A stretch of 64,000 nt of DNA, from assembly GCA_023409995.1 (NCBI GenBank), contig JAEYQN010000031.1, positions 1 through 64,000 of the forward strand, written 5' to 3'. This document shows positions 1 through 64,000 of the stretch, in pieces. The position numbers and the translations under genes are program-made. How positions within the stretch are numbered: position 1 is the stretch's first letter; every line of letters begins with the position of its first letter. Source of the stretch: Cyanobacteria bacterium OH_CBB_238 (GTDB lineage Bacteria; Cyanobacteriota; Vampirovibrionia; Gastranaerophilales; Gastranaerophilaceae). Below the pieces are notes generated by a model, which did not search any database, had not been told where the DNA came from, and saw nothing but the letters and a program-made list of their open reading frames with translations.

Positions 1-66
1 GCTAAAGGGAGCAGACTGTAAATCTGCCGTCGCGAGACTACGGTGGTTCGAATCCACCCCTGCCCA
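1..66 (+). tRNA. tRNA-Tyr (GTA), 5' end outside window
   Basis: This is the 3' part of a class II tRNA. The anticodon stem-loop at 11-27 presents GTA at 18-20. It is followed by a long variable arm (about 28-41), a T arm at 42-58 with the TTCGAAT loop, and the acceptor strand ending at 65 with A66 as discriminator. The long variable arm plus GTA identifies tRNA-Tyr. The 5' acceptor strand and most of the D arm lie before the window. CCA is not encoded. Confidence 0.93.
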
Positions 67-89
67 AACTAAACCCTTTAAAGATATGA

Positions 90-161
90 GCCCTTGTGGC
101 GCAGAGGTAGCGCATTCCCTTGGTAAGGGAAAGGTCACGGGTTCAATTCCCGTCAAGGGCT
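90..161 (+). tRNA. tRNA-Thr (GGT)
   Basis: A complete 72-nt cloverleaf. The 7-bp acceptor pairs 90-96 with 154-160. The anticodon stem 115-119/127-131 holds GGT at 122-124, which reads ACC/ACT threonine codons. The T arm carries GGTTCAATTCC. It lies 23 nt after tRNA-Tyr and 67 nt before tuf, a tRNA-tuf arrangement seen in many bacteria. Co-transcription is therefore likely, with the tRNAs processed out of the tuf precursor. CCA is not encoded. Confidence 0.95.
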
Positions 162-228
162 ATTAGAACCTAATTTTTACTAGGCAATAAAATTTAAAAA
201 GTATATTACAGAAAAGGAGATTAATCTC

Positions 229-1437
229 ATGGCACGCGAAAAGTTTGAACGTAACAAACCGCACGTTAACATAGGTACAGTTGGTCACGTAGACCACGGT
301 AAAACTACGTTAACAGCTGCAATCACTTCTTGTATGGCTGCTGCTGGACAAGCACAAGCAAAAAAATTCGATGAAATCGATGCTGCTCCAGAAGAAAAAG
401 CAAGAGGTATAACCATTTCTACGGCTCACGTAGAATACGAAACAGTAGCAAGACACTATGCTCACGTTGACTGTCCTGGTCACGCGGACTATGTTAAAAA
501 CATGATCACAGGTGCTGCACAAATGGATGGCGGTATCTTGGTTATTTCAGCTACAGATGGTCCTATGCCACAAACTAGAGAACACATCTTGTTGGCAAGA
601 CAAGTTGGTGTACCTAGATTGGTTGTTTTCTTGAACAAATGTGATGCTGTGGATGATGAAGAATTACTAGATCTTGTTGAAATGGAAGCAAGAGAACTAT
701 TAACTTCATACGAATTTGATGGTGATAATATTCCTTTCATCAGAGGTTCAGCTCTTAAAGCTTTAGAAGCTGTACAAGCAAATGCTAAAGTTCAACGTGG
801 CGAAGATAAATGGGTTGATAAAATTTGGGAACTTATGGACGCAGTCGATGACTATATTCCAACTCCAGAACGTCAAATTGATCAACCATTCTTAATGCCA
901 ATAGAAGACGTTTTCTCTATTACAGGTCGTGGTACAGTTGCTACAGGACGTGTAGAAAGAGGAAAAGTTAAAGTTGGTCAAGAAGTTGAAATCGTTGGTT
1001 TTGGCGACACTAAAAAAACAACAGTTACTGGTGTTGAAATGTTCAGAAAACTTCTTGATGAAGGTTTAGCTGGTGATAACATTGGTGCTTTATTACGTGG
1101 TGTTGATAAAACTGAAATTCAAAGAGGTCAAGTATTGGCTGCTATCGGTTCTATTAAACCTCACACTAAATTTTCAGCTAACGTATATGTATTGACTAAA
1201 GAAGAAGGTGGTCGTCACACTCCTTTCTTCCCTGGATACAGACCTCAGTTCTACATCAGAACAACTGACGTTACTGGTTCAATCAAATTTGAAGGCGAAA
1301 TGATTATGCCTGGTGATAACGTTGTAATGGACGTTGAATTGATTGCTCCAGTTGCTATCGAACAAGGTATGAGATTCGCTATCAGAGAAGGCGGACGTAC
1401 TGTTGGAGCTGGTGTTGTTGATAAAATTATTCAATAA
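229..1437 (+). CDS. tuf: Elongation factor Tu
   Basis: EF-Tu is the GTPase that delivers aminoacyl-tRNA to the ribosomal A site. At 402 aa it has the family length. The G domain has the P-loop GHVDHGKT at residues 19-26, the switch I segment with [12 protein letters not shown] (G3) and NKCD (G4). Domains 2 and 3 follow, with the conserved C-terminal region containing GGRHTPFF and the VGAGVV ending. An AAAGGAG Shine-Dalgarno lies 9 nt before the ATG. The gene follows tRNA-Thr directly and ends before a strong hairpin terminator, so it is probably the last gene of a tRNA-tuf unit. Codon use is more GGT/CGT-rich than in its neighbours, as expected for a highly expressed gene. Confidence 0.99.
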
Positions 1438-1454
1438 TAATTTTTAAATAGAAA

Positions 1455-1485
1455 AAGAGCTGATTTTAAGTCAGCTCTTTTTTTT
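1455..1485 (+). terminator. Rho-independent terminator after tuf
   Basis: A 9-bp perfect stem (AAGAGCTGA at 1455-1463 pairing with TCAGCTCTT at 1471-1479) with a 7-nt loop and an uninterrupted T run to 1485. It lies 17 nt after the tuf stop codon. Confidence 0.93.
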
Positions 1486-1534
1486 GTCTATATTCCTTAC
1501 TACATTTATATTTAGCTTAATTTTTGTTAAAAAT

Positions 1535-1563
1535 TTGTCTTCAATTAATAAATAAACTATCAT
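1535..1563 (+). promoter_or_regulatory. Putative sigma-70 type promoter for the two-component operon
   Basis: TTGTCT at 1535-1540, a 17-nt spacer, then TATCAT at 1558-1563. It lies 27 nt before the ATG of the kinase gene and just after the tuf terminator. Found by eye from consensus only. Confidence 0.45.
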
Positions 1564-1590
1564 TTTAATAGGTAAATTGTTGAGAATATC

Positions 1591-3144
1591 ATGGAAAAGA
1601 CTAATAAGATATTAATTTTAGATGACGAAGTGCTTGTAACAGCATCACTAAAGGCTCTTTTTGAGATAGAAGGCTATACTGATATTTTTGATTTTAACTC
1701 CCCATTAGATGCATTAACTTTTTTGGAATCTAATACTCCAGATGTTATAATTTCGGATTTTATAATGCCTGACATGAATGGACTACAGTTTCTCAAAGAG
1801 GCAAAAAGGTATTGTCCAGATGTGAGCTTATTGTTATTGACAGGGTATGCAGACAAAGAAAATGCAATACGTGCTATTAATGAGGTTGGGCTATATAAAT
1901 ATATAGAAAAACCTTGGAATAATGATGATTTAATTTTAAATATTAAAAATGCCATAGAACGAACAAACTTAATTCTAGAATTGAAAGATAAAGTTGTAAA
2001 ATTGAAATGTGCTAATGATCAGCTTAAAGTTTATAATGAATCTTTAGAAGGACTTGTGTCTGTAAGAACTTCAGAGTTGCGAAAATCAAATGACAAATTA
2101 AATGCTATTATAAATAATTGTGCAGATGGAATTGTGATTTTTAATTCAAAAGGACAAGTCATTTCTGCAAATCCGGCTTGTGAAGATCTTTTTGGTTTGT
2201 CTGAGCAGTTACTCATTTCAAAAACTATTACAGAGTTGTTCTTTACAAGTAACCTGACATTGTTGCAGGGTATATTTAGCAACTTTGATGATAAATTTAT
2301 CAGAGACATAAGCCTACAAAATTTTGTTAATGGATCTCTATTGCCAGTTGAAATAAGTTTTGCTTGTGTCCACAGTGATGAACATGATGAAAAACTCTTT
2401 GTAAGTGTAATTAGGGATGTTAGTGTTCAAAAAGAAATGGAAAGATTAAGAGATGATTTTATTGCCACCCTTACTCATGATCTCAGAACGCCCTTACTTG
2501 CAGCTATTCAGACTTTGCAATTTTTCCTAGACGGATCACTTGGTGATTTACAAGATAAACAACAACTTCTTTTGCAAACTATGCGAAAAAGTAATCAAGA
2601 TATGTTGGGGCTAGTAAATGCCCTTTTAGAAGTATACAAATATGAATCAGGAAAATTGCAACTTTTAAAATCGATTTTTAATATAAATGAAATGATTCAG
2701 CATTGTACTAATGAGATTTCATCGCTTGCGCACAGCAAAAATATTGCAGTTTCGCTAGAAATTGATTCTACTTTGGATATAGATATATATGCAGATAAAA
2801 ATGAAATTAGACGCGTTTTAATGAATTTTATTGGTAATGCAATAAATTACACAAATGCGGATGGCAAAGTGTCTATAAAGACACAATTGCAAGATAAAGA
2901 TTTAATTGTGTCAGTTAGAGATAATGGTATAGGAATTGATAAATCTGATATTCCAAAATTATTTAATAGGTTTTCTCAAGGGACAAGTCAACGTCGCTCT
3001 GCGAGCACAGGACTTGGGCTTTATTTGTCAAAACAAATAATTGAGGCACATGGTGGTAAAGTTTGGTTAGAGAGTGATAGAGGCAAAGGTAGTGAATTTT
3101 CGTTTGTATTACTTGATGTCGCTGTAGTTAAGGATAGAGTGTAA
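1591..3144 (+). CDS. Receiver-PAS-histidine kinase
   Basis: A cytoplasmic sensor kinase of 517 aa with no membrane segment. Residues 5-125 form a CheY-like receiver with acidic pair D11/D12, phosphoacceptor D56 in ISDFIMPD and the conserved lysine in IEKPW. A coiled linker of about 125-170 leads into a PAS domain (about 170-285). The dimerisation/phosphoacceptor domain has H296 in THDLRTP. The ATPase domain shows N, G1 (DNGIGID) and G2 (GLGLYL) boxes. Having the receiver in front of the kinase suggests its activity is set by an upstream phosphodonor. It overlaps the next response-regulator gene by 1 nt (TAATG), so that regulator is the likely partner. The signal sensed is not evident. Confidence 0.9.
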   Translation: MEKTNKILILDDEVLVTASLKALFEIEGYTDIFDFNSPLDALTFLESNTPDVIISDFIMPDMNGLQFLKEAKRYCPDVSLLLLTGYADKENAIRAINEVGLYKYIEKPWNNDDLILNIKNAIERTNLILELKDKVVKLKCANDQLKVYNESLEGLVSVRTSELRKSNDKLNAIINNCADGIVIFNSKGQVISANPACEDLFGLSEQLLISKTITELFFTSNLTLLQGIFSNFDDKFIRDISLQNFVNGSLLPVEISFACVHSDEHDEKLFVSVIRDVSVQKEMERLRDDFIATLTHDLRTPLLAAIQTLQFFLDGSLGDLQDKQQLLLQTMRKSNQDMLGLVNALLEVYKYESGKLQLLKSIFNINEMIQHCTNEISSLAHSKNIAVSLEIDSTLDIDIYADKNEIRRVLMNFIGNAINYTNADGKVSIKTQLQDKDLIVSVRDNGIGIDKSDIPKLFNRFSQGTSQRRSASTGLGLYLSKQIIEAHGGKVWLESDRGKGSEFSFVLLDVAVVKDRV

Positions 3145-3827
3145 TGAGCCCAAAAGTTCGTGTTTTATTAGTTGAAGATCATACTATGACAAGGTTAGGT
3201 TTGTCATTAGTTCTTGCGAAGTCAGAAAATGTTGAACTTGTTGCTGAAGCAGAAGATGGTAAGCAAGGTGTTGAGCTGGCAAAGTCTCTTTTACCTGATG
3301 TTATTCTTATGGATATAGGCTTGCCCAATATTGATGGAATTGAAGCTACAAGGCAAGTTAAAGACGCAAACTTGCACTCTAAAGTTCTTATTTTTACCTC
3401 CAGAGAGTCTGAAGATGATGTGTTTTCGGCGCTTGCAGCTGGAGCTGATGGCTACATCATGAAAGGGGCAACAGAGTTGCAAATTTTAGCAGCTATTATT
3501 GCTGTTTCAGAAGGAACTGCGTGGCTAGATCCAGCTATTGCCAGATTAGTTTTGTCGAGTGTGCAGCGTCAAAGTATAGTTCAAACGCCTCAGGTAGATG
3601 TCCCATCAGTTACTCTTTACAAGCAAAAAAATACTTTTGGCCTTACCGAGAGAGAACTTGAGGTTCTGGGACTTATAGTGGATGGATTATCTAATCCTCA
3701 AATTGCTGAGAAATTGGTAATCACGAGGGCCACAGCAAAGGCGCATGTTCACAGTATTTTGCAGAAATTGTATGTGGCAGATAGAACACAGGCTGCAGTT
3801 TATGCTATGAGAGAAGGGCTTGTGTAA
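3144..3827 (+). CDS. NarL/LuxR-family response regulator
   Basis: A DNA-binding response regulator of 227 aa. The N-terminal receiver (1-125) has acidic residues E11/D12, phosphoacceptor D57 in LMDIGLP, and the T/S and K positions (FTSRE, MKGA). The LuxR-type helix-turn-helix covers about 165-227 with LTEREVEVL-like sequence, the NPQIAEKL turn and TAKAHVHSILQKL recognition helix. Its start codon overlaps the kinase stop, and the next gene begins 2 nt after its stop, so the three genes form one operon. Its targets are unknown; the co-transcribed exported protein may belong to the same response. Confidence 0.92.
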   Translation: MSPKVRVLLVEDHTMTRLGLSLVLAKSENVELVAEAEDGKQGVELAKSLLPDVILMDIGLPNIDGIEATRQVKDANLHSKVLIFTSRESEDDVFSALAAGADGYIMKGATELQILAAIIAVSEGTAWLDPAIARLVLSSVQRQSIVQTPQVDVPSVTLYKQKNTFGLTERELEVLGLIVDGLSNPQIAEKLVITRATAKAHVHSILQKLYVADRTQAAVYAMREGLV

Positions 3828-3829
3828 GC

Positions 3830-4894
3830 ATGCAGATGACACGATTTCTTATTGTGTTGTTTTTTCTTCTTACTCAGTTAGTTGAGATATCACAAGCTGC
3901 GGGGTATGCTCTTATGCAGGATACACCTAAACAGGATTCTTTTATTAAAAAGGCTGTTTACAAAGTGTCTTCTAAGGCGGTTAAAGGAATATCGTCTCCA
4001 TTTATTAAAGTTAAACATAAAGTAGTTAAGCCAAATAAAAATAAATACGAAAACATTAAAAATAATGCTCCTAGGTCTTATGAGGACTATATTACGATGA
4101 CTCAGGACGTAAAACGTATTGATATAAAATTACCACAGCCAGCAATAACAAAAGATGAAAAAATTATTGATATTCCTGATCCAAGGTTGAGGATAGTTAA
4201 ATATAATGTTCCTCCAGGGGCAAAGAATATTAATCTTTCAGAATTATTTGAAAATAGAAAAGTAAAATCAGATGGAGTTTTGTCCCCAGACGCGACAAAA
4301 ATGGCATACTCAGAAGCTTATTATTATCCTGGACAAAATCAAATTACTTCTGAACTTTTTCTAATCAACGTTAAAAAATTATCTTCACTTCAAGATACCA
4401 TATCAAATGCACATGAAATCCAGCGTGAGCAGGAGCCACTGTTGTCTACAGACTTTAATTCTACAGAAAAAGGTGCATTAAAGACATTAATTGTAGTCGA
4501 TTGGTCAAAGGATGGAAACAAAATTGCTATAAAGGAAAAAATTGGGTCAACTATAGATGGGGTTTGGAAAACAAATTTGTGGGTTTACGATTTTCAAACA
4601 AAGCATCCAAAACAATTAAATGAAGTTCGTGAGGCCATAAAATATTGGTGGAAAGCTAATAATAATTTAGATTTAACAGATTATATGTGGGATATTTTTC
4701 CTGTCGGCTGGGACTCTAAATATCCTGATAGGATTATTGTATATGCTTTTGCTTACACGACAAACCGCCCTAAGTTTTTAGGTACTTGGAGTATTGATTA
4801 TCGCGGTTCTCGTTCTGAACTCTTGTCTGTAGATGATACAAATTTTGAAATATCACCAAATGGTTATGCCCTAAAAATGGTAATACGTGAATAA
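3830..4894 (+). CDS. Exported beta-propeller-like (TolB/PD40-like) protein of unknown function
   Basis: A 354-aa protein with an N-terminal signal peptide (hydrophobic residues about 5-18, cleavage likely near QAA at 22-24). A basic linker is followed by segments that look like PD40/WD40-type propeller blades: SPDATKMAYSEA near 152-163 and WSKDGNKIAIKE near 225-236, each followed by a hydrophobic strand. I do not recognise a specific family. It starts 2 nt after the response-regulator stop, so it is co-transcribed with the two-component pair and may be a periplasmic or surface partner. It ends 4 nt before a convergent gene, with no clear terminator between. A second ATG at 3836 is an equally plausible start. 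Confidence 0.6.
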   Translation: MQMTRFLIVLFFLLTQLVEISQAAGYALMQDTPKQDSFIKKAVYKVSSKAVKGISSPFIKVKHKVVKPNKNKYENIKNNAPRSYEDYITMTQDVKRIDIKLPQPAITKDEKIIDIPDPRLRIVKYNVPPGAKNINLSELFENRKVKSDGVLSPDATKMAYSEAYYYPGQNQITSELFLINVKKLSSLQDTISNAHEIQREQEPLLSTDFNSTEKGALKTLIVVDWSKDGNKIAIKEKIGSTIDGVWKTNLWVYDFQTKHPKQLNEVREAIKYWWKANNNLDLTDYMWDIFPVGWDSKYPDRIIVYAFAYTTNRPKFLGTWSIDYRGSRSELLSVDDTNFEISPNGYALKMVIRE

Positions 4895-4898
4895 TTAA

Positions 4899-5447
4899 CT
4901 ACTTAATAAGAGCTTGTAATTCTTTAAATTTAGGATGCCTTGCGCTACCTAGCAATTCAAATAACACCATTTCAACGCAAGTAATTACAGCCCCAGCAGA
5001 TTCTAATCTTTCGATTGCTAATTTAAATTCATATTTACTACGTGATGCACAGGCATCTTTAACAATAAAAACTTCATATCCTGCATTTATTAAGTCAAGT
5101 GCTGTTTGCAATACGCAAATATGGGTTTCTATGCCACTAAGTATGATTTGTTTTTTGTTGGTTGCATCAATAAAGCCTTTTATCTCATTTTTTTCATAGG
5201 CGCTAAATGTAACTTTTTCTTCGAATTTAGTTTCTGGTGCCAATTTGCTTTTTATTTCATTTACAGTATTTCCTAAGCCTTGAGGATATTGTTCAGTAAT
5301 GAGAGTTGGTATATTTAAGGAATTTGAAACTGCAGCTAGAATTGTAGTTTTATCAACAATGATGCATTTCTCCAACATATTTACCAATTTTTCTTGAACA
5401 TCAATTATTAATAATTGTGCATTATCAGCTATAAGTTTTCTAGACAT
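4899..5447 (-). CDS. Isochorismatase-like cysteine hydrolase
   Basis: A 182-aa protein of the isochorismatase/nicotinamidase superfamily. The catalytic triad is visible: Asp in LLIIDVQE, Lys in EEKVTFSAY and Cys in SGIETHICVLQ, followed by the ALDLINAGYEVFIVKDAC strand. The family contains nicotinamidases, ureidoacrylate hydrolases and uncharacterised YcaC-like hydrolases, and the substrate cannot be told from sequence. I use the ATG at 5447 because GGGGAGAA lies just upstream; the in-frame ATG at 5462 has no Shine-Dalgarno. It overlaps the end of the upstream TIM-barrel gene by 8 nt, which suggests translational coupling. Confidence 0.85.
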   Translation of the reverse strand: MSRKLIADNAQLLIIDVQEKLVNMLEKCIIVDKTTILAAVSNSLNIPTLITEQYPQGLGNTVNEIKSKLAPETKFEEKVTFSAYEKNEIKGFIDATNKKQIILSGIETHICVLQTALDLINAGYEVFIVKDACASRSKYEFKLAIERLESAGAVITCVEMVLFELLGSARHPKFKELQALIK

Positions 5448-6228
5448 GTGTTTTCTCCCCATTTACTTTTTTGTAATAATCTAAACTTTCAATTAAATTT
5501 TGTTTTTCGAACATTTCAAAAACAATAATTGGATTAAATTGTTGTTTTTTTAGTTCAGTAAAAACTTTATCAAAGTTTATTGTTCCTTTCAAGAGACTGT
5601 TGTGTTCGTCATCTTCTCCACAATTATTATGAATATGCATGTGGTGCAATCTTGATGAATAAGATTTTATCCACTCATCTACTGAGTAATTAGAAAATAA
5701 GTTAGCATGTCCTGTATCCAGTGATGCTTTTAAATTTGGGGAATTAACCCCATCAATGAGATTGGTTATCATTGATGGAATTCTCTCATGCACATTTTCC
5801 ATAACAGCCATTATTCCTTCATCTTCAAATTCTTTTATAAATCTAGACCAAAATTTAATGGAAGCATCAAGGAATTGTTCTTGCGAACCTTTATGCTTCA
5901 TCCCTTTGTTGCCTGTATGAAATACTACAATATTTGCACCTATCTCTTTAGCTGCTCTTAGTGATTGTTTGTGACGTTTTTCTGTTATTTCTCTTATTTC
6001 AGGATCCCTACTTCCTGGGGAAAGATCAGAAAACATTGCGTGCAAGGATTTATAACCTTTAAAAAAACTAATTTCATCTTTCATTTGTTTTAATATTAAT
6101 TCGAAATCAGTTGTAATATTTTTAAAATTTGGGAATCGACTAATTTCAATTCCAAGCCCTAACTCTTCTGCTAAAACTGCTGATTCTTTTATACTTCGAG
6201 TTATTGAAGATGATAGTAAAATGTTCAT
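5440..6228 (-). CDS. Sugar phosphate isomerase/epimerase-like TIM-barrel protein
   Basis: A 262-aa protein of the xylose isomerase-like TIM-barrel superfamily (AP endonuclease family 2 fold). Metal-ligand type motifs are present: VFHTGNKG, MENVHER, SLDTGHANLF and MHIHNNCGEDDEH, with a terminal VFEMFE. These give the Glu/Asp/His set that binds a divalent metal in the family. The substrate is unknown. Translation is coupled to the isochorismatase-like gene downstream, so the two may act in one catabolic step series. The Shine-Dalgarno before the ATG is weak. Confidence 0.78.
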   Translation of the reverse strand: MNILLSSSITRSIKESAVLAEELGLGIEISRFPNFKNITTDFELILKQMKDEISFFKGYKSLHAMFSDLSPGSRDPEIREITEKRHKQSLRAAKEIGANIVVFHTGNKGMKHKGSQEQFLDASIKFWSRFIKEFEDEGIMAVMENVHERIPSMITNLIDGVNSPNLKASLDTGHANLFSNYSVDEWIKSYSSRLHHMHIHNNCGEDDEHNSLLKGTINFDKVFTELKKQQFNPIIVFEMFEKQNLIESLDYYKKVNGEKTHV

Positions 6229-6284
6229 TTAAGTCTACTTTCTACCAACATTGTAGCTTAAAAAATTATTTGGTGCATTAGTTG

Positions 6285-7541
6285 CTATTGATCAATTTCG
6301 TTTGAATGTTCTTGAAACTCAGCTACCATCTCTCTCAAAATACTTTCAAGTTTAACTGTTGTCAGTTCAGAAATGTCCAACATTATGCGTTTGCTTGACG
6401 TTTCTTTTCCAATTTTATTTTTTATTTCAATATTTATCTTTGAATACCCTGGATACTTGATAGTTAGGGTACTATTATTTTCTCCTCTAGAAAGAGAAAA
6501 ATAGCTGCTGCTTTCACTTATTTCTTGTTTAATGATTGTTTCAAAAAGTTTTTCAGATAGTGATGTTTGAATTTGATAGAATAGCGGTGCAACTACTTTA
6601 TTGAACCTTTTTAGAAATAATTGTTTAAACATTTTAAAATTAGTTTCTTTTAGCTTAGATTTATCTATCCATTGTTCATTTGTTGATTGATTAGGTTTGC
6701 TGTTAACAAATATTAATTGGTTACCTTTTATAATTGCTTCACTCAATGCTGCTGATGTTATTTTTTCTAATACATCAAATTTTGAAGAATTTATAATTGA
6801 TGCTGCTGCAGAAATGGAGTAGTTGTTAATAAGGTTATTTTGTATTTTTTGAAATACAGCTTTTGCACCCTCCATGCTTGTATTTTTTAATATAATATAA
6901 AATCTATTATCTTTGGCGAAACCAACAATGTCAGACTTTCTGAGTGTTTTTTTTAAAATTGAGCCTAAAAATATTTGCTGTAAAGAGGTCTTGCAGTGTA
7001 CATCAGCCGAAAGAATCACAAAAATAGATTCATTATCTTTTGTGTGCAATTTTTCTACTTCTGTTTTAAATATTTTTTCTGAAAACAATTTAGTATAAAA
7101 ACCAGTATCTACATCTATTGCTCCAAGATCATTTAAAAGAGAGGTTTTCGATTCTAGCTCATTTATTAACTGGTACTTTTTTAAGTTCCACATTATCCTT
7201 ATCGCAATTTCGCCTGATGATTGTTCTAGATTAATGTAGTCATCTGCACCGTAATCAAAAATATCACCTAAAAGTGATTCGTTGCAGTGTTCTGATGCAA
7301 AAACTATTGGTGTATTATTAAACTTTTGATGAAATCTTAGTTTCTGTACTATTGTTGTGCTCTCAATTTTATTCCCAATTACTATAATTAATTCTGGCGT
7401 ATAATTTGGAATTTTTTCTAGGGCCTCGTTGTATTTTAATGTTGTTATTTTATCGATATTTCTAGATAGCAATATCTTGTATTCTAATTGTTTTGCATTT
7501 GCATATTCATTTGAAATTATAAAAACATTGCTGTTTTTCAA
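6285..7541 (-). CDS. Degenerate receiver plus degenerate GGDEF protein
   Basis: About 418 aa. The first 120 residues have the alternating pattern of a response-regulator receiver (LIIVIGNKIES, PIVFASEH, FDYGADDYI), but the phosphoacceptor Asp is replaced. Residues about 140-260 look like a GGDEF domain (DTGFYTKLFSEKIF; SDIVGFAKDNRFYIIL). The GGDEF signature itself is gone (FAKDNRF in its place), so cyclase activity is unlikely. The C-terminal 150 residues match nothing I know. The chosen start is TTG at 7541, preceded by GGAG with 6-nt spacing; an in-frame TTG at 7553 lacks a Shine-Dalgarno. It begins 16 nt after the mgtE stop and is probably co-transcribed with it. It could be a c-di-GMP- or protein-binding regulator. 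Confidence 0.6.
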   Translation of the reverse strand: MKNSNVFIISNEYANAKQLEYKILLSRNIDKITTLKYNEALEKIPNYTPELIIVIGNKIESTTIVQKLRFHQKFNNTPIVFASEHCNESLLGDIFDYGADDYINLEQSSGEIAIRIMWNLKKYQLINELESKTSLLNDLGAIDVDTGFYTKLFSEKIFKTEVEKLHTKDNESIFVILSADVHCKTSLQQIFLGSILKKTLRKSDIVGFAKDNRFYIILKNTSMEGAKAVFQKIQNNLINNYSISAAASIINSSKFDVLEKITSAALSEAIIKGNQLIFVNSKPNQSTNEQWIDKSKLKETNFKMFKQLFLKRFNKVVAPLFYQIQTSLSEKLFETIIKQEISESSSYFSLSRGENNSTLTIKYPGYSKINIEIKNKIGKETSSKRIMLDISELTTVKLESILREMVAEFQEHSNEIDQ

Positions 7542-7557
7542 AGTTGTCTCCAATATG

Positions 7558-8922
7558 TTAAAGCTTAATTAAAAATATGGTTACCAACGTGAAGTAAATG
7601 GCCAGTCCAAGAACATCTATAGTAGTTGCTATAACTGGTCCAGATGCAATAGCTGGATCTATCTTCAGTTTTTTAAGCACAAATGGTGCTATTGCTCCAA
7701 GCAGAGTTGCCATAGTCATATTTATTGCCATTGCGCTCCCCACTACTACTCCCAGTTCGATATTATATTGCCATTTCCAAGTTACAGCCATTACTAGCAG
7801 TCCAAAAGAGATTCCTATTGATAGCCCAACTCTAAGTTCTCTAAATATGTGATGGAAAGCAGATTTTAAGCTTACTTGTCCTGTTGATAAACCACGAACC
7901 ATAAGAGTAATACTTTGTGTTCCAATATTGCCTCCAAGTCCGGCAAGAAGAGGCATGAAAATTGCAATTATTGGGATAGCATGTAAGGTAGCTTCAAATC
8001 TTTCTGCAACATTAACAGCTATAAATTCTCCAAAAAGAGTAATAAGTAACCAGGGAGTTCTTGCTTTTATTGCATTAATTGTACTTCCGGTTAATATTTC
8101 ATCTTCATCTACAATGCTTGTATTGATACCAGAAGATGTATAGATTTCATCAGTAGTTTCTTCTTCTATGATATCTTGAACATCATCCCAAGTTATCATT
8201 CCTTTCAGCCTGTTATATAAATCAACAACAGGTAATGCGCTATACTGGTATTTTGTAAATACATCTGCAACAGCATCTTGAGGATCATCTATTTGTAGCT
8301 TAACAATATCTCGGGTCATTATCTCTTCAACTTTTGTTTTGTAGGGTTTTGTTAACAGTGCTCTTAAACTTACTACTCCAAGCAAATGTTTTTGATTATC
8401 AATTACATACAAATAATAGAGCTCTACATCATCTTTTTCAGCTCTAATTTTGATAAATGATAGTACGTCTTCTACCCTCATATCTTTGTTAACAGTCAAA
8501 ACGTTAGGGGTCATTATACCCCCGGCCGAGTCTTCTTTATACGCTAATAGTTCTCTAATTTCTGACGATATTTTTGCAGGAAGTTTACTCAAGTAAGCTT
8601 CTGACTCGTCTTCTTCCAAGCCTGCAAGTACATCTGCTATTTCATCATGAGGCATTTTCATTATGAGTTTGGATGCATATTCCTCACCAATTTCTGATAA
8701 AATTTCAACCTGGTATTGAGGTTGAAGATATTCTATTATTTCTGCTGCTTTTTCTTCAGCTATACTTTTAAAAGCAGTTAATCTTTCTTCTGCTGATAAT
8801 TCTTGCAAAATTTCCGCTAAGTCAGCACTATGATAGCTGTCCAGTATAACCTTCAGTTGGTCATAATTCTCAGCATCTATCATCTCGTTAATTCTGTCTA
8901 GAATGTTTTCGATATTGAGCAT
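7558..8922 (-). CDS. mgtE: Magnesium transporter MgtE
   Basis: A 454-aa Mg2+ channel/transporter. It has the N-terminal superhelical MgtE_N domain (about 25-130), a CBS-domain pair (about 135-260; GGIMTPNVL, VEEIMTRDIV, ALPVVDLYNRLKGMIT), the plug helix and a five-helix membrane domain (about 290-454). The last includes the pore segment MPLLAGLGGNIGTQS and an acidic conserved GAIAPF region. The family senses cytoplasmic Mg2+ through the N and CBS domains and gates inner-membrane uptake. AAAAGGA precedes the ATG. A TATAAT box 22-27 nt upstream suggests its own promoter and a short leader, too short for an M-box riboswitch. Confidence 0.95.
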   Translation of the reverse strand: MLNIENILDRINEMIDAENYDQLKVILDSYHSADLAEILQELSAEERLTAFKSIAEEKAAEIIEYLQPQYQVEILSEIGEEYASKLIMKMPHDEIADVLAGLEEDESEAYLSKLPAKISSEIRELLAYKEDSAGGIMTPNVLTVNKDMRVEDVLSFIKIRAEKDDVELYYLYVIDNQKHLLGVVSLRALLTKPYKTKVEEIMTRDIVKLQIDDPQDAVADVFTKYQYSALPVVDLYNRLKGMITWDDVQDIIEEETTDEIYTSSGINTSIVDEDEILTGSTINAIKARTPWLLITLFGEFIAVNVAERFEATLHAIPIIAIFMPLLAGLGGNIGTQSITLMVRGLSTGQVSLKSAFHHIFRELRVGLSIGISFGLLVMAVTWKWQYNIELGVVVGSAMAINMTMATLLGAIAPFVLKKLKIDPAIASGPVIATTIDVLGLAIYFTLVTIFLIKL

Positions 8923-8943
8923 AGCACTATCCTTTTCAGAGTG

Positions 8944-8972
8944 ATTATAACTTAAACCAGAGTTGTTGTATA
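8944..8972 (-). promoter_or_regulatory. Putative mgtE promoter
   Basis: On the minus strand, TATACA (8972-8967) and a perfect TATAAT (8949-8944) are 17 nt apart. The -10 box lies 21 nt before the mgtE ATG. The -35 match is only partial. Confidence 0.45.
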
Positions 8973-9026
8973 TCCTTCTTTTTTTCCATTTGTAACGATT
9001 GTAACAACTTTCTATAAATTTGAAAT

Positions 9027-9054
9027 TTGAATAAAAGTATATACTTTGTATATA
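9027..9054 (+). promoter_or_regulatory. Putative promoter of a small RNA
   Basis: TTGAAT at 9027-9032, a 16-nt spacer and TATATA at 9049-9054 on the plus strand. No coding sequence starts downstream before the terminator at 9145-9168. The region is AT-rich, so chance matches are possible. Confidence 0.35.
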
Positions 9055-9060
9055 TGTAAG

Positions 9061-9168
9061 ACAAATTTAATTAAAGCAAACACAAATAAACATAAACTTT
9101 CACATTAACTTACCTTCCCTAACCTTCCCTTCCTATTAAAGTTTTGCCCCACCTGGGGCATTTTTTTT
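9061..9168 (+). ncRNA. Candidate C-rich small regulatory RNA
   Basis: This interval of about 108 nt runs from a plausible promoter (9027-9054) to a clean intrinsic terminator (TGCCCC/GGGGCA stem at 9145-9160 followed by eight T). It contains no convincing reading frame. Just before the terminator, 9111-9134 is a pyrimidine run with repeated ACCTTCCCT/CCTTCCC units, complementary to GGAAGG/GGGAGG-type Shine-Dalgarno sequences. Known C-rich sRNAs such as the RsaE group pair with ribosome binding sites through similar unstructured C-rich motifs. The gap between mgtE and the next gene (8923-9226) holds only this and the two promoters. It is a hypothesis from layout; no expression data are available. 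Confidence 0.4.
9145..9168 (+). terminator. Rho-independent terminator with no upstream CDS
   Basis: A 6-bp GC-rich stem TGCCCC (9145-9150) and GGGGCA (9155-9160), loop ACCT, then TTTTTTTT (9161-9168). No protein gene on the plus strand lies upstream after 4894, so it must end some other transcript, most simply a small RNA. Confidence 0.75.
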
Positions 9169-9226
9169 GCAACTAGCAATTTTTTTTATTTTTCGGTTTA
9201 TAATAAGAGTAGGAAAGGGGTCTAAT

Positions 9227-9586
9227 ATGAATACAATAGACACGAAAAAGAATAATTCTGTTTACAATCAGGTTAAAAATAATGCCGCTTTTATTGCCAC
9301 TACTGGTACTATTTGCGCTGCCTTCCAAACTGGTAAAGAATTATCAGGGGTTATAAAGCAATCAAACCATAAATTGTCACTTAAATTAATGGCAGATTCC
9401 TTTAAGAAAGAGCTTCCTGAAAATGCAGGTTTATTAAAAAAAGGTATAAATAATTTTAGTTCAAAGCTTAAGTTTATTAATGCTACTTCATTTCTGAAAA
9501 ATGCTGCTATATATACAGCTGAAGGATTAGCAATTATTGGTTTAGCCACTGGTATAATGAATCTTATAGCTAAGAAAAAAGATTAA
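9227..9586 (+). CDS. Small membrane-associated protein of unknown function
   Basis: A 119-aa hypothetical protein. I start it at the ATG at 9227 because AGGAAAGGGG lies 7 nt upstream; a longer reading frame from 9167 would run through the terminator T-run. There are two hydrophobic stretches: residues about 20-35 (AFIATTGTICAAF) and about 93-112 (YTAEGLAIIGLATGIMNLI), with a basic KKKD end. It resembles in size and layout the small protein at 41631-41948. No known family is recognised. It stands alone between the candidate sRNA and a bidirectional terminator. Confidence 0.6.
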   Translation: MNTIDTKKNNSVYNQVKNNAAFIATTGTICAAFQTGKELSGVIKQSNHKLSLKLMADSFKKELPENAGLLKKGINNFSSKLKFINATSFLKNAAIYTAEGLAIIGLATGIMNLIAKKKD

Positions 9587-9603
9587 TTTTGCTTAAAAAT
9601 AAA

Positions 9604-9632
9604 AAAACTCCTCAACATGAGGAGTTTTTTTA
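9604..9632. terminator. Bidirectional terminator between small protein and fabF
   Basis: A 10-bp perfect stem (AAAACTCCTC at 9604-9613 with GAGGAGTTTT at 9619-9628) and a 5-nt loop, flanked by A and T runs. It can end the plus-strand small gene and the minus-strand fab operon. Confidence 0.9.
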
Positions 9633-9647
9633 TTTAGTATTTAAATA

Positions 9648-10898
9648 TTACTCGTATTTCTTAAATACCAATGATGCATTGTGGCCACCAAAACCAAAAG
9701 AATTAGTTAATGCAACTTTTACGTCAGCTTTTTTTGCTTTATTAGGAACATAATCCAAATTAGCTACTTCTTCATCTTGGTTATCTAAATTAATGGTTGG
9801 AGGAACAACTCCATTGTTAATTGATTCAATACAAATTATTGATTCTATTGCTCCTGCCGCACCAAGCATATGACCAGTCATTGACTTTGTTGAACTGACA
9901 AACAAGTTTGGATTAGCTTCTTTATCGCCGAATAGATGTGCTATTGCATTCGATTCTGCTTTATCGCCAAGTCCAGTACTTGTTCCATGTGAATTTACAT
10001 ATTGAACTTCTTTTGGATCGATCTCAGCATCTTTTAATGCATTTTCCATAGACTTACCGGCTCCTAGGCCATATGGACATGGTGCAACTATGTCATGTGC
10101 ATCAGCTGTTTGGCCATAACCAACAACTTCAGCATAGATTTTAGCTCCTCTGGCTTTAGCATGTTCTAACTCTTCTAAAATAAGTATCCCAGCACCTTCA
10201 GCCATTACGAAACCATCTCTATCTTTATCATAAGGTCTGGATGCTTTTTGTGGTTCATCATTTCTTTTTGATAATGTTCTAGCGCTTGTAAAAGCTCCTA
10301 ATCCTATGTTGCAAATAGTAGACTCAGCTCCTCCAGCAACAATTACATCAGCATCATTCCATTGAATTGATCTAAATGCATCACCAATGGCATTAGCGGA
10401 AGTAGCGCAAGCAGTAACGACTGCTTTATTCAATCCTTTTGCACCATATTTTATTGATATTCTTCCTGCTGCCATATCACAAATCAACATAGGAATTGTG
10501 AAGGGAGAACATTTTGTAGGGCCTTTTTCCAACATAGCTTTGTGGTTTTTTTCAATGGTTTTAAAGCCACCAGCTGCAGAGCCTACTACAACCCCAAATC
10601 TATATGGATCAACATTTTCTGTGGAAATACCCGAATCTTTAATTGCTTCATCTGCTGCAACCATTGCAAAATGGATGTATCTATCCATTTTTTTTGCTTC
10701 TTTGGGATCTAAGTATTGAGTTTCATCAAAATTTTTAACCTCACCAGCTATATGAACTGTGTGACCATCCAATTCCATATTCTCAATATTTGAAATACCG
10801 CTATTTCCAGCAATAATGTTGTTCCACAAAGTGTCTATGCCAACTCCAAATGGAGACACGGCACCTATTCCTGTAACAACAACTCTTCTTTTACTCAT
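9648..10898 (-). CDS. fabF: 3-oxoacyl-[acyl-carrier-protein] synthase II
   Basis: FabF condenses malonyl-ACP with acyl-ACP in fatty acid elongation. At 416 aa it has the family length. The Cys-His-His active site is clear: nucleophile Cys in TACATSANAIG, His in VNSHGTSTGLGD and His in STKSMTGHMLGAAG, plus the terminal NSFGFGGHN glycine motif. I start at the ATG at 10898, preceded by AAAGGTAAG; an upstream ATG at 10922 has no good Shine-Dalgarno. It is the last gene of the yceD-rpmF-plsX-fab operon and precedes a strong terminator. Confidence 0.97.
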   Translation of the reverse strand: MSKRRVVVTGIGAVSPFGVGIDTLWNNIIAGNSGISNIENMELDGHTVHIAGEVKNFDETQYLDPKEAKKMDRYIHFAMVAADEAIKDSGISTENVDPYRFGVVVGSAAGGFKTIEKNHKAMLEKGPTKCSPFTIPMLICDMAAGRISIKYGAKGLNKAVVTACATSANAIGDAFRSIQWNDADVIVAGGAESTICNIGLGAFTSARTLSKRNDEPQKASRPYDKDRDGFVMAEGAGILILEELEHAKARGAKIYAEVVGYGQTADAHDIVAPCPYGLGAGKSMENALKDAEIDPKEVQYVNSHGTSTGLGDKAESNAIAHLFGDKEANPNLFVSSTKSMTGHMLGAAGAIESIICIESINNGVVPPTINLDNQDEEVANLDYVPNKAKKADVKVALTNSFGFGGHNASLVFKKYE

Positions 10899-10987
10899 TT
10901 TCTTACCTTTATAAATACTCAAAAAATACGAGGAGTCCCAAGTATGCAGTAACCCCTCGCAATTTAATTACGTTAATAATAAAGCTA

Positions 10988-11221
10988 TTATGAATTAGCT
11001 TCGATGTAGCTTACTGCATCTTGAACTGTCGCAATTTTTTCAGCTTCTTCATCAGGAATTTCGCAACCGAATTCTTCTTCAAAAGCCATTACCAATTCAA
11101 CTGTATCTAAAGAATCTGCATTCAAATCAGCTGTAAAACTAGCTTCAGGTGTTACTAAGCTTTCTTCTACGCTTAATTGTTCAACAACTACTTTTTTTAC
11201 TCTCTCAAAAACTGTACTCAT
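10988..11221 (-). CDS. acpP: Acyl carrier protein
   Basis: A 77-aa acidic ACP, which carries growing acyl chains on a phosphopantetheine arm. The attachment serine lies in [17 protein letters not shown], the canonical DSL site at about residue 36-38. The start is the ATG at 11221 with GAGGAA upstream; an in-frame ATG 15 nt further up lacks one. It sits between fabG and fabF as in most bacteria. The 103-nt gap between fabG and acpP is the longest in the operon, but I see no clear extra promoter there. Confidence 0.97.
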
Positions 11222-11324
11222 GTGTTTTTTCCTCATTTTAAATTATAATCTGTTTCATTTACATTATACTATTTCAATATTATTTTGCAAAGCTTTTTTA
11301 TATCTTTACAATTCGTTGCGGGAG

Positions 11325-12053
11325 CTATATTACAAGACCGCCATCAACGCCAATTACTTGCCCTGTTATATATGGAGCATCAGCCGCAAGGAATTTTACT
11401 GTCTTTGCAATGTCTTCAGGTTTGCCAAGTTCTTTTAACGGTATTGCTTCAACTATTTTTTCCGTATTAAGATCTTTTGTCATGTCTGTTTGTATAAACC
11501 CTGGAGCAATAGCATTAACTCTTATGCCTCTTGATGCCAATTCCTTAGCAAGTGCTTTTGTAAAACCAATCATTCCAGCTTTTGCTGAAGCGTAGTTTGT
11601 TTGTCCAGCGTTTCCATACACACCAGCAATGCTTGCCATGTTTATTATCGATCCAGAACGTTGTTTCATCATTATTTTAGATATTGGTTGTGTTACATAA
11701 TAAGCACTATTTAGGTTTGTGTTTATTACAGCTTCCCACGCATCAGCACCCATACGAATAAACAAACCGTCTCTAGTTATTCCAGCATTGTTCACCAGTA
11801 CGTCTATTCTTCCAAAATCTGAAAATATAGTTTCGATAGCTTTTGCTGATTCATCTTTATTTGATACATCAAATTTGTATGCTTTTGCGTCAACTCCTAT
11901 AGCTTTTAGCTCTTCTACGGTGTTGTTTGCAGCTTCATCATTTCCCGCATAATTAACTGCAATGTCGTACCCTGCTTTAGCAAGTTCAACCGCACATGCT
12001 TTTCCTATTCCTCTTGAGGCACCTGTGATTAATGCAACTTTTTTATCTGTCAT
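11325..12053 (-). CDS. fabG: 3-oxoacyl-[acyl-carrier-protein] reductase
   Basis: FabG is the NADPH-dependent short-chain dehydrogenase that reduces beta-ketoacyl-ACP. At 242 aa it shows the Rossmann motif TGASRGIGKA near the N terminus, NNAG, and the catalytic Ser-Tyr-Lys set (NMASIAG, NYASAKAG), then NAIAPGFIQTDMT and a terminal GQVIGVDGGLVI. The ATG at 12053 is supported by AAGGAG about 9 nt upstream; a longer frame from 12089 has no such site and would overlap fabD. It lies 16 nt after the fabD stop. Confidence 0.97.
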   Translation of the reverse strand: MTDKKVALITGASRGIGKACAVELAKAGYDIAVNYAGNDEAANNTVEELKAIGVDAKAYKFDVSNKDESAKAIETIFSDFGRIDVLVNNAGITRDGLFIRMGADAWEAVINTNLNSAYYVTQPISKIMMKQRSGSIINMASIAGVYGNAGQTNYASAKAGMIGFTKALAKELASRGIRVNAIAPGFIQTDMTKDLNTEKIVEAIPLKELGKPEDIAKTVKFLAADAPYITGQVIGVDGGLVI

Positions 12054-12069
12054 TACTCTGAACTCCTTA

Positions 12070-13011
12070 TTATATAGTTTGTAGGGCATTTATTGTTGAT
12101 TCTAGCGTACTCATATCATAAACATTGTAGGTAGTAACTGTGGAATCAATTTTCTTATTTAGTCCTGCAAGAACTTTTCCCGGACCAATTTCAATGAATG
12201 TCGTTATTTCTTCTTTTAGCATTTCTTGAATAGTTTGTGTCCAGTATACTGAAGAGTATATTTGCTTTGGCATTTTATCTTGTAATTCTTTTCCTGATGT
12301 TGTTATCTTTGCATCAACATTTGTTATAACTGGAATGGTTGCATCTAAAACAGTAAATGCATCCACAAATTCCTTAAATTCACTGCTGGCATTTTTCATC
12401 AGTGCTGAATGAAATGCTCCTGATACTGGAAGCGGAATACATCTTTTTGCGCCTTCATTTTTTAAGGCTTCCATTGCGCTGTTAACAGCGTCAATTTCTC
12501 CAGTTATTACAATTTGTTCAGGAGAATTAAAGTTTGCGACTGATACAATACCATCAATGCTTGAATCTGATAAGCAAGATTCAACTTTATCTTTGGTTAA
12601 TCCTAAAATTGCAGCCATTGTTCCTGATGTTTTAGTTGCAGCTTCATTCATTAACTCTGCTCTTTTTGCAATTAGTTTAAGTACACTAGCTAAATCAAGA
12701 GAACCTGCTGCATACATTGCGACATATTCTCCTAAGCTGTGCCCAGCAACCAAAGCTACTTCAAGATTTGTTTTTTCTTTTAATGCTTCCAATGCAGCTA
12801 TTGATACAGTTAAGATCGCAGGTTGTGTATGTATTGTCTTTTTAAGTTCTTCTTCAGGGCCATTAAAGCAGATTTCAGATAAGTCATAACCAAGAATTTC
12901 ATTTGCCTTATTAAATATTTCCCTAGCTTTATCTGAACTTTCAAACAATTCTTTTCCCATGCAAACCGATTGTGAACCTTGTCCTGGGAATATTAACGCA
13001 ATCTTACTCAT
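12070..13011 (-). CDS. fabD: Malonyl CoA-acyl carrier protein transacylase
   Basis: FabD loads malonyl units from CoA to ACP. It is 313 aa long, with the N-terminal FPGQGSQ oxyanion-hole motif, the nucleophile elbow AGHSLGEY, the Arg in AELMNEA-type context and His in SGAFHSALM. The C-terminal FIEIGPGKVLAGL is typical. Its start codon overlaps the fabH stop by one base (TAATG), so the two are translationally coupled. Confidence 0.97.
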   Translation of the reverse strand: MSKIALIFPGQGSQSVCMGKELFESSDKAREIFNKANEILGYDLSEICFNGPEEELKKTIHTQPAILTVSIAALEALKEKTNLEVALVAGHSLGEYVAMYAAGSLDLASVLKLIAKRAELMNEAATKTSGTMAAILGLTKDKVESCLSDSSIDGIVSVANFNSPEQIVITGEIDAVNSAMEALKNEGAKRCIPLPVSGAFHSALMKNASSEFKEFVDAFTVLDATIPVITNVDAKITTSGKELQDKMPKQIYSSVYWTQTIQEMLKEEITTFIEIGPGKVLAGLNKKIDSTVTTYNVYDMSTLESTINALQTI

Positions 13012-14009
13012 TAAGCGATTCCTTCTCTAAGTCTTACTATTGCAGTTGCACAAGTCATTCCTGCACCAAATCCGGTCAATATAGCCTTACAAGGAAGTTT
13101 TACTTTTCCTTCTTCAACTGCTTCAACTAAAGCTATTGGTATAGATGCTGCTGATGTATTGCCATATTTTTGGATATTTACAACAACTTTATTACTACTA
13201 TAATTAAGTCTGTCTGCCATGGCATCAATTATTCTTAAATTTGCTTGATGGGGTATTAAGTAATCTATATCTTCTGGTGTCAACCCAGCTTTATCAATAC
13301 ATCCTGCTATTAAATCAGGCATTTTAGTAACTACAAATTTGTAGACTTCTCTACCATTCATTGAAACGTGTAGGGGTTTTGACTCGCAAGGTTCAACTAA
13401 TGGGCAATTCTTTCCTGTAAGTGGCAATTCAATGAAGCTTCCACCTTCAGGGAAAGATAACATTTCAAGTCCTAAAATATCGTCAATACCATCTGGAGAT
13501 TTTTTTAATATCATAGCTCCTGCGCCATCACCAAAAAGGACGCAAGTTGATCTATCTTCCCAGTCGACGAATTTTGAATTTGCATCTGCGGCAACAATAA
13601 GAATATTTTCGTATGTTCCTGAAGCTATAAATGCTCGAGCAACATTCATCGCATATACCATTCCTGAACATGCTGCTGTTATATCAAAAGATGCCGCATT
13701 TGGCGCGTTTATTTCTAGTTGTATTTGACAAGCTGTTGAAGGATAGGCCATTGTTGGTATAGAGGCTGCTGCGATAATCAGCTGTACTTCATTTGGGTCC
13801 ATGTTTGCTTTTGCTAATGCATTTTTTGCCGCTTGGACTCCAAGAGTTACTGCGTTTTCATCTCCAGAACAAACTCGTCTTTCTTTTATCCCGGTTCGAG
13901 AGGAAATCCATTCATCGCTTGTATCAAGTATTTTTGTTAAATCTTCATTAGTAATAACTGTTTTTGGCACTGAATATCCCACGCCAGCTATCATTATCGG
14001 TACAGTCAT
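13011..14009 (-). CDS. fabH: 3-oxoacyl-[acyl-carrier-protein] synthase III
   Basis: FabH starts fatty acid synthesis by condensing acetyl-CoA with malonyl-ACP. At 332 aa it carries the Cys-His-Asn triad: Cys in DITAACSGMVYAM, His in LIPHQANLRI and Asn in KYGNTSAAS. RTGIKERR near the N terminus is also typical. I choose the ATG at 14009, preceded by GAAGGG, 4 nt after the plsX stop; the ATG at 14024 would overlap plsX. It lies between plsX and fabD as in the classical cluster. Confidence 0.96.
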   Translation of the reverse strand: MTVPIMIAGVGYSVPKTVITNEDLTKILDTSDEWISSRTGIKERRVCSGDENAVTLGVQAAKNALAKANMDPNEVQLIIAAASIPTMAYPSTACQIQLEINAPNAASFDITAACSGMVYAMNVARAFIASGTYENILIVAADANSKFVDWEDRSTCVLFGDGAGAMILKKSPDGIDDILGLEMLSFPEGGSFIELPLTGKNCPLVEPCESKPLHVSMNGREVYKFVVTKMPDLIAGCIDKAGLTPEDIDYLIPHQANLRIIDAMADRLNYSSNKVVVNIQKYGNTSAASIPIALVEAVEEGKVKLPCKAILTGFGAGMTCATAIVRLREGIA

Positions 14010-14013
14010 TTTG

Positions 14014-15069
14014 TTACCCTTCATAAAATTCGGCGATTTTTTTGTTTACGCCTGTTTCAACTGCTTCTTTTGCAACTCTTACTGCATTTTTTATGGCATA
14101 TGCTCTTGATCTACCGTGAGAGATTACTGTTATCCCTTTTACTCCAAGTAGAAGCGCTCCACCAAATTCTTCGTAGTTAATTTTTGTGTAAATTCTTTTC
14201 ATAAATGGTCTTGCTAGTATACCTATAACTTTAGATGCAAAATCGCCACTGAATTCTTTTTTGATCATGTGAAATAACATCGAGGATGCACCTTCAATAG
14301 TTTTTAATGCAACGTTTCCAACGAAACCATCACAAACAATTACATCACAGTTGCCTAAAAAGACTTCTTTACCTTCGATGTTGCCTATGAAATTAACTTT
14401 GTCTTGGTTTTCTTCAAATAATTTATATGTTTGTTTAACAAGATCATTACCTTTGCCTGGTTCTTCACCTATATTTAGAACTCCAATACGTGGATTTTCT
14501 ATTCCTAAAACATTTTTAGAAAAAGTTGCACCCATAACTCCAAATTGATATAACATTTCCGGAGTACTATTTGTATTTGCTCCTGCATCAATGAGCACTG
14601 TTGGTTGCTTCATTGTTGGCAATGTTGTGCAAATTGCAGGTCTTTCAATTCCAGGAAGTCTTCCTAATCCAAATAAACTTGCCGCCATTGCTGCACCTGT
14701 TGAACCGGCTGCAACTATGGCATCAGCGCTTCCTGAGGCAACGGCATCAACAGCTAAAACAATAGAAGATTTTTTCTTTTTACGAATAGCCTGCCCAGGA
14801 GCTTCACCCATTTCAATTATTTCTGATGCATGAGTTATCTTAATATCAAGCTTTTTAAGATCAATTTTTATTCTTTTTGGCTTAAATAATCCGCCGCCAA
14901 GATAAACGATACCTTCTTGCTCAATTCTATCAAGTTCTCGTTCTATTTTATCCTGTTTGCCTACGAGCTCTATTGGAACATTATAGTCCCAAGCTCCCCA
15001 AACTGCACCTTCAACAATTTCTTTTGGCGCATAATCGCCACCCATTGCATCGATAGCTATTCTAGTCAT
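14014..15069 (-). CDS. plsX: Phosphate acyltransferase PlsX
   Basis: PlsX makes acyl-phosphate from acyl-ACP, feeding phosphatidic acid synthesis at the inner membrane face. At 351 aa it has family length and the conserved N-terminal IAIDAMGGDYAPKEIVEG, an SIVLAVDAVASGSADAIVAAGSTGA-type core (read across 97-125) and DGFVGNVALKTIEG. It sits between rpmF and fabH. GGAAGAG lies 10 nt before the ATG. Confidence 0.97.
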   Translation of the reverse strand: MTRIAIDAMGGDYAPKEIVEGAVWGAWDYNVPIELVGKQDKIERELDRIEQEGIVYLGGGLFKPKRIKIDLKKLDIKITHASEIIEMGEAPGQAIRKKKKSSIVLAVDAVASGSADAIVAAGSTGAAMAASLFGLGRLPGIERPAICTTLPTMKQPTVLIDAGANTNSTPEMLYQFGVMGATFSKNVLGIENPRIGVLNIGEEPGKGNDLVKQTYKLFEENQDKVNFIGNIEGKEVFLGNCDVIVCDGFVGNVALKTIEGASSMLFHMIKKEFSGDFASKVIGILARPFMKRIYTKINYEEFGGALLLGVKGITVISHGRSRAYAIKNAVRVAKEAVETGVNKKIAEFYEG

Positions 15070-15097
15070 TATTTATTCACTCTTCCCTGTTTTTTTA

Positions 15098-15421
15098 TTA
15101 TTCTTCAGTTGTTTCTTCTGTTGTTTCAGCTTTAACTTCTTCAACAATTTCAACTTTTGTTTCTTCAACTACTTCTGCTTTTTTTGCTTTTTTTACAGCA
15201 GGTTTTTTCTCAACTTTTTTAGGTGTTTCATCTGCAACAAAATCAGCTGATTTTATGCTTACTGCTTTTCCTTTATAATATCCACAGGCTTTACAAACTG
15301 TATGTGTTAGAGCAAGCTCTCCACAGTTTGTGCAAGTTGTTGTTTCTGGAACTGTTGCTTTCCAATTTGATCTTCTATGTCCTTGAGCCGAATGACCCAC
15401 TCTCTTCTTTGGTACTGCCAT
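15098..15421 (-). CDS. rpmF: 50S ribosomal protein L32 with long acidic/basic tail
   Basis: The first ~60 residues are L32 (MAVPKKRVGHSAQGHRRS start). It has a Cys4 zinc ribbon (CTNCGE and CKACGYY). L32 is normally about 55-65 aa; here a further ~47 residues follow, built only of K, E, V, A, T and P, starting around residue 65 (ETPKKVEKKPAVKK) and ending in TTEETTEE. The tail is low-complexity, first basic then acidic, and probably disordered. No frameshift is evident. It is translated 2 nt after yceD, the common yceD-rpmF-plsX order. Confidence 0.93.
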   Translation of the reverse strand: MAVPKKRVGHSAQGHRRSNWKATVPETTTCTNCGELALTHTVCKACGYYKGKAVSIKSADFVADETPKKVEKKPAVKKAKKAEVVEETKVEIVEEVKAETTEETTEE

Positions 15422-15423
15422 AA

Positions 15424-15921
15424 TTAATCATCCTTTTCTATTTTTATTGATTTAAATATTTCTAATCTAGGATCTGAATTTTCTTTTTTTATATATTGTT
15501 CTATTTTTTCTTCACCTATACAATTTATATCACAAACAAGTTTATTTGGAAGGTTTAATATTACAGATTGATAAATTAAATCAGTGATATCTATCTCTTC
15601 AGCCCCATTTAACTCTTCAACAAATGAGCCTTCTTTTAACTCTACTTCCTCTTTGTATTCTTCATGCAAAGAGTGTTTAACAAATGTTTCATCAATATTG
15701 ATAGAAACACTCTTCTCGAATTTCTTAAGGCAGTTATCGCACTCTAATGAAAGCGTTGCAGATACATTGCCTGTGACGTTGATGTACTCTTTGTCAAGCG
15801 ATTTAACAAGCAAAATAGCCTTAACGGGGATTGCGGTGTTCAAATCATCTATTACTTCACTAAACTCTATATTAACTTGTCCGTTTTTTGAATTTTCTAA
15901 TTCTGAAATACTTATTCTCAT
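15424..15921 (-). CDS. yceD: YceD/DUF177 family protein
   Basis: A 165-aa DUF177 protein. In E. coli, YceD affects 23S rRNA accumulation, and in plants a relative is needed for chloroplast ribosome assembly. The visible hallmarks are MRISISELENSK at the start, the central CDNCLKKFE Cys pair with strongly acidic flanks, and a second Cys pair CDINC near residue 134. It heads the rpmF-plsX-fab operon. There is no Shine-Dalgarno before the ATG, and the predicted -10 box ends only 7 nt upstream, so the mRNA may be leaderless. Confidence 0.88.
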   Translation of the reverse strand: MRISISELENSKNGQVNIEFSEVIDDLNTAIPVKAILLVKSLDKEYINVTGNVSATLSLECDNCLKKFEKSVSINIDETFVKHSLHEEYKEEVELKEGSFVEELNGAEEIDITDLIYQSVILNLPNKLVCDINCIGEEKIEQYIKKENSDPRLEIFKSIKIEKDD

Positions 15922-15928
15922 TTTTATA

Positions 15929-15956
15929 ATTGTATTTGCAAGAAATTATTTGTCAA
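15929..15956 (-). promoter_or_regulatory. Strong sigma-70 promoter of the yceD-rpmF-plsX-fab operon
   Basis: On the minus strand, a perfect TTGACA (15956-15951), a 16-nt spacer and TACAAT (15934-15929). The expected start site (about 15922) falls at or next to the yceD ATG at 15921, which would give a leaderless transcript. Confidence 0.7.
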
Positions 15957-15960
15957 ATTA

Positions 15961-15987
15961 AAAGCAACCTTTCGGTTGCTTTTTTGT
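15961..15987. terminator. Hairpin terminator after the coiled-coil pair
   Basis: A perfect 9-bp stem AAAGCAACC (15961-15969) with GGTTGCTTT (15974-15982), loop TTTC, with T-rich flanks on both strands. It lies just past the stop of the minus-strand gene ending at 15989 and just upstream of the yceD promoter. Confidence 0.85.
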
Positions 15988-15988
15988 T

Positions 15989-16318
15989 TTACTGTCCATA
16001 TTTAAATGATCGGCTAATGGAACTGTCTCTTAATGATGTTGCTGATTGTATTTCTTGATCAACCATTTTTAATTGAGAGTTATAAAGTTCCAATTGCATA
16101 TCTAACTTTTTATCTAGTGCATCTAACCTGTCTTTTTTTGCGTTGAGTTGTTTTACAAAATCAGAATCAGTGTCCATGTCATTGCCCATACTGATCATTT
16201 CTTGTATGGTTTTACTCAATGCCATCTTGCTTTCAGTAATGGTTGTGATCTTGCTTTCCAAGTCATTTCTGAACTGTGTTAGATACATTAATCTGAATGT
16301 TGCTGCTGCCAATCCCAT
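15989..16318 (-). CDS. Small coiled-coil protein, candidate late flagellar gene
   Basis: A 109-aa soluble protein starting MGLAAATFRL. Nearly all of it is predicted helical with heptad-like spacing (residues 15-95, rich in L/I/M at a/d positions, with K/D/E/Q elsewhere). From memory, small MGLAA-start coiled-coil proteins are frequent in Melainabacteria, but I know no assigned function. AAAGGAT lies 8 nt before the ATG. It follows another small helical gene, 13 nt apart, and both lie downstream of a sigma-28-like promoter. This suggests a role with the flagellum, such as a chaperone or an exported component. Confidence 0.65.
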   Translation of the reverse strand: MGLAAATFRLMYLTQFRNDLESKITTITESKMALSKTIQEMISMGNDMDTDSDFVKQLNAKKDRLDALDKKLDMQLELYNSQLKMVDQEIQSATSLRDSSISRSFKYGQ

Positions 16319-16331
16319 AGGATTTTATCCT

Positions 16332-16619
16332 TTATCTGGTTTCGTTGAGTGTTCTTCCTCTAAGGAATACGTGTTCGTTATTCTGTGCAATTATTTGTTC
16401 CATTTGTGATAGCCTGTATTTTTGGTAATTTAGCCTATATCTAGCCATCTTTATTTTCTTGTTTATAGCAAGAAATTCTTTAACTGAGCCTTGGACTTCT
16501 TTTACAAAAGCTTTTACAGGGTTTCTTTTTCTTAAAAATGATCTGGAAAATTGAATAAAATTGATCAACTTTTGAAGATTTGCTCTGAATGATTGCTGTA
16601 TTATTGCCTGTTGTAACAA
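16332..16619 (-). CDS. Small basic coiled-coil protein, candidate late flagellar gene
   Basis: About 95 aa, very basic and helical (QQAIIQQSFRANLQKLINF, then KAFVKEVQ, KIKMARYRLNYQKYRLSQ). I place the start at TTG 16619, six nt after AAGGAG; the in-frame GTG at 16640 would put that AAGGAG inside the coding sequence. No family is recognised. It is the first gene after the sigma-28-like element at 16688-16714 and is followed by the MGLAA-type gene. An export chaperone or flagellar accessory role is possible but unproven. Confidence 0.6.
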   Translation of the reverse strand: MLQQAIIQQSFRANLQKLINFIQFSRSFLRKRNPVKAFVKEVQGSVKEFLAINKKIKMARYRLNYQKYRLSQMEQIIAQNNEHVFLRGRTLNETR

Positions 16620-16687
16620 TTTGAACTCCTTGTTTATCACAAGAACTACATATATATAAAAACAATTAATCTTTTATTATTTACTAG

Positions 16688-16714
16688 TTATCGGGTCTTG
16701 TAACAAAAACTTAA
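16688..16714 (-). promoter_or_regulatory. Sigma-28 (FliA)-like flagellar promoter
   Basis: On the minus strand, TTAAGTTT (16714-16707), exactly 11 nt, then CCCGATAA (16695-16688). The enteric FliA consensus is TAAAGTTT-N11-GCCGATAA, so 14 of 16 positions match with exact spacing. It lies about 69 nt upstream of the TTG start of the small coiled-coil gene. I saw no other intergenic match in the window. Confidence 0.65.
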
Positions 16715-16844
16715 TATATTTTTATTTGTAGCTCTTTATAACCTTACCTACTTTTTAATAATCGGAGTTTGAAAAGCAATCTTTAAACATTAATGAAATA
16801 AAGTATATATTTTTTACAAAAATTAATAAATGCTTTTTACTATT

Positions 16845-17432
16845 TTAGTTGTTAATCCATTTTTTGAAAAAATTTAGTCCGGCTTTTGAGCTTTTTTCAG
16901 GATGAAATTGAACAGCAGTTAAATTGTTTTTCTGAATCGAGGCACAAAACTCGCCATGGTAATCACTGGTTGAGGATACGATTGATTTGTCTTCTGGTTT
17001 GACATAATAAGAGTTTACAAAGTAAAAATACTCACTTGTTAAAAACGAATTTGTTTCTGTTGTATTTATTTTATTCCAACCTATTTGGGGAATTTTACCC
17101 TGAGTGAATTTCTTAACTTCACCTTTTAATATTCCTAAACCAGATATATCTGGCGCCTCTTCGCTATTTTCAAATAAAATTTGCAGGCCAATGCAGATTC
17201 CAAGAAATGGTGTATCTTTTTCAATAATTTCTCTTATTGTGTTATCTAGACCTTTGTTTTTTAAGTTTAACATCGCCTGTTTGAAATGACCTTGTCCTGG
17301 AAAAATAATTTTTCCTGCATTTAGTATTTTTGTTTTATCAGATGAAACTTCAAAATCAGCACCAAAAAATGACAGCATATTTGCAACACTTTTTAGGTTT
17401 CCCGATTCGTAGTCAACAATTATTGTTTTCAT
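16845..17432 (-). CDS. hisH: Imidazole glycerol phosphate synthase glutaminase subunit HisH
   Basis: HisH is the class I glutamine amidotransferase that feeds ammonia to HisF in histidine biosynthesis. At 195 aa, it has nucleophile C80 in LGICIGLQ, the His-Glu pair in VQFHPEKSS near the end, and the N-terminal VDYESGNLKSV. Its ATG overlaps the aminotransferase stop by 1 nt. Its partner hisF is 43 kb away at 60715, so the his genes are dispersed. The 225 nt downstream (16620-16844) hold only the sigma-28-like promoter and AT-rich sequence; no hairpin terminator is obvious. Confidence 0.95.
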   Translation of the reverse strand: MKTIIVDYESGNLKSVANMLSFFGADFEVSSDKTKILNAGKIIFPGQGHFKQAMLNLKNKGLDNTIREIIEKDTPFLGICIGLQILFENSEEAPDISGLGILKGEVKKFTQGKIPQIGWNKINTTETNSFLTSEYFYFVNSYYVKPEDKSIVSSTSDYHGEFCASIQKNNLTAVQFHPEKSSKAGLNFFKKWINN

Positions 17433-18673
17433 TAGAAAGTAAATCCGTCTTCTTTCATTCTTCGAATTACATCTTTTAAGTCATCATCAGTTGCAACTAC
17501 TGATATTCTAAAAAAGCCTTCACCATAGTTTCCAAAAGCATTGCCCGGAACGAATACTATGCCAGATGTCTTTAGTACTTCTTCGGTAAATTCTGCTGAG
17601 GTTTTATATCTTGGAGGAATTGGCAACCATAAATAGAATGTTGCTTTTGGAATATTTAGAGAATCCATATTCCAACCAAGTTCTTTAAATCCATCCACAA
17701 GTATTTTTTGTTTTGCTTCAAATCCATTTACAGCTTCTTCTATATATTTGTCACCTTCATTGCTATTTAGCACTTGCGCTGCCGCTTTTTGAAGAGCTTT
17801 ATATATGCCTGTGTCAATTGTAGATTTTAGTTTACCGAACATTTCAATTACTTCTGAATTTCCGCACACCCACCCGAGTCGCCAGCCAGTCATTGCATAT
17901 GGCTTTGAGAATGAATGAAATTCTACAGCAACTTCTTTTGCTCCATCAACTTCTAGTATGCTGTTTGGTTTTTCTTCCCCAACAAAACTCATATCAGCAT
18001 ATGCCGCATCACTTATTAGTAAGAGACCATGTTTTTTGCAAAACTCTACTACATGTTTATAGTACTCAATATTTGCAGTTGCTCCAAGTGGATTATTTGG
18101 GTAGTTAATCACAACAGCTTTGACTTTTGCTTTATCATAGCCATCTTTTTCTAATGATTCCATTACTTCATCCAATGAAGGCATATAGTTATTTTCTAAA
18201 GTTAGTGGGATTGGATAAGCTTGCCCCCCTGAAACTTTCAGCATTTCTTTGTATGAGGCGTATCCAGGATCTGGAATTAATACAATTTCTTTATCGGTTT
18301 CAACGGTTGTTGGATTTATGATTTCTCTAATTAGATTTGCTATTCCTTCTTTTGAACCAATTAAGGAAAAAACTTCTGTTGTGGGATTAATATCTACGCC
18401 GAATCTGTTTTTCATTCTTTTTGCTATAGCTTCTAAATAAAAATTCTCACCTTTTGGACTTGAGTATGTATGAATCCCCGGTTCATCAAGAGCTTCTTTT
18501 AGTTTATCTATAACATACTGAGGCGGCGCCTGAACAGGAGCTCCCATAGAAAGAGAAATTGGGGCTCTTCCTTTTGCTTTTAGTTCGGGAGTCATTTTTG
18601 TTGTTTCTTGTTTTATTTTAAACATTATATATGTTTCTAATGATTGAACATAGTCATTAAATAGGTGTTTCAT
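17432..18673 (-). CDS. PLP-dependent class I/II aminotransferase, LL-diaminopimelate aminotransferase-like
   Basis: A 413-aa fold-type I aminotransferase. It has the substrate-loop GAPVQAPPQYV, TYSSPKGE, NYPNNPLGA, DAAYADM and the PLP lysine in SFSKPYAMTGWRLGW, with a C-terminal RISVV arginine region. SFSK-x-x-x-MTGWR and the segment KLKSTIDTGIY are typical of the DapL group, which makes LL-diaminopimelate directly from tetrahydrodipicolinate for lysine and peptidoglycan. An aspartate or histidinol-phosphate aminotransferase role cannot be excluded, especially with hisH overlapping its end. AAGGAG sits 5 nt before the ATG. Confidence 0.8.
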   Translation of the reverse strand: MKHLFNDYVQSLETYIMFKIKQETTKMTPELKAKGRAPISLSMGAPVQAPPQYVIDKLKEALDEPGIHTYSSPKGENFYLEAIAKRMKNRFGVDINPTTEVFSLIGSKEGIANLIREIINPTTVETDKEIVLIPDPGYASYKEMLKVSGGQAYPIPLTLENNYMPSLDEVMESLEKDGYDKAKVKAVVINYPNNPLGATANIEYYKHVVEFCKKHGLLLISDAAYADMSFVGEEKPNSILEVDGAKEVAVEFHSFSKPYAMTGWRLGWVCGNSEVIEMFGKLKSTIDTGIYKALQKAAAQVLNSNEGDKYIEEAVNGFEAKQKILVDGFKELGWNMDSLNIPKATFYLWLPIPPRYKTSAEFTEEVLKTSGIVFVPGNAFGNYGEGFFRISVVATDDDLKDVIRRMKEDGFTF

Positions 18674-18682
18674 TTTGTCTCC

Positions 18683-19489
18683 TTATTCTTTTGTTTCAGA
18701 CTGCCATGCCCAAGCATTGTGGTTGTGAATACTTTCATAGGCTTCTATTTCTGTTTCAAAATATTTAATTCTGGGGTCTTGTCTAAGCAGTATAACAAGA
18801 TCTCTAAGAGCATCTTCAACAAATTTTGGGTTTTGGTACGCTTTTTCTGTTACGTATTTTTCATCACTTCTTTTTAATAATGGATAAACAGGGCAAGAAC
18901 CACATGTTTCTATCATATCAATTAAATCTTCTATCCAAATGTGTTCATTTTCTGCATAGCTCACCTTTAAGTTGATGAGGGCTCGTTGGTTATGAGCGCA
19001 ATTATCCGAAATCTCTTTTGAACAAGGACAAAGTGTTGTGACTGGTACTTTTACCCCAAGTATAAATCTGTAATTATCTTTATCCAGATCACCTTCAAAT
19101 GAACACTCATAGCCCATTGGAAAAATAGCTTTGCTAACAGGTGATTTCTTATCGATAAAATATTTAAAAGAAAATTTAACATGGGCACTTTGCGCATGAA
19201 GCTTTGTTTGAATATCTTTTAATATTCCTTTTATATCAACGCCTAGCAAATCTTTTTGCCTATAATCATTCAGAACTTCCATAAAACGAGACATATGAGT
19301 CCCTCTATATTTTTGTGGAAGTGCTACACTCATTCGTGCTTTTGCGCTTACTATTTGGTTTTCTGCATTTTTTCGTTGAATAACTAGTGGTATTTCAACG
19401 TCATTTACTCCAACCTTTTGTATGTCTATTCCTCTTATATCATTTTGATTTTGAATATCTTTAAGTGTTTTTTTTTCTGTATTAGTCAT
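18683..19489 (-). CDS. folE2: GTP cyclohydrolase FolE2 (type IB)
   Basis: FolE2 converts GTP to 7,8-dihydroneopterin triphosphate, the entry to folate and, via queD, to queuosine. At 268 aa it has the diagnostic TTLCPCSKEISDNCAHNQR segment with the metal-binding Cys, and CGSCPVYPLLKRSDEKYVTE with the conserved Glu region. This is the zinc-independent or flexible-metal family, unrelated in sequence to FolE. It lies between an RWYD-motif gene (1-nt gap) and dapL (9-nt gap). queE and queC are elsewhere in the window. Confidence 0.95.
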   Translation of the reverse strand: MTNTEKKTLKDIQNQNDIRGIDIQKVGVNDVEIPLVIQRKNAENQIVSAKARMSVALPQKYRGTHMSRFMEVLNDYRQKDLLGVDIKGILKDIQTKLHAQSAHVKFSFKYFIDKKSPVSKAIFPMGYECSFEGDLDKDNYRFILGVKVPVTTLCPCSKEISDNCAHNQRALINLKVSYAENEHIWIEDLIDMIETCGSCPVYPLLKRSDEKYVTEKAYQNPKFVEDALRDLVILLRQDPRIKYFETEIEAYESIHNHNAWAWQSETKE

Positions 19490-19490
19490 T

Positions 19491-19823
19491 TTAAAAATCT
19501 ATATCTTCTGTCGAATTACTTTCTAGTGCTGTTAAAAGCTTTAATGCGGCTTTTTTTTGAGTTTCAGGCGGAGCCAATCTTAACAATTCTACCGCTTTTA
19601 ACATAACAGGATCTTTGTCGTACCAACGGTTTCCTTTTCCTGAATATTGGGTAACCATATTGTAGACGCTTTCTATAACATCTTGGGCAACCTGCTCTTG
19701 AAGCTTTAGTATAAAATCAGAGGCTGTTGAATTTGCTTCACCTGTTTCAGTCTGCAATCTCAATAATTCCAATGCTTCTTGTAAAATAGGATCTTTATCA
19801 TACCAGCGTCTGAATTCTTGCAT
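19491..19823 (-). CDS. RWYD-motif repeat protein of unknown function
   Basis: A 110-aa protein containing the motif RWYDKDP twice (residues 6-12 and 66-72). Each copy is followed by a helix of pattern xxxxAxELLRL, and then a helical spacer, so the protein is a tandem of about 60-residue units. No enzyme motif is seen. The same motif pair occurs in the unrelated-locus gene at 43358-43657. It sits between tmk and folE2 with near-zero gaps, so it is expressed with housekeeping genes; AAGGAAG precedes the ATG. The function is unknown. A protein-binding adaptor is one possibility. Confidence 0.75.
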   Translation of the reverse strand: MQEFRRWYDKDPILQEALELLRLQTETGEANSTASDFILKLQEQVAQDVIESVYNMVTQYSGKGNRWYDKDPVMLKAVELLRLAPPETQKKAALKLLTALESNSTEDIDF

Positions 19824-20459
19824 TTATTCTTCCTTTTGCTCACTCGTGTTCAATAAATTAATTATAATGCTTTTTACGTCATTGTAAACAGTGTCTATTG
19901 AGTTGTTTGCATTTACCACTTTTATTCTGAGGGGATTATTTGTAGCTAGTTTAAGATAACCTTCTCTGACTTTTTTATGAAAATCAATGCCGGCTGCCTC
20001 TATTCGGTCTTTTTCGTTTCCAACTCGTGTCTGAGCTACTTCAGTATCTACATCAAAAAGAATTGTTAAATCAGGTGTGAGTCCATTAGTTGCAATTCTA
20101 TTTAGCTCTGTAAGCTTGTTTACATCTCTACCACGACCGTAACCTTGATAAGCAAGTGTTGAATCAGTGTGCCTATCACATAAAACAATTTTACCTTCAT
20201 CTATTGAGGGCTTAATAAATGTATCAACATGCTGTGATCTATCCGCAAGATATAGAAACATTTCACAATTGTCAGACACTACACCTTTATGGTGTAGTAC
20301 AATTTCTCTTATTTTTTTTCCAACTTCAAGTGACCCAGGCTCTCTTGTTATAGCAACATTATATCCAAGCTCGTTTAACAACTCAGCTGTTTTGTTGAGC
20401 TGTGTTGTTTTTCCACAGCCATCTGCTCCCTCAAATGTTATAAATAGACCTTTTTGCAT
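19824..20459 (-). CDS. tmk: Thymidylate kinase
   Basis: Tmk phosphorylates dTMP to dTDP. At 211 aa it has P-loop FEGADGCGKTTQ, the TREPGS segment, the DR motif in CDRHTDSTLAYQGYGRG, and the DVDTEVAQTR lid region. It begins directly after serS, and the RWYD gene begins directly after it. Codon and length are normal. Confidence 0.97.
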   Translation of the reverse strand: MQKGLFITFEGADGCGKTTQLNKTAELLNELGYNVAITREPGSLEVGKKIREIVLHHKGVVSDNCEMFLYLADRSQHVDTFIKPSIDEGKIVLCDRHTDSTLAYQGYGRGRDVNKLTELNRIATNGLTPDLTILFDVDTEVAQTRVGNEKDRIEAAGIDFHKKVREGYLKLATNNPLRIKVVNANNSIDTVYNDVKSIIINLLNTSEQKEE

Positions 20460-21725
20460 TTAAATTTTGTCCCACCCTGTGTATTTCTGAAGAACTTTTG
20501 GTATTGAAATAGAGCCATCTTCGTTTTGGAAGTTCTCAAGTATTGCTGCAAAAGTTCTTCCAACAGCTAGTCCTGAGCCATTTATAGTATGCACAAACGC
20601 TGGCTTTCCTGTGGCTTTTGATCTATAGCGAATATTTGCTCTTCTTGCTTGGAAATCACCAAAGTTAGAACAACTTGATATTTCTTTGTAGGCGTTATAA
20701 GAAGGAAGCCATACTTCAAGGTCAAAACACTTTTGGGCAGAGAAGCCAATGTCTGCTGAACATAGTGCAATTCTTCTATAAGGTAGTTCCAGTAGTTCTA
20801 AGATCTTTTCTGCATTTAGGGTTAGTTTTTCATGCTCTTCAGGGCTATCTTCTGGAAGGCAAAGTTTTACAAGTTCAACTTTATTAAATTGATGTTGTCT
20901 TATAAGACCTCTGGTATCTTTTCCGGCAGAACCGGCTTCACGTCTAAAGCAAGGAGTGTATGCAGTCATATATTTAGGAAGATCTTCCTCATTAAGTATT
21001 TCATTTGAGTATACGTTTGTTACTGGAACTTCGGCTGTTGGAATTAAATATAAATCTTCTTCCTCACATTTATACATATCTTGTGCAAATTTTGGAAGTT
21101 GTCCTGTTCCTGTCATTGCAGCTGAATTAACTAATACAGGAGGAAGCATTTCTTCATATCCATGAAGATTTGTGTGCGTGTCTAAGAAAAAGTTAATTAT
21201 TGCCCTTTCTAATTGAGCTCCTTTTCCTCTATATAGTGAAAATCTTGATTGAGAAAGTTTTACACCTCGTTCAAAATCAACCAAGTTTTTCTCAACTGCT
21301 ATATCCCAGTGAGCTTTTAGTTCAAAATCTTTGTTTGTAGGTTCTGAGAAGGTTTTTACCACGACATTGTCATTTTCAGATGTTCCTATTGGTGTTGTTT
21401 CATCTGGTGTGTTCGGGATATTCAAAAGAGCGGTTTTTTGTTGCTCATCAAGTTGGATTTCTTGCTCTTCTAATTCTTTTATGCTGTCACCCATTTCTTT
21501 TACTTTAGATTGGATTTCATCAGTATTTTTGCCTTCTTTTTTCAATACGCCTATCTCTTGAGAAATGGATTTTCTTTGAGATCTTAACTCGTCGGCTTGA
21601 GTTTGTATTTTTCTTCTTTTTACATCTATTTCAAGAACAGAATCAATCGATAAATCAGGATTTCTTCTTTTTAATAATTCATTTACTTTTTCGGGATTTT
21701 CTCTAATGCTTTTAATATCCAACAT
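20460..21725 (-). CDS. serS: Seryl-tRNA synthetase
   Basis: A class II synthetase of 421 aa. The N-terminal antiparallel coiled coil (about 25-105) binds the long variable arm of tRNA-Ser. The catalytic core contains motif 2 ([24 protein letters not shown]) read across 253-275, and motif 3 ([17 protein letters not shown]). RTFAAILEN near the end is typical. AGAGGTAA lies upstream of the ATG. It heads a leftward serS-tmk-RWYD-folE2-dapL-hisH run. Confidence 0.98.
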
Positions 21726-21856
21726 GATAAATTACCTCTTTTCTAAGATAATATTAGTAAAAATAAATAAAAAATGGAAGTTTGAATTATTTTATTAATA
21801 TTTTGGAACTTTGTTTGTTTTATGTTAACTTGTAGATAGACTTGGGGGAGAAACAA

Positions 21857-22543
21857 ATGACTCTTATAAAAGAAGGGGAAACTAAAAAAGTTTTCTCAAC
21901 TGATTCTGATAAAACAGTTTTGATTAAATTTAAAGATCTTTTAAATAATGCTGAATCAAATGAGTTTGTAGACTTAACTACGAGAATAAATTCTTATATG
22001 TTTTCAAAGTTGGCCGGCATTGTTTCATCGCAATTTGTTAGAAGTGCTGATTTTGACTCTTTTTTTGCAAAGAAAGTTGAAATGGTTCCATTGACATTTT
22101 TTCTACATAATTTTGTAGCTGGTTCTCTTGCTGTTCGTAATAGCTATAACGTAGGTGAGTGGTTTCCTTATCCGTTTTTAGAGTATATCATTACTGACGA
22201 AGAAAAAGGAAAACAATATGTAGGAGAGCCTGAGGTTGTTCGACAAGAAATTCTTAATTATTCTCAAATAGATGTAATGGTTGAGTTTGCAAGAAAAGCA
22301 AACCAAGCTTTGTGGTCTGATTTAAGAAAAAAGAATCTTTATCTTATTGATGTAAAGCTTAAATTTGGCTGGGATTCTGATCGCAATATAATATTAGCTG
22401 ACGAAATTACTCCATATAATTGCAGGTTCTGGCTAAGAACAAATGGCGGCGCATTGGATTTTGATATCTATAGAGATAATCCAACTGATCCCCAAAAACT
22501 GTTAAATTCATATAGGCAAATAGCTGAAATGCTTGGGTGCTAA
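21857..22543 (+). CDS. purC: Phosphoribosylaminoimidazole-succinocarboxamide synthase
   Basis: SAICAR synthetase, step 8 of IMP synthesis. At 228 aa it has the N-terminal EGETKKVF nucleotide loop, KDLLNNA, the short FLHNFVAGSLAVR segment, LIDVKLKFGWD and ADEITPYNCRFW. In the usual sequence these last read DFKLEFG and DEISPDTCRLWD, so some positions are altered, but the acidic metal ligands remain. I start at the ATG 21857 because GGGGGAG lies 7 nt upstream. It is followed by an atypical purQ, the order purC-(purS)-purQ common in bacteria, but purS and purL are not here. Confidence 0.92.
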   Translation: MTLIKEGETKKVFSTDSDKTVLIKFKDLLNNAESNEFVDLTTRINSYMFSKLAGIVSSQFVRSADFDSFFAKKVEMVPLTFFLHNFVAGSLAVRNSYNVGEWFPYPFLEYIITDEEKGKQYVGEPEVVRQEILNYSQIDVMVEFARKANQALWSDLRKKNLYLIDVKLKFGWDSDRNIILADEITPYNCRFWLRTNGGALDFDIYRDNPTDPQKLLNSYRQIAEMLGC

Positions 22544-22574
22544 ATTGGGTAGTTATAAGCGTAGTGAGTACTAA

Positions 22575-23231
22575 ATGAAGGTCGCAATAATTGTTTTCCC
22601 TGAAATGAATTCTGATATCGACTTATTTAAGGCATGTGAAACAGCTGGTTGGTATCCTGAATATGTTTATTATAGTCAAAATAGTTTAGATAGCTTTGAA
22701 CTTGTAATCCTGCCTGGTTTTAATTCTTGTAGTGAGAATGATTCTCATATTCAACAGGCAGTCTATTCGCCTATTATTACCGAGGTTAAATCGTTTAATT
22801 TGCAAAAAAAGGGCGTTATTCTGGGAATTTCCAGTGGGTTTAAAATTCTTTGTGAAATTGGTCTTCTTCCTGGGGATGTTGTACCTAATGAAAATGGTAA
22901 ATTTATATGTACAGATAGCGATTTGACTTTATATGAATATGGAGTTGCAAGGAAAGTTGTTCTTCCAATTGCGCATTCTGTTGGCAAATTTGTTGTTAAT
23001 CCTAAAATATTGAACTATTTAGAAGAAAATAATATGGTTTTTCTTCAATATGTAAGAACTCCAAATGGTTCAGTTGGGGATATTGCCGGCCTTATTGATA
23101 GAGAAAAGGGAGTTGTTGGAATGATTCCACATCCTGAAATATTTGCTTCTGGAGTTAATGGTCATGAAGATGGAAAATTGATTTTGAAAATAATTGAAAA
23201 TCTAGTTGATGAAGTGAAAAGCAGGGTTTAA
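22575..23231 (+). CDS. purQ: PurQ-like protein lacking the catalytic cysteine
   Basis: A 218-aa homologue of the glutaminase subunit of formylglycinamidine ribonucleotide synthetase. The overall PurQ pattern is intact: IVFPEMNSD start, ILPGF, ILCEIGLLPG, PIAHSVGKF and MIPHPE with H186 and E188. The nucleophile elbow normally reads GICNGFQ; here it is GISSGFK, so residue 86 is Ser (TCC at 22830-22832). The upstream YGDYLR-type loop is also lost (FNSCSENDS). Three changes in one motif argue against a sequencing error. Glutaminase activity is doubtful. It could be a structural subunit for an ammonia-using synthetase, or have a new role. It follows purC by 31 nt. Confidence 0.85.
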   Translation: MKVAIIVFPEMNSDIDLFKACETAGWYPEYVYYSQNSLDSFELVILPGFNSCSENDSHIQQAVYSPIITEVKSFNLQKKGVILGISSGFKILCEIGLLPGDVVPNENGKFICTDSDLTLYEYGVARKVVLPIAHSVGKFVVNPKILNYLEENNMVFLQYVRTPNGSVGDIAGLIDREKGVVGMIPHPEIFASGVNGHEDGKLILKIIENLVDEVKSRV

Positions 23232-23275
23232 ATTTTTAAGTTCCTTTTTATGTTGTGATGTTGTATTATGATATT

Positions 23276-23650
23276 ATGCTAGGGATGTTTTCAGTATTTA
23301 TAGGTGGAGGAATTGGTGCCTTGTTGAGGTACTTAATTTGTTCTTTTTATGCAAAGTCTTGTTCGGTGGGTTTTCCTTATCATACGTTTGCAATAAATGT
23401 CATTGGTAGCTTTATTTTAGGGTTTTTTATTTATGCTTTCAATACTAAAACCGGTGTTGATACAAATTTTAAATTATTTTTAACAGTTGGTATTTGTGGC
23501 GGGTTTACCACTTTTAGTACTTTTTCTGTAGAATCGCTTCACTTATTAAAGCAAGGTAGAGTATTAGAGTTTTTTGCCTATACATTTGGTAGTGTTTTCA
23601 TTTGTCTTTTGGGTGCGGCAATAGGAGCATATTTTGCAAAATTTGTTTAA
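23276..23650 (+). CDS. crcB: Fluoride efflux channel CrcB/Fluc
   Basis: CrcB exports fluoride through a dual-topology inner-membrane dimer. About 124 aa with four hydrophobic segments. Conserved features are GGxxGALLRY near the start, AINVIGSFILGF, the Phe-box GGFTTFSTFS and a final YAFGSV-type helix. The start is uncertain: ATGs at 23255, 23276 and 23285 are all in frame and none has a good Shine-Dalgarno; 23276 best matches family N termini. There is no room for a fluoride riboswitch between purQ and this gene. Its end overlaps the next gene by 17 nt. Confidence 0.92.
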   Translation: MLGMFSVFIGGGIGALLRYLICSFYAKSCSVGFPYHTFAINVIGSFILGFFIYAFNTKTGVDTNFKLFLTVGICGGFTTFSTFSVESLHLLKQGRVLEFFAYTFGSVFICLLGAAIGAYFAKFV

Positions 23651-24572
23651 AAAAAGGGTATTGTTTGTTGGAATGCCTGATATGGCATTGATTTGTTTTT
23701 CACGATTATATGATGCTGGTATAAATATTGTTGCTGCTGTTCCACCATCCAAGTCAGAGCCTACATACAATTATTTTATGGATTTTGTTGGGCAATATTC
23801 TATTCCCATTATAAGTTATGAAAATTCGATGAAAGATCCTGCATTTATAAAAAAAATTCTAGATGTTAATGCTGATATTGCTGTTGTATGCTCGTATAAT
23901 AGATTATTTCCAAGTGAATTTTTGAATACAGCAAAAGACGGGTTTATAAATGTTCACCCATCTCTTTTACCCGATTATAGGGGAGGAAATCCTTATTCTC
24001 ATGTCATTATCAATGGTGAAACAGAGACTGGAGTTACTTTACATTTTATGGATTCGACATTTGATACGGGAGATATAATATCTCAGCATAAGGTTCCATT
24101 GGATAAAACAGAAACAATGGGTACTTTATTTACAAGGTTAAATTATTTGGCTTCTGATGCTTTAATAACAGCGCTAAGGTTTTACAATGAACATTCTACT
24201 CTTCCACGAGTTCCACAACCTGATGGTATTTTTAAAAAAGCTAATGCAATTGATATAAAATTTGGGAATAATATTATTGATTGGAGTAAGTCAGCAGAAG
24301 AATTAGAAAGATTTATACGTTCGTTAAATCCGTTTATTTCTGCATTTACCAGATTTAGAGGTGATTTTTTCAAAATTCACACTGCGCATTTTGAAAAAAA
24401 GAAAACGAAGTATTCACCAGGCACTATTTGTTGTATCAAGGATAAGTTAGGTGTGGCATGTGGTGAAGGTATCTTGTATTTAAAAATTCTACAAGCTGCA
24501 TCCTACTTTATTGGTGATTCTAAGGATTTCATAAGATTATACAAACCTAATATTGGAGAAAAATTTGAATAA
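23634..24572 (+). CDS. Second formyltransferase (Fmt-like)
   Basis: A 312-aa protein with an N-terminal formyltransferase domain and an Fmt C-terminal domain. Catalytic residues are visible: Asn and His in INVHPSLLPDYRGG and Asp in STFDTGDII. The C-terminal part (SPGTICCIKDKLGVACGEG, LQAASYF) is of the methionyl-tRNA formyltransferase type. A more canonical fmt lies beside def at 32945, so this is a paralogue whose acceptor may differ (a tRNA, sugar nucleotide or amine). Start: TTG at 23634 with AGGAG 7 nt upstream inside crcB. Its ATG-less start and overlap suggest coupling with crcB. Confidence 0.8.
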   Translation: MQNLFKKRVLFVGMPDMALICFSRLYDAGINIVAAVPPSKSEPTYNYFMDFVGQYSIPIISYENSMKDPAFIKKILDVNADIAVVCSYNRLFPSEFLNTAKDGFINVHPSLLPDYRGGNPYSHVIINGETETGVTLHFMDSTFDTGDIISQHKVPLDKTETMGTLFTRLNYLASDALITALRFYNEHSTLPRVPQPDGIFKKANAIDIKFGNNIIDWSKSAEELERFIRSLNPFISAFTRFRGDFFKIHTAHFEKKKTKYSPGTICCIKDKLGVACGEGILYLKILQAASYFIGDSKDFIRLYKPNIGEKFE

Positions 24573-25402
24573 TGGATAAATTGCACTTTTTAACCGCTGG
24601 CATGCCTGTAAAAACAGGAAATGCAGGATATCAAAAAGCTTTTGAGCTACTAAAAGAATTTAATCTTGACGGCATGGAATTAGAATTTGTGCATGGAGTT
24701 AGGATGAAGCCAGAAAACCAAGAACTGGTTAAAAATTTGATTAAGAATGAAAATTTTTTGGTTACAGCACATGGACCTTATTATATAAATCTGAATTCAA
24801 AAGAACAAGAAAAGATTGATGCTAGTATAGTTAGAATTCTAGATACTGCAAGAATGGCTAAATCTTTAGGCGCGTATAGTATTACTTTTCATGCAGCATT
24901 TTATACAGGACAGCCAAAAGACCAAGTTTTTAAAGCTGTTGAGTCAGGAATGCAAATAATTTGTGATACTTTGAAAGAAGAAAACAATGATATATGGATA
25001 AGACCTGAAACGACAGGGAAACCAACGCAATGGGGTGACTTGGAAGAAATTATTGCAATATCAAAACAATTTGAGAATGTATTACCCTGTGTTGATTTTT
25101 CCCATCTTCATGCGAGATATAATGGAATATCTAATACTTATGATGAATTTGCTAGAATTTTTGAAAAAATTGGAAAAGAACTTGGACAAAAAGCTTTAGA
25201 TAACTTCCATGCCCACTTAGCTGGTATTGCATATTCAGAAAAAGGCGAAAAACACCATCTTATGCTTGCTGAAAGTGATATGAATTATAAAGACCTAATG
25301 AAAGCATTTAAAACATTCAATATTAAAGGAGCAATTGTTTGTGAAAGTCCAACTATGGAGGATGATGCTATATTGTTGAAAGAGTATTATTTATCATTAT
25401 AG
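24572..25402 (+). CDS. Endonuclease IV-like TIM-barrel protein
   Basis: A 276-aa member of the AP endonuclease 2/xylose isomerase-like superfamily, closest by eye to the short bacterial/archaeal deoxyribonuclease IV group. Metal-binding motifs are VTAHGPYYINLNS, SITFHAAFY, RPETTGK, PCVDFSHLHAR, FHAHLAGI and a terminal VCESP. Endonuclease IV uses three zinc ions to cut DNA at abasic sites. Starts with a 1-nt overlap to the formyltransferase stop. Its last 16 nt overlap the convergent folD, so no terminator separates them. A sugar isomerase role is the alternative. Confidence 0.75.
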   Translation: MDKLHFLTAGMPVKTGNAGYQKAFELLKEFNLDGMELEFVHGVRMKPENQELVKNLIKNENFLVTAHGPYYINLNSKEQEKIDASIVRILDTARMAKSLGAYSITFHAAFYTGQPKDQVFKAVESGMQIICDTLKEENNDIWIRPETTGKPTQWGDLEEIIAISKQFENVLPCVDFSHLHARYNGISNTYDEFARIFEKIGKELGQKALDNFHAHLAGIAYSEKGEKHHLMLAESDMNYKDLMKAFKTFNIKGAIVCESPTMEDDAILLKEYYLSL

Positions 25403-26238
25403 TGGTTTTGCAGTTTATACAATTCTAAAGTATTCTCCATCAACATCGCAATGGTCATTGGGCCTACGCCCCCTGGCACTGGCGTTATAAATGATGCTTT
25501 ATCTTTTATTTTATCAAAATCAACGTCGCCATAGAGTTTATTCTCGATCCTACTTATTCCAACATCAACAATAATTGCATCGTTTTTGACCATATCTTCG
25601 GTTATATAATTTGCTTTTCCAATCGCAGAAATAATAAGCTCAGCATTTTTTGTATGTTCTTTTATATTTTTCGTTTTGCTATGTGCCATTGTTACTGTTG
25701 CATTTTCTTTTTGTAGCAACAATGATATTGGCTTTCCAACAATATTCGAACGTCCTAAAACTAATGCATTTATTCCTTCAAGTTTAATATCATATTCTTT
25801 TAAAAGCCTTATAATTCCTTTAGGAGTGCATGGAATCGCATAAGGTTTTTTGCCAGAAAGTAGCTTGCCACTGTTTAGAGGATGAAAACCATCAACATCT
25901 TTGAGTGGGTCAATAACTTCAAGTATTCTATCTGTATTAATTTGCTCTGGTAGTGGCAGTTGTACCAATATTGCATTAATTTCTTTATCTTCATTAAGAA
26001 TATGTATATGTTCAATTAAATTATCTTCAGTAATGTCGTTTGGCAGTGTAAGAATTAACGAGTCTATTCCTATTTCTTCTGCCATTTTTTGTTTGTTTTT
26101 TACATAAATCTGGCTGGCAGGATTTTCGCCAACAAGTATAACTGCGATTTTAGGTTTTGTTGTCAGTTTTTCAATTTCATTTTTTAGGCCTGTTTTTATT
26201 TTTTGAGCAAGTTTTTTCCCATCTAAAATAATTGACAT
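25387..26238 (-). CDS. folD: Bifunctional methylenetetrahydrofolate dehydrogenase/cyclohydrolase FolD
   Basis: FolD interconverts methylene-, methenyl- and 10-formyl-tetrahydrofolate. At 283 aa it has the catalytic-lysine segment SQIYVKNKQKMAEEIGI, VQLPLP, KDVDGFHPLN, the Rossmann GRSNIVGKPIS, and PVPGGVGPMTIAMLMENT. It is the last gene of a leftward group with a CooC-like ATPase (8-nt gap) and a MetE-like protein, hinting at linked one-carbon metabolism. TAGGAG lies before the ATG. Confidence 0.97.
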   Translation of the reverse strand: MSIILDGKKLAQKIKTGLKNEIEKLTTKPKIAVILVGENPASQIYVKNKQKMAEEIGIDSLILTLPNDITEDNLIEHIHILNEDKEINAILVQLPLPEQINTDRILEVIDPLKDVDGFHPLNSGKLLSGKKPYAIPCTPKGIIRLLKEYDIKLEGINALVLGRSNIVGKPISLLLQKENATVTMAHSKTKNIKEHTKNAELIISAIGKANYITEDMVKNDAIIVDVGISRIENKLYGDVDFDKIKDKASFITPVPGGVGPMTIAMLMENTLELYKLQNHYNDK

Positions 26239-26246
26239 TTTATCTC

Positions 26247-26993
26247 CTATAACATTGGAATATTGAGTCTGTAATAGAATTGTTTTATTGCATTTTTAAC
26301 AGCTTCAGATTCTCTACTTATTGGATTTTCTTTTAGCGATATATCTTCTTCTATAACTCCCAATGTATCTAAATTGTATTTTTGCAATAACTTATAGACT
26401 GGCTCTATTTCTAGGTTTTTAACTTTGTTTAATATAACTCCCATTTGATAGCCGGCAGCATATTTAGAAGAAAATTCTTCTATTCTTTTTGCTAGATGAA
26501 TAGATTCTTCTGTTGGTTGTGCAATTATGAGCGTAACGTCTATATCAATTTCAACAAGTTGATTTAGGTATTTTAGATCAAATTCACAATCAAAAAGAAC
26601 TATATCATAACTTTTCATTAATTTGACTAAAGAATCGTTGATTTGACCCGTAATTGGGCATCTGCAATCTTTGGATCCAACTAACCAAGAAACAATTAAA
26701 TCTGAGCTCTCGTCTAGTGGTTCTAGGATATCTTCAAGAGCCCATTCAATATATTCTTGCTTATTCATTTGTTCTGGGATACCGGTTTTGTACTCATGCT
26801 TTCCGCTTCTAATGCCGTAGATGGTGTTTCTGATATCTTTCCCAAAGCTGTGTCCAAGTTCACTTGCCAGATCGTTGTCAAATAACAATATTGATTTCTC
26901 AGGGTGTTGTTCTCTTAGTAAATGGTATAAATTCTTGGTAATTGTAGTTTTTCCGTTTCCACTTTTTCCCGTGATTGCTATTGTTATTGTCAT
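26247..26993 (-). CDS. CooC-like nickel-maturation type ATPase
   Basis: A 248-aa SIMIBI-class P-loop ATPase of the MinD/CooC group. It has a deviant Walker A GKSGNGKTT with signature K10, LLFDNDLAS, VLFDCEFDL as Walker B-like and VILNKVKN. The CxC pair C110/C112 sits where CooC binds nickel or zinc for insertion into carbon monoxide dehydrogenase. No CODH gene is in this window. Its ATG overlaps the upstream methyltransferase stop by 1 nt and folD follows, so it probably serves a corrinoid or metal enzyme in one-carbon metabolism. Confidence 0.8.
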   Translation of the reverse strand: MTITIAITGKSGNGKTTITKNLYHLLREQHPEKSILLFDNDLASELGHSFGKDIRNTIYGIRSGKHEYKTGIPEQMNKQEYIEWALEDILEPLDESSDLIVSWLVGSKDCRCPITGQINDSLVKLMKSYDIVLFDCEFDLKYLNQLVEIDIDVTLIIAQPTEESIHLAKRIEEFSSKYAAGYQMGVILNKVKNLEIEPVYKLLQKYNLDTLGVIEEDISLKENPISRESEAVKNAIKQFYYRLNIPML

Positions 26994-28072
26994 TAAATTT
27001 CCCCATATTTGTTTTTCATATTTTTAGAAATTACATTTACTATTTCCATTGCTTTTGTTGCCAGTTCAATATTTAATCCCCCAGCGCCACAAGATGGAGT
27101 GATTATGCTATGCATTAGAAGTTTTTCTTTATCTAAGCCCTTTCTGCAAATCAAGTCAATGCTGTCTTCCAGTTTGTTAGTTAATGACTCTGCATTCGAT
27201 TTTGATAATGCTTCCGAATCAAGTGTTGGAACAATTCCCCACGCTATAAATCCATTGTTTTTGATGAAGTTACTGATTTTATCTGCATATGCAGTAATGC
27301 TTTTTGAAAAAGCAAAAGTATCAAAATTAATTATGTCAGGATTGCAATCCAATATTAAGTCCCAGTCTGCTTTCCCGCAGCAATGTACCCCAACCAAGGC
27401 GCCATTTTGTTTAATTATGTTAATTATTTCTTTAAATGCATTTTGAACATCTTCTTTTTGAACGGTGATGAAGGCTGAAGTTCCAAATTGACTCATAGTT
27501 GGCTCATCTAGAAAAATAATTGGTGTTGTTTCAGGGCTTGCTTCTTTTATCTTATTTATCTGCCATAGTGCTTTTAATGCCAATGCTTTAATCAAAATGT
27601 CTTTATAAGTTTCATCATAAAATATACATTTTTTATTAATATCTGTTATGCTTGTTCCCCAGGTGAATGGACCAGTAATTTGTCCTTTAGCATATTTAGG
27701 TTTGTTTTCTCTTACTTTAGAAAGGAATAAATCAATACTGCTTGAGTAATTGTCCTTTATTCCATAGTTAGCAAGTTTTTCAATATTTCCAAGCTCAACA
27801 ATGTCTGAATAATCTGTATAAAAATCTTCTAGCTCTGCATAAAAATCTTCGGATTCAGAATCGAAGTAAAATGTTTTTTCTTCGTTATTTACAACCATTC
27901 CTGGGATGTTCTGCGTAAATTGGATAATCATATCTTCTCTGGCATCAACCTTTGATAACTGCGGCCAGAAAGGTACGTCTTCAAAATTATTCCAGATTAA
28001 ATCAGTGGCTGATTGAGCATCACTGTGCGGAAGGCTTCCTATTGCTATTGCAGATAAGCTAAGTGTTGACAA
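26993..28072 (-). CDS. MetE/UROD-superfamily zinc methyltransferase-like protein
   Basis: About 359 aa, with the barrel fold of the cobalamin-independent methionine synthase C-terminal domain and uroporphyrinogen decarboxylase. Visible are IGSLPHSD at the start, PFWPQLSK, GQITGPFTW, IFLDEPTMS, the zinc-ligand type VHCCGKADWD and the distal Cys in TPSCGAGGL. No N-terminal MetE domain is present, so it resembles core-MetE or methyltransferase proteins that take methyl groups from corrinoids. Start: TTG at 28072, six nt after GAGGAG; a longer frame from 28090 swallows that site. It is co-transcribed with the CooC-like ATPase and folD. The substrate is unproven. Confidence 0.7.
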   Translation of the reverse strand: MSTLSLSAIAIGSLPHSDAQSATDLIWNNFEDVPFWPQLSKVDAREDMIIQFTQNIPGMVVNNEEKTFYFDSESEDFYAELEDFYTDYSDIVELGNIEKLANYGIKDNYSSSIDLFLSKVRENKPKYAKGQITGPFTWGTSITDINKKCIFYDETYKDILIKALALKALWQINKIKEASPETTPIIFLDEPTMSQFGTSAFITVQKEDVQNAFKEIINIIKQNGALVGVHCCGKADWDLILDCNPDIINFDTFAFSKSITAYADKISNFIKNNGFIAWGIVPTLDSEALSKSNAESLTNKLEDSIDLICRKGLDKEKLLMHSIITPSCGAGGLNIELATKAMEIVNVISKNMKNKYGEI

Positions 28073-28155
28073 ATTAGTCTCCTCACCCAAAACATTTGTG
28101 TTTTGTATATAATCTTTTCAAAATTTATCAACAATTATAATATTAAACAATATAA

Positions 28156-28848
28156 TTATTCAACTTGTATAAATTTATGAACCTGTGGGATTAGACGAAT
28201 ATTATCATATTGACCTATGAATTTAGAATGTATATCTATAAGTTCTCTCGGCGTTATTCTCATTGAATTATTTATCATTACTGGTTGTAAAACAATTAGA
28301 AGATGGTGTTTTTTTGCTAATTCAATACAACTTTTTATTTCTTCTTCAGATATGGTTTCATCAAAAACGACTTTTAAAAAAATATCTTTTTTGTATTTTA
28401 CACAAATATTTATGAAAACTTTATGCCTTTTTAGCAGATTTTCTAACTTTGTTGCTGAGTTTAATTTTATATCCATACTAACTATGTCAACAAATTTGAT
28501 TATTTTTCTTAATTCTCTCACCAGCGTTCCATTGGTTTCTAAGTATATTTTATGAGTATTCTTTTCAAGAAAATCTTTTAAGAAAATGACGTCAAGGAGC
28601 GGCTCACCACCAGTCAAACTTATGCTATGTATGTTGTTTGTTCCAACTTCTTCAATTTTGTTCAATAGTTCTGTTGAAGAAAGTCGTGGAGTATTCATAT
28701 CGGGTTTGTAGTTTGTATCACAATATGCACATGCTAAATTGCATTTGCAGAATCTTACAAAAATTTGCTCAAAACCAACGTATGGCCCCTCTCCTTGAAT
28801 TGATTTGAATATTTCTTTTACGTAAGTTATTTTTTCGCTACGTTGCAT
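28156..28848 (-). CDS. queE: 7-carboxy-7-deazaguanine synthase QueE
   Basis: A radical SAM enzyme of queuosine/7-deazaguanine synthesis, turning carboxy-tetrahydropterin into CDG. At 230 aa it has FKSIQGEGPYVG, the [4Fe-4S] motif CNLACAYCDT (CxxxCxxC), the SLTGGEPLL SAM-binding glycine motif and LETNGT. QueC, the next enzyme, is at 63081. The gene overlaps the DnaJ-like stop region by 11 nt, and AGGAAGAG lies upstream. The 83-nt gap to the methyltransferase gene downstream shows no clear hairpin. Confidence 0.94.
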   Translation of the reverse strand: MQRSEKITYVKEIFKSIQGEGPYVGFEQIFVRFCKCNLACAYCDTNYKPDMNTPRLSSTELLNKIEEVGTNNIHSISLTGGEPLLDVIFLKDFLEKNTHKIYLETNGTLVRELRKIIKFVDIVSMDIKLNSATKLENLLKRHKVFINICVKYKKDIFLKVVFDETISEEEIKSCIELAKKHHLLIVLQPVMINNSMRITPRELIDIHSKFIGQYDNIRLIPQVHKFIQVE

Positions 28849-29917
28849 TTTTCATACTCTTCCTAACATCTTCTCTTGATAGAAGCTTTAATTTTTCGTA
28901 TAGTTGTATTTCTTCAATAGTAAGCGATTTTGGCATTTCTATTTTAATGATTACAACTTGGTCTCCCTTTATTTTACTTTTTTGATCAAGCATTCCTTCT
29001 TGTGCAAGTCTGAATTTTTGGCCGGAAGAAGTGAGTGGAGGAATTTTCATTGAGACTTTTCCTTCAAGTGTAGGAACCTCTATTGTTGTACCTAAAGCCG
29101 CTTCAAAAGGTGTTATTGGAATTTCACAACTGACGTTGTTGCCATCAAACTTAAAGAAAGCATTGTTCTCTACTTCAATTGTAAGATAAAGGTCACCATT
29201 TCTTCCTCCATTTGAACCTTTAGTCCCTTCATTTGCAATTCTTATTTTTGAATCATTTACAACATTTGCAGGGATTCTGACATTTAGCTTTTTATGAAGT
29301 GATGTTTCTCCACTTCCTTTACATATGGGGCAAACTGCTCCATTTATAAACCTATTTCCATTGCAATTTGGACATTTCTCAGTATGTAAAATATTTACTT
29401 TACGGTTTGTTCCATTAATCGATTCACTGTATGAAATTTTTACTTTCATCGTGATATCGCTTCCATTTTCAGTTTTTGGCCTCTTCTTTTTTTCTTTAGA
29501 AAATGAATCTTTACTTCCTGTTTCAAAGATTCCATCAAAAATGTCATTTAACACTTTTGAAAAACCTTCTTTTTGTTCTTGATTTTTTGCCTTTTGGGCT
29601 GATGGCGGTGGAGTATATGTTGTTTTTTGTGCGTTAGACGTTGAGGAGTATGCTTTTTTCTGCTGAGCTCTTGATGAAGAGTTTCTTCTTTGGGAATAGC
29701 CTTTTATACGATCATACATGCCTTTTTCTTGCTGGTTATTTAATACTTCATAAGCTTCTTTTATGCGCTTAAATTTTTCGACACTTATACTATCTTTATT
29801 TACGTCAGGGTGGTATTTTCTTGCAAGTCGCCTGAATGAAGATTTTATGTCGTCTTCACTTGCAAAAGGCTCTAGCTCTAAGTCTTTATAATAATCTTTA
29901 TTGTAATAGTTGTTCAC
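28838..29917 (-). CDS. DnaJ-like co-chaperone with a half zinc finger
   Basis: A 359-aa Hsp40. The J domain (about 5-70) has the HPD tripeptide in RKYHPDVNKD. A long S/T/Q-rich linker (about 72-115) replaces the usual Gly/Phe region. The zinc-finger domain contains only two Cys pairs (CPNCNGNR and CPICKGSG), one zinc site, instead of the four CxxCxGxG repeats of DnaJ. DnaJ C-terminal substrate-binding domains follow (VNDSKIRIANEG, GDLYLTIEV, VPTLEGKVSMKIP). It is thus intermediate between DnaJ and CbpA. Start GTG at 29917 with AGGAG upstream. A canonical dnaJ may exist elsewhere. Confidence 0.85.
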   Translation of the reverse strand: MNNYYNKDYYKDLELEPFASEDDIKSSFRRLARKYHPDVNKDSISVEKFKRIKEAYEVLNNQQEKGMYDRIKGYSQRRNSSSRAQQKKAYSSTSNAQKTTYTPPPSAQKAKNQEQKEGFSKVLNDIFDGIFETGSKDSFSKEKKKRPKTENGSDITMKVKISYSESINGTNRKVNILHTEKCPNCNGNRFINGAVCPICKGSGETSLHKKLNVRIPANVVNDSKIRIANEGTKGSNGGRNGDLYLTIEVENNAFFKFDGNNVSCEIPITPFEAALGTTIEVPTLEGKVSMKIPPLTSSGQKFRLAQEGMLDQKSKIKGDQVVIIKIEMPKSLTIEEIQLYEKLKLLSREDVRKSMKNAT

Positions 29918-29953
29918 TTAACATTACTCCTGATTTTATTTTACGTAATATTT

Positions 29954-29983
29954 TTGAAATATCAATCTAAAGTTAGGTATATT
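29954..29983 (+). promoter_or_regulatory. Putative glyA promoter
   Basis: TTGAAA (29954-29959), an 18-nt spacer and TATATT (29978-29983), giving a leader of about 75 nt before the glyA ATG at 30066. The leader shows no riboswitch I recognise. Confidence 0.4.
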
Positions 29984-30065
29984 CAACTATACTGTTTAAC
30001 ATATTTTACTTTTGTTCGTGATTTATATTAATATATGGAGAGATTTGAGAAGAGGAGTATCGGGT

Positions 30066-31301
30066 ATGGAAATTGATGTTATAAAACAAACAGATGACGA
30101 AGTTGCTGTATTAATTGAAAAAGAATTAGAAAGACAAAGAAACACAATAGAGTTAATTGCTAGTGAAAACTTTACTTCTGAAGCTGTTATGGCAGCTTGT
30201 GGCACTGTTTTAACAAATAAATATGCAGAAGGTAAACCTTATAAAAGATTTTATAATGGGTGTGAATTAGTTGATAAAATTGAAGAATTAGCGCAAGAAA
30301 GAGCAAAAAAACTTTTTGGTGTTGAACATGCTAACGTTCAGCCACATAGTGGGGCTCAAGCTAACATGGCAGTCTTTCTTTACGCGCTAAAACATGGCGA
30401 TACTGTTATGGGCATGGATTTGTCAAATGGTGGTCACTTAACCCACGGCTCTCCGGTTAACTTTTCTGGTTTGTATTTTAATATTGTTTCTTATGGTGTA
30501 AACGAATTTGGTGAAATAAATTATGAAGAAGTTGAAAAGTTAGCAAAAGAGCATAAACCAAAAATGATTATTTGTGGTGCAAGCAACTATTCGAAAATAA
30601 TAGATTTTAAAAGATTTAGAGAAATTGCAGATTCTATCGGAGCTTACTTAATGGCTGATATTGCTCATATAGCAGGACTTGTTGCAGGAGGCGTTCATCC
30701 TTCACCAGCTGGTTATGCTCATTTTATAACAACAACAACACATAAAACATTGCGTGGACCAAGGGGCGGGATTATTATGTGTTCTGAAGAACATGCAATG
30801 GGAATTGATAAAGCTGTTTTCCCGGGAATTCAGGGAGGTCCTTTGGAGCATATAATTGCAGGTAAGGCAATTGCTTTAAAAGAGGCTTTAGATCCTTCTT
30901 TTGCTGTTTATGCAGATCAAATTGTTAAAAATGCGAAAGCCCTGGCTCAATCGCTTATGGATGAAGGAATGGATATTGTTGGGTCTGGCACTGATAACCA
31001 CTTAATGACATTAGATTTAAGAAAATTCAATAAAACAGGTAAGGATATTGCAAATGTGCTTGAACGAGTTGGTATTACTGCAAATAAAAACACAGTACCT
31101 AATGATCCGCAAAGTCCATTTGTAACAAGTGGTATAAGACTTGGGACAGCTGCTATGACAACTAGAGGATTCAAAGAAGATGAAATGGTCGAAGTCGGAA
31201 AAATTATTGCATCTGCTGTTACCGTGTGTGATAATGAACTTGCTTTGCAGAACTTAAGAGAGCGTTCTCAAAAGTTGTGTGATAAATATCCGTTGTACTA
31301 A
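30066..31301 (+). CDS. glyA: Serine hydroxymethyltransferase
   Basis: GlyA interconverts serine and glycine with tetrahydrofolate, the main source of one-carbon units. At 411 aa it has [14 protein letters not shown], the [14 protein letters not shown] loop, [12 protein letters not shown], and the PLP lysine in [14 protein letters not shown]. The ATG at 30066 is chosen because AAGAGGAG lies 9 nt upstream; the frame runs further up to 30012 without a Shine-Dalgarno. It starts a rightward run with a WecA-like gene 12 nt downstream. Confidence 0.98.
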
Positions 31302-31312
31302 GGTAAGAGATT

Positions 31313-32350
31313 ATGACAATTATTAAATTATCAGAGGCACATATTATTGGTGCTATTATATCATTCCTGTTAGGTATTTTTATAGTGCCATTGGTTATTT
31401 TCTATTCTGAAAAAAAAGGGTTAGTTGATAAGCCAAATGAGAGGAAAATTCACTCAACACCAATTCCAAGGTTGGGTGGTGTTGCGATTTGGCTGAGTAC
31501 AATGTTAACATTTGTTTTTCTATTGTTGCTTAGTTACTATCCTTATGGTTCATTGCTTTCCGGGATCTTACTTGGAAGTTCATTAATGTTTCTTTTGGGA
31601 TTGATTGATGATATATATGTTTTAGATGCAAAATTTAAGCTTTTTATTCAGATCAGCATTGCAACGATTGTTTTTGCTTTGGGCATTCGCATAGATAGTT
31701 TGTATAACCCCTTTGGGAGCCCAATTCACTTAAATTTAATTATTTCTTACTTTATAACGTTAATGTGGATTGTTGGAATAAGTAATGCCGTTAATTTTAT
31801 AGACGGCATCGATGGTCTTGCTGGTTCTGTTATTACAATTAGCTCAGTGACTTTAGGGTTAATTGCTGTGGCAATGGTTCCTCCAAGCACAATTAGTGCG
31901 TTAATTGCTTTTATTCTTGCAGGTTCTATGTTAGCCTTTTTAACTTACAATTTTAATCCCGCTAAGATTTTTATGGGAGATTCGGGAGCTTTGTTTGCTG
32001 GTTTCCTTCTTGCAACTCTTTCGATTACCGGGGTTATGAAAACAGCTGCTTTGGCAATGTTAGTTCCTTTATTCGTTTTATCGGTTCCTATTCTTGATAT
32101 TACGTTTTCTTCTCTTCGTAGAATTTGTAAAGGAACGTCGCCATTTGTAGCTGATGCGGAACATATTCATCATAAGTTGTTGAAAGCAGGGTTTTCTCAA
32201 AATAAGACTGTCTTTACGTTAGCAACATTTGCAGTTTTATCTGGGGCATTAGCAACTTTTCTTGTAAGCTCATCTCTGGTAAAATATTTTATATATGCCA
32301 TTGGAATTTCATTAGTAATGTTAGTTTTGAATGTCTTGGCAAAAAAATAG
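31313..32350 (+). CDS. Undecaprenyl-phosphate GlcNAc-1-phosphate transferase-like (WecA/TagO family)
   Basis: A 345-aa polytopic membrane enzyme of the MraY/WecA superfamily, about 10-11 hydrophobic segments. Motifs: KPNERKIHSTPIPRLGG, the catalytic LGLIDD, NAVNFIDGIDGLAG, FMGDSGALF and the His motif AEHIHHKLL, which favours WecA/TagO over MraY. The enzyme transfers a sugar-1-phosphate to undecaprenyl phosphate, the first step of surface polysaccharide (O-antigen or teichoic-type) assembly. AGGTAAGAG precedes the ATG, 11 nt after glyA. Confidence 0.92.
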   Translation: MTIIKLSEAHIIGAIISFLLGIFIVPLVIFYSEKKGLVDKPNERKIHSTPIPRLGGVAIWLSTMLTFVFLLLLSYYPYGSLLSGILLGSSLMFLLGLIDDIYVLDAKFKLFIQISIATIVFALGIRIDSLYNPFGSPIHLNLIISYFITLMWIVGISNAVNFIDGIDGLAGSVITISSVTLGLIAVAMVPPSTISALIAFILAGSMLAFLTYNFNPAKIFMGDSGALFAGFLLATLSITGVMKTAALAMLVPLFVLSVPILDITFSSLRRICKGTSPFVADAEHIHHKLLKAGFSQNKTVFTLATFAVLSGALATFLVSSSLVKYFIYAIGISLVMLVLNVLAKK

Positions 32351-32363
32351 TGAGGAATATTGA

Positions 32364-32945
32364 GTGGCTATAAAAAAAGTATTAAAGTATGGTGATCCTG
32401 TATTAAGACAAAAAGCTACAGAAGTTCATAAAGTTTCAAAAAAAATTCAGTTACTTATAGATGACCTTTTAGATACTATGTATTCTCAAAATGGAGTTGG
32501 TCTTGCTGCACCACAAATAGGAATTAGTCAAAGAATTTTTGTTATTGATACCTCTTCGTCTAATGAAACTCCACGCCCAATGGTTTTTATAAATCCAAAG
32601 ATAATAAAAAAAGCTGGGGCTATGATTAGTAGTGAAGGTTGTTTGAGTTTTCCAGAGGCATTTACTTCTGTTAGAAGATATAGTAGCGTAACAATTAAGG
32701 CCCTTGATAGAAGAGGAAAGCCTTTTATTATTGAGGCTAGTGATGATGAACTTCTGGTTAAAGCCATTCAGCATGAAAATGATCATTTGGATGGAATATT
32801 ATTCATCGATCATTCTCGAAATAGATTCGAAGCAGACCAAATATTATCAGAAAAAGGCTTGCCTCCGGTTGATTCCAGTTATCTTTTAGAGGAAGAAGAA
32901 TTAGAAGCAATGATCTTGCAATCTGGTAATCTGGAGAGTAAGTAA
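32364..32945 (+). CDS. def: Peptide deformylase
   Basis: Removes the N-formyl group from nascent proteins; a metal enzyme of 193 aa. The three motifs are GVGLAAPQIG, EGCLSFP (metal Cys) and QHENDHLDG (HExxH form). The start is GTG at 32364 with TGAGGA 7 nt upstream. The stop overlaps the fmt ATG by one base, giving the usual def-fmt pair. Confidence 0.97.
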   Translation: MAIKKVLKYGDPVLRQKATEVHKVSKKIQLLIDDLLDTMYSQNGVGLAAPQIGISQRIFVIDTSSSNETPRPMVFINPKIIKKAGAMISSEGCLSFPEAFTSVRRYSSVTIKALDRRGKPFIIEASDDELLVKAIQHENDHLDGILFIDHSRNRFEADQILSEKGLPPVDSSYLLEEEELEAMILQSGNLESK

Positions 32946-33910
32946 TGTTAAGGGTTGTCTTTCTTGGAACTCCCCAAATAGCTGTCAATAGTATAATGAA
33001 ACTCTTGAATTTTGCTGATATTAAAATTCTTGGTGTTGTTACTCAGCCAGATAGGCCTTCTGGTCGTGGTAAAAAATTGCTTGAGCCACCAGTAAAGTCT
33101 TGTGCTATAGCAAATTCAATTCCTGTTTTTCAGACAGCTTCTATAAGAAAAGATAAGGCATTAATTGAGGAATTAAAAAGTTTAGAGCCTGATTTTTTTA
33201 TTACTTTTGCTTTTGGACAAATTCTTTCTCAAGAAGTTCTTGATATTCCTAGAATTGCAACAATAAATTTGCATGCTTCTTTGTTGCCTAAACATAGAGG
33301 AGCTAATCCAATACAAAGATCGATATATAATGGTGATTGTGTCACAGGAATATCTACCATGATAACGGTCTTAGGTTTAGATGCCGGAGATGTATGTCTC
33401 TCGGAGCAAATAGTTATAGATGAAAATATGACAAGTCCTGAGTTAGCTATTCAAATAAGCGATAAGGCTCCTTTTCTTTTGTATAAAACTCTTAAAGGAT
33501 TGAGTTCTAATGATCTTGTTCCTCAAAAGCAGGACGAATCACTAGTTACATTTGCTAATAAATTTTCAAAAGAAGATGGATGGATTGATTGGAATAAATC
33601 GTCAAAAGAGATTCATAACCAAGTAAGATCTATGTTAGATTGGCCTTGTGCATATACAAAATTTGATTCAAAAACAATAAAAATTATGGAGACAAGAATA
33701 GTTCAGGAAGATTTGGATAAAGGTGATATTCTTCCTGGTACGATTTTAAAAGTTCAAAAAACCAGTGGAATATATGTAAAAACTAAAGATTCTGTTATCT
33801 TGATAACTAAGGTGAAGCCAGAAAATAAGGCTCTTATGAGAGCGTTTGATTGGTCTAATGGTATTCAGTTAAAGGTAGGTATGAAATTTCAACAGGAGGC
33901 GCCGATCTAA
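32945..33910 (+). CDS. fmt: Methionyl-tRNA formyltransferase
   Basis: Formylates initiator Met-tRNA using 10-formyl-tetrahydrofolate. At 321 aa, the N-terminal VVFLGTPQIAV, QPDRPSGRGKK, the catalytic INLHASLLPKHRGANPIQRSI (Asn, His) and LDAGDVCL (Asp) are present, followed by the Fmt C domain (WIDWNKSSKEIHNQVRSM). It is coupled on both sides: 1-nt overlaps with def and aroH. It is the canonical fmt; a second copy is at 23634. Confidence 0.97.
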   Translation: MLRVVFLGTPQIAVNSIMKLLNFADIKILGVVTQPDRPSGRGKKLLEPPVKSCAIANSIPVFQTASIRKDKALIEELKSLEPDFFITFAFGQILSQEVLDIPRIATINLHASLLPKHRGANPIQRSIYNGDCVTGISTMITVLGLDAGDVCLSEQIVIDENMTSPELAIQISDKAPFLLYKTLKGLSSNDLVPQKQDESLVTFANKFSKEDGWIDWNKSSKEIHNQVRSMLDWPCAYTKFDSKTIKIMETRIVQEDLDKGDILPGTILKVQKTSGIYVKTKDSVILITKVKPENKALMRAFDWSNGIQLKVGMKFQQEAPI

Positions 33911-34272
33911 TGTTACAAAGAGGTATTCGGGGGGCTATAACCCTTGAAAAAAATGACGCTCAAGATATTGAGGAAGCTACAGTTGAACTTATTCAAAAAT
34001 TACTTGATGATAATCAAATAAAGTCAGAACAAATATCACATGTTATTTTTACATTAACAAATGATCTTACTGCCGCTTTTCCTGCAAAATTTGCACGTAT
34101 TCATTTTCGGTGGGATTTTGTTCCGATGATGTGTTTCAATGAGTTAAACATTGATGGAGCGTTAGGAAAATGCTTGAGGGTTCTTATTGTTGTTAATACT
34201 GATAAAAAACAAGATGAAATAGTGCACGCATACCTTAAGGATGCAAAGAAACTTAGACCTGACTTATTGTAA
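33910..34272 (+). CDS. aroH: Chorismate mutase, AroH type
   Basis: A 120-aa trimeric chorismate mutase of the AroH class, which turns chorismate into prephenate for Phe/Tyr. Conserved features are the RGIRGAITLEKND start (the catalytic Arg near residue 7), the VIFTLTNDLTAAFPA segment, MMCFNELNIDGALGKCLRVLI containing the Glu/Cys/Arg active-site residues. Its ATG overlaps the fmt stop (TAATG), so it is translated from the def-fmt mRNA. Confidence 0.94.
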   Translation: MLQRGIRGAITLEKNDAQDIEEATVELIQKLLDDNQIKSEQISHVIFTLTNDLTAAFPAKFARIHFRWDFVPMMCFNELNIDGALGKCLRVLIVVNTDKKQDEIVHAYLKDAKKLRPDLL

Positions 34273-34276
34273 AGCC

Positions 34277-34304
34277 TTTAATTTATTTTCTGCTATAGTA
34301 TAAT
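34277..34304 (+). promoter_or_regulatory. Promoter of the purD-like gene, possibly leaderless
   Basis: A perfect TATAAT at 34299-34304, with a weak TTTAAT 16 nt upstream (34277-34282). The ATG at 34311 is only 6 nt past the -10 box and no Shine-Dalgarno precedes it, so the transcript may begin at the start codon. Confidence 0.5.
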
Positions 34305-34310
34305 TTAAAT

Positions 34311-35468
34311 ATGAGAATTTTGATAATTGGTTCAGATGCAAACGCATATGCTTTAGCAAAATATATGAGCGAACTAAAAAAGGTCGACTTGGTTTTTGTT
34401 GCTCCTGGAAATAAGTATATATGTGATTTTGCGACTTCGGTTGATATTCCTGCTTCAGATGTTGATGAGTTGGTAGATTTTGCTAAAGCATATGAAATCA
34501 CTCTGACTGTGGTTGTTTCAGAGGTAGCAGTTAATAATTCTATTTCGACACTTTTTGCAAAAAATGGTCTTCATATTTTTGCTCCAACATTAGATGCAGC
34601 ACGAGTATCTATTAGCAAGTCGTCCGCTAAAAAAACATTATATAAGCTAAGGGTTCAAACACCAAAATTTGGTATTTTTGATCGAGAAAATGTTGCAGTC
34701 GATTATGCACGAAAGTCGAAATACCCATTAGTTGTTAAGACAGATACTCACTCAGATTCGGAAAAACCAGTATTTTGTTCTTCTTTTAAAAAGGCTAAGA
34801 GAGCAATTGAGCTGTTTTTTGAGTCCTTTAATAAAAAAATTATTGTTGAAGATTATGTAGATGCCAAGCTTGTATCTTTTTATGTTTTAACTGATGGTTT
34901 TTCTGCTTTTCCGATTGGAAGAGTTTGCAAAAGAACTTTTGACAACGATTCTTTGATTTCATATAGCCCAGATTATTATATATCTGATGAGGTTGAGTCA
35001 AAGATAATGAGTAAGGTTGTGTATCCCATAATTGATGAAATTGCAAAACACTCATCTCCATATGTTGGGGTATTGGGGATTGATCTTTTACTAAGAAGGG
35101 ATAATTTTAGTGTTTTAGAGTTTAATCCTTTTTATACTGGTGTTGATCTACAATGCATGCTTCCATTGCTTGAAAATGACTTTGCTGAATTGTGTTTGGC
35201 TGCAACATATGGTTCTTTATCTGACGAATACACCTATTTGTCATTTAGTGATAAAGTCTCAATTTCAATGAAAATTGCAACTTATATTAAAGATGTTGAT
35301 TTTGGTGATTGTAAGGTAACTTATGATTTTGACGGTAGTACAATTGTTACTTCATTGGCCTCTACCTTAACGAAAGCAGTTGAACGTTTGATAAATGTTA
35401 TGGATTATATCGAAGATTATGAATATGATAAAACTTCTTTGCTTTCAATTCTTGAAAGTAGGCTATAA
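34311..35468 (+). CDS. Divergent phosphoribosylamine-glycine ligase (PurD-like ATP-grasp)
   Basis: A 385-aa ATP-grasp protein aligned by eye with PurD: N-terminal ILIIGSDANAYALA (normally GSGGREHAL), VAPGN, a YPLVVKTD nucleotide strand, KIIVEDYVDAKLVSF, and YVGVLGIDLLL...VLEFNPF followed by LPLLENDF. Several PurD signatures are lost, among them the GMGAYSP loop and the FGDPE part of EFNARFGDPE, but the metal-binding Glu and Asn of EFN remain. It is 35-40 aa shorter than typical PurD. Activity as GAR synthetase is uncertain. It lies just upstream of ylxR-infB, where nusA usually stands. Confidence 0.7.
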   Translation: MRILIIGSDANAYALAKYMSELKKVDLVFVAPGNKYICDFATSVDIPASDVDELVDFAKAYEITLTVVVSEVAVNNSISTLFAKNGLHIFAPTLDAARVSISKSSAKKTLYKLRVQTPKFGIFDRENVAVDYARKSKYPLVVKTDTHSDSEKPVFCSSFKKAKRAIELFFESFNKKIIVEDYVDAKLVSFYVLTDGFSAFPIGRVCKRTFDNDSLISYSPDYYISDEVESKIMSKVVYPIIDEIAKHSSPYVGVLGIDLLLRRDNFSVLEFNPFYTGVDLQCMLPLLENDFAELCLAATYGSLSDEYTYLSFSDKVSISMKIATYIKDVDFGDCKVTYDFDGSTIVTSLASTLTKAVERLINVMDYIEDYEYDKTSLLSILESRL

Positions 35469-35732
35469 GTGTCCAGAAAAGATAAATTCTTGAGACGTTG
35501 TATTTCTTGTTTTGAATTTAAAGAAAAAAAACAAATGATAAGAGTTATGAAGGAACATAGTTGTGGCGATATTATTGTGCAGCCGACAAATAATAGATTT
35601 GGACGTTCTCTTTACATATGCAAAAATATTGACTGTATAAATAATGCATTCAAAAAAATGAAAATTTTTAAAATATTGAAAATTGGCAAGGATAATATTC
35701 TGGAAGAAAAAATTAGAACTGTACTTGAATAA
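35469..35732 (+). CDS. ylxR: YlxR family RNA-binding protein (DUF448)
   Basis: An 87-aa YlxR protein. Conserved are RRCISCFEFKEKKQMIRV with a Cys pair, and FGRSLYICKNIDC, the GRxxYxC signature. Relatives bind RNA or act with RNase P or transcription, and nearly always lie between nusA and infB. Here it directly follows the purD-like stop and starts with GTG at 35469. Its 3' end contains the putative infB promoter. Confidence 0.9.
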   Translation: MSRKDKFLRRCISCFEFKEKKQMIRVMKEHSCGDIIVQPTNNRFGRSLYICKNIDCINNAFKKMKIFKILKIGKDNILEEKIRTVLE

Positions 35733-35754
35733 TAAATTGTGTTAAAACTATAAT
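35725..35754 (+). promoter_or_regulatory. Putative infB promoter
   Basis: TTGAAT (35725-35730), an 18-nt spacer and a perfect TATAAT (35749-35754), 28 nt before the infB ATG. The -35 box lies inside the end of ylxR. Confidence 0.55.
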
Positions 35755-35782
35755 AAGGGTAATTAGGAGAAGTAAAACACTA

Positions 35783-38470
35783 ATGACAGTAGAAAATAAA
35801 AGGGTATATGAGGTCGCAAAAGAGCTGGGCAAGTCTAATAAAGAGATAATTGAATGCCTAGAGAATAAACTTGGAGTGATGGGCAAGTCTCACTCAAGTA
35901 CATTGTCTGCTTCACAGGTCAGTAGATTGAAAGATGCATTGAAACCATCAGGGAATGCTGTTGATGCAAAGAAACCAAAAGCTTTTGTAGTTAAAAAAGC
36001 AAAAGTTGAACATAAAGAATCTGAAACAGTTAGTTCTGACAGTTCATCAAATATTGCCCCAGTACCATCTCCTTCAATTCCTAACAGAATTGAAAATGAA
36101 AAACCTGCTACTTCTGTTAATAGGCCTAATTCATCCACTCCTGATATGAGATCATTGTTAGAATACAATAATAGAAATAGTCAAAAAAGACGTGAAGAAG
36201 AATTTAGAGCTAATAGAGCAAAAAGACAGGAATCCGACCAGCGTCCACAAAGGCCTGACGGAACTAATGTTAGACCTGCTGGAGCTAATACAAGGCCTGC
36301 TGGACAAGGCTTTAATAGAAATAACCAAGCTGGAAGACCATCTCAACCACCAACTCAAAGGCCAACTTATCATCCCGATAGAAGAAATGTAATAGTGCCA
36401 CGAGGACCTCAAAGACCACCTAGACCTCAGGATTCCCAGAAGCCAGCTCCTCAAGGACAAGATAGGCCGCAGGATCCAAATAAACAGCCGGTTAAAAGAC
36501 ATATTATTTCTCAAGAAATATATGATTCAAAATCTCCTGCTAAGAAAAAAGTTGTAAAAGGCAAAGAAAAACAATATAAGTCTAAAGAAGAATTGCAAGA
36601 GTTAATAAGCTTAGAAAAAGCTATTTCTCAAAAACATAAGAAAAAATCAAAAACTTCAGAGGAAGACATTGCTATTACCAAAGTAGTACTTAATCAAGTG
36701 CTAACAGTTGGTGAACTTGCAGATAAAATAAAAAAATCGCCAGCAGAAATTGTTAGATTTTTGATGATGCAAGGCGTTTTGGCTACAGTAAATCAAGTAA
36801 TTGATGTTAAAACCCAAAAACAAGTTTGCGAAAGCTTTGAAATAGAAACAGCTGATGAAGATGTTGAAGCTTTTATTCAAGAAGAAATCGCAAAAGAAGA
36901 AAAAGCAAAAATCATAAGCGAGACTGATCAAAAACTCTTAAAATTAAGGGCTCCTGTTGTTAGTATTATGGGACACGTTGACCACGGTAAAACGACGTTG
37001 CTTGATTCGATTCGTGCTTCTAAACACAAAATTGTGTCTACAGAAGTTGGCGGTATTACTCAATCAATAGGTGCTTATACTGTATATTTAGAAGACAATA
37101 ACGATAAAAAAATTGTATTTATCGATACACCTGGTCACGAAGCCTTCACGGAGATGAGAGCTCGTGGTGCAAAGGCTACAGATATTGCAATTCTTGTTGT
37201 TGCTGCAGACGATGGAATAATGCCTCAAACTATTGAAGCAATTAATCATGCAAAAGCTGCTGAAGTTCCAATTTTGGTGGCTGTAAATAAAATGGATAAG
37301 CCTGGAGCAAATCCTGATAAAATAATGCAACAACTTACTGAGCATGGTTTGGTTCCCGAAGAATGGGGCGGAGAAACTATTTGTGTTAAGGTGAGTGCGC
37401 TTCAGGGTGCTGGTATAGACGAGCTTCTTGAGTATATTTTATTGATGGCAGAAATGCAGAATCTTAAAGCAAATCCTTCAGCAAAGGCTACTGGTGTTGT
37501 TATTGAGGCAAATCTAGATAAAGGCAAAGGACCAGTTGCAACATTGTTGGTGCAAAATGGAACTCTCTCTACAGGTGATTGTTGTGTGGTAGGAACTGTT
37601 GCGGGTAAAGTTAGAGCATTGTTGTCCGACTCTGGAGAAAGAGTTAAAAAAGCAGGGCCATCGACTCCTGTTGAGATCCTTGGACTTACTGATGTTCCTC
37701 AAGCTGGTGACTTCTTTGAAGTTGTTGAGAATGAAAAAGCAATGAAGTCAATTGCTCAAGGTAGAAAAGATAAGGAAAGAAATTCTAGGTTAGAAGCAAT
37801 GATGCCTTCTCATGTTAGAAATGAAGTTGTTGGTTCTAGTGAAGATGAAATTCAAAAATTGAACTTGATTATAAAAGCTAATACACATGGTTCAGCAGAG
37901 GCGGTGTCTCAGGCAGTGGGGCAATTAGAGTCTAAAGAAATTTTGACAAAAATTGTACATGTTGGTGTTGGTGATATTTCTGAAGCTGATGTAATGCTAG
38001 CTAGTGCTAGTAATGCTATAATTTTGGGCTTTACTGTTAAAGAAGATTCTAATGCTCAGTTAGCGGCAGAAAAACATGGAGTAAACATAAAAAAATATAA
38101 TATTATATACCAAGTCTTAGAAGACCTAGAACAAACTATGTTGAGTTTATTACAACCTGAAATAAAAGAGGTTAATCTTGGTCAAGCAGAAGTCAGACAG
38201 GTATTTACCGTTGGTAAAACATCTAGAATAGCTGGTTGTTATGTAACTGAAGGTAAAATTGTAAGAAATAAAACGGCTGTTCTTATTCGTAATGGTGTTG
38301 AGATCTTTAAAGGTCAAATTGATCAACTTAAGAGATTTAAAGATGATGCTAAAGAAGTTGCTCAAGGCTTTGAGTGTGGTATTTCTTTTGCTAAGTTTAA
38401 TGACATCCAAGAAGGTGATATAATAAAAGTAACAACAACTGAAGAAGTTGAAAGACAAGTTTTGGTATAG
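35783..38470 (+). CDS. infB: Translation initiation factor IF-2
   Basis: IF-2 is the GTPase that places initiator tRNA on the ribosome. At 895 aa it has an IF2_N domain (residues 5-55), a long low-complexity stretch (about 110-240) rich in Arg, Pro and Gln, a second IF2_N-type domain (about 300-360), and the G domain with GHVDHGKTT at 397-405, DTPGHEAF and NKMD. Domains II-IV follow to the end (VLEDLEQTML, TVGKTSRIAGCYV). The AGGAG is 13 nt from the ATG, longer than usual. rbfA and truB follow, the standard order. Confidence 0.98.
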   Translation: MTVENKRVYEVAKELGKSNKEIIECLENKLGVMGKSHSSTLSASQVSRLKDALKPSGNAVDAKKPKAFVVKKAKVEHKESETVSSDSSSNIAPVPSPSIPNRIENEKPATSVNRPNSSTPDMRSLLEYNNRNSQKRREEEFRANRAKRQESDQRPQRPDGTNVRPAGANTRPAGQGFNRNNQAGRPSQPPTQRPTYHPDRRNVIVPRGPQRPPRPQDSQKPAPQGQDRPQDPNKQPVKRHIISQEIYDSKSPAKKKVVKGKEKQYKSKEELQELISLEKAISQKHKKKSKTSEEDIAITKVVLNQVLTVGELADKIKKSPAEIVRFLMMQGVLATVNQVIDVKTQKQVCESFEIETADEDVEAFIQEEIAKEEKAKIISETDQKLLKLRAPVVSIMGHVDHGKTTLLDSIRASKHKIVSTEVGGITQSIGAYTVYLEDNNDKKIVFIDTPGHEAFTEMRARGAKATDIAILVVAADDGIMPQTIEAINHAKAAEVPILVAVNKMDKPGANPDKIMQQLTEHGLVPEEWGGETICVKVSALQGAGIDELLEYILLMAEMQNLKANPSAKATGVVIEANLDKGKGPVATLLVQNGTLSTGDCCVVGTVAGKVRALLSDSGERVKKAGPSTPVEILGLTDVPQAGDFFEVVENEKAMKSIAQGRKDKERNSRLEAMMPSHVRNEVVGSSEDEIQKLNLIIKANTHGSAEAVSQAVGQLESKEILTKIVHVGVGDISEADVMLASASNAIILGFTVKEDSNAQLAAEKHGVNIKKYNIIYQVLEDLEQTMLSLLQPEIKEVNLGQAEVRQVFTVGKTSRIAGCYVTEGKIVRNKTAVLIRNGVEIFKGQIDQLKRFKDDAKEVAQGFECGISFAKFNDIQEGDIIKVTTTEEVERQVLV

Positions 38471-38482
38471 AGAAAGATTATT

Positions 38483-38833
38483 ATGTCACTACGAAATGAG
38501 AGAGTAAGAAAAACCTTAATGAAAGAAATTGCTGATATTATTCAGCGTCATATTAGAGACCCCAGAATTGCTGGTGTAGTTTCTATTACTGATATTGAAC
38601 TTTCGCACGATAATTCATTTGCTAAGGTGTATTTTTCAGTTTTTGCTTCAGATGAAGCAAAAAAACAGACGATTCTTGCTCTAGATGAAAATACTTCAAA
38701 AATTCGTTATGAAGTAGGTAAAAGAATTCGTCTAAGATTGACTCCAGAGTTAAAGTTTATTTCTGATGACTCTATTGCAAGGGGCACAAAGGTTACTGAG
38801 ATAATTAATAAAATCTCACGCGGAGAAATCTAG
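38483..38833 (+). CDS. rbfA: Ribosome-binding factor A
   Basis: RbfA, a 116-aa KH-fold 30S assembly factor. Conserved: RVRKTLMKEIADIIQRHI at the start, DPRIAGVVSITDIELSHDNSFAKVYFS, IRYEVGKRIRLRLTPELKF. It lies 12 nt after infB and 5 nt before truB, in the common infB-rbfA-truB unit. The AGAAAG spacer before the ATG serves as a weak Shine-Dalgarno. Confidence 0.97.
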   Translation: MSLRNERVRKTLMKEIADIIQRHIRDPRIAGVVSITDIELSHDNSFAKVYFSVFASDEAKKQTILALDENTSKIRYEVGKRIRLRLTPELKFISDDSIARGTKVTEIINKISRGEI

Positions 38834-38838
38834 TTTTA

Positions 38839-39699
38839 ATGTTTGGCTTTTTGAATGTAAACAAACCTAAGGGAATGACATCCCATGATGTTGTTGCAAA
38901 GTTAAGGCGTATTTTAAAAATTAAACAAATAGGACATGCTGGTACATTAGATCCTTTAGCATCTGGTGTTTTGCCAATAGCTGTAGGCAAATCTACCAGA
39001 TTAATTGAATATTTTTCGGATGAAAAAGCATATAAAGTTACGCTTGCTTTGTGTAAAACCTCTAATACCTGTGATGTTGAGGGTGAAATAGTTGATCATC
39101 CTTTTAAGTTTGTTTCTGAAGAGGAGTTCTGTGCAGCTACTAAAGAATTTATTGGTGATATAACACAAATACCTCCTGCGCATAGCGCTGTTCACTATAA
39201 TGGTAAGAGGCTTTATGAGTTGGCTAGAAAAGGAATCATTCCTGATGACATTCCTGCGCGGAAAGTAGCTGTGTCAAAAATAGTAGTAGATAGTTTTAAT
39301 TGTGAGAAAGGTCTTGCAGTTCTAGATATAGATTGTTCCAAGGGTACTTATATTCGCTCAATAGTCAGAGATTTGGGAAATGTTTTAGGTGTTGGTGCTG
39401 TTATGACTGATTTGGTACGGACGGCATCTAGTTCTTTTGCTTTGTCAAATTCGCTGTGTCTTACACCTGATCTTGATTATTCTTTTCTGCAAAATTCATT
39501 GATTAATCCTCTTGAAGTTTTATCATATAATCAAAAAACATTATCTGTTGAAGAGTTGCAAAAAGTTAAGAATGGTCAATCTTTATCTGGTAATTGCTAT
39601 AATGCTAGTGAGCTGATTTCTTTGACTTATGAAGGTAAACTGGTTGCAATAGCTGAGTCAGACAATGAATTTTTAAAAATAAAGAAGGTGTTTTTATGA
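38839..39699 (+). CDS. truB: tRNA pseudouridine-55 synthase
   Basis: TruB makes pseudouridine 55 in the T loop of tRNAs. At 286 aa it has NVNKPKGMTSHDVVAKLR, the catalytic Asp in GHAGTLDPLASGVLPIAVG, the Tyr in YKVTLAL, and CSKGTYIRSIVRDLG. The C-terminal PUA part is short. GGAG sits 13 nt upstream of the ATG. Its stop overlaps the next gene's ATG by 4 nt (ATGA). Confidence 0.97.
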   Translation: MFGFLNVNKPKGMTSHDVVAKLRRILKIKQIGHAGTLDPLASGVLPIAVGKSTRLIEYFSDEKAYKVTLALCKTSNTCDVEGEIVDHPFKFVSEEEFCAATKEFIGDITQIPPAHSAVHYNGKRLYELARKGIIPDDIPARKVAVSKIVVDSFNCEKGLAVLDIDCSKGTYIRSIVRDLGNVLGVGAVMTDLVRTASSSFALSNSLCLTPDLDYSFLQNSLINPLEVLSYNQKTLSVEELQKVKNGQSLSGNCYNASELISLTYEGKLVAIAESDNEFLKIKKVFL

Positions 39700-40562
39700 A
39701 AAAATTATTATTTGTATTTTTAGCGCTTTTTATAACCAGTCCGGTTCTTGCTTATGATTACTCTCAAATGTGCCCAATTCCTCCATATCCAGTAAGTAAT
39801 AAATTTGCCCAGATTATTTCAACAGCAACAGGTACCAATTTTTTATTAACCCAAGTTGCTGAGTCAGTTATGGAAAAGAGCTTAAAGAAAGAACTCGATT
39901 CTAATTTTCAAGTGAATATAAAACCATATGGGGCAAAAAACTTTATTGATGGAAAATTTAGAGAATTAACAGTATCTTCTCCAAAAATTGTTTATTCAGG
40001 GACGAGTGTTTCTGACTTTCATGCTTCAACAATGTGTAATTACAATCATGTTGTATTAAAAAAACATGACATTGCTTTTGCTGAAAATTTTGTTTTGAGA
40101 TATTCAACATTGATTACAAATAAAGATTTGCAATATACTACAGCATCAAAAGAATATTCTTCATTACTGAATAAACTTACTGTTTCAGTTGGTAATAAAA
40201 TTTTATTCAAAGTTTTTGATCCGAATGCAGTTATCGAAAATAACAGAATTAAATTTTCATTTAAAGTTATAACCCCTCTATTTTTTGTAGATGAAGTTTC
40301 TACTGTGAATTTGAGCACTTCACTATCTGTCAAAAATGAAAAATTAGTATTTTCAGACATCTCTACAGGAGATAAGTCAGATGCCTACAATCATGCTCTT
40401 GGTAAAATGCTTACTGTAATAAATAAACTAAATCCTTTAACTTATAATGTTCCTGTTTCAAAGTCAGCAGAAGGAATATTAAAGGTTCAAAATGTTAAAA
40501 TAACTAATAGCAAAATTTACGTTGATGGGGTCTTTATTATTCCCAAAAATTATGCTATGTAA
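39696..40562 (+). CDS. Exported LmeA/DUF2993-like lipid-binding protein candidate
   Basis: A 288-aa protein with a clear signal peptide (MKKLLFVFLALF, cleavage likely after LAY at about 20). The mature part is mainly beta-strand. The pattern of VEKSLKKELDS near residue 60, GKFRELTVSSPKIVY and IDVxxxxFKxxxP-type strands suggests the DUF2993/LmeA phospholipid-binding family common in cyanobacteria, but the match is by eye only. AAGGTG precedes the ATG, which overlaps truB. It is followed by a GerMN protein, so both may act in the envelope. Confidence 0.55.
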   Translation: MKKLLFVFLALFITSPVLAYDYSQMCPIPPYPVSNKFAQIISTATGTNFLLTQVAESVMEKSLKKELDSNFQVNIKPYGAKNFIDGKFRELTVSSPKIVYSGTSVSDFHASTMCNYNHVVLKKHDIAFAENFVLRYSTLITNKDLQYTTASKEYSSLLNKLTVSVGNKILFKVFDPNAVIENNRIKFSFKVITPLFFVDEVSTVNLSTSLSVKNEKLVFSDISTGDKSDAYNHALGKMLTVINKLNPLTYNVPVSKSAEGILKVQNVKITNSKIYVDGVFIIPKNYAM

Positions 40563-40579
40563 TAGTAAAGGTGGTTTTT

Positions 40580-41203
40580 ATGAGTGTTTTTTCGAAAATA
40601 GTTGTTGCGTTATTAATAGCATTGTCATTAATGTATGTTAAAAATAAATTTTTTGATGACTTTAGCATTGATTTTTTAAATAAAGAAAAGAATGTAAATG
40701 TAGCAAAAACTGATGAAAGAAATCAAGATAAAGAACTTAATCTGCCAGAAATAAAACAGTCTATGAAAGAAGAAGTAAAAACTCAAATTCAAGTTTATTT
40801 TGTCACATTGGATAATTCTGGAAAAATTAAGTTTGAAACTTCAAAGAAACAAATTGATTCAAAAGACAATAAATTAGACTCAGCTGTTAAGTTTTTGTTG
40901 AGTGGGCCAACTTATTCTGATAAGACTCGAGGAATATACTCTGAAATTCCAAAAGGTACAAAATTACTCGGATTACAATCTAAAGGTAAAAATATAATTA
41001 TAAATGTAAGTTCTGATTTTCAGTATGGGGGAGGAACAGATAGTACATATGCAAGAATGAAGCAACTTATAAAAACAGTTTTGCCTTACACAAATGGTAA
41101 AAATGTTTATTTGTATATTGATGGTAAGCAAGCAGACGTGATTGGTGGCGAAGGAATAATGATTTCACAGCCATTGAGTGAGAATTCATTAGATGGAGAA
41201 TAA
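40580..41203 (+). CDS. Membrane-anchored GerMN-domain protein
   Basis: About 207 aa. One N-terminal membrane helix (residues about 5-22, VFSKIVVALLIALSLMYV), a charged linker, and a GerMN domain (about 75-195). The GerMN is suggested by LDSAVKFLLSGPT, GTKLLGLQSKGKNIIINVSSDF and the LIKTVLPYTNGKNVYLYIDG segment. In Bacillus, GerM works with SpoIID/SpoIIQ at the forespore envelope; in non-sporulating bacteria the role is unknown. A SpoIID-like gene lies at 42447. AAAGGTGG lies 5 nt before the ATG at 40580. Confidence 0.75.
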   Translation: MSVFSKIVVALLIALSLMYVKNKFFDDFSIDFLNKEKNVNVAKTDERNQDKELNLPEIKQSMKEEVKTQIQVYFVTLDNSGKIKFETSKKQIDSKDNKLDSAVKFLLSGPTYSDKTRGIYSEIPKGTKLLGLQSKGKNIIINVSSDFQYGGGTDSTYARMKQLIKTVLPYTNGKNVYLYIDGKQADVIGGEGIMISQPLSENSLDGE

Positions 41204-41468
41204 AGATTTAGATTATTATTTAGGTCTAGATTGGACCTTGATAGAGGGTACTGACCTTGATTTCAACGGAAATGAATATCACTACATTGAAATTAAAGAG
41301 ATCCCAAGTTTTGCATACTGTGCGAAAACAAAAGAACTGGCACTTGCGAATTATAAGACTCAGCTTAAATGGTCACTCCAGGTTATGTTGATGGATGAGG
41401 ACTGCGTAATAAAAGAGCCAGGAGAAGATGACGAGGATGATATTGATTGGGAAGCTCTATGTCCTTAA
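41193..41468 (+). CDS. HicB-fold-like acidic protein without a HicA partner
   Basis: A 91-aa acidic protein. Residues about 25-70 (YHYIEIKEIPSFAYCAKTKELALANYK, then LKWSLQVML) follow the HicB antitoxin pattern: strand, P-G/S turn, a threonine-helix and a second strand ending in a proline. The C terminus (DDEDDIDWEALCP) is extremely acidic. No HicA-like dsRNA-binding toxin gene is adjacent, so this is probably not a toxin-antitoxin pair. The ATG overlaps the GerMN gene by 11 nt. It ends before an AT-rich gap. Confidence 0.5.
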   Translation: MENKDLDYYLGLDWTLIEGTDLDFNGNEYHYIEIKEIPSFAYCAKTKELALANYKTQLKWSLQVMLMDEDCVIKEPGEDDEDDIDWEALCP

Positions 41469-41630
41469 GTTTATTTGTAGTTGTTGCGTATATCTTTGTA
41501 TCTTATTCAAATAAATAGCAAAAATAATAATTTCTGTTTTTTAAATTGCATAGAGATATAGATTTAATCTAAAAAGACTTTTGTATTAAGTGCATGTTTG
41601 CTGAAAAGTTATAATAAAGAGGAGGAATTT

Positions 41631-41948
41631 GTGCAAATTATTACTGGAATTAGCCAAAATAGCTATGTGTCAGACGTAAAATCTTCTGAGTATGCAAAGA
41701 TTGGAGCTTTTATGGGATTAAGCAGTGGTCTGTTCAAATCTTATTGCTTAAATAAAAATGTAAAGTCGATAATTGATACTTATGAAAAAGGTATTAACCC
41801 TATGTCCAAAGTAAGAAAAGTTGGATTAGTTTCTTCTTCTCTTGTGGCATCTCTTTCTATAACAGCTGGGGCTGCTCTTCTGGGTGCGGTGCTTGGACAT
41901 GCTTTTAAGCAATTTAGTAATGGCTTTTCTAAAAATAAATCTATGTAA
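41631..41948 (+). CDS. Small membrane-associated protein of unknown function
   Basis: A 105-aa hypothetical starting with GTG at 41631, six nt after AGGAGG. A hydrophobic segment at about residues 23-35 (AFMGLSSGLFKS) and a longer one at about 68-90 (SSLVASLSITAGAALLGAVLG) suggest a membrane-linked protein with a basic end. It resembles in length and layout the gene at 9227. The 162 nt upstream (41469-41630) contain no other gene and no clear promoter match. No family is recognised. Confidence 0.55.
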   Translation: MQIITGISQNSYVSDVKSSEYAKIGAFMGLSSGLFKSYCLNKNVKSIIDTYEKGINPMSKVRKVGLVSSSLVASLSITAGAALLGAVLGHAFKQFSNGFSKNKSM

Positions 41949-41965
41949 TTCTTATTTTTAAACTC

Positions 41966-41997
41966 AAAAGCCTATCAGGTGAACCCGATAGGCTTTT
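41966..41997. terminator. Bidirectional terminator
   Basis: An 11-bp stem, AAAAGCCTATC (41966-41976) pairing with GATAGGCTTTT (41986-41996), with a GGTGAACC inner stem-loop. It sits between the plus-strand small gene and the convergent hup. Confidence 0.85.
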
Positions 41998-42014
41998 AAA
42001 CTTGTAAGAAATTG

Positions 42015-42287
42015 TTATTTAACAACTTCTTTGAATTTTTTACCAGCAGAGAATGCAGGAACTGTTTTAGCAGCAATTTTAATTGTTGCGCCTGTTTGTG
42101 GGTTACGGCCAGTTCTAGCAGCTCTTTTTCTAGCTTCGAAAGTACCAAAGCCAACTAAAGTAACTTTTTTACCTTTAGCAACAGTTTTTTGAACTGTATC
42201 GATAGTAGCGCTGATTACATCAGCAGCCGCTTTTTGTGAAACTTTAGCTTTTTTAGCAACTTCTTTTACTAATTCTTCTTTGTTCAT
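42015..42287 (-). CDS. hup: HU family DNA-binding protein
   Basis: A 90-aa histone-like HU protein that bends DNA and organises the nucleoid. It has the helical N-terminal dimerisation part (LVKEVAKKAKVSQKAAADVI), then GKKVTLVGFGTFEARKRAARTGRNPQTGATI with the beta-arm and the terminal PAFSAGKKFKEVV. The strong GGGAGG before the ATG and a good promoter indicate high expression. Confidence 0.97.
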   Translation of the reverse strand: MNKEELVKEVAKKAKVSQKAAADVISATIDTVQKTVAKGKKVTLVGFGTFEARKRAARTGRNPQTGATIKIAAKTVPAFSAGKKFKEVVK

Positions 42288-42316
42288 AAGAACCTCCCTT
42301 TTAGTTTACATATGCT

Positions 42317-42344
42317 ATTATACCTATTTTTATTCTTTTAGCAA
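42317..42344 (-). promoter_or_regulatory. hup promoter
   Basis: Minus strand TTGCTA (42344-42339), a 16-nt spacer, TATAAT (42322-42317), followed 29 nt later by the ATG with GGGAGG just before it. Confidence 0.7.
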
Positions 42345-42446
42345 GCTTTTTTCAAAAAAAAATCTATATAAAATCAAACATAGTAAGAATTTCCAGAATT
42401 TGAAAGGGTATACTCTGGCTGAAATCCTTTCTAGGAAAGAAATTTA

Positions 42447-43325
42447 TTAAAGATTCCATTCTGGGCTAAGTTTTCCAAATTTTATATTATTGTAAAAATA
42501 AGTTAAAATTTGATATGCATTGTAGCCTTGTTGAGCTAAATTATTAGCGCCATACTGGCTCATGCCTATCCCATGTCCCATCTTTTTTATCCCATCGTCA
42601 AAGGACGGAACTGATCTGAGATATGGCAAATCTCTATTCCATAGATTTCCAGAATTATTTGTTTGTCCTCCAGCGCTGGCACAGTAGTATGCAGGAATAA
42701 CTTTTCTATTATATGTTACAACGATTCCTTGCGTCTCTGCTACCGCTTTGTTGGTATGAATGGTTTCTGATGTTGCGCCGCCATATGCTTGGTCTTCCGT
42801 GTTGTCTTTTAGGTCAAAGCCCCTGGTTGCTCTTTTTCCTAAATTTGCAACAGCGTAGCTTCTCGCAGCAATTGCTTGGGCTTTTAGTGCTTCAGCATTC
42901 CACCTTGAAGGCATTTCAGAAGGAACAACGCCCATAATATATTCTTCTAATGGTAAATAATTGATTATTGTTAGAGAGTTTTGTTGGTTTGAAACAATGA
43001 ATTCGCCCCTATACCATCTTTTTTTTGTTGATAGAAAACCAGCTTGGCTTGGTTTTATAACTATTGCATCAGTTCCTAAGTCGTAATATTTGTGATTGAC
43101 TTCCATTGTGATGCTATTTCCGTAAGCTTTTATATTGTATAGTTGCATTGGTTCTATCAGATACAATTGTCTATTTGTGTGCTGATTAATAACTTGCGCT
43201 CTTACTGATGATGCAACATAGGTTTTATCAACATCTGTGTAAAGTCCAATTTTAACTGCCTCGGCTCTTTGGTTTTGTGCGCAGATTGCAATAAAAAATA
43301 TAAATATTAATAAAATTCTTTTCAT
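42447..43325 (-). CDS. Short SpoIID/LytB-domain exported protein
   Basis: About 292 aa, a SpoIID-type peptidoglycan lytic protein. A signal peptide (MKRILLIFIFFIAICA) precedes YLPLEEYIMGVVPSEMPSRW, with the catalytic Glu in PSEMP, then ALKAQAIAARSYA, AYYCASAGGQT and GHGIGMSQYGA. In typical SpoIID proteins about 60-80 residues lie between the YLRSV segment and GHGxGMSQ; here only about 13 do, so this domain is shortened. I start at the ATG at 43325, which gives a standard signal peptide; one at 43343 adds six residues. Neither has a strong Shine-Dalgarno. Confidence 0.85.
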   Translation of the reverse strand: MKRILLIFIFFIAICAQNQRAEAVKIGLYTDVDKTYVASSVRAQVINQHTNRQLYLIEPMQLYNIKAYGNSITMEVNHKYYDLGTDAIVIKPSQAGFLSTKKRWYRGEFIVSNQQNSLTIINYLPLEEYIMGVVPSEMPSRWNAEALKAQAIAARSYAVANLGKRATRGFDLKDNTEDQAYGGATSETIHTNKAVAETQGIVVTYNRKVIPAYYCASAGGQTNNSGNLWNRDLPYLRSVPSFDDGIKKMGHGIGMSQYGANNLAQQGYNAYQILTYFYNNIKFGKLSPEWNL

Positions 43326-43357
43326 ATTCCGACATGTACTCATAACTAAACTTTTAT

Positions 43358-43657
43358 TTATATATATTCAGCACTTTCTAATAGTTGGATTACATCAATG
43401 GATATTTCTTTTCTTAGCTCAGCTGATGAATGTAATAAGTATTCCATAGCTTCTGACAAAATTTTGTCTTCGTCATACCATCTTTTGAACGTTTTATTTA
43501 GTTTCGAAAAAAAACCGCTAGGTATTTCTACTCGGTTTTCTTTTGCAATTTTAATTATGCCATTAGCTGCCAATATTTTTTGTTTTGTTGATGAATTTTT
43601 TAGCAAACTTACAGCTAAACTTACAGTTGGATCTTTATCGTACCATCTTTGTTTCAT
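43358..43657 (-). CDS. RWYD-motif repeat protein, second copy
   Basis: A 99-aa protein with RWYDKDP at residues 4-10 and RWYDEDK at 59-65, each followed by a helix with an A-x-x-LL-type pattern. Together with the gene at 19491 it shows a family of short proteins with two copies of the same 60-residue module. It lies upstream of the spoIID-like gene and is divergent from the flagellar operon, with no shared genes with the first locus. No function is known to me; a shared binding partner is possible. Confidence 0.7.
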   Translation of the reverse strand: MKQRWYDKDPTVSLAVSLLKNSSTKQKILAANGIIKIAKENRVEIPSGFFSKLNKTFKRWYDEDKILSEAMEYLLHSSAELRKEISIDVIQLLESAEYI

Positions 43658-43773
43658 TTGTAATCTCCAAATTCATTCTATCACATATATCTGAGAATAA
43701 TTTATAAAATAATACACATGATGTAGGTAATGTTCCATTAAATAACTGATTTATAACTCTTAGATGATTTATT

Positions 43774-43801
43774 TTGACTTTTAATCCGTTAACATTAATA
43801 A
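43774..43801 (+). promoter_or_regulatory. Possible flagellar operon promoter
   Basis: TTGACT at 43774-43779, then TAATAA (16-nt spacer) or AATAAA (17-nt). The -10 match is poor. The 171-nt gap 43658-43828 contains no sigma-54 or sigma-28 consensus that I can find, so the flagellar operon start remains unproven. Confidence 0.3.
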
Positions 43802-43828
43802 ATAAATGTATGGTATAAGGAAAGTTTT

Positions 43829-44524
43829 ATGTACTTACGCGGCGGTGTGAACTTTTTAGAAAACGGACTTACTGCAAATTTGCGGGCAATGCATTTGGAT
43901 ACTGAAATTATGGCAGTTACCAATGATAACATTAATGGATTTGACAAAATCGGTTATCAGCGCAAGGCGCCAGTTGTATCTTCTTTTGCAGAATTTATGG
44001 GTGTGCATGCTCTTTCGACAGCTACGGATAATACTGTTGGTAGATTGGGTATGTCAGATAATCCTTTAGATCTTGCGTTGGCCAATAAAGGGTATTTTCA
44101 AAGTGTTGATAAAAATGGATCAGTAAAGCTTTCTAGGGACGGTCGCTTCAAGTTGGACAATAACGGAAATCTAATTACATTGAATAATGAACGAGTACTT
44201 GCAAATGATGGAACTACAATTAAATTGCCTTTTCTTCCAGAAAAACTAAATGATGTAAAAATTGATTTTGATGGCAATATTAGAGTTATAAATAGAAAAA
44301 CAAATAAACAGCAATATGTTTCTACTCTGTCGGTTGTTACCGATAATGGGGTTGCGGTTATAGAGCCTAATGTTCGTCAAGGATATAACGAATTTTCTAA
44401 CGTTTCATTGGCTACAGAGTTTATGGAAGCTGTTCCTGTTATGAGAAATTTTGATGCAAATAGAATATTGTATCAAATGCAAAAATCGACACTTACAAAA
44501 GCAATTCAGCAATTAGGTGGTTAA
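43829..44524 (+). CDS. Flagellar rod/hook family protein (FlgF/FlgG-like)
   Basis: A 231-aa protein of the FlgE/F/G family. The N-terminal helix (LENGLTANLRAMHLDTEIMAVTNDNIN) replaces the usual DV-x-ANNLAN-x-N-T-x-G form. The middle shows NPLDLALANKGYFQ and LSRDGRFKLDNNGNLI, the conserved rod-protein D1 segment, and the C-terminal helix ends NRILYQMQKSTLTKAIQQL. These proteins are exported through the flagellar type III system and polymerise in the rod or hook. It is the first gene of the flagellar operon; AAGGAAAG precedes the ATG. FlgF is slightly favoured over FlgG. Confidence 0.75.
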   Translation: MYLRGGVNFLENGLTANLRAMHLDTEIMAVTNDNINGFDKIGYQRKAPVVSSFAEFMGVHALSTATDNTVGRLGMSDNPLDLALANKGYFQSVDKNGSVKLSRDGRFKLDNNGNLITLNNERVLANDGTTIKLPFLPEKLNDVKIDFDGNIRVINRKTNKQQYVSTLSVVTDNGVAVIEPNVRQGYNEFSNVSLATEFMEAVPVMRNFDANRILYQMQKSTLTKAIQQLGG

Positions 44525-44537
44525 TAAGAGGTAAGTT

Positions 44538-45251
44538 ATGACAACTTTTCAAGGATTAATTAGAAAAAATATTGTTAATACAAATACACAATTTGATAGA
44601 TTGGGGTATGTTACAACTAATGTAGCTAACTATAATACAGTTGGCTACAAGTCAGTTAGGTTTGAGCAGTATTTAGATGAAAATGGCTATTTGGATGGTG
44701 TTTTAAGATCCGATTATTCTGCCGGTCCTGCGATGTTAACAGAGCAGAAATTTGATGTTTCTATAACCGGTACAGGTTTTATTCCTGTGACTTCAAAAAC
44801 CGGAGATGTGAAATATACCAGAGAAGGTTCATTTGCTCTTAATAATGATGGGTATATTGTTACTAATGATGGATACTTGGTTGGTGACGGAATAAAAATT
44901 CCTGCTAACTATTATGATGTAAGAATTAAAAAAGATGGTAGAGTTGCCGTTGTCCCTGAAAATGGCGCAAAAGAACAAGTTGTAGGAAAAATTCCTCTAG
45001 TTAACTTTAATAATCCTGAAGGACTAAAAGCAATTGATGGAAATAAGTATTTAGCAACTGAAAACTCAGGAGAGCCAATATTAATTAAAAATCCAAAATG
45101 CATACAACAAGGGGCTTTGGAGCGTTCAAATGTGAACCTATATAATGAAGTCAATGATGTAATGCGAATGAATGCATCCATGCTTGCAAGTTTTAAATTA
45201 ATGAAAACGATTGATGACATGTACAATAAATCTATTAACATGAATCAATAG
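44538..45251 (+). CDS. flgG: Flagellar rod protein FlgG/FlgF-like
   Basis: A 237-aa second member of the rod/hook family. It has RLGYVTTNVANYNTVGYKSVRFEQYL, an ANNxANxNTxGYK-type motif, then ITGTGFIPVTSKTGDVKYTREGSFALNNDGYIV read across the D1 region. A variable centre follows, and the C-terminal QQGALERSNVNLYNEVNDVM is the typical end helix. It follows the first rod protein by 13 nt. The two may be a FlgF/FlgG pair; which is distal is not decided by sequence. Confidence 0.8.
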   Translation: MTTFQGLIRKNIVNTNTQFDRLGYVTTNVANYNTVGYKSVRFEQYLDENGYLDGVLRSDYSAGPAMLTEQKFDVSITGTGFIPVTSKTGDVKYTREGSFALNNDGYIVTNDGYLVGDGIKIPANYYDVRIKKDGRVAVVPENGAKEQVVGKIPLVNFNNPEGLKAIDGNKYLATENSGEPILIKNPKCIQQGALERSNVNLYNEVNDVMRMNASMLASFKLMKTIDDMYNKSINMNQ

Positions 45252-45263
45252 TGAGGTTGAATA

Positions 45264-45611
45264 ATGTATACGCCAAGTGATTCTTTTGGAAAAGTAAATT
45301 TAATAATGGATCTGGTTACTCAAAGACAAAGTGCTTTGAGTGCAAATTTGGCAAATATTGATACACCTGGCTATGTTAGAAAAGATATTAGTTTTGGTCA
45401 GTATTTGGGCTCTATGAATAGCCCTTTGGAGACAGAATTGTCTTCTAAACTTGGACCTTCTGCAATTATTCAAGATAGAGAACCGGGTCCAATAGACCCG
45501 GCCAGAGAATTAACAGAAATGCAAAAAAACTCCATTTTATATACGGTGGCAACTAGACAAATGACCACTATAATAAATGAAATGAAAACAGTAATTAATG
45601 TAGGATCATAA
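45264..45611 (+). CDS. flgB: Flagellar basal-body rod protein FlgB
   Basis: A 115-aa proximal rod protein. The LSANLANIDTPGYVRKDISFGQYL segment is the FlgB/FlgC-type motif, and the C terminus (ILYTVATRQMTTIINEMKTVINVGS) forms the second helix. FlgB starts rod assembly next to FliE. It lies 2 nt upstream of flgC. Confidence 0.92.
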   Translation: MYTPSDSFGKVNLIMDLVTQRQSALSANLANIDTPGYVRKDISFGQYLGSMNSPLETELSSKLGPSAIIQDREPGPIDPARELTEMQKNSILYTVATRQMTTIINEMKTVINVGS

Positions 45612-45613
45612 TT

Positions 45614-46057
45614 ATGGGATTAATGGATTCGCTCGATATAGGGGCAAAAAGTTTAAGAGTTCACGGAAAACGTTTGGATATCAGTGCTAAGAATATAGCA
45701 AATATTGATACCCCAAACTATGTTAGAAAAATTCCTGTATTGAATGCTACAGACAATTTATCTTTTGCTGGAGTAATGAACTCAATGAAAGAAGATGCTT
45801 TTGGAACCGGCTCAATTCCCTTTTTGCAAGGTGGAGTTACTATGTCAGGAGTAGTTGAAGACCCGACATTAGGTGATAGAATATACCGACCAGGGCATCC
45901 AGATGCAGATAAAAATGGATATATAAGAACATCAAACGTTAATCCTATGGTAGAAATCGCTGATGCATCAATTGCTCAAAGAGCTTATGAGGCAAACTTG
46001 GCAGTAATTACCATTACAAAATCAATGGCTGAAAGAGCAGCTCAAATAGGTTCTTAA
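45614..46057 (+). CDS. flgC: Flagellar basal-body rod protein FlgC
   Basis: A 147-aa proximal rod protein. Typical are LDISAKNIANIDTPNYVRK near the N terminus and NVNPMVEIADASIAQRAYEANLAVI near the end, the FlgC signature with a coiled C terminus. It is translated 2 nt after flgB, and fliE is downstream past a lytic transglycosylase gene. Confidence 0.94.
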   Translation: MGLMDSLDIGAKSLRVHGKRLDISAKNIANIDTPNYVRKIPVLNATDNLSFAGVMNSMKEDAFGTGSIPFLQGGVTMSGVVEDPTLGDRIYRPGHPDADKNGYIRTSNVNPMVEIADASIAQRAYEANLAVITITKSMAERAAQIGS

Positions 46058-46100
46058 TAATAGATTAGGTTAAAAAATTATAGGGTAGGGTAGTAGGTAC

Positions 46101-46724
46101 GTGTTTTCACAAAAAATACAAGGTTTAATAGAATCAAGTGGCAAGGATGCAGCACTTCAGCGAGTATCTCAGCTGAATAATTATGTAGAAGGTTTGAATA
46201 AGTCAGTACTTTCCTCTCCTGCAGACAACACAGTTAAGTCTTTTGATGATGTGATGAAGACAAGTAAATTGTCGGATTCAAAATTTAATGTCCTGAATAC
46301 TGAGGCAATAAAAGAGGCTTCAAATGCTACAGGAAACAAATACTCTAAGTCACAAATATTAAATATAATATCTAATGTTTCAAAAAAATATGGTGTTGAT
46401 GAAAAACTAGTTCAAGCTTTAGTTAAGCAAGAATCAGGTTTTAGACATGATGCAGTTTCTCATTGCGGCGCGATGGGGCTAATGCAATTAATGCCAGCAA
46501 CCGCAAAAGGTTTAGGCGTTGTTGATCCATTTGATCCTATTCAAAATATAGAGGGTGGGGTTAAATATTTAAAATCAAAACTAAAAAAATATAATGGGAA
46601 TTTAGTTTTGGCTCTGGCTTCATATAATGCTGGATCGGGAAATGTTGAGAAATATAATGGAGTCCCTCCATTTAAAGAAACTCAAAATTATGTAAAAAGT
46701 ATATTAGCGAATTATTTAGGTTAG
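46101..46724 (+). CDS. Flagellar lytic transglycosylase (SLT domain)
   Basis: A 207-aa lytic transglycosylase. The N-terminal ~85 residues are variable and lack a signal peptide. The SLT domain has E111 in KQESGFRHDAVS, GAMGLMQLMPATAKGLG and ALASYNAGSGNV. With no Sec signal and a place between flgC and fliE, it is probably exported by the flagellar apparatus to open peptidoglycan for the rod, the role of FlgJ in other bacteria. The start is GTG at 46101. Confidence 0.88.
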   Translation: MFSQKIQGLIESSGKDAALQRVSQLNNYVEGLNKSVLSSPADNTVKSFDDVMKTSKLSDSKFNVLNTEAIKEASNATGNKYSKSQILNIISNVSKKYGVDEKLVQALVKQESGFRHDAVSHCGAMGLMQLMPATAKGLGVVDPFDPIQNIEGGVKYLKSKLKKYNGNLVLALASYNAGSGNVEKYNGVPPFKETQNYVKSILANYLG

Positions 46725-46734
46725 GATACATAAA

Positions 46735-47073
46735 ATGATAGACAAAAAATTAGTTCCAAACATTGATGTTTTTTCAAGAATCGAACCTTCAAAGTATACC
46801 GACATGGGCATTGAAGGTATGAGAGTAAAAGGAATAGAACAACCTGAGACCAATAACTTTAAGGCTGTTTTTTCTGGACTTGTTGAAAATCTAAATTCGG
46901 ATTTAGCAAAACCACAAGAACTCATGAAAGATCAAATGATGGGAAATGAAAACGTAGATGTTCATGACATCATTACTGCAATGAATAAAGCTGAAATTGG
47001 AATAAATGTTGCTACAAAAATTACAACAAAAGTCATTCAAACGTATGATAAAATCATGCAAATTTCGATATAA
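46735..47073 (+). CDS. fliE: Flagellar hook-basal body complex protein FliE
   Basis: A 112-aa FliE, joining the MS ring and the rod. The C-terminal MNKAEIGINVATKITTKVIQTYDKIMQISI is the FliE helix. The first half is variable with a FKAVFSGLVENLN segment. It follows the transglycosylase by 10 nt. The next gene, fliF, comes after a 136-nt gap with a perfect -10 box. Confidence 0.92.
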   Translation: MIDKKLVPNIDVFSRIEPSKYTDMGIEGMRVKGIEQPETNNFKAVFSGLVENLNSDLAKPQELMKDQMMGNENVDVHDIITAMNKAEIGINVATKITTKVIQTYDKIMQISI

Positions 47074-47098
47074 TCTTACCCTATTATAAAAATGATAG

Positions 47099-47131
47099 TA
47101 TAATATGTACTATAAGCTAGACATGAGTCTA
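47099..47131 (+). promoter_or_regulatory. Possible fliF promoter and leader hairpin
   Basis: A perfect TATAAT at 47099-47104, without a good -35 (TTACCC 17 nt upstream), would start a leader of about 100 nt before fliF. The leader begins with a 5-bp hairpin TAGAC/GTCTA at 47118-47131 followed by a short T run. No riboswitch is recognised in 47074-47209. Confidence 0.35.
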
Positions 47132-47209
47132 TTTTATTATTAAATAAAGCATGGGGTAGGAAGTGATTTCTAAGTGTAGTCACTATAAATAATTGAAGAT
47201 AGATTAAGG

Positions 47210-48871
47210 ATGAATTTTCAAGAGTTACTAAAAAATAAGAATGTATTGTATGCAGTTATTGGAGTTGCTATAGTTATTGTTGCAATAATTTTTAGTATGA
47301 TAATGGTTTCTGCCACAAAAAATGGAGCATCCCCAGATAAAGTAAAGGAAGAAAAAGTCATCCAAGAAGACTCTGTTTTGTTGACTACAGACAATATTGG
47401 TAAAGCTTTAGAAATTCAATCTTTGCTTGCGTCAAAGGGTATTGATGCACAAAGAGTTATGAATGGTACCAAATCAGATATAGTATTAAAGGGAAAAACT
47501 TATACGCAATCGAATAAGGATGTTGCTTTACTGTCTATAGTTCAGAGTGGGCTCATGGATCAGTATGTTGGCTTGGAAATATTTGATAAAGGTGATTTTA
47601 CTTCAACGAGAGAAGATAAAAGAATTAGATTATCAAGAGCTATAAATGGTGAGTTAGCAAGACTTATAAGAAAAATTGACCCGATTGACAATGCATCTGT
47701 CTTTGTATCAATTCCGGATACGTCTATGTTCGCTCAAGATCAAAAACCAATTACAGCTACTGTTCAGGTTGTTATTCCTAGCGGTACAAAACTTGATCAA
47801 TCAAAGGTTAAAACTATTGAAAATCTTTTACTGGGGAGTGTTACCGGTTTATTATCTGAAAATATATCAATAACAGATACTAATGGTAATGTTTATCATA
47901 GCTTGATAAGTGCTACAGATGATCAGCTTTCAAGGTTGGAAGAAAATGATCAGTATATGCAATCAAAAGTAGCCTCTCAATTAGACAGACTTTTGGGTAA
48001 AGGAAACTACGTTGCAACAGTTAGTACCTTTTTGAGACAAGTTCCAATCGAACGCTCTAGTATTGAATATAATCCAAACCAGAAAACAGCTGTATCAGAG
48101 CAGACATTCACTGAAGGCTTAGGCGATAATACTCAGGATTCAAATAAAGGATTAAATGCAGTCAGTGTTTATCTACCTAATGGATTACCTTCTAATGGTA
48201 GTGATTCTTCCCAAAATAGAAGTTATTCAAGAGTTGCTAAAGAGACTCAATATGGAGTCTCAAAAACTCAAACAAACGAATATATAAAGCCAGGTGTTAT
48301 TGAAGAAATATCAATAGCTATAACCATAGATGAATCAGCAATTCCTGCAAATATTTCAGAGCAAGAATTAAAGGCTTTAATAGCGAGAGCCGCTTCTCCA
48401 AAGGTTAATCCTGATAATGTTTCAATAGCATATTCTGATTCTATTGAACCATATCTAGCTTCTGATAGACCAACAACCTTGCCCAAGCCAGATCAAACAG
48501 GAAATCCTTGGTGGATTGCAATTGCGCTTCTTTGTTCAGGGTTAGTTGTCGGCCTTGTATTTATTTCTAAAAAGGTAAAAGCTTCAGCTAGACAACAAGA
48601 AGAAGAACTCCAAATGTTAAAAGAGAAAACACAAGTTCAGGAAAAACAGTTAAGAGATGTTAATTTGAAAGCCGCAGAACTTATTGAAAGACAGGCTCAG
48701 ATGGCTCAAGGTTTGCTCGAACAGCAACAACAAACACAAAACCAAATTACAAGAAGTCCTGCAGCTATTGAAGATTTGAAAAATACAATTAGTGATGTGT
48801 CTTCTGATATAGCGTTTGCAGCGGATGATGAAGTAATAGAACATTTGAAAAGTTGGATTGAAAAATCGTAG
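47210..48871 (+). CDS. fliF: Flagellar M-ring protein FliF
   Basis: FliF forms the MS ring in the inner membrane, the base of the flagellum. At 553 aa, TM1 is at about 13-34 (VIGVAIVIVAIIFSMIMV), the YscJ/FliF domain follows (KALEIQSLLASKGIDAQ; GELARLIRKIDPIDNASVFVSIP), and TM2 lies near 435-455. The cytoplasmic tail (about 460-553) is coiled-coil and Gln-rich, ending VIEHLKSWIEKS, which should contact FliG. The start ATG follows AAGG. Confidence 0.95.
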   Translation: MNFQELLKNKNVLYAVIGVAIVIVAIIFSMIMVSATKNGASPDKVKEEKVIQEDSVLLTTDNIGKALEIQSLLASKGIDAQRVMNGTKSDIVLKGKTYTQSNKDVALLSIVQSGLMDQYVGLEIFDKGDFTSTREDKRIRLSRAINGELARLIRKIDPIDNASVFVSIPDTSMFAQDQKPITATVQVVIPSGTKLDQSKVKTIENLLLGSVTGLLSENISITDTNGNVYHSLISATDDQLSRLEENDQYMQSKVASQLDRLLGKGNYVATVSTFLRQVPIERSSIEYNPNQKTAVSEQTFTEGLGDNTQDSNKGLNAVSVYLPNGLPSNGSDSSQNRSYSRVAKETQYGVSKTQTNEYIKPGVIEEISIAITIDESAIPANISEQELKALIARAASPKVNPDNVSIAYSDSIEPYLASDRPTTLPKPDQTGNPWWIAIALLCSGLVVGLVFISKKVKASARQQEEELQMLKEKTQVQEKQLRDVNLKAAELIERQAQMAQGLLEQQQQTQNQITRSPAAIEDLKNTISDVSSDIAFAADDEVIEHLKSWIEKS

Positions 48872-48885
48872 ACGGAGGAAATTCT

Positions 48886-49833
48886 TTGCCAATAGAGGGG
48901 TTTGATTATAAGCAATTTTCCGCAGGCTTAGCTCAACAGGCTAAGGCTGTTTTGCCGCCTGATCTTTCTGAGGAAGATAAAAAATACGTAGTTAGTATTG
49001 TAAATAACTTCTGTTTTTTGGCTGGAGAGGCATTAAGCAATGACAATACAATAAAGTTTGATGTTGATGATGCTTCTGTTGTTACCCAATTTATTGGAGA
49101 ATGGACATTTCATAAGTCAGTAGATTTGATTAGGGGTAAGATAGATCCTCAGTTTAGAGATTCAGTCTTGCAAAAAGTTGCATTTACTGTTTTTGAGATA
49201 GCAAAACAAGCTATAATTAAAAAATTACCACAGCCACAAATGGTTGGATTAGTGGAACATCATGTTAAAAAAGTTTTTTCAGAAGCTTTAGCTGATTTAG
49301 AAAAAAAGGGCGCCCTATCCCAAGAACAAGTTAATTTAGCGGCTCAGCAATCAAACATTGATGAAATGGCAAAGGCTGATGATGAAGCTATAGCAAGTGC
49401 CAGTGATGCAAAAATATTAAAACTTGCTGCTTTTGCAATGATTCTGCGGCAGATGCCAAATGATAAAGTTGGAGTTATTTTGAATAAATTTTCACCAACT
49501 GATGCAAAAGTTTTGATTCAGTATATGCAAATGGATGACTTGGAAACAAAACTGGATTCGGGAATTGTTATGAAATGCTTGCAAGAGATTAAGACAACGC
49601 TACCAGAACCGAAGAAGGTAAATATAAACAAAACACTGGGTAACTTTAGCAAGATTCTTGCCAGTGCAGACATGAGTCTATTGCAGGAAATTATTGGAGA
49701 TGAGAGACCTATTATTAGGGACTTTATACTAGACTCTGATTTCCATGAATCGCGGAATATGTCTCCTTGGCTAATTCAGTTAATTTGTAAGCACGTAGAA
49801 GAAAAGATCAATGATTATAAAAAAGAAGCGTAA
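48886..49833 (+). CDS. Divergent FliG-like flagellar switch protein
   Basis: A 315-aa, helical, acidic protein located where fliG always lies, between fliF and fliH. Residues about 180-240 (LKLAAFAMILRQMPNDKVGVILNKFSPTDAKVLIQYM) resemble a FliG armadillo-like middle domain. The classical EHPQ motif and the C-terminal torque helix with alternating charged residues are not recognisable. Start: TTG at 48886 with GGAGG five nt upstream. FliG links FliF to the rotor and stator; this protein might do so in an altered form or the true FliG may be encoded elsewhere. The last 23 nt overlap fliH. Confidence 0.6.
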   Translation: MPIEGFDYKQFSAGLAQQAKAVLPPDLSEEDKKYVVSIVNNFCFLAGEALSNDNTIKFDVDDASVVTQFIGEWTFHKSVDLIRGKIDPQFRDSVLQKVAFTVFEIAKQAIIKKLPQPQMVGLVEHHVKKVFSEALADLEKKGALSQEQVNLAAQQSNIDEMAKADDEAIASASDAKILKLAAFAMILRQMPNDKVGVILNKFSPTDAKVLIQYMQMDDLETKLDSGIVMKCLQEIKTTLPEPKKVNINKTLGNFSKILASADMSLLQEIIGDERPIIRDFILDSDFHESRNMSPWLIQLICKHVEEKINDYKKEA

Positions 49834-50512
49834 TCAAGATAGTCAAAACATTCCAGAGCAGCCTCAGTCAAAGCAAGATACAACTGAGGAATCTGCTGAT
49901 GACGAAATTTTTTCTAAAATAAACATTGATAATATAAATTTTGATCAGAGAGCGGAAAGAAGACAAGGTAGTCGCAGAAGGGGCTATAGAAGGATTGATG
50001 ATCGTAATCTTGTATCTAGAGCGCAAGAAGAAGCTATTTCTATAAAAGAAATGGCTGCCAAAGAAGGTCACAAAATTGGTATTGAGGCGGCTAAGGGGGA
50101 CATTGAAAACCTAAGAGCAGCTATAGATGAATTCTTTAGTTACAAACATAAAGTCTATGAAGAACTCTCTAGTGGTGTGTTGGATGTTTCTCTTGAAATT
50201 GCGAAAAAAATCCTTAATTCTGAGTTAGAGACAAATAATGAAGCATTATTAAACATTATTAACGAGGTGTTAAATAACCATGCAAAGGGTGAAAATAGAA
50301 TAACAATAAAGGTTATGCCTAATAATGTTGAGTTTGTGCGCGAACATGTGCCTGATATTTTGTCAAATACTCAATTTGAGGCTAAAATAGTAGTAGTTTC
50401 TGATGATTCAATCAAGCTTGGTGGAGTTATTGTTGAAACTAGTAACGGAGTAGTTGATGCTTCTATAGAAACTCAGTTGTCAGTGATTCAGGAAGCTTTT
50501 AAGAAAATCTAA
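49811..50512 (+). CDS. fliH: Flagellar assembly protein FliH
   Basis: A 233-aa FliH/SctL homologue, which holds the FliI ATPase and regulates it. The N terminus is disordered and charged (QRAERRQGSRRRGYRR). A helical segment (EEAISIKEMAAKEGHKIGIEAAKGD) matches the FliH repeat region and the C-terminal domain (VLDVSLEIAKKILNSEL; IVVVSDDSIKLGGVIVETSNGVVDASIETQL) is the FliH conserved end. It overlaps the fliG-like gene by 23 nt and is followed 9 nt later by flhA. Confidence 0.88.
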   Translation: MIIKKKRNQDSQNIPEQPQSKQDTTEESADDEIFSKINIDNINFDQRAERRQGSRRRGYRRIDDRNLVSRAQEEAISIKEMAAKEGHKIGIEAAKGDIENLRAAIDEFFSYKHKVYEELSSGVLDVSLEIAKKILNSELETNNEALLNIINEVLNNHAKGENRITIKVMPNNVEFVREHVPDILSNTQFEAKIVVVSDDSIKLGGVIVETSNGVVDASIETQLSVIQEAFKKI

Positions 50513-50521
50513 GGGGATAAA

Positions 50522-52624
50522 GTGGCCCAAGCGGCAGGGAAAAATCCAATAGTTGAATATGTATTAGCAGGATTTGTAATCGCGCTAATAATTATTTTGC
50601 TTGCTGAAGTTCCGACTTGGGTAATAAATTTTTCAATAAGTTTGAATATTACACTAGGAATTGTTCTTTTAATGATTTCTCTGTATATACAAAAGCCATT
50701 GGAACTTGCGGCTTTTCCCTCTATTATTCTTATTGGTACCATGTTTCGGCTTGTATTAAGTATTGCTTCAACAAGGTTGATTTTAGCAAAGGGTGATGCT
50801 GGAGAAGTTGTGCATGCCTTTGGGGTTTTTGTTACCGGTGGAAACTTGATTGTTGGTTTTGTAATATTTTTGATAATTACAGTTGTGCAATTCATGGTAA
50901 TTACTAAGGGTGCTGAGCGTATAGCGGAAGTTGCTGCAAGATTTGCTCTAGACGCTATGCCTGGTAAACAAATGACAATTGATGCTGATTTCAATGCAGG
51001 ATTAATATCTCCAGAAGAAGCGGTTAAAAAACGTGAAGACTTACAAAGAGAGTCAAGCTTATTCGGTTCAATGGATGGTGCGATGAAGTTTGTAAAGGGA
51101 GATACAATCGCTGGTATTATTATTGTTATTATAAACATTGTTGGTGGATTGTCTATTGGTGTTCTTCAACAAGGAATGCCTGCCGCTGATGCTGTTTCAA
51201 AATATACAGTTTTAACAATTGGTGATGGTTTGTCTGCTCAAGTCCCTTCGTTGTTGATGGCAATAGCTGCTGGTATTGTAATGACTCGTTCTTCTGCTGC
51301 AAGTTCTTCTTTGGGTCTTGATTTAGCTTCACAATTTTTAAATAAACCTAATAGTTTATTTTTATCATGTGCTTTTTTAATATTAATTGCAGCTACAAGT
51401 GGCTTTACCGGATTGCCACCACTACCGTTTATAATGTTTGCAATTATTCTGGGTATTTCTGGGTTCTCTGTTCTTGTTAATCAAGATGTACAATCTCAAT
51501 TAACTCAATTGGAAGGTGTGCGGCAAAACATGCAAGATCTTGTAAATCCAAATAGGATGTATGAGAGATTGGGTGTTGATGTCCTAAGTTTGCAGGTCGG
51601 TTCTGGTCTGTTGATTATTGCAGATCCCGATCAAGAAGGTCAGTTATTGCCTAAAATTGCAGCTTTAAGGCAAAGAGTTACTGATGAATTAGGGTATATT
51701 GTTCCAAACATAAGAATTATGGATTCGTCTGCTCTTGATGCAAATGAATATTTGATTTCTATTAGGGGAAATACTGTTGCGACAGGAATGGTTTATCCTG
51801 GTAAAAACATGGTAATAGCAGATCAGTGGGATTCGTTGGGTAAGGATGTGCCTAAAGATGCTATTATTGGAGTTGATCCTACTTATCAAACGCAGGCTTA
51901 TTGGCTTGACCCTACTACAATTGATCCTAATGATAAAATCACAGCAGTTGATTCAGTTGATGTAATTGTCACTCATATACAAGAAGCTGTGAGAAAATAT
52001 GTTGATGAGGTTATGACAAAGACAGATGTCTTGAAATTGATGGAACTTGTGAAAAGTCAGGATCCGACATTGGTTAATGATCTTGTGCCAACAATTATAT
52101 CTACTAGTGACTTGAGAAAAATATTTGTAAATCTTATCAGAGAAAAAGTCTCAATTAAAGATATTATATTTATATTTGAGAGACTTTGCGATTATGCAAG
52201 ATTTTCAAAAGAGCCTGATATTCTATCTGAAAGATTAAGGGCCGCTTTGGGTAGGCAAATTTGTTTATCTAACTCTACTTCTGATAAAATTTTATATGCG
52301 TTGACTCTCTCATCTGAATGGGAAAAAACATTGGATGATAGTTGTCAGAGAACTGAGTTAGGGACAATGTTTTTATTGAATCCTCTTCAAGTTCAAGAAT
52401 TGATTGAATCATCAGCTTCTACATTAATGAGAGCTCATCAAAATATAGGTAAACAGCCTGTTATCTTGTGTTCACCAAGAATAAGGCTTCCTTTGTATCA
52501 GCTATTAGAGAGACATATACCTACAATTGTTGTAATTTCATATTCAGAGTTAATAACAGATATTAGAGTTGAAGCAGTTGATACTATTGGTGAGTCGTAT
52601 GCTTCTGAGTATAATTTTGGGTAA
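50522..52624 (+). CDS. flhA: Flagellar export protein FlhA
   Basis: FlhA is the 700-aa export-gate component of the flagellar type III system. About eight transmembrane segments lie within residues 15-330, with the cytoplasmic loop containing the FHIPEP motif (RIAEVAARFALDAMPGKQMTIDADFNAG). The C-terminal cytoplasmic domain (about 345-700) binds chaperones and late substrates. The start is GTG at 50522 with AAGGGG upstream. It precedes fliI by 3 nt. Here it sits between fliH and fliI, whereas flhA is often in a separate operon. Confidence 0.97.
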   Translation: MAQAAGKNPIVEYVLAGFVIALIIILLAEVPTWVINFSISLNITLGIVLLMISLYIQKPLELAAFPSIILIGTMFRLVLSIASTRLILAKGDAGEVVHAFGVFVTGGNLIVGFVIFLIITVVQFMVITKGAERIAEVAARFALDAMPGKQMTIDADFNAGLISPEEAVKKREDLQRESSLFGSMDGAMKFVKGDTIAGIIIVIINIVGGLSIGVLQQGMPAADAVSKYTVLTIGDGLSAQVPSLLMAIAAGIVMTRSSAASSSLGLDLASQFLNKPNSLFLSCAFLILIAATSGFTGLPPLPFIMFAIILGISGFSVLVNQDVQSQLTQLEGVRQNMQDLVNPNRMYERLGVDVLSLQVGSGLLIIADPDQEGQLLPKIAALRQRVTDELGYIVPNIRIMDSSALDANEYLISIRGNTVATGMVYPGKNMVIADQWDSLGKDVPKDAIIGVDPTYQTQAYWLDPTTIDPNDKITAVDSVDVIVTHIQEAVRKYVDEVMTKTDVLKLMELVKSQDPTLVNDLVPTIISTSDLRKIFVNLIREKVSIKDIIFIFERLCDYARFSKEPDILSERLRAALGRQICLSNSTSDKILYALTLSSEWEKTLDDSCQRTELGTMFLLNPLQVQELIESSASTLMRAHQNIGKQPVILCSPRIRLPLYQLLERHIPTIVVISYSELITDIRVEAVDTIGESYASEYNFG

Positions 52625-52627
52625 TAT

Positions 52628-53977
52628 ATGATAGAACAAAGTTATGAAAAATCAATTGAATATTTGAAAAGTAGGGCATTTGATATAATACACAATACTC
52701 CTTTATATACATATAAGGGTTCAGTTTCAAAACTATTAGGGCTAACTGTAGAGGTAAAGCTTCCTGGGTTGAAAATTGGAGATTTATGCTTTATCGAAAC
52801 ACACGAAGGAGAACGGAAGGCTGCAGAAGTAGTTGCTTTTAAAGGAGAAAATGCTCAACTTTTATTACTTTATGATGGTGCAGGTATTGGTCAAGGAAGT
52901 TTAGTCCAATCTACCAGCAAGCCAATTACGATCCCTGTTGGTGATTTTTTACTTGGCAGGCTTATTAATCCGTTAGGGGAACCTATCGATGGAATGCCTT
53001 TAGACACATCTTCGGCCTCTTGGGTTAGTATTGATAACTCCCCTCCCGATGCTTTTGATCGTCCAATTATAGATAAGATGTTTTCTAGTGGGGTTAGAGC
53101 AATAGATTCTGTTTTAACGCTTGGGGCTGGTCAACGTATGGGATTGTTTGCCGGTTCTGGTGTTGGTAAAAGTACAATGTTAGGTATGATTGCGAGAAAT
53201 TCGGAGGCTGATGTAAACGTCATGGCTTTAATTGGAGAGCGTGGTCGTGAAGTTAAAGAATTTATTGAGAATTCACTTGGGCCAGAAGGGATGAAAAAAT
53301 CAGTTCTTGTATGTTCTACAGGTGACCAACCTCCATTGATAAGGATGAAATGTCTACAAACAGCAACAGCAGTTTGTGAATATTTTAGAGACCAAGGAAA
53401 AAAAGTTTTTTTAATGACTGATACGGTAACAAGGTGTGCTATGGCTGGTCGTGAAGTTGGGTTGTCAATTGGTGAACCCCCGACAATGAAAGGCTATCCT
53501 CCTTCCATTTTCTCATGGCTACAGAAAGTTTTAGAACGTACAGGAAATAGTAAAAAAGGGTCTATTACAGCGCTGTATACTGTATTGATGGAAGGTGATG
53601 ATATAAACGATCCAGTTGTTGATACAGTAAGAGGTATTGTAGATGGTCACATTTTTCTTTCAAGAAAAGTTGCAGAGATGAATCATTACCCAGCTATAGA
53701 TGTATTAGGAAGTATTAGCCGTTTATTTACAGAAATTGCAGATAAAGATCACATTGCTTCTGCATATAAAATGAGAAAGTTAATGGCTCTATATCGTGAG
53801 AATAAAGATCTTATTGATGTTGGAATGTATACATCAGGCTCAAATCCAAGGCTTGATATTGCAATTGAAATGATGCCTCAGATAAATGCATTTTTGCAGC
53901 AAAGAGTGTCTGATAGTGTTAGCATGGATAATACTATTTCTACTTTAATAAGTATGATGCATGATATTGAAATATAA
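52628..53977 (+). CDS. fliI: Flagellum-specific ATP synthase FliI
   Basis: The cytoplasmic hexameric ATPase that energises flagellar protein export. At 449 aa it shows Walker A GSGVGKST at 176-183, GERGREVKEFIE, the Walker B-type region with KVFLMTDTVTRCAMAGREVG, and SIGEPPTMKGYPPSIFSWLQKVLERTG, diagnostic of FliI/SctN. The final gene of the flagellar operon, followed by a strong terminator. Confidence 0.97.
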   Translation: MIEQSYEKSIEYLKSRAFDIIHNTPLYTYKGSVSKLLGLTVEVKLPGLKIGDLCFIETHEGERKAAEVVAFKGENAQLLLLYDGAGIGQGSLVQSTSKPITIPVGDFLLGRLINPLGEPIDGMPLDTSSASWVSIDNSPPDAFDRPIIDKMFSSGVRAIDSVLTLGAGQRMGLFAGSGVGKSTMLGMIARNSEADVNVMALIGERGREVKEFIENSLGPEGMKKSVLVCSTGDQPPLIRMKCLQTATAVCEYFRDQGKKVFLMTDTVTRCAMAGREVGLSIGEPPTMKGYPPSIFSWLQKVLERTGNSKKGSITALYTVLMEGDDINDPVVDTVRGIVDGHIFLSRKVAEMNHYPAIDVLGSISRLFTEIADKDHIASAYKMRKLMALYRENKDLIDVGMYTSGSNPRLDIAIEMMPQINAFLQQRVSDSVSMDNTISTLISMMHDIEI

Positions 53978-54008
53978 AAAGAGAGAATAAATACTATTCT
54001 CTCTTTTT
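53978..54008. terminator. Terminator after fliI
   Basis: A stem AAAGAGAGAAT (53978-53988) pairing with ATTCTCTCTTT (53996-54006), 7-nt loop, with flanking A and T runs. It ends the flagellar operon and can also serve the convergent leuS. Confidence 0.9.
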
Positions 54009-54027
54009 ATTTAGTCAGTCTTACACT

Positions 54028-56514
54028 TTATTTTATTACAATGTTAACCAGTTTTCCGGGAACAACAATTGTTTTTACAATAGTTTTTCCATCAGTTAAT
54101 TCTTTAATTTTTGGGCTTTGAAGTGCTAGTTTTTCAAGTTCTTCTTTTGATGTTTCTGCATCAACTTCTATCTTATCTTTAACTTTTCCGTTAATTTGAG
54201 CAACAAGGGTTATAGTGCTGGTTTTTGCTAATTTTTCGTCAAAAGAAGGCCAAGCTGAATCAAGGATTGAGCCATCTCCTCCAAGGTCAGAATATATTTC
54301 TTCACTTAAATGAGGAACAACTGGTGAAACCAGTTTTAATAAGCTTATCATCGCAAAACTATACACCGCTTTGTCTTCATTGTTGAAGTCTTCTTTTTTT
54401 GCAACATAATCATATATTGCATTTGTAAACTCTCTAAATTTTGATATTACGGTATTAAATTGAAATTCGTTAGAGATGTCCTGTGATATCTTTTTTATTG
54501 CCATGTGAGTTTCTCTTACAAGATTATTATTATCTTTGCTTAATGAACTAATCTCCGGCAATTCATAAGTTAGAGATAAATTCTCCTGATTATTGCTGAA
54601 TAGCTTCCATAACCTATTTAAAAACTTGTAGCATCCTTCTACCCCTGCGTCAGACCAGTCAAAGTCTCTTGCTGGAGGAGAATCTGATAGGATAAATAAT
54701 CTTGCTGTATCTGCTCCATAGTTTTCAAATATTTCATCAGGATCAACAGTATTACCTTTTGACTTAGACATTTTTGAGCCGTCTTTTAATACCATACCTT
54801 GAGTAAGAAGATTTTTAAATGGTTCATCAAAGTCAAGTAATTCCAAATCTCTTAGTGCTTTTGTAAAGAATCGAGCGTAGAGTAAATGTAAAATAGCATG
54901 CTCAATTCCTCCCACATACTGATCAACTGGCGACCAGTAGTTAATTATATCTCTTTCAAATGGCTTTTTGTCATTTTGGGCATCAACATATCTATGGTAA
55001 TACCAATTAGAACACATAAATGTATCCATTGTGTCCGTTTCTCTTGTTGCTTCACCACCGCAATGAGGACATGTTGTTTTTTGGAAAGATTCAGATGTTA
55101 AAATTGGGGACTTGCCTACAACTGAAAAATCTACATCTTCCGGTAAAAGAACAGGCAAGTCTTCTTCTTTTACTGGTACTGTACCACATTTGTCGCAATA
55201 TACCATTGGGATAGGTGTACCCCAATATCTTTGCCTTGATATTAACCAATCTCTTAATCTGTATTGTGTTGTTGCTTCTCCAAATCCACCCTTTTCAGCA
55301 AGCTCAATCATTGCTTTTTTGCCATCTAGGTTGTTTAGTCCATTGCATTCTCCTGAATTAACCATAATTCCAGGCTCAGTGTATGCTGTAGTCAAACTTT
55401 CTAAATTTTGTTCTTTATTTTGAATGACAATTTTTATTGGAAGTTCGAATTTCGTTGCAAATTCAAAATCTCTTTCATCGTGTGCCGGAACTGCCATAAC
55501 GGCCCCTGTTCCGTATTCCACCAATGCATAATCTGCAGTCCAAATAGGTGATTCTTCGCCATTGAATGGATTTATTATATGAGTGCCTAAAGGTACTCCT
55601 GTTTTTACACGATCTGTTGACATTCTTTCTATTTCAGTCATTTTTCGAGCATTTTCTCTGTATTCTTCAACTGCTGCTTTGTTTGCCGAAGTTGTAAGTT
55701 TTTCTATGTCTTTGTATTCAGGAGCAACAACCAAATATGTGATACCAAATGCGGTGTCGGGTCGTGTAGTATATACAGGAATTTCAAGTCCATCAATTTC
55801 TTTAACTTTGAATTTTAAAATTGCACCTTGAGATTTACCAATCCAATTTTTTTGCATAACTTTTACACTGTCTGGCCAACCATCAAGTTTGTCTAAGTCA
55901 GTCAGTAGTTGTTCTGCATATTCGGTAATCTTTAAGAACCATTGTGATAGGTATTTTTTCTTAACTATGTCGTCACATCTCCAACATTTACCGTCAATAA
56001 CCTGCTCATTTGCAAGAACTGTTGCACACTTTTCGCACCAATTTACTGCCGCCTCTTTTTTATACGCTAAACCTTTTTCATATAGCTTGATAAAAAACCA
56101 CTGTGTCCACTTATAGTAATCTGGTAAGCATGTTGTAACTTCTCTATCCCAATCAACCATTAATCCCAAAGATTTTAACTGTTTTTTCATGTACGAAATA
56201 TTGTCCAGAGTCCAAGTTTTTGGATTTGCACCATGCTGAATCGCTGCATTTTCAGCGGGTAAGCCAAAGCTATCCCAACCCATTGGGTGAAGCACATTGA
56301 ATCCATTCATTCTTTTAAATCTTGCTATGACATCCGAAATTGTATAATTTCTTACGTGTCCCATATGGAGTTTTCCTGAAGGATATGGCAGCATTGACAA
56401 AATATAGTATTTTTCTTTATCTGTTAAATTTTCAGTTTTATTTAATTTTTTTTCGTCCCAAATTTGTTGCCATTTTTTTTCAATTTCCTGCGGGAAATAG
56501 CGTTCTTTTATCAC
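54028..56514 (-). CDS. leuS: Leucyl-tRNA synthetase
   Basis: A class I synthetase of 828 aa. The HIGH-type motif is PYPSGKLHMGH (about 43-53). The CP1 editing domain is in the middle (TTRPDTAFGITYLVV), a zinc-binding region has CPHCGG, and KMSKSKGN lies near residue 585. A C-terminal domain ends in the KLVNIVI strand. The leader is AT-rich. It is monocistronic, flanked by the fliI terminator region. Confidence 0.98.
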   Translation of the reverse strand: MIKERYFPQEIEKKWQQIWDEKKLNKTENLTDKEKYYILSMLPYPSGKLHMGHVRNYTISDVIARFKRMNGFNVLHPMGWDSFGLPAENAAIQHGANPKTWTLDNISYMKKQLKSLGLMVDWDREVTTCLPDYYKWTQWFFIKLYEKGLAYKKEAAVNWCEKCATVLANEQVIDGKCWRCDDIVKKKYLSQWFLKITEYAEQLLTDLDKLDGWPDSVKVMQKNWIGKSQGAILKFKVKEIDGLEIPVYTTRPDTAFGITYLVVAPEYKDIEKLTTSANKAAVEEYRENARKMTEIERMSTDRVKTGVPLGTHIINPFNGEESPIWTADYALVEYGTGAVMAVPAHDERDFEFATKFELPIKIVIQNKEQNLESLTTAYTEPGIMVNSGECNGLNNLDGKKAMIELAEKGGFGEATTQYRLRDWLISRQRYWGTPIPMVYCDKCGTVPVKEEDLPVLLPEDVDFSVVGKSPILTSESFQKTTCPHCGGEATRETDTMDTFMCSNWYYHRYVDAQNDKKPFERDIINYWSPVDQYVGGIEHAILHLLYARFFTKALRDLELLDFDEPFKNLLTQGMVLKDGSKMSKSKGNTVDPDEIFENYGADTARLFILSDSPPARDFDWSDAGVEGCYKFLNRLWKLFSNNQENLSLTYELPEISSLSKDNNNLVRETHMAIKKISQDISNEFQFNTVISKFREFTNAIYDYVAKKEDFNNEDKAVYSFAMISLLKLVSPVVPHLSEEIYSDLGGDGSILDSAWPSFDEKLAKTSTITLVAQINGKVKDKIEVDAETSKEELEKLALQSPKIKELTDGKTIVKTIVVPGKLVNIVIK

Positions 56515-56581
56515 TGCTCACTCCTTATAAACTAAATGAATTCGATAGCAATATTATAATAAAAAAATGGAATGTTGTTAA

Positions 56582-57574
56582 TTAAAATAATTCTACTATT
56601 TTTTCAGGGTTAATGTTTAAACATTCTTTTATCTCACAGCTAACTTGACGTTTATCCCACAAACAAGGTCTACAGTCAGTGTCAGCTGTTATTGCTATAT
56701 AGTTTTCAGAGGCAGGAATTAATTTACTTTCGTCTGTTGGTCCAAAAATTGCAATTGTTTTCGTCTTTGTTGCTATACCTATATGCATTGGGGCTGAATC
56801 AGAGCATACAAGTGCCTCGCACTGCTTGATTAACTTGGCTAAATCCATAATATTTTTTGTTTTACCATACATATCATTTAGTTTTGTTGTATCTTTATCT
56901 TTAAAATATTCTCTTATTTCTTTTATGCATTCATCATCATCCGGACCACCTGCTAAGTATACATTTTTACCTTTGCTTAGAAGGCTTTCAATTAATTTTG
57001 CCCAAGTTATGTTAGTCCAATTTTTTATAATATTTTTTCTGATACTCATTTTACTGACACCAGGATGGACCAATATTGAGTTTGAAAATTTGGGCAAATC
57101 CTCGACAATAATTTCTGGGTCTTCATAAGTTTGCCCAGTCAGCTCTTCAATCAAATTATGGTACATTTTTCCAGCGTATTGTTTTTGATTTAATTTTACT
57201 GCTTTTGTGAGTAATTTTTGCGTCAATACTCCGCTATCATATCCAATTCTTGTTTTGATGCCTGTAAAATATAATAATAGTGGTATTAATTTATTAGATC
57301 CTGATGAGATAACAACATCATAATTACCAATAAGCGCTTTGAAATAGAATTTTAAAAGTTCTTTATATTTATTTTTGCCTTTTATATCAACTCCAATAGT
57401 GTCGTCTATATATGCGCATAGATTTTTTATACTAGCGCTTCTTGGTTCTAGTGTGAGTGTTATTTTTGCATTTGGAAATTTTTTCTTGATGCTTTTTATT
57501 GTTGGTAAAAACAATATTTCATCACCAATACCTCCAAAATTAATTAGAAGTATGTTTTTATATTCTTTGTTCAT
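56582..57574 (-). CDS. Glycosyltransferase family 9 protein
   Basis: A 330-aa GT-B glycosyltransferase of the ADP-heptose:LPS heptosyltransferase type (GT9). Seen are ILLINFGGIGDEILFLPTIK at the start with the acceptor-side Asp, VHPGV in the middle, AGGPDDDE, and the nucleotide-sugar region CEALVCSDSAPMHIGIA plus IFGPTD. A Cys-rich end (CRPCLWDKRQVSCEIKECL) is frequent in the family. GT9 proteins act at the inner membrane on LPS core, which supports a diderm envelope. It ends 67 nt from leuS and is preceded by a small unknown gene. Confidence 0.88.
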   Translation of the reverse strand: MNKEYKNILLINFGGIGDEILFLPTIKSIKKKFPNAKITLTLEPRSASIKNLCAYIDDTIGVDIKGKNKYKELLKFYFKALIGNYDVVISSGSNKLIPLLLYFTGIKTRIGYDSGVLTQKLLTKAVKLNQKQYAGKMYHNLIEELTGQTYEDPEIIVEDLPKFSNSILVHPGVSKMSIRKNIIKNWTNITWAKLIESLLSKGKNVYLAGGPDDDECIKEIREYFKDKDTTKLNDMYGKTKNIMDLAKLIKQCEALVCSDSAPMHIGIATKTKTIAIFGPTDESKLIPASENYIAITADTDCRPCLWDKRQVSCEIKECLNINPEKIVELF

Positions 57575-57575
57575 T

Positions 57576-57923
57576 TTAAAACGGCTTTGTCTGACTTAAT
57601 TTATTTCTTAATTCTCTAAAACGAGCTATATCTTCTTGAGCTTTGCTGGATTCTTTGAATACAACTTGGCTTGATGGATGCACCATTAGAATATAGTCGA
57701 TATGGATTTCAAGGAAGTTATATTTTCGTGGGGGCGAAGAAGTATTTCTGGAAAGGATTTCTGCATTTGTAACAGCCAAGAACCTTTTCTCTTTGTCGTT
57801 TAACAAGTCTGTCAGTTCACGGTTGTTATTTGTATATTTTGATACGTGGACAATTCCTTTTATATCGTGATCAACTGTTAATATACAAACTTCTATTGGA
57901 ACTGTGTCTATGTGCTTCGCCAT
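57576..57923 (-). CDS. Small protein of unknown function
   Basis: A 115-aa predicted beta-rich soluble protein. Distinct parts are VEVCILTVDHDIKGIVH-like strands, RELTDLLNDKEKRFLAVTNAEI and IDYILMVHPS. From memory this pattern is similar to DUF6812-like proteins, but I cannot check it. Its stop falls 1 nt after the start region of the GT9 gene, so the two are likely co-transcribed. Function unknown. Confidence 0.5.
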   Translation of the reverse strand: MAKHIDTVPIEVCILTVDHDIKGIVHVSKYTNNNRELTDLLNDKEKRFLAVTNAEILSRNTSSPPRKYNFLEIHIDYILMVHPSSQVVFKESSKAQEDIARFRELRNKLSQTKPF

Positions 57924-57985
57924 TTAAAAATCCTTTTCCGTATAACCTTTGCTAATTATATTATAAATTCGTTATTATGACCATA

Positions 57986-59536
57986 TTATATTTTGAAATC
58001 ATTCAGGAATAGTACAACAGAGTCGCCTTGTTCCATATTTAATTTTATTTTTCCTGGTAATGCTTCTGGTGCATTTGTGAATTTTATTGGCATAACGTGT
58101 GTTTTTTCGGAAATACCTCTAATTCTTATTTCTACAGTCTGTTTTTCGCCGAGATTTCTATTTAAAATTACCAGCAGTGTTTTGTTTTGATAGTTTCTCG
58201 CATAAGCAAAAATATTTGAATTATTTGTTGGTAACAACTTAAATGAACCTTTAGTTACTACATCATTAGCAAATTCTCGTAGTTTTATAGACAAGAAAAA
58301 AGTGCCTAACAAGTTTGCGTTTTTACCGCCAGGGCGTCTTGAGTAGTTGAATATATCAAGTTTCCCATTATGAACATAGTAATAATCATCATCGGTATAT
58401 GATTGAATAGCTTTCTTATTTGCATATTGGTACAGATATGAGTCTCCAGTCATAAATCCGTCAGTATAATATGGATTCAACGGTAATGTTGCATCTAGCC
58501 ACATTATCATTTCACTAAATTTTGATTTGCCTGTTACTATCGGGCTTAATTCATCATGTGTAGCAAAACTTCCAATAACAGCTTTTGGTGATTTAAATTC
58601 TGAGTTTAGACTTTGAGTTAAGTCAACCTGTTTTTTTAGTTCCGCAGGCTTTTTCCACTTTTTAAGATCAAAGTAGCTGCCGTAGTAGCCATCAAACCCT
58701 GCCTCTAATAACTTTTTGTAGTTTGTAAAAGGTGCATAAGGTGATGGAGGGTCTGTCCAGCTATCAGAGGCTTCAGCCAAAAACAGAAATTCTGGGTCTT
58801 TATCTCTTGCATACTTAATTAGTTTAACCCAAAAGTCGTATGGCTTTATTGTTGCAACATCGGCTCGTATACCGTCAGCACCAATCCCCATAATCATATC
58901 CACAAATTTTTTATGTTGGACTAACAGTTCTTGGTTCACCGAGCCATCATTATTTAGCGTTTTGAATACTCGGACGTCAGTCCAATCAGCAGGAATGACT
59001 GGCTGTTGTTCTTTATCTAAAACAAATAGGTTTGGTTGTTCTAAGTAGTAGTCGTAAGAACCACAGCTTGGTAAATCAACAACTACTCGAATGTTACGTT
59101 TATGACATTCATCTATAAATAATTTTGCTTGTTGTTCTAGTGTTAATTTGCTTTTTTTATCAGCTAACTGAGGGTTTAGTGTAGTTAAGTCGCTCACGGC
59201 ATAAAGAGAACCAGCTGTACCAATAGCTTTAACTTTGCCTACTGGAGTTATTGGTAGTAAATGGATTGTATTTATACCAAAGGACTTCAATTCATCGAGT
59301 CTGTCTATTGCATTGATAAAACTGCCTGATTCTTCTCCGTTCCTGAAGTCAATTATCTCATCTCCATTTTTATCATTGGCATTGAATGTTCTGAGATTAA
59401 TCCCATATATTATGGCATTTTTGTTTAAGAATTTTGTTCTCAAGTCATTTGTGCTGTATATTGCATCGTTGGCATAAGACGTTTGATTTGCTGATATAAG
59501 TGCAATAATTAGTAATATTTTAAATAATTTTTTCAT
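57986..59536 (-). CDS. Exported GH13 (alpha-amylase superfamily) glycoside hydrolase
   Basis: A 516-aa protein with a signal peptide (MKKLFKILLIIALISANQTSYA). The GH13 barrel has INTIHLLPITPVG, VVVDLPSC, the nucleophile region GIRADVAT, the acid/base in FLAEASD and GSFATHDEL, which corresponds to the final conserved His-Asp. A C-terminal beta domain follows (LVILNRNLGEKQTVEIRIRG). It would act on alpha-glucans or related sugars in the periplasm or outside. The specificity cannot be told. It has a divergent neighbour, pheS. Confidence 0.87.
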   Translation of the reverse strand: MKKLFKILLIIALISANQTSYANDAIYSTNDLRTKFLNKNAIIYGINLRTFNANDKNGDEIIDFRNGEESGSFINAIDRLDELKSFGINTIHLLPITPVGKVKAIGTAGSLYAVSDLTTLNPQLADKKSKLTLEQQAKLFIDECHKRNIRVVVDLPSCGSYDYYLEQPNLFVLDKEQQPVIPADWTDVRVFKTLNNDGSVNQELLVQHKKFVDMIMGIGADGIRADVATIKPYDFWVKLIKYARDKDPEFLFLAEASDSWTDPPSPYAPFTNYKKLLEAGFDGYYGSYFDLKKWKKPAELKKQVDLTQSLNSEFKSPKAVIGSFATHDELSPIVTGKSKFSEMIMWLDATLPLNPYYTDGFMTGDSYLYQYANKKAIQSYTDDDYYYVHNGKLDIFNYSRRPGGKNANLLGTFFLSIKLREFANDVVTKGSFKLLPTNNSNIFAYARNYQNKTLLVILNRNLGEKQTVEIRIRGISEKTHVMPIKFTNAPEALPGKIKLNMEQGDSVVLFLNDFKI

Positions 59537-59577
59537 GCAGTCATTATATCAAAAATTATTTTCATGCCGCAAAATTG

Positions 59578-59607
59578 TTGTTTAACTTAATCTATTTGTC
59601 TTATAAT
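59578..59607 (+). promoter_or_regulatory. Putative pheS promoter
   Basis: TTGTTT (59578-59583), an 18-nt spacer and a perfect TATAAT (59602-59607), with the ATG 32 nt downstream and GAGG before it. The region also separates pheS from the divergent GH13 gene. Confidence 0.5.
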
Positions 59608-59638
59608 CTATATTAATTGTTGTAATTGTGAGGTAAAA

Positions 59639-60673
59639 ATGAAAGCTAAACTTGAAGAAATTTATTCAAATGCTGTAATGGATATTGAAAAAGCCCAAAA
59701 CTCAGCTGATTTAGAAACAGTTAAACTAGATTATTTGAGCCGAAAAGGTGAGTTAAATAATATAAAGAAAAATCTTAAAGATCTTTCAGTTGAAGATAAA
59801 AAAATTGTGGGTGCATTTGCAAATAAAGTTTCTCAAGATTTAGAATCACTTATAGAAGAGAAGTCCAATGCTTTTTATAAGCAAGAATTAAATGCAAAAC
59901 TTTTGGCTGAAAAAATAGATATTACGCTTCCCGGGGATTATATTCCTTATGGAAAAATTCATCCGTTGACCAAAACAGTCAATGAAATTGTTGAAATTTT
60001 TCAAGGAATGGGTTTTTCTCTGGTTCATGAACAAAATAGTCCAGAAGTAGAAACTGAATATTTTAATTTTGATATGTTGAATTTTCCGAAGGACCATCCT
60101 GCTAAAGATATGCAAGATACTTTTTATACTAAAGTTGCTCCTCATGTAGTACTGAGAAGTCAAACTTCAAACTCTCAAATTAGAGAAATGATTGAGCAAA
60201 AACCGCCAATCAGGGTTATTTCTCCCGGCCGTGTATATAGGTGTGAAGCAGTTAGTTCAAGGAAAAATAATTTATTCCATCAAATTGAGGGTCTGCTAAT
60301 AGATAAAGATATAACATTTGCAGATTTAAAAGGTGTTTTGAACGAATTTATAAGATTGTATTTTGGCGCAGCCAGACCGACTAGATTTAGAACTAGTTTT
60401 TTCCCTTTTACTGAACCAAGTGCAGAAATAGATGTTCAATGCATTATGTGTGAAGGTGCTGGTTGTAGGACATGCTCTGGGACTGGTTGGTTGGAAATAT
60501 TGGGTTCTGGTATGGTTGATACAAACGTGCTCAAAAATGTTGGAATAGACCCTGAGGTATATTCTGGCTTTGCTTTTGGTATGGGTGTAGAAAGACTTAC
60601 AATGTTAAAATATGCAATAGATGATATAAGATTATTCTTCAATAATGATGAAAGGTTTCTTAAGCAGTTTTAA
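59639..60673 (+). CDS. pheS: Phenylalanyl-tRNA synthetase alpha subunit
   Basis: A class II synthetase subunit of 344 aa. The N-terminal coiled coil (1-90) binds tRNA, motif 1/2 include PLTKTVNEIVEIFQGMGF and ISPGRVYRCEAVSS, and motif 3 is FAFGMGVERLTML. A Cys-rich insert (CIMCEGAGCRTCSGTG) lies before motif 3, as common in PheS. No pheT follows directly; the next gene is hisF. Confidence 0.97.
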   Translation: MKAKLEEIYSNAVMDIEKAQNSADLETVKLDYLSRKGELNNIKKNLKDLSVEDKKIVGAFANKVSQDLESLIEEKSNAFYKQELNAKLLAEKIDITLPGDYIPYGKIHPLTKTVNEIVEIFQGMGFSLVHEQNSPEVETEYFNFDMLNFPKDHPAKDMQDTFYTKVAPHVVLRSQTSNSQIREMIEQKPPIRVISPGRVYRCEAVSSRKNNLFHQIEGLLIDKDITFADLKGVLNEFIRLYFGAARPTRFRTSFFPFTEPSAEIDVQCIMCEGAGCRTCSGTGWLEILGSGMVDTNVLKNVGIDPEVYSGFAFGMGVERLTMLKYAIDDIRLFFNNDERFLKQF

Positions 60674-60714
60674 TTTATTAATTTAGCTTTTATTTAACAA
60701 TAAGAAAAGGTCAT

Positions 60715-61473
60715 ATGTTAGCAAAGAGAATAATTCCTTGTTTGGATGTAAAAAACGGTGAGACAGTAAAAGGTGTAAATTTTGAAAATTTAAAATCTGC
60801 TGGAGATCCTGTGTTACTTGCGTCAAAGTACTCTGATGATGGGGCGGATGAACTGGTTTTTCTGGACATTACTGCTACAAATGAGGGTAGAAAAACAACT
60901 GTCAATATGGTTGAAGCCGTTGCTAAGCAAGTTTTTATCCCATTTACTGTTGGTGGTGGAATAAAATCTTTAGACGATATGAAAACGCTCCTTCTTGCAG
61001 GTGCGGATAAGATTTCAATAAATTCGCAAGCTGTTAAAAAACCTAATCTAATTTCTGATGCTTCAAAATACTTTGGATCACAGTGCGTTGTTGTCGCAAT
61101 AGATGCTAAAAAAATTGATGGAGAATTTTTTGTTTTTATTAACGCTGGCACAAAAAATACAGGAATTAAACTATATGATTGGGCTAAAACAGTAGAAAAA
61201 CTTGGCGCAGGGGAAATATTGCTTACCTCAATGGATGCCGATGGAACTCAGGCGGGGTTTGATATTACAATGACAAAGCTAGTTTCAACTGCTGTTGGAA
61301 TCCCGGTAATTGCATCTGGTGGCGCTGGTCCTGATTCTAAGCATTTTGTTGATATATTTAATGATGGCTATGCAGATGCTGCTTTAGCCGCTTCAATTTT
61401 TCATTTTGGTACATTGCCTGTTAAAGAATTGAAAAATGAATTATTTAGTTCAAATATAATTGTGAGAAAATAA
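60715..61473 (+). CDS. hisF: Imidazole glycerol phosphate synthase cyclase subunit HisF
   Basis: HisF closes the imidazole ring in histidine synthesis. At 252 aa, a TIM barrel with the catalytic Asp pair in IPCLDVKNG and [10 protein letters not shown], phosphate-binding GGGIKS and ASGGAG motifs, and FHFGTLPV at the end. The AAAAGG precedes the ATG. HisH is 43 kb away, so subunits are made from separate loci. Confidence 0.97.
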
Positions 61474-61474
61474 A

Positions 61475-62074
61475 ATGCCAGAAAACGAAATTTTATTTGA
61501 TCCAGGCTATTCCCCTTTGATTATTCCTTTAGTTGAGAATATGGAAGCTTATACTTCAATACTTGCTTCTCAGCGTACGCTTCAGCAAAAAAAATTCAGG
61601 TTTAAAATAATTTATCCACAAATTTTTAAGATTTTAAGCAATAATGTTGCATTTTATTATGGTTGTCTATTATGGGCCTTTTATTTGACTAATGAATACA
61701 AGAATGCACCTAAAAAACTAATCGGAAATACATTCTTGAGTATGAATAATACTAAAAATATTATTGATCAAATGAGTGAATATATTTTAAATATAAAAAA
61801 TAGTATTGCAGTTCTTGAAAAAGACTATAAGTATTTTGTTGGTAGTCAAGCTGAAATTCCAAAGTTCTGGTATGAAATTTTGGATGTATATATTGAGTTT
61901 TTAGAATTAAATAATGCGTTTATTGCTTGTTCCACCACTGTAGACATAAAAATCCCTGAAGTTCTTGCTAATGGTGTCTATTCACCAAAGCTTAACGACC
62001 AAATACAAAAAATAATTTCTGAAAAATCTATCGAAACCCTATTAAATATTAAAATATTTCCATATTTTTCTTGA
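61475..62074 (+). CDS. Hypothetical protein between hisF and a HEAT-repeat gene
   Basis: A 199-aa protein that I do not recognise. It is mostly helical, with hydrophobic residues near 55-70 (FYYGCLLWAFYLT) that may be a buried helix rather than a membrane segment, and otherwise alternating K/N/E-rich stretches. It starts one nt after the hisF stop, so it is probably co-transcribed with it. Confidence 0.5.
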   Translation: MPENEILFDPGYSPLIIPLVENMEAYTSILASQRTLQQKKFRFKIIYPQIFKILSNNVAFYYGCLLWAFYLTNEYKNAPKKLIGNTFLSMNNTKNIIDQMSEYILNIKNSIAVLEKDYKYFVGSQAEIPKFWYEILDVYIEFLELNNAFIACSTTVDIKIPEVLANGVYSPKLNDQIQKIISEKSIETLLNIKIFPYFS

Positions 62075-62125
62075 TATTATTTGCTTTTTTTTATATGCTT
62101 AAAATGTATAAAAATTGCGTGGAGT

Positions 62126-63088
62126 ATGCATAATAATAACTCATTAAATCTAGAAAACTTGGCTACTGAATGTAAGGTTGTTGATACGAGTGATTCCAAC
62201 GAAACAATTCAGTTGATTAAAACGCTTTCAGCCAAATATGATAAATGTGAGCTTGTTAAAATCTATAACTATTTCTTCGATAGATGTAGTGATTATAATG
62301 TTATTGTTTTTTTGTTGAAACTTATTGATAAATTCAGAGATTGCAGCAGTGTACCAGTTCTTGTTGATACATTGATAATGAGAGAGAAGTTTAAAGATAG
62401 AATTAAAGATGATGATTCGAGAAACCAAATCAGAGTTGTTGTTGCAAGAGTGCTTGCTAACTTGAAAGATAGTCAAGCCGTATATCCTTTATTGTACTGT
62501 CTCAACAATAAAGATGAAAATTACAAAATTAGATTGAGTTGTGCTGAAGCTTTGGGAAAAATTGGTGACAAGTATGCTGTCTCACCCCTTGTAGACCTAT
62601 TAGAAGATGAAGAAGAGAAGTCAGTTTATATAAAAGAATCAGCTGCTTTTGCTCTTGGGATGATAGGTGATATGAAAGCTGTTGAGTCACTTGTTTCTAT
62701 TCTCGAATCAAAGAAAGGTATAATTGACAAATTTACCTTCCTGAAAGAAAGGGCAATAGAAGCTCTTAATAAAATAAATTTTAAAAGTGATCGTGTTTTT
62801 AAGGCATTAAAGAATTCATTACTGGATGAATCAGCGCAAGTTAGAATTAATGCAATAGAAGCACTTATGAATACAGAAGATTCGAGAGTTTTAGATCTTA
62901 TTAAAAGCATGTTAAAAGATCCAGAGCAAGAAGTTGTAAAAAATGCAGTTATTGCATTGTACAATATGGAAGGTGAAGAACTTATTGCAACAATTCTTGA
63001 AGATATTGCAGCTCCAGAGTTTGCAAAAATTGAAGCAGAAGCTTTGTTAAATGAGTTATCAGATTATGAGGATGATTTAGATGAATAA
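62126..63088 (+). CDS. HEAT-repeat protein
   Basis: About 320 aa of HEAT/PBS lyase-type helical repeats, from about residue 85 onward. Units such as VRVVVARVLANLKDSQAVYPLL, IRLSCAEALGKIGDKYAVSPLV and IKESAAFALGMIGDMKAVESLV show the VRxxAxxALGxIGD pattern. Such scaffolds bind proteins; the partner is unknown. It overlaps queC by 8 nt. The start is uncertain: the ATG at 62126 has only a short GGAG spacing, and a frame from 62081 adds a hydrophobic 15-residue stretch. Confidence 0.75.
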   Translation: MHNNNSLNLENLATECKVVDTSDSNETIQLIKTLSAKYDKCELVKIYNYFFDRCSDYNVIVFLLKLIDKFRDCSSVPVLVDTLIMREKFKDRIKDDDSRNQIRVVVARVLANLKDSQAVYPLLYCLNNKDENYKIRLSCAEALGKIGDKYAVSPLVDLLEDEEEKSVYIKESAAFALGMIGDMKAVESLVSILESKKGIIDKFTFLKERAIEALNKINFKSDRVFKALKNSLLDESAQVRINAIEALMNTEDSRVLDLIKSMLKDPEQEVVKNAVIALYNMEGEELIATILEDIAAPEFAKIEAEALLNELSDYEDDLDE

Positions 63089-63761
63089 ATCTATTATTTT
63101 ATTGTCAGGTGGATTAGATTCCGCGGTCAGTCTTGCTTATGCCAAAGATAATTATAATATTTCACTTGCACTGACCTTTAATTATGGTCAAAAGGCTTTT
63201 TCTAATGAGGCCTCTTCATCAGCTAAGTTTGCTGAATTCTATGGATTAGAACATAAAATAATTGATTTACCTTGGCTTGCAAATATTACCAAAACTTCTT
63301 TAGTGTCTGAAGATAATGTTCCTGAAATGCCTATTGAGCAGTTAGATAACATTGAAGTTGCTGAACAAACAGCAAAATCAGTTTGGGTGCCCAATAGAAA
63401 TGGGTTGTTTGTTAACATTGCCGCTTGTTATGCTGATGCATATGACTACAGTCATATAATTATTGGGGTTAATTATGAAGAAGCTACTACTTTTAAAGAC
63501 AATAGCAAAGCCTTTATCGAAGCAGTTAACTTTTCTCTTGGTAATTCTGTTAATAATGAAGTGGATGTGATTGCTCCACTATCAGATTTTGGAAAAGAAG
63601 AAATTGTAAAGATTGGTATTGAGTGTGGTTTACCATTCGAGCATTTAAGGAGTTGTTATCAAAATGGCTTAAAACATTGTGGTACGTGTGAATCTTGCAG
63701 TCGCTTAAAAAGAGCATTGTTGGCTAATGGTAGATCAGACTTGATAAAGTTACTATTTTAG
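63081..63761 (+). CDS. queC: 7-cyano-7-deazaguanine synthase QueC
   Basis: QueC converts 7-carboxy-7-deazaguanine to preQ0, an ATP-dependent step of queuosine synthesis. At 226 aa it has the PP-loop LLSGGLDSAVSLA, FNYGQKAF, VPNRNGLFVNIAA and the zinc-binding Cys set SCYQNG, HCGTCESC. QueE is at 28156 and folE2 at 18683. The start overlaps the HEAT gene by 8 nt, and a DUF366 gene begins 15 nt after its stop. Confidence 0.97.
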   Translation: MNKSIILLSGGLDSAVSLAYAKDNYNISLALTFNYGQKAFSNEASSSAKFAEFYGLEHKIIDLPWLANITKTSLVSEDNVPEMPIEQLDNIEVAEQTAKSVWVPNRNGLFVNIAACYADAYDYSHIIIGVNYEEATTFKDNSKAFIEAVNFSLGNSVNNEVDVIAPLSDFGKEEIVKIGIECGLPFEHLRSCYQNGLKHCGTCESCSRLKRALLANGRSDLIKLLF

Positions 63762-63775
63762 ATGAGAATATTTTT

Positions 63776-64000
63776 ATGAACACAAAATTTTTGGAACAAG
63801 AAATTAAATACACTGGAGCTGAATTAGCGCCACATTGGATATACAAAAACTTTAACATTTTGGGCGACACTATAGTCGCTTTTATTGGTGAATGTGAGGT
63901 TAAGCTCACTGAAATGGTTGACATTTCTGATGTAATAAATAATGAGCCAATTTATAGTAAGAAGATGTTGAACATTATTGTAGAGCACTTTGGTATTGAT
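63776..64000 (+). CDS. DUF366 family protein (3' end outside window)
   Basis: The first 75 codons start at the ATG at 63776. The translated start contains YTGAELAPHWIYKNF, then ILGDTIVAFIGECEV and PIYSKKMLNIIVEH, which matches the DUF366 pattern from memory. DUF366 has no assigned activity. It follows queC with a 14-nt gap, so a link to 7-deazaguanine or tRNA modification is suggested by position only. The rest of the gene is outside the window. Confidence 0.75.
   Translation, partial: MNTKFLEQEIKYTGAELAPHWIYKNFNILGDTIVAFIGECEVKLTEMVDISDVINNEPIYSKKMLNIIVEHFGID

Follow-up and report, generated by a model that had tools for sequence, protein, structure and literature searches.

In the glutaminase of FGAM synthase, PurQ, the catalytic residues form a Cys-His-Glu triad. 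The text available from one study (PMC3261824) describes a PurQ-like fragment, Memar_1841 of Methanoculleus marisnigri, which is without the triad, lacks about 150 residues, is clustered with purS and purC, and is suspected by its authors of being in decay. For SAICAR synthetase (PurC), the residues of the ATP and SAICAR site are given for human PAICS in the available part of PMC9376930, with Glu97 and Asp137 as the magnesium ligands. In the open-access papers searched, nothing was found that joins PurQ with Gastranaerophilales or PurQ with pseudoenzymes, and nothing that joins PurC, purine biosynthesis and Melainabacteria. The bacterium from which the present sequence derives is related to the gut-dwelling cousins of cyanobacteria.

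We analyzed a 64-kb stretch of its genome (contig JAEYQN010000031.1, hereafter the window), in which a gene for a PurC-like protein lies directly upstream of a gene for a PurQ-like protein (P0001). The features of the window referred to below are:

20460-21725, minus strand: SerS of the window, compared with L196 2233-3501 of genome G049
21857..22543, plus strand: PurC-like protein (SAICAR synthetase family), 228 aa, a presumed pseudoenzyme by PF01259, TIGR00081 and the residue check
22575..23231, plus strand: PurQ-like protein P0001, a presumed pseudoenzyme; Ser86 replaces the catalytic Cys and the glutaminase loop is lost
22830..22832, plus strand: TCC codon of Ser86, aligned with the nucleophile Cys (read from the sequence)
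23255..23650, plus strand: CrcB-like fluoride channel gene (a start near 23276 also fits); PF02537, 101.1 bits
23634-24572, plus strand: second, Fmt-like formyltransferase; 176.3 bits, under the fmt cut-off of 201.5
32945-33910: normal fmt; 284.1 bits
34311-35468, plus strand: divergent PurD-like ATP-grasp protein between fmt and infB; TIGR00877, 173.3 vs. 288 bits

P0001 is a PurQ homologue in which the triad reads Ser-His-Glu, as the initial annotation had proposed. Its scores lie below the curated NCBIfam cut-offs (NF002957, 156.9 vs. 212 bits; TIGR01737, 141.3 vs. 177.8 bits), its predicted structure has the PurQ fold, and a chance match to PurQ was ruled out by the strong profile and fold match. 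Among 43 columns that are each at least 95% conserved across 75 canonical sequences, 14 are altered in P0001, including most of the loop, and 14 are lost in P0002, 9 in P0019 and none in P0018; the claims that the YGDYLR loop had gone while the His-Glu pair and the fold remained were borne out. The losses of P0001 affect 11 of the 16 pocket columns and 3 of the remaining 27, the list of pocket columns having been compiled after the losses were known. Ten conserved columns (including G10, G49, F50, G53, D54, G59 and N87) are gone in both P0001 and P0002, and because these losses are common to both, the pocket was probably gone before the two proteins, now 52% identical, split. At the level of sequence it is well supported that P0001 has lost ordinary glutamine hydrolysis, in agreement with the earlier argument from the missing Cys. 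An Rfam scan of positions 21700-23800 gave no match at the gathering threshold.

In two protein searches the sequence nearest to P0001 was P0002 (52% identity), followed by P0018 and P0019 (46%). The catalytic triad is intact in P0018; P0019 has Gly in the Cys position (G-H-E), and P0002 has kept the Cys, but both His186 and His134 have been replaced by Cys (C-C-E). As to whether the Ser86 form is conserved in close relatives, a point raised by the initial annotation, the position holds Gly in P0019 and Cys in P0002 and P0018. In the phylogenetic tree P0001, P0002 and P0019 form one clade (support 100/96) with three differing catalytic lesions, and the intact P0018 splits off earlier (96/78). 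P0001 has a long terminal branch (0.77), and its clade is placed, with weak support (72/70), outside the 65 PurQ sequences from a sample of 383 genomes (the family of G005, taken out of a larger group), all 65 of which are C-H-E. A scan of genome contigs with P0001 found no relative, and the next scan used SerS. The sequence P0017 gave 0/41 matches in the genus of G001, a set without a positive control, and viral contigs contained 11 PurQ-like loci with 29-35% identity.

The PurC-like gene begins with an ATG behind a strong Shine-Dalgarno sequence (GGGGGAG), although a TTG at 21842 is also possible. Its product matches PF01259 (Pfam SAICAR_synt) across 209 residues with 111.8 bits against a cut-off of 20, and reaches 91.6 bits against the cut-off of 189.9 in NCBIfam TIGR00081. 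For the residue check, 16 of the 24 ATP- and SAICAR-site residues listed for human PAICS in the available text of PMC9376930 were picked where the PurC of genome G038 has the human residue; the PurC-like protein was aligned to G038 PurC, and human numbering was transferred through G038 PurC, which aligns collinearly with 2h31_A. Eight of the 16 positions are altered (human Lys17, Thr40, Glu97, Lys131, Asp137, Glu193, Asp212 and Lys228), both magnesium ligands among them, a ninth, Asp133, is Glu, and seven are unaltered (Gly16, Lys19, Asn43, Lys191, Asp207, Arg215 and Arg232), so that the ATP, metal and substrate residues of a PurC are incomplete in this protein. The changes of Glu97 to Thr and of Glu193 to Lys are common to the PurC-like proteins of the window and of G049, the latter of which retains Asp137 as aligned. 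A protein database search with the PurC-like sequence matched only the sequence itself.

PurC matches occurred in 2 of the 383 family genomes, G038 and G049. G038 has an intact operon with the gene order purC-purS-purQ-purL-purF-purM-purN (gene names were read off the translations; those of PurQ, PurC and PurL are also backed by searches). In G049, serS, a divergent PurC-like gene, crcB (L196 1007-1381) and the fmt-like gene stand in the order seen in the window, minus PurQ, so that crcB again comes after the PurC-like gene. In the searched G049 genome no PurQ, PurL or ThiC was found and PurH was present; the completeness of the searched genomes is not given, and single absences of this kind may reflect assembly gaps. 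The PurQ-like gene was either lost from G049 or never there. None of 80 serS loci searched for PurQ, PurC and CrcB gave a match, so that, of the loci read, only the window and G049 (the latter minus PurQ) have this block. The fmt-like gene lies upstream of serS in 26 of the 80 loci, 24 of them among the first 29; the gap between the two genes measures 97-246 bases in 25 of the 26, whereas in L022 it is 1322 bases long and holds an unrelated frame. In Tmk, FolE2, Nfo and the fmt-like protein the window has more in common with G049 than with any of the 80 loci (75, 77, 75 and 63% identity, respectively, vs. 71, 74, 66 and 53% for the best full-length match among the loci). SerS runs against this trend, with 75% identity between the window and G049 and up to 84% with loci that have no PurC/PurQ block. 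Within the 64-kb window, no match was found at E 1e-3 to PurS or ThiC of G005 or to PurL, PurF, PurM or the second PurH piece of G038; PurQ and PurC of G038 matched the two genes described here, and G038 PurN matched only the two formyltransferases.

The explanation that we favor, with moderate confidence, is that the pair is the relic of a purine operon and that both proteins are kept as non-catalytic pseudoenzymes in a binding or scaffold role. The ancestral operon would have been of the purC-purS-purQ-purL type, with two genes left, now beside serS. The Gastranaerophilales lineage would have lost, or would no longer use, the route through AIR, the genome of the window would be without a working FGAM synthase, and both proteins, having lost the residues needed for catalysis, would have been retained as pseudoenzymes. 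As a scaffold or sensor, the PurQ-like protein may bind a ligand or a partner, for which the PurC-like protein is a possible candidate. The open frames, which persist despite the lost catalytic residues, suggest that both genes were kept for another job after the loss of the pathway.

It is unlikely, although it is the likeliest of the alternatives, that both genes are instead remnants in slow decay, with selection nearly relaxed, now without function and heading for loss. The lesions that differ from relative to relative (P0001, P0002 and P0019), the long end branch of P0001 and the absence of PurQ from G049 would all agree with decay, and the PurC-like gene is evolving fast: between the window and G049 (33% amino-acid identity, 208 codons) pN is 0.47 and pS 0.70, the latter near saturation, and the resulting pN/pS of 0.67 (bootstrap 0.55-0.80) is above the values of its neighbors SerS (0.24) and CrcB (0.38). 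However, in none of the 1000 bootstrap runs did pN reach pS, which together with the values of the neighbors indicates that the PurC-like gene is fast but constrained, weakly, and the strong Shine-Dalgarno sequence in front of it also speaks against decay, as does the concentration of the P0001 losses at the pocket (by the post hoc list). Both frames are free of stops and frameshifts despite great divergence, and recent frameshift decay was ruled out by the absence of stops. When either gene was mutated at random in 400 runs with indels ignored, the stop-free runs numbered 7 for the PurQ-like and 2 for the PurC-like gene at 70% identity, one for each gene at 60%, and none for either at 52%. 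This argument is weaker for P0001, because the 52% identity to P0002 is split over two branches and its own branch is therefore shorter; the case for constraint on the PurQ-like gene itself is made from its stop-free frame and from the columns that it retains. Signs of relaxed selection in relatives, which the initial annotation had named, together with a second normal PurQ, as findings that would count against it, were seen in part: evolution is faster and the lesions differ, but the frames are open and the PurC-like gene is constrained.

The proposal of the initial annotation that the PurQ-like protein has a structural part in an FGAM synthase which uses ammonia fared worse and appears improbable to us. 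The protein does retain NGS164-166, Y159, E188 and the predicted fold, and in PurF, which belongs to a different amidotransferase class, a Cys-to-Ser replacement keeps ammonia-dependent activity according to the available text of PMC3261824. The expected partners are missing from the window, however, with no PurS between PurC and PurQ (unlike in G038) and no PurL; the adjoining PurC-like protein has lost active-site residues (8 of 16), G049, which has the same locus, is without PurL and PurQ, and in P0002 and P0019 the site is broken in other ways. That sequencing or assembly introduced the Ser into a normal PurQ, a step of a single base (TCC vs. TGC), is scarcely credible, because 14 conserved columns including most of the loop are altered, too many concerted changes for an error, and the same protein occurs on two contigs in the protein database, one of them perhaps the window's own.

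The proposed retention of both genes as pseudoenzymes can be set beside a wider pattern in these genomes. In the 383 family genomes PurQ and ThiC occur together in 64, PurQ alone in 1 and ThiC alone in 17 (the test value for this co-occurrence is overstated because the genomes are related); of the 65 genomes with PurQ, 64 have ThiC and 64 are without PurC. AIR is the substrate of ThiC. From this co-occurrence and the rarity of PurC, the bacteria of this family probably use the early purine steps to supply ThiC, and so thiamine synthesis, with AIR. Of 41 genomes tested, 40 have PurH, which may serve to process AICAR that stems from histidine synthesis.

Among the 17 genomes with ThiC only, 5 keep the CxxCxxxC/CxxCxxxxC motif, and in the other 12 the ThiC-like frame has no such motif. 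At these 12 loci (L199-L209, L211) the frames are open and 365-429 aa long but lack the C-terminal iron-sulfur cysteine motif, and their genomes gave no PurQ match. In three hand-picked pairs of the motif-less proteins dN/dS was 0.09, 0.25 and 0.20; it was saturated in the pair of intact ThiC genes from G005 and G038. The PurD-like protein of the window is without the GGREHA, GPNTGGMG and CRFGDPE signatures and lies in the same place in G001 and G002. It has matches in 24 of 25 hand-picked genomes, the best one in G027 and in G254 resembling an ordinary PurD. As judged by eye, REH of the N-terminal motif is missing from 23 of the 25 rows read, and dN/dS was 0.14-0.31 in four hand-picked pairs. 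One frame in G005 (L139 14482-16194) reads by eye as a PurN-PurD fusion at the end of a purS-purQ-purL-purF-purM operon.

The ThiC-like and PurD-like data support the idea that pathway enzymes frequently persist as pseudoenzymes in this family. More tentatively, enzymes of AIR, purine and thiamine synthesis in Gastranaerophilales (the PurQ-, PurC- and PurD-like proteins and the ThiC-like proteins without the iron-sulfur motif) might independently have become conserved pseudoenzymes after loss of the route, with a shared new role, e.g., in sensing nucleotide or vitamin intermediates. In these bacteria homology to PurQ, PurC, PurD or ThiC is no proof by itself of purine or thiamine synthesis. 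Related genomes seldom show the intact, the broken and the absent form of an enzyme that outlives its pathway as a pseudoenzyme, and such a comparison is offered here by the intact operon of G038, the broken pair of the window and the G049 locus with only the PurC-like half.

Compared with the PurQ of T. maritima (3d54 chain D), P0001 has Ser in place of Cys, is without the GGFSYGDYLR loop, has no PurS or PurL within the 64-kb window, and scores under the curated PurQ cut-off. It shares with Memar_1841 a PurQ-like sequence without an intact triad, but unlike that fragment it is of full length and predicted to fold. The PurC-like protein shares with PurC the family match and a Foldseek match to PurC structures (from a weak model, pLDDT 69.2), and differs from SAICAR synthetase at half of the active-site positions checked.
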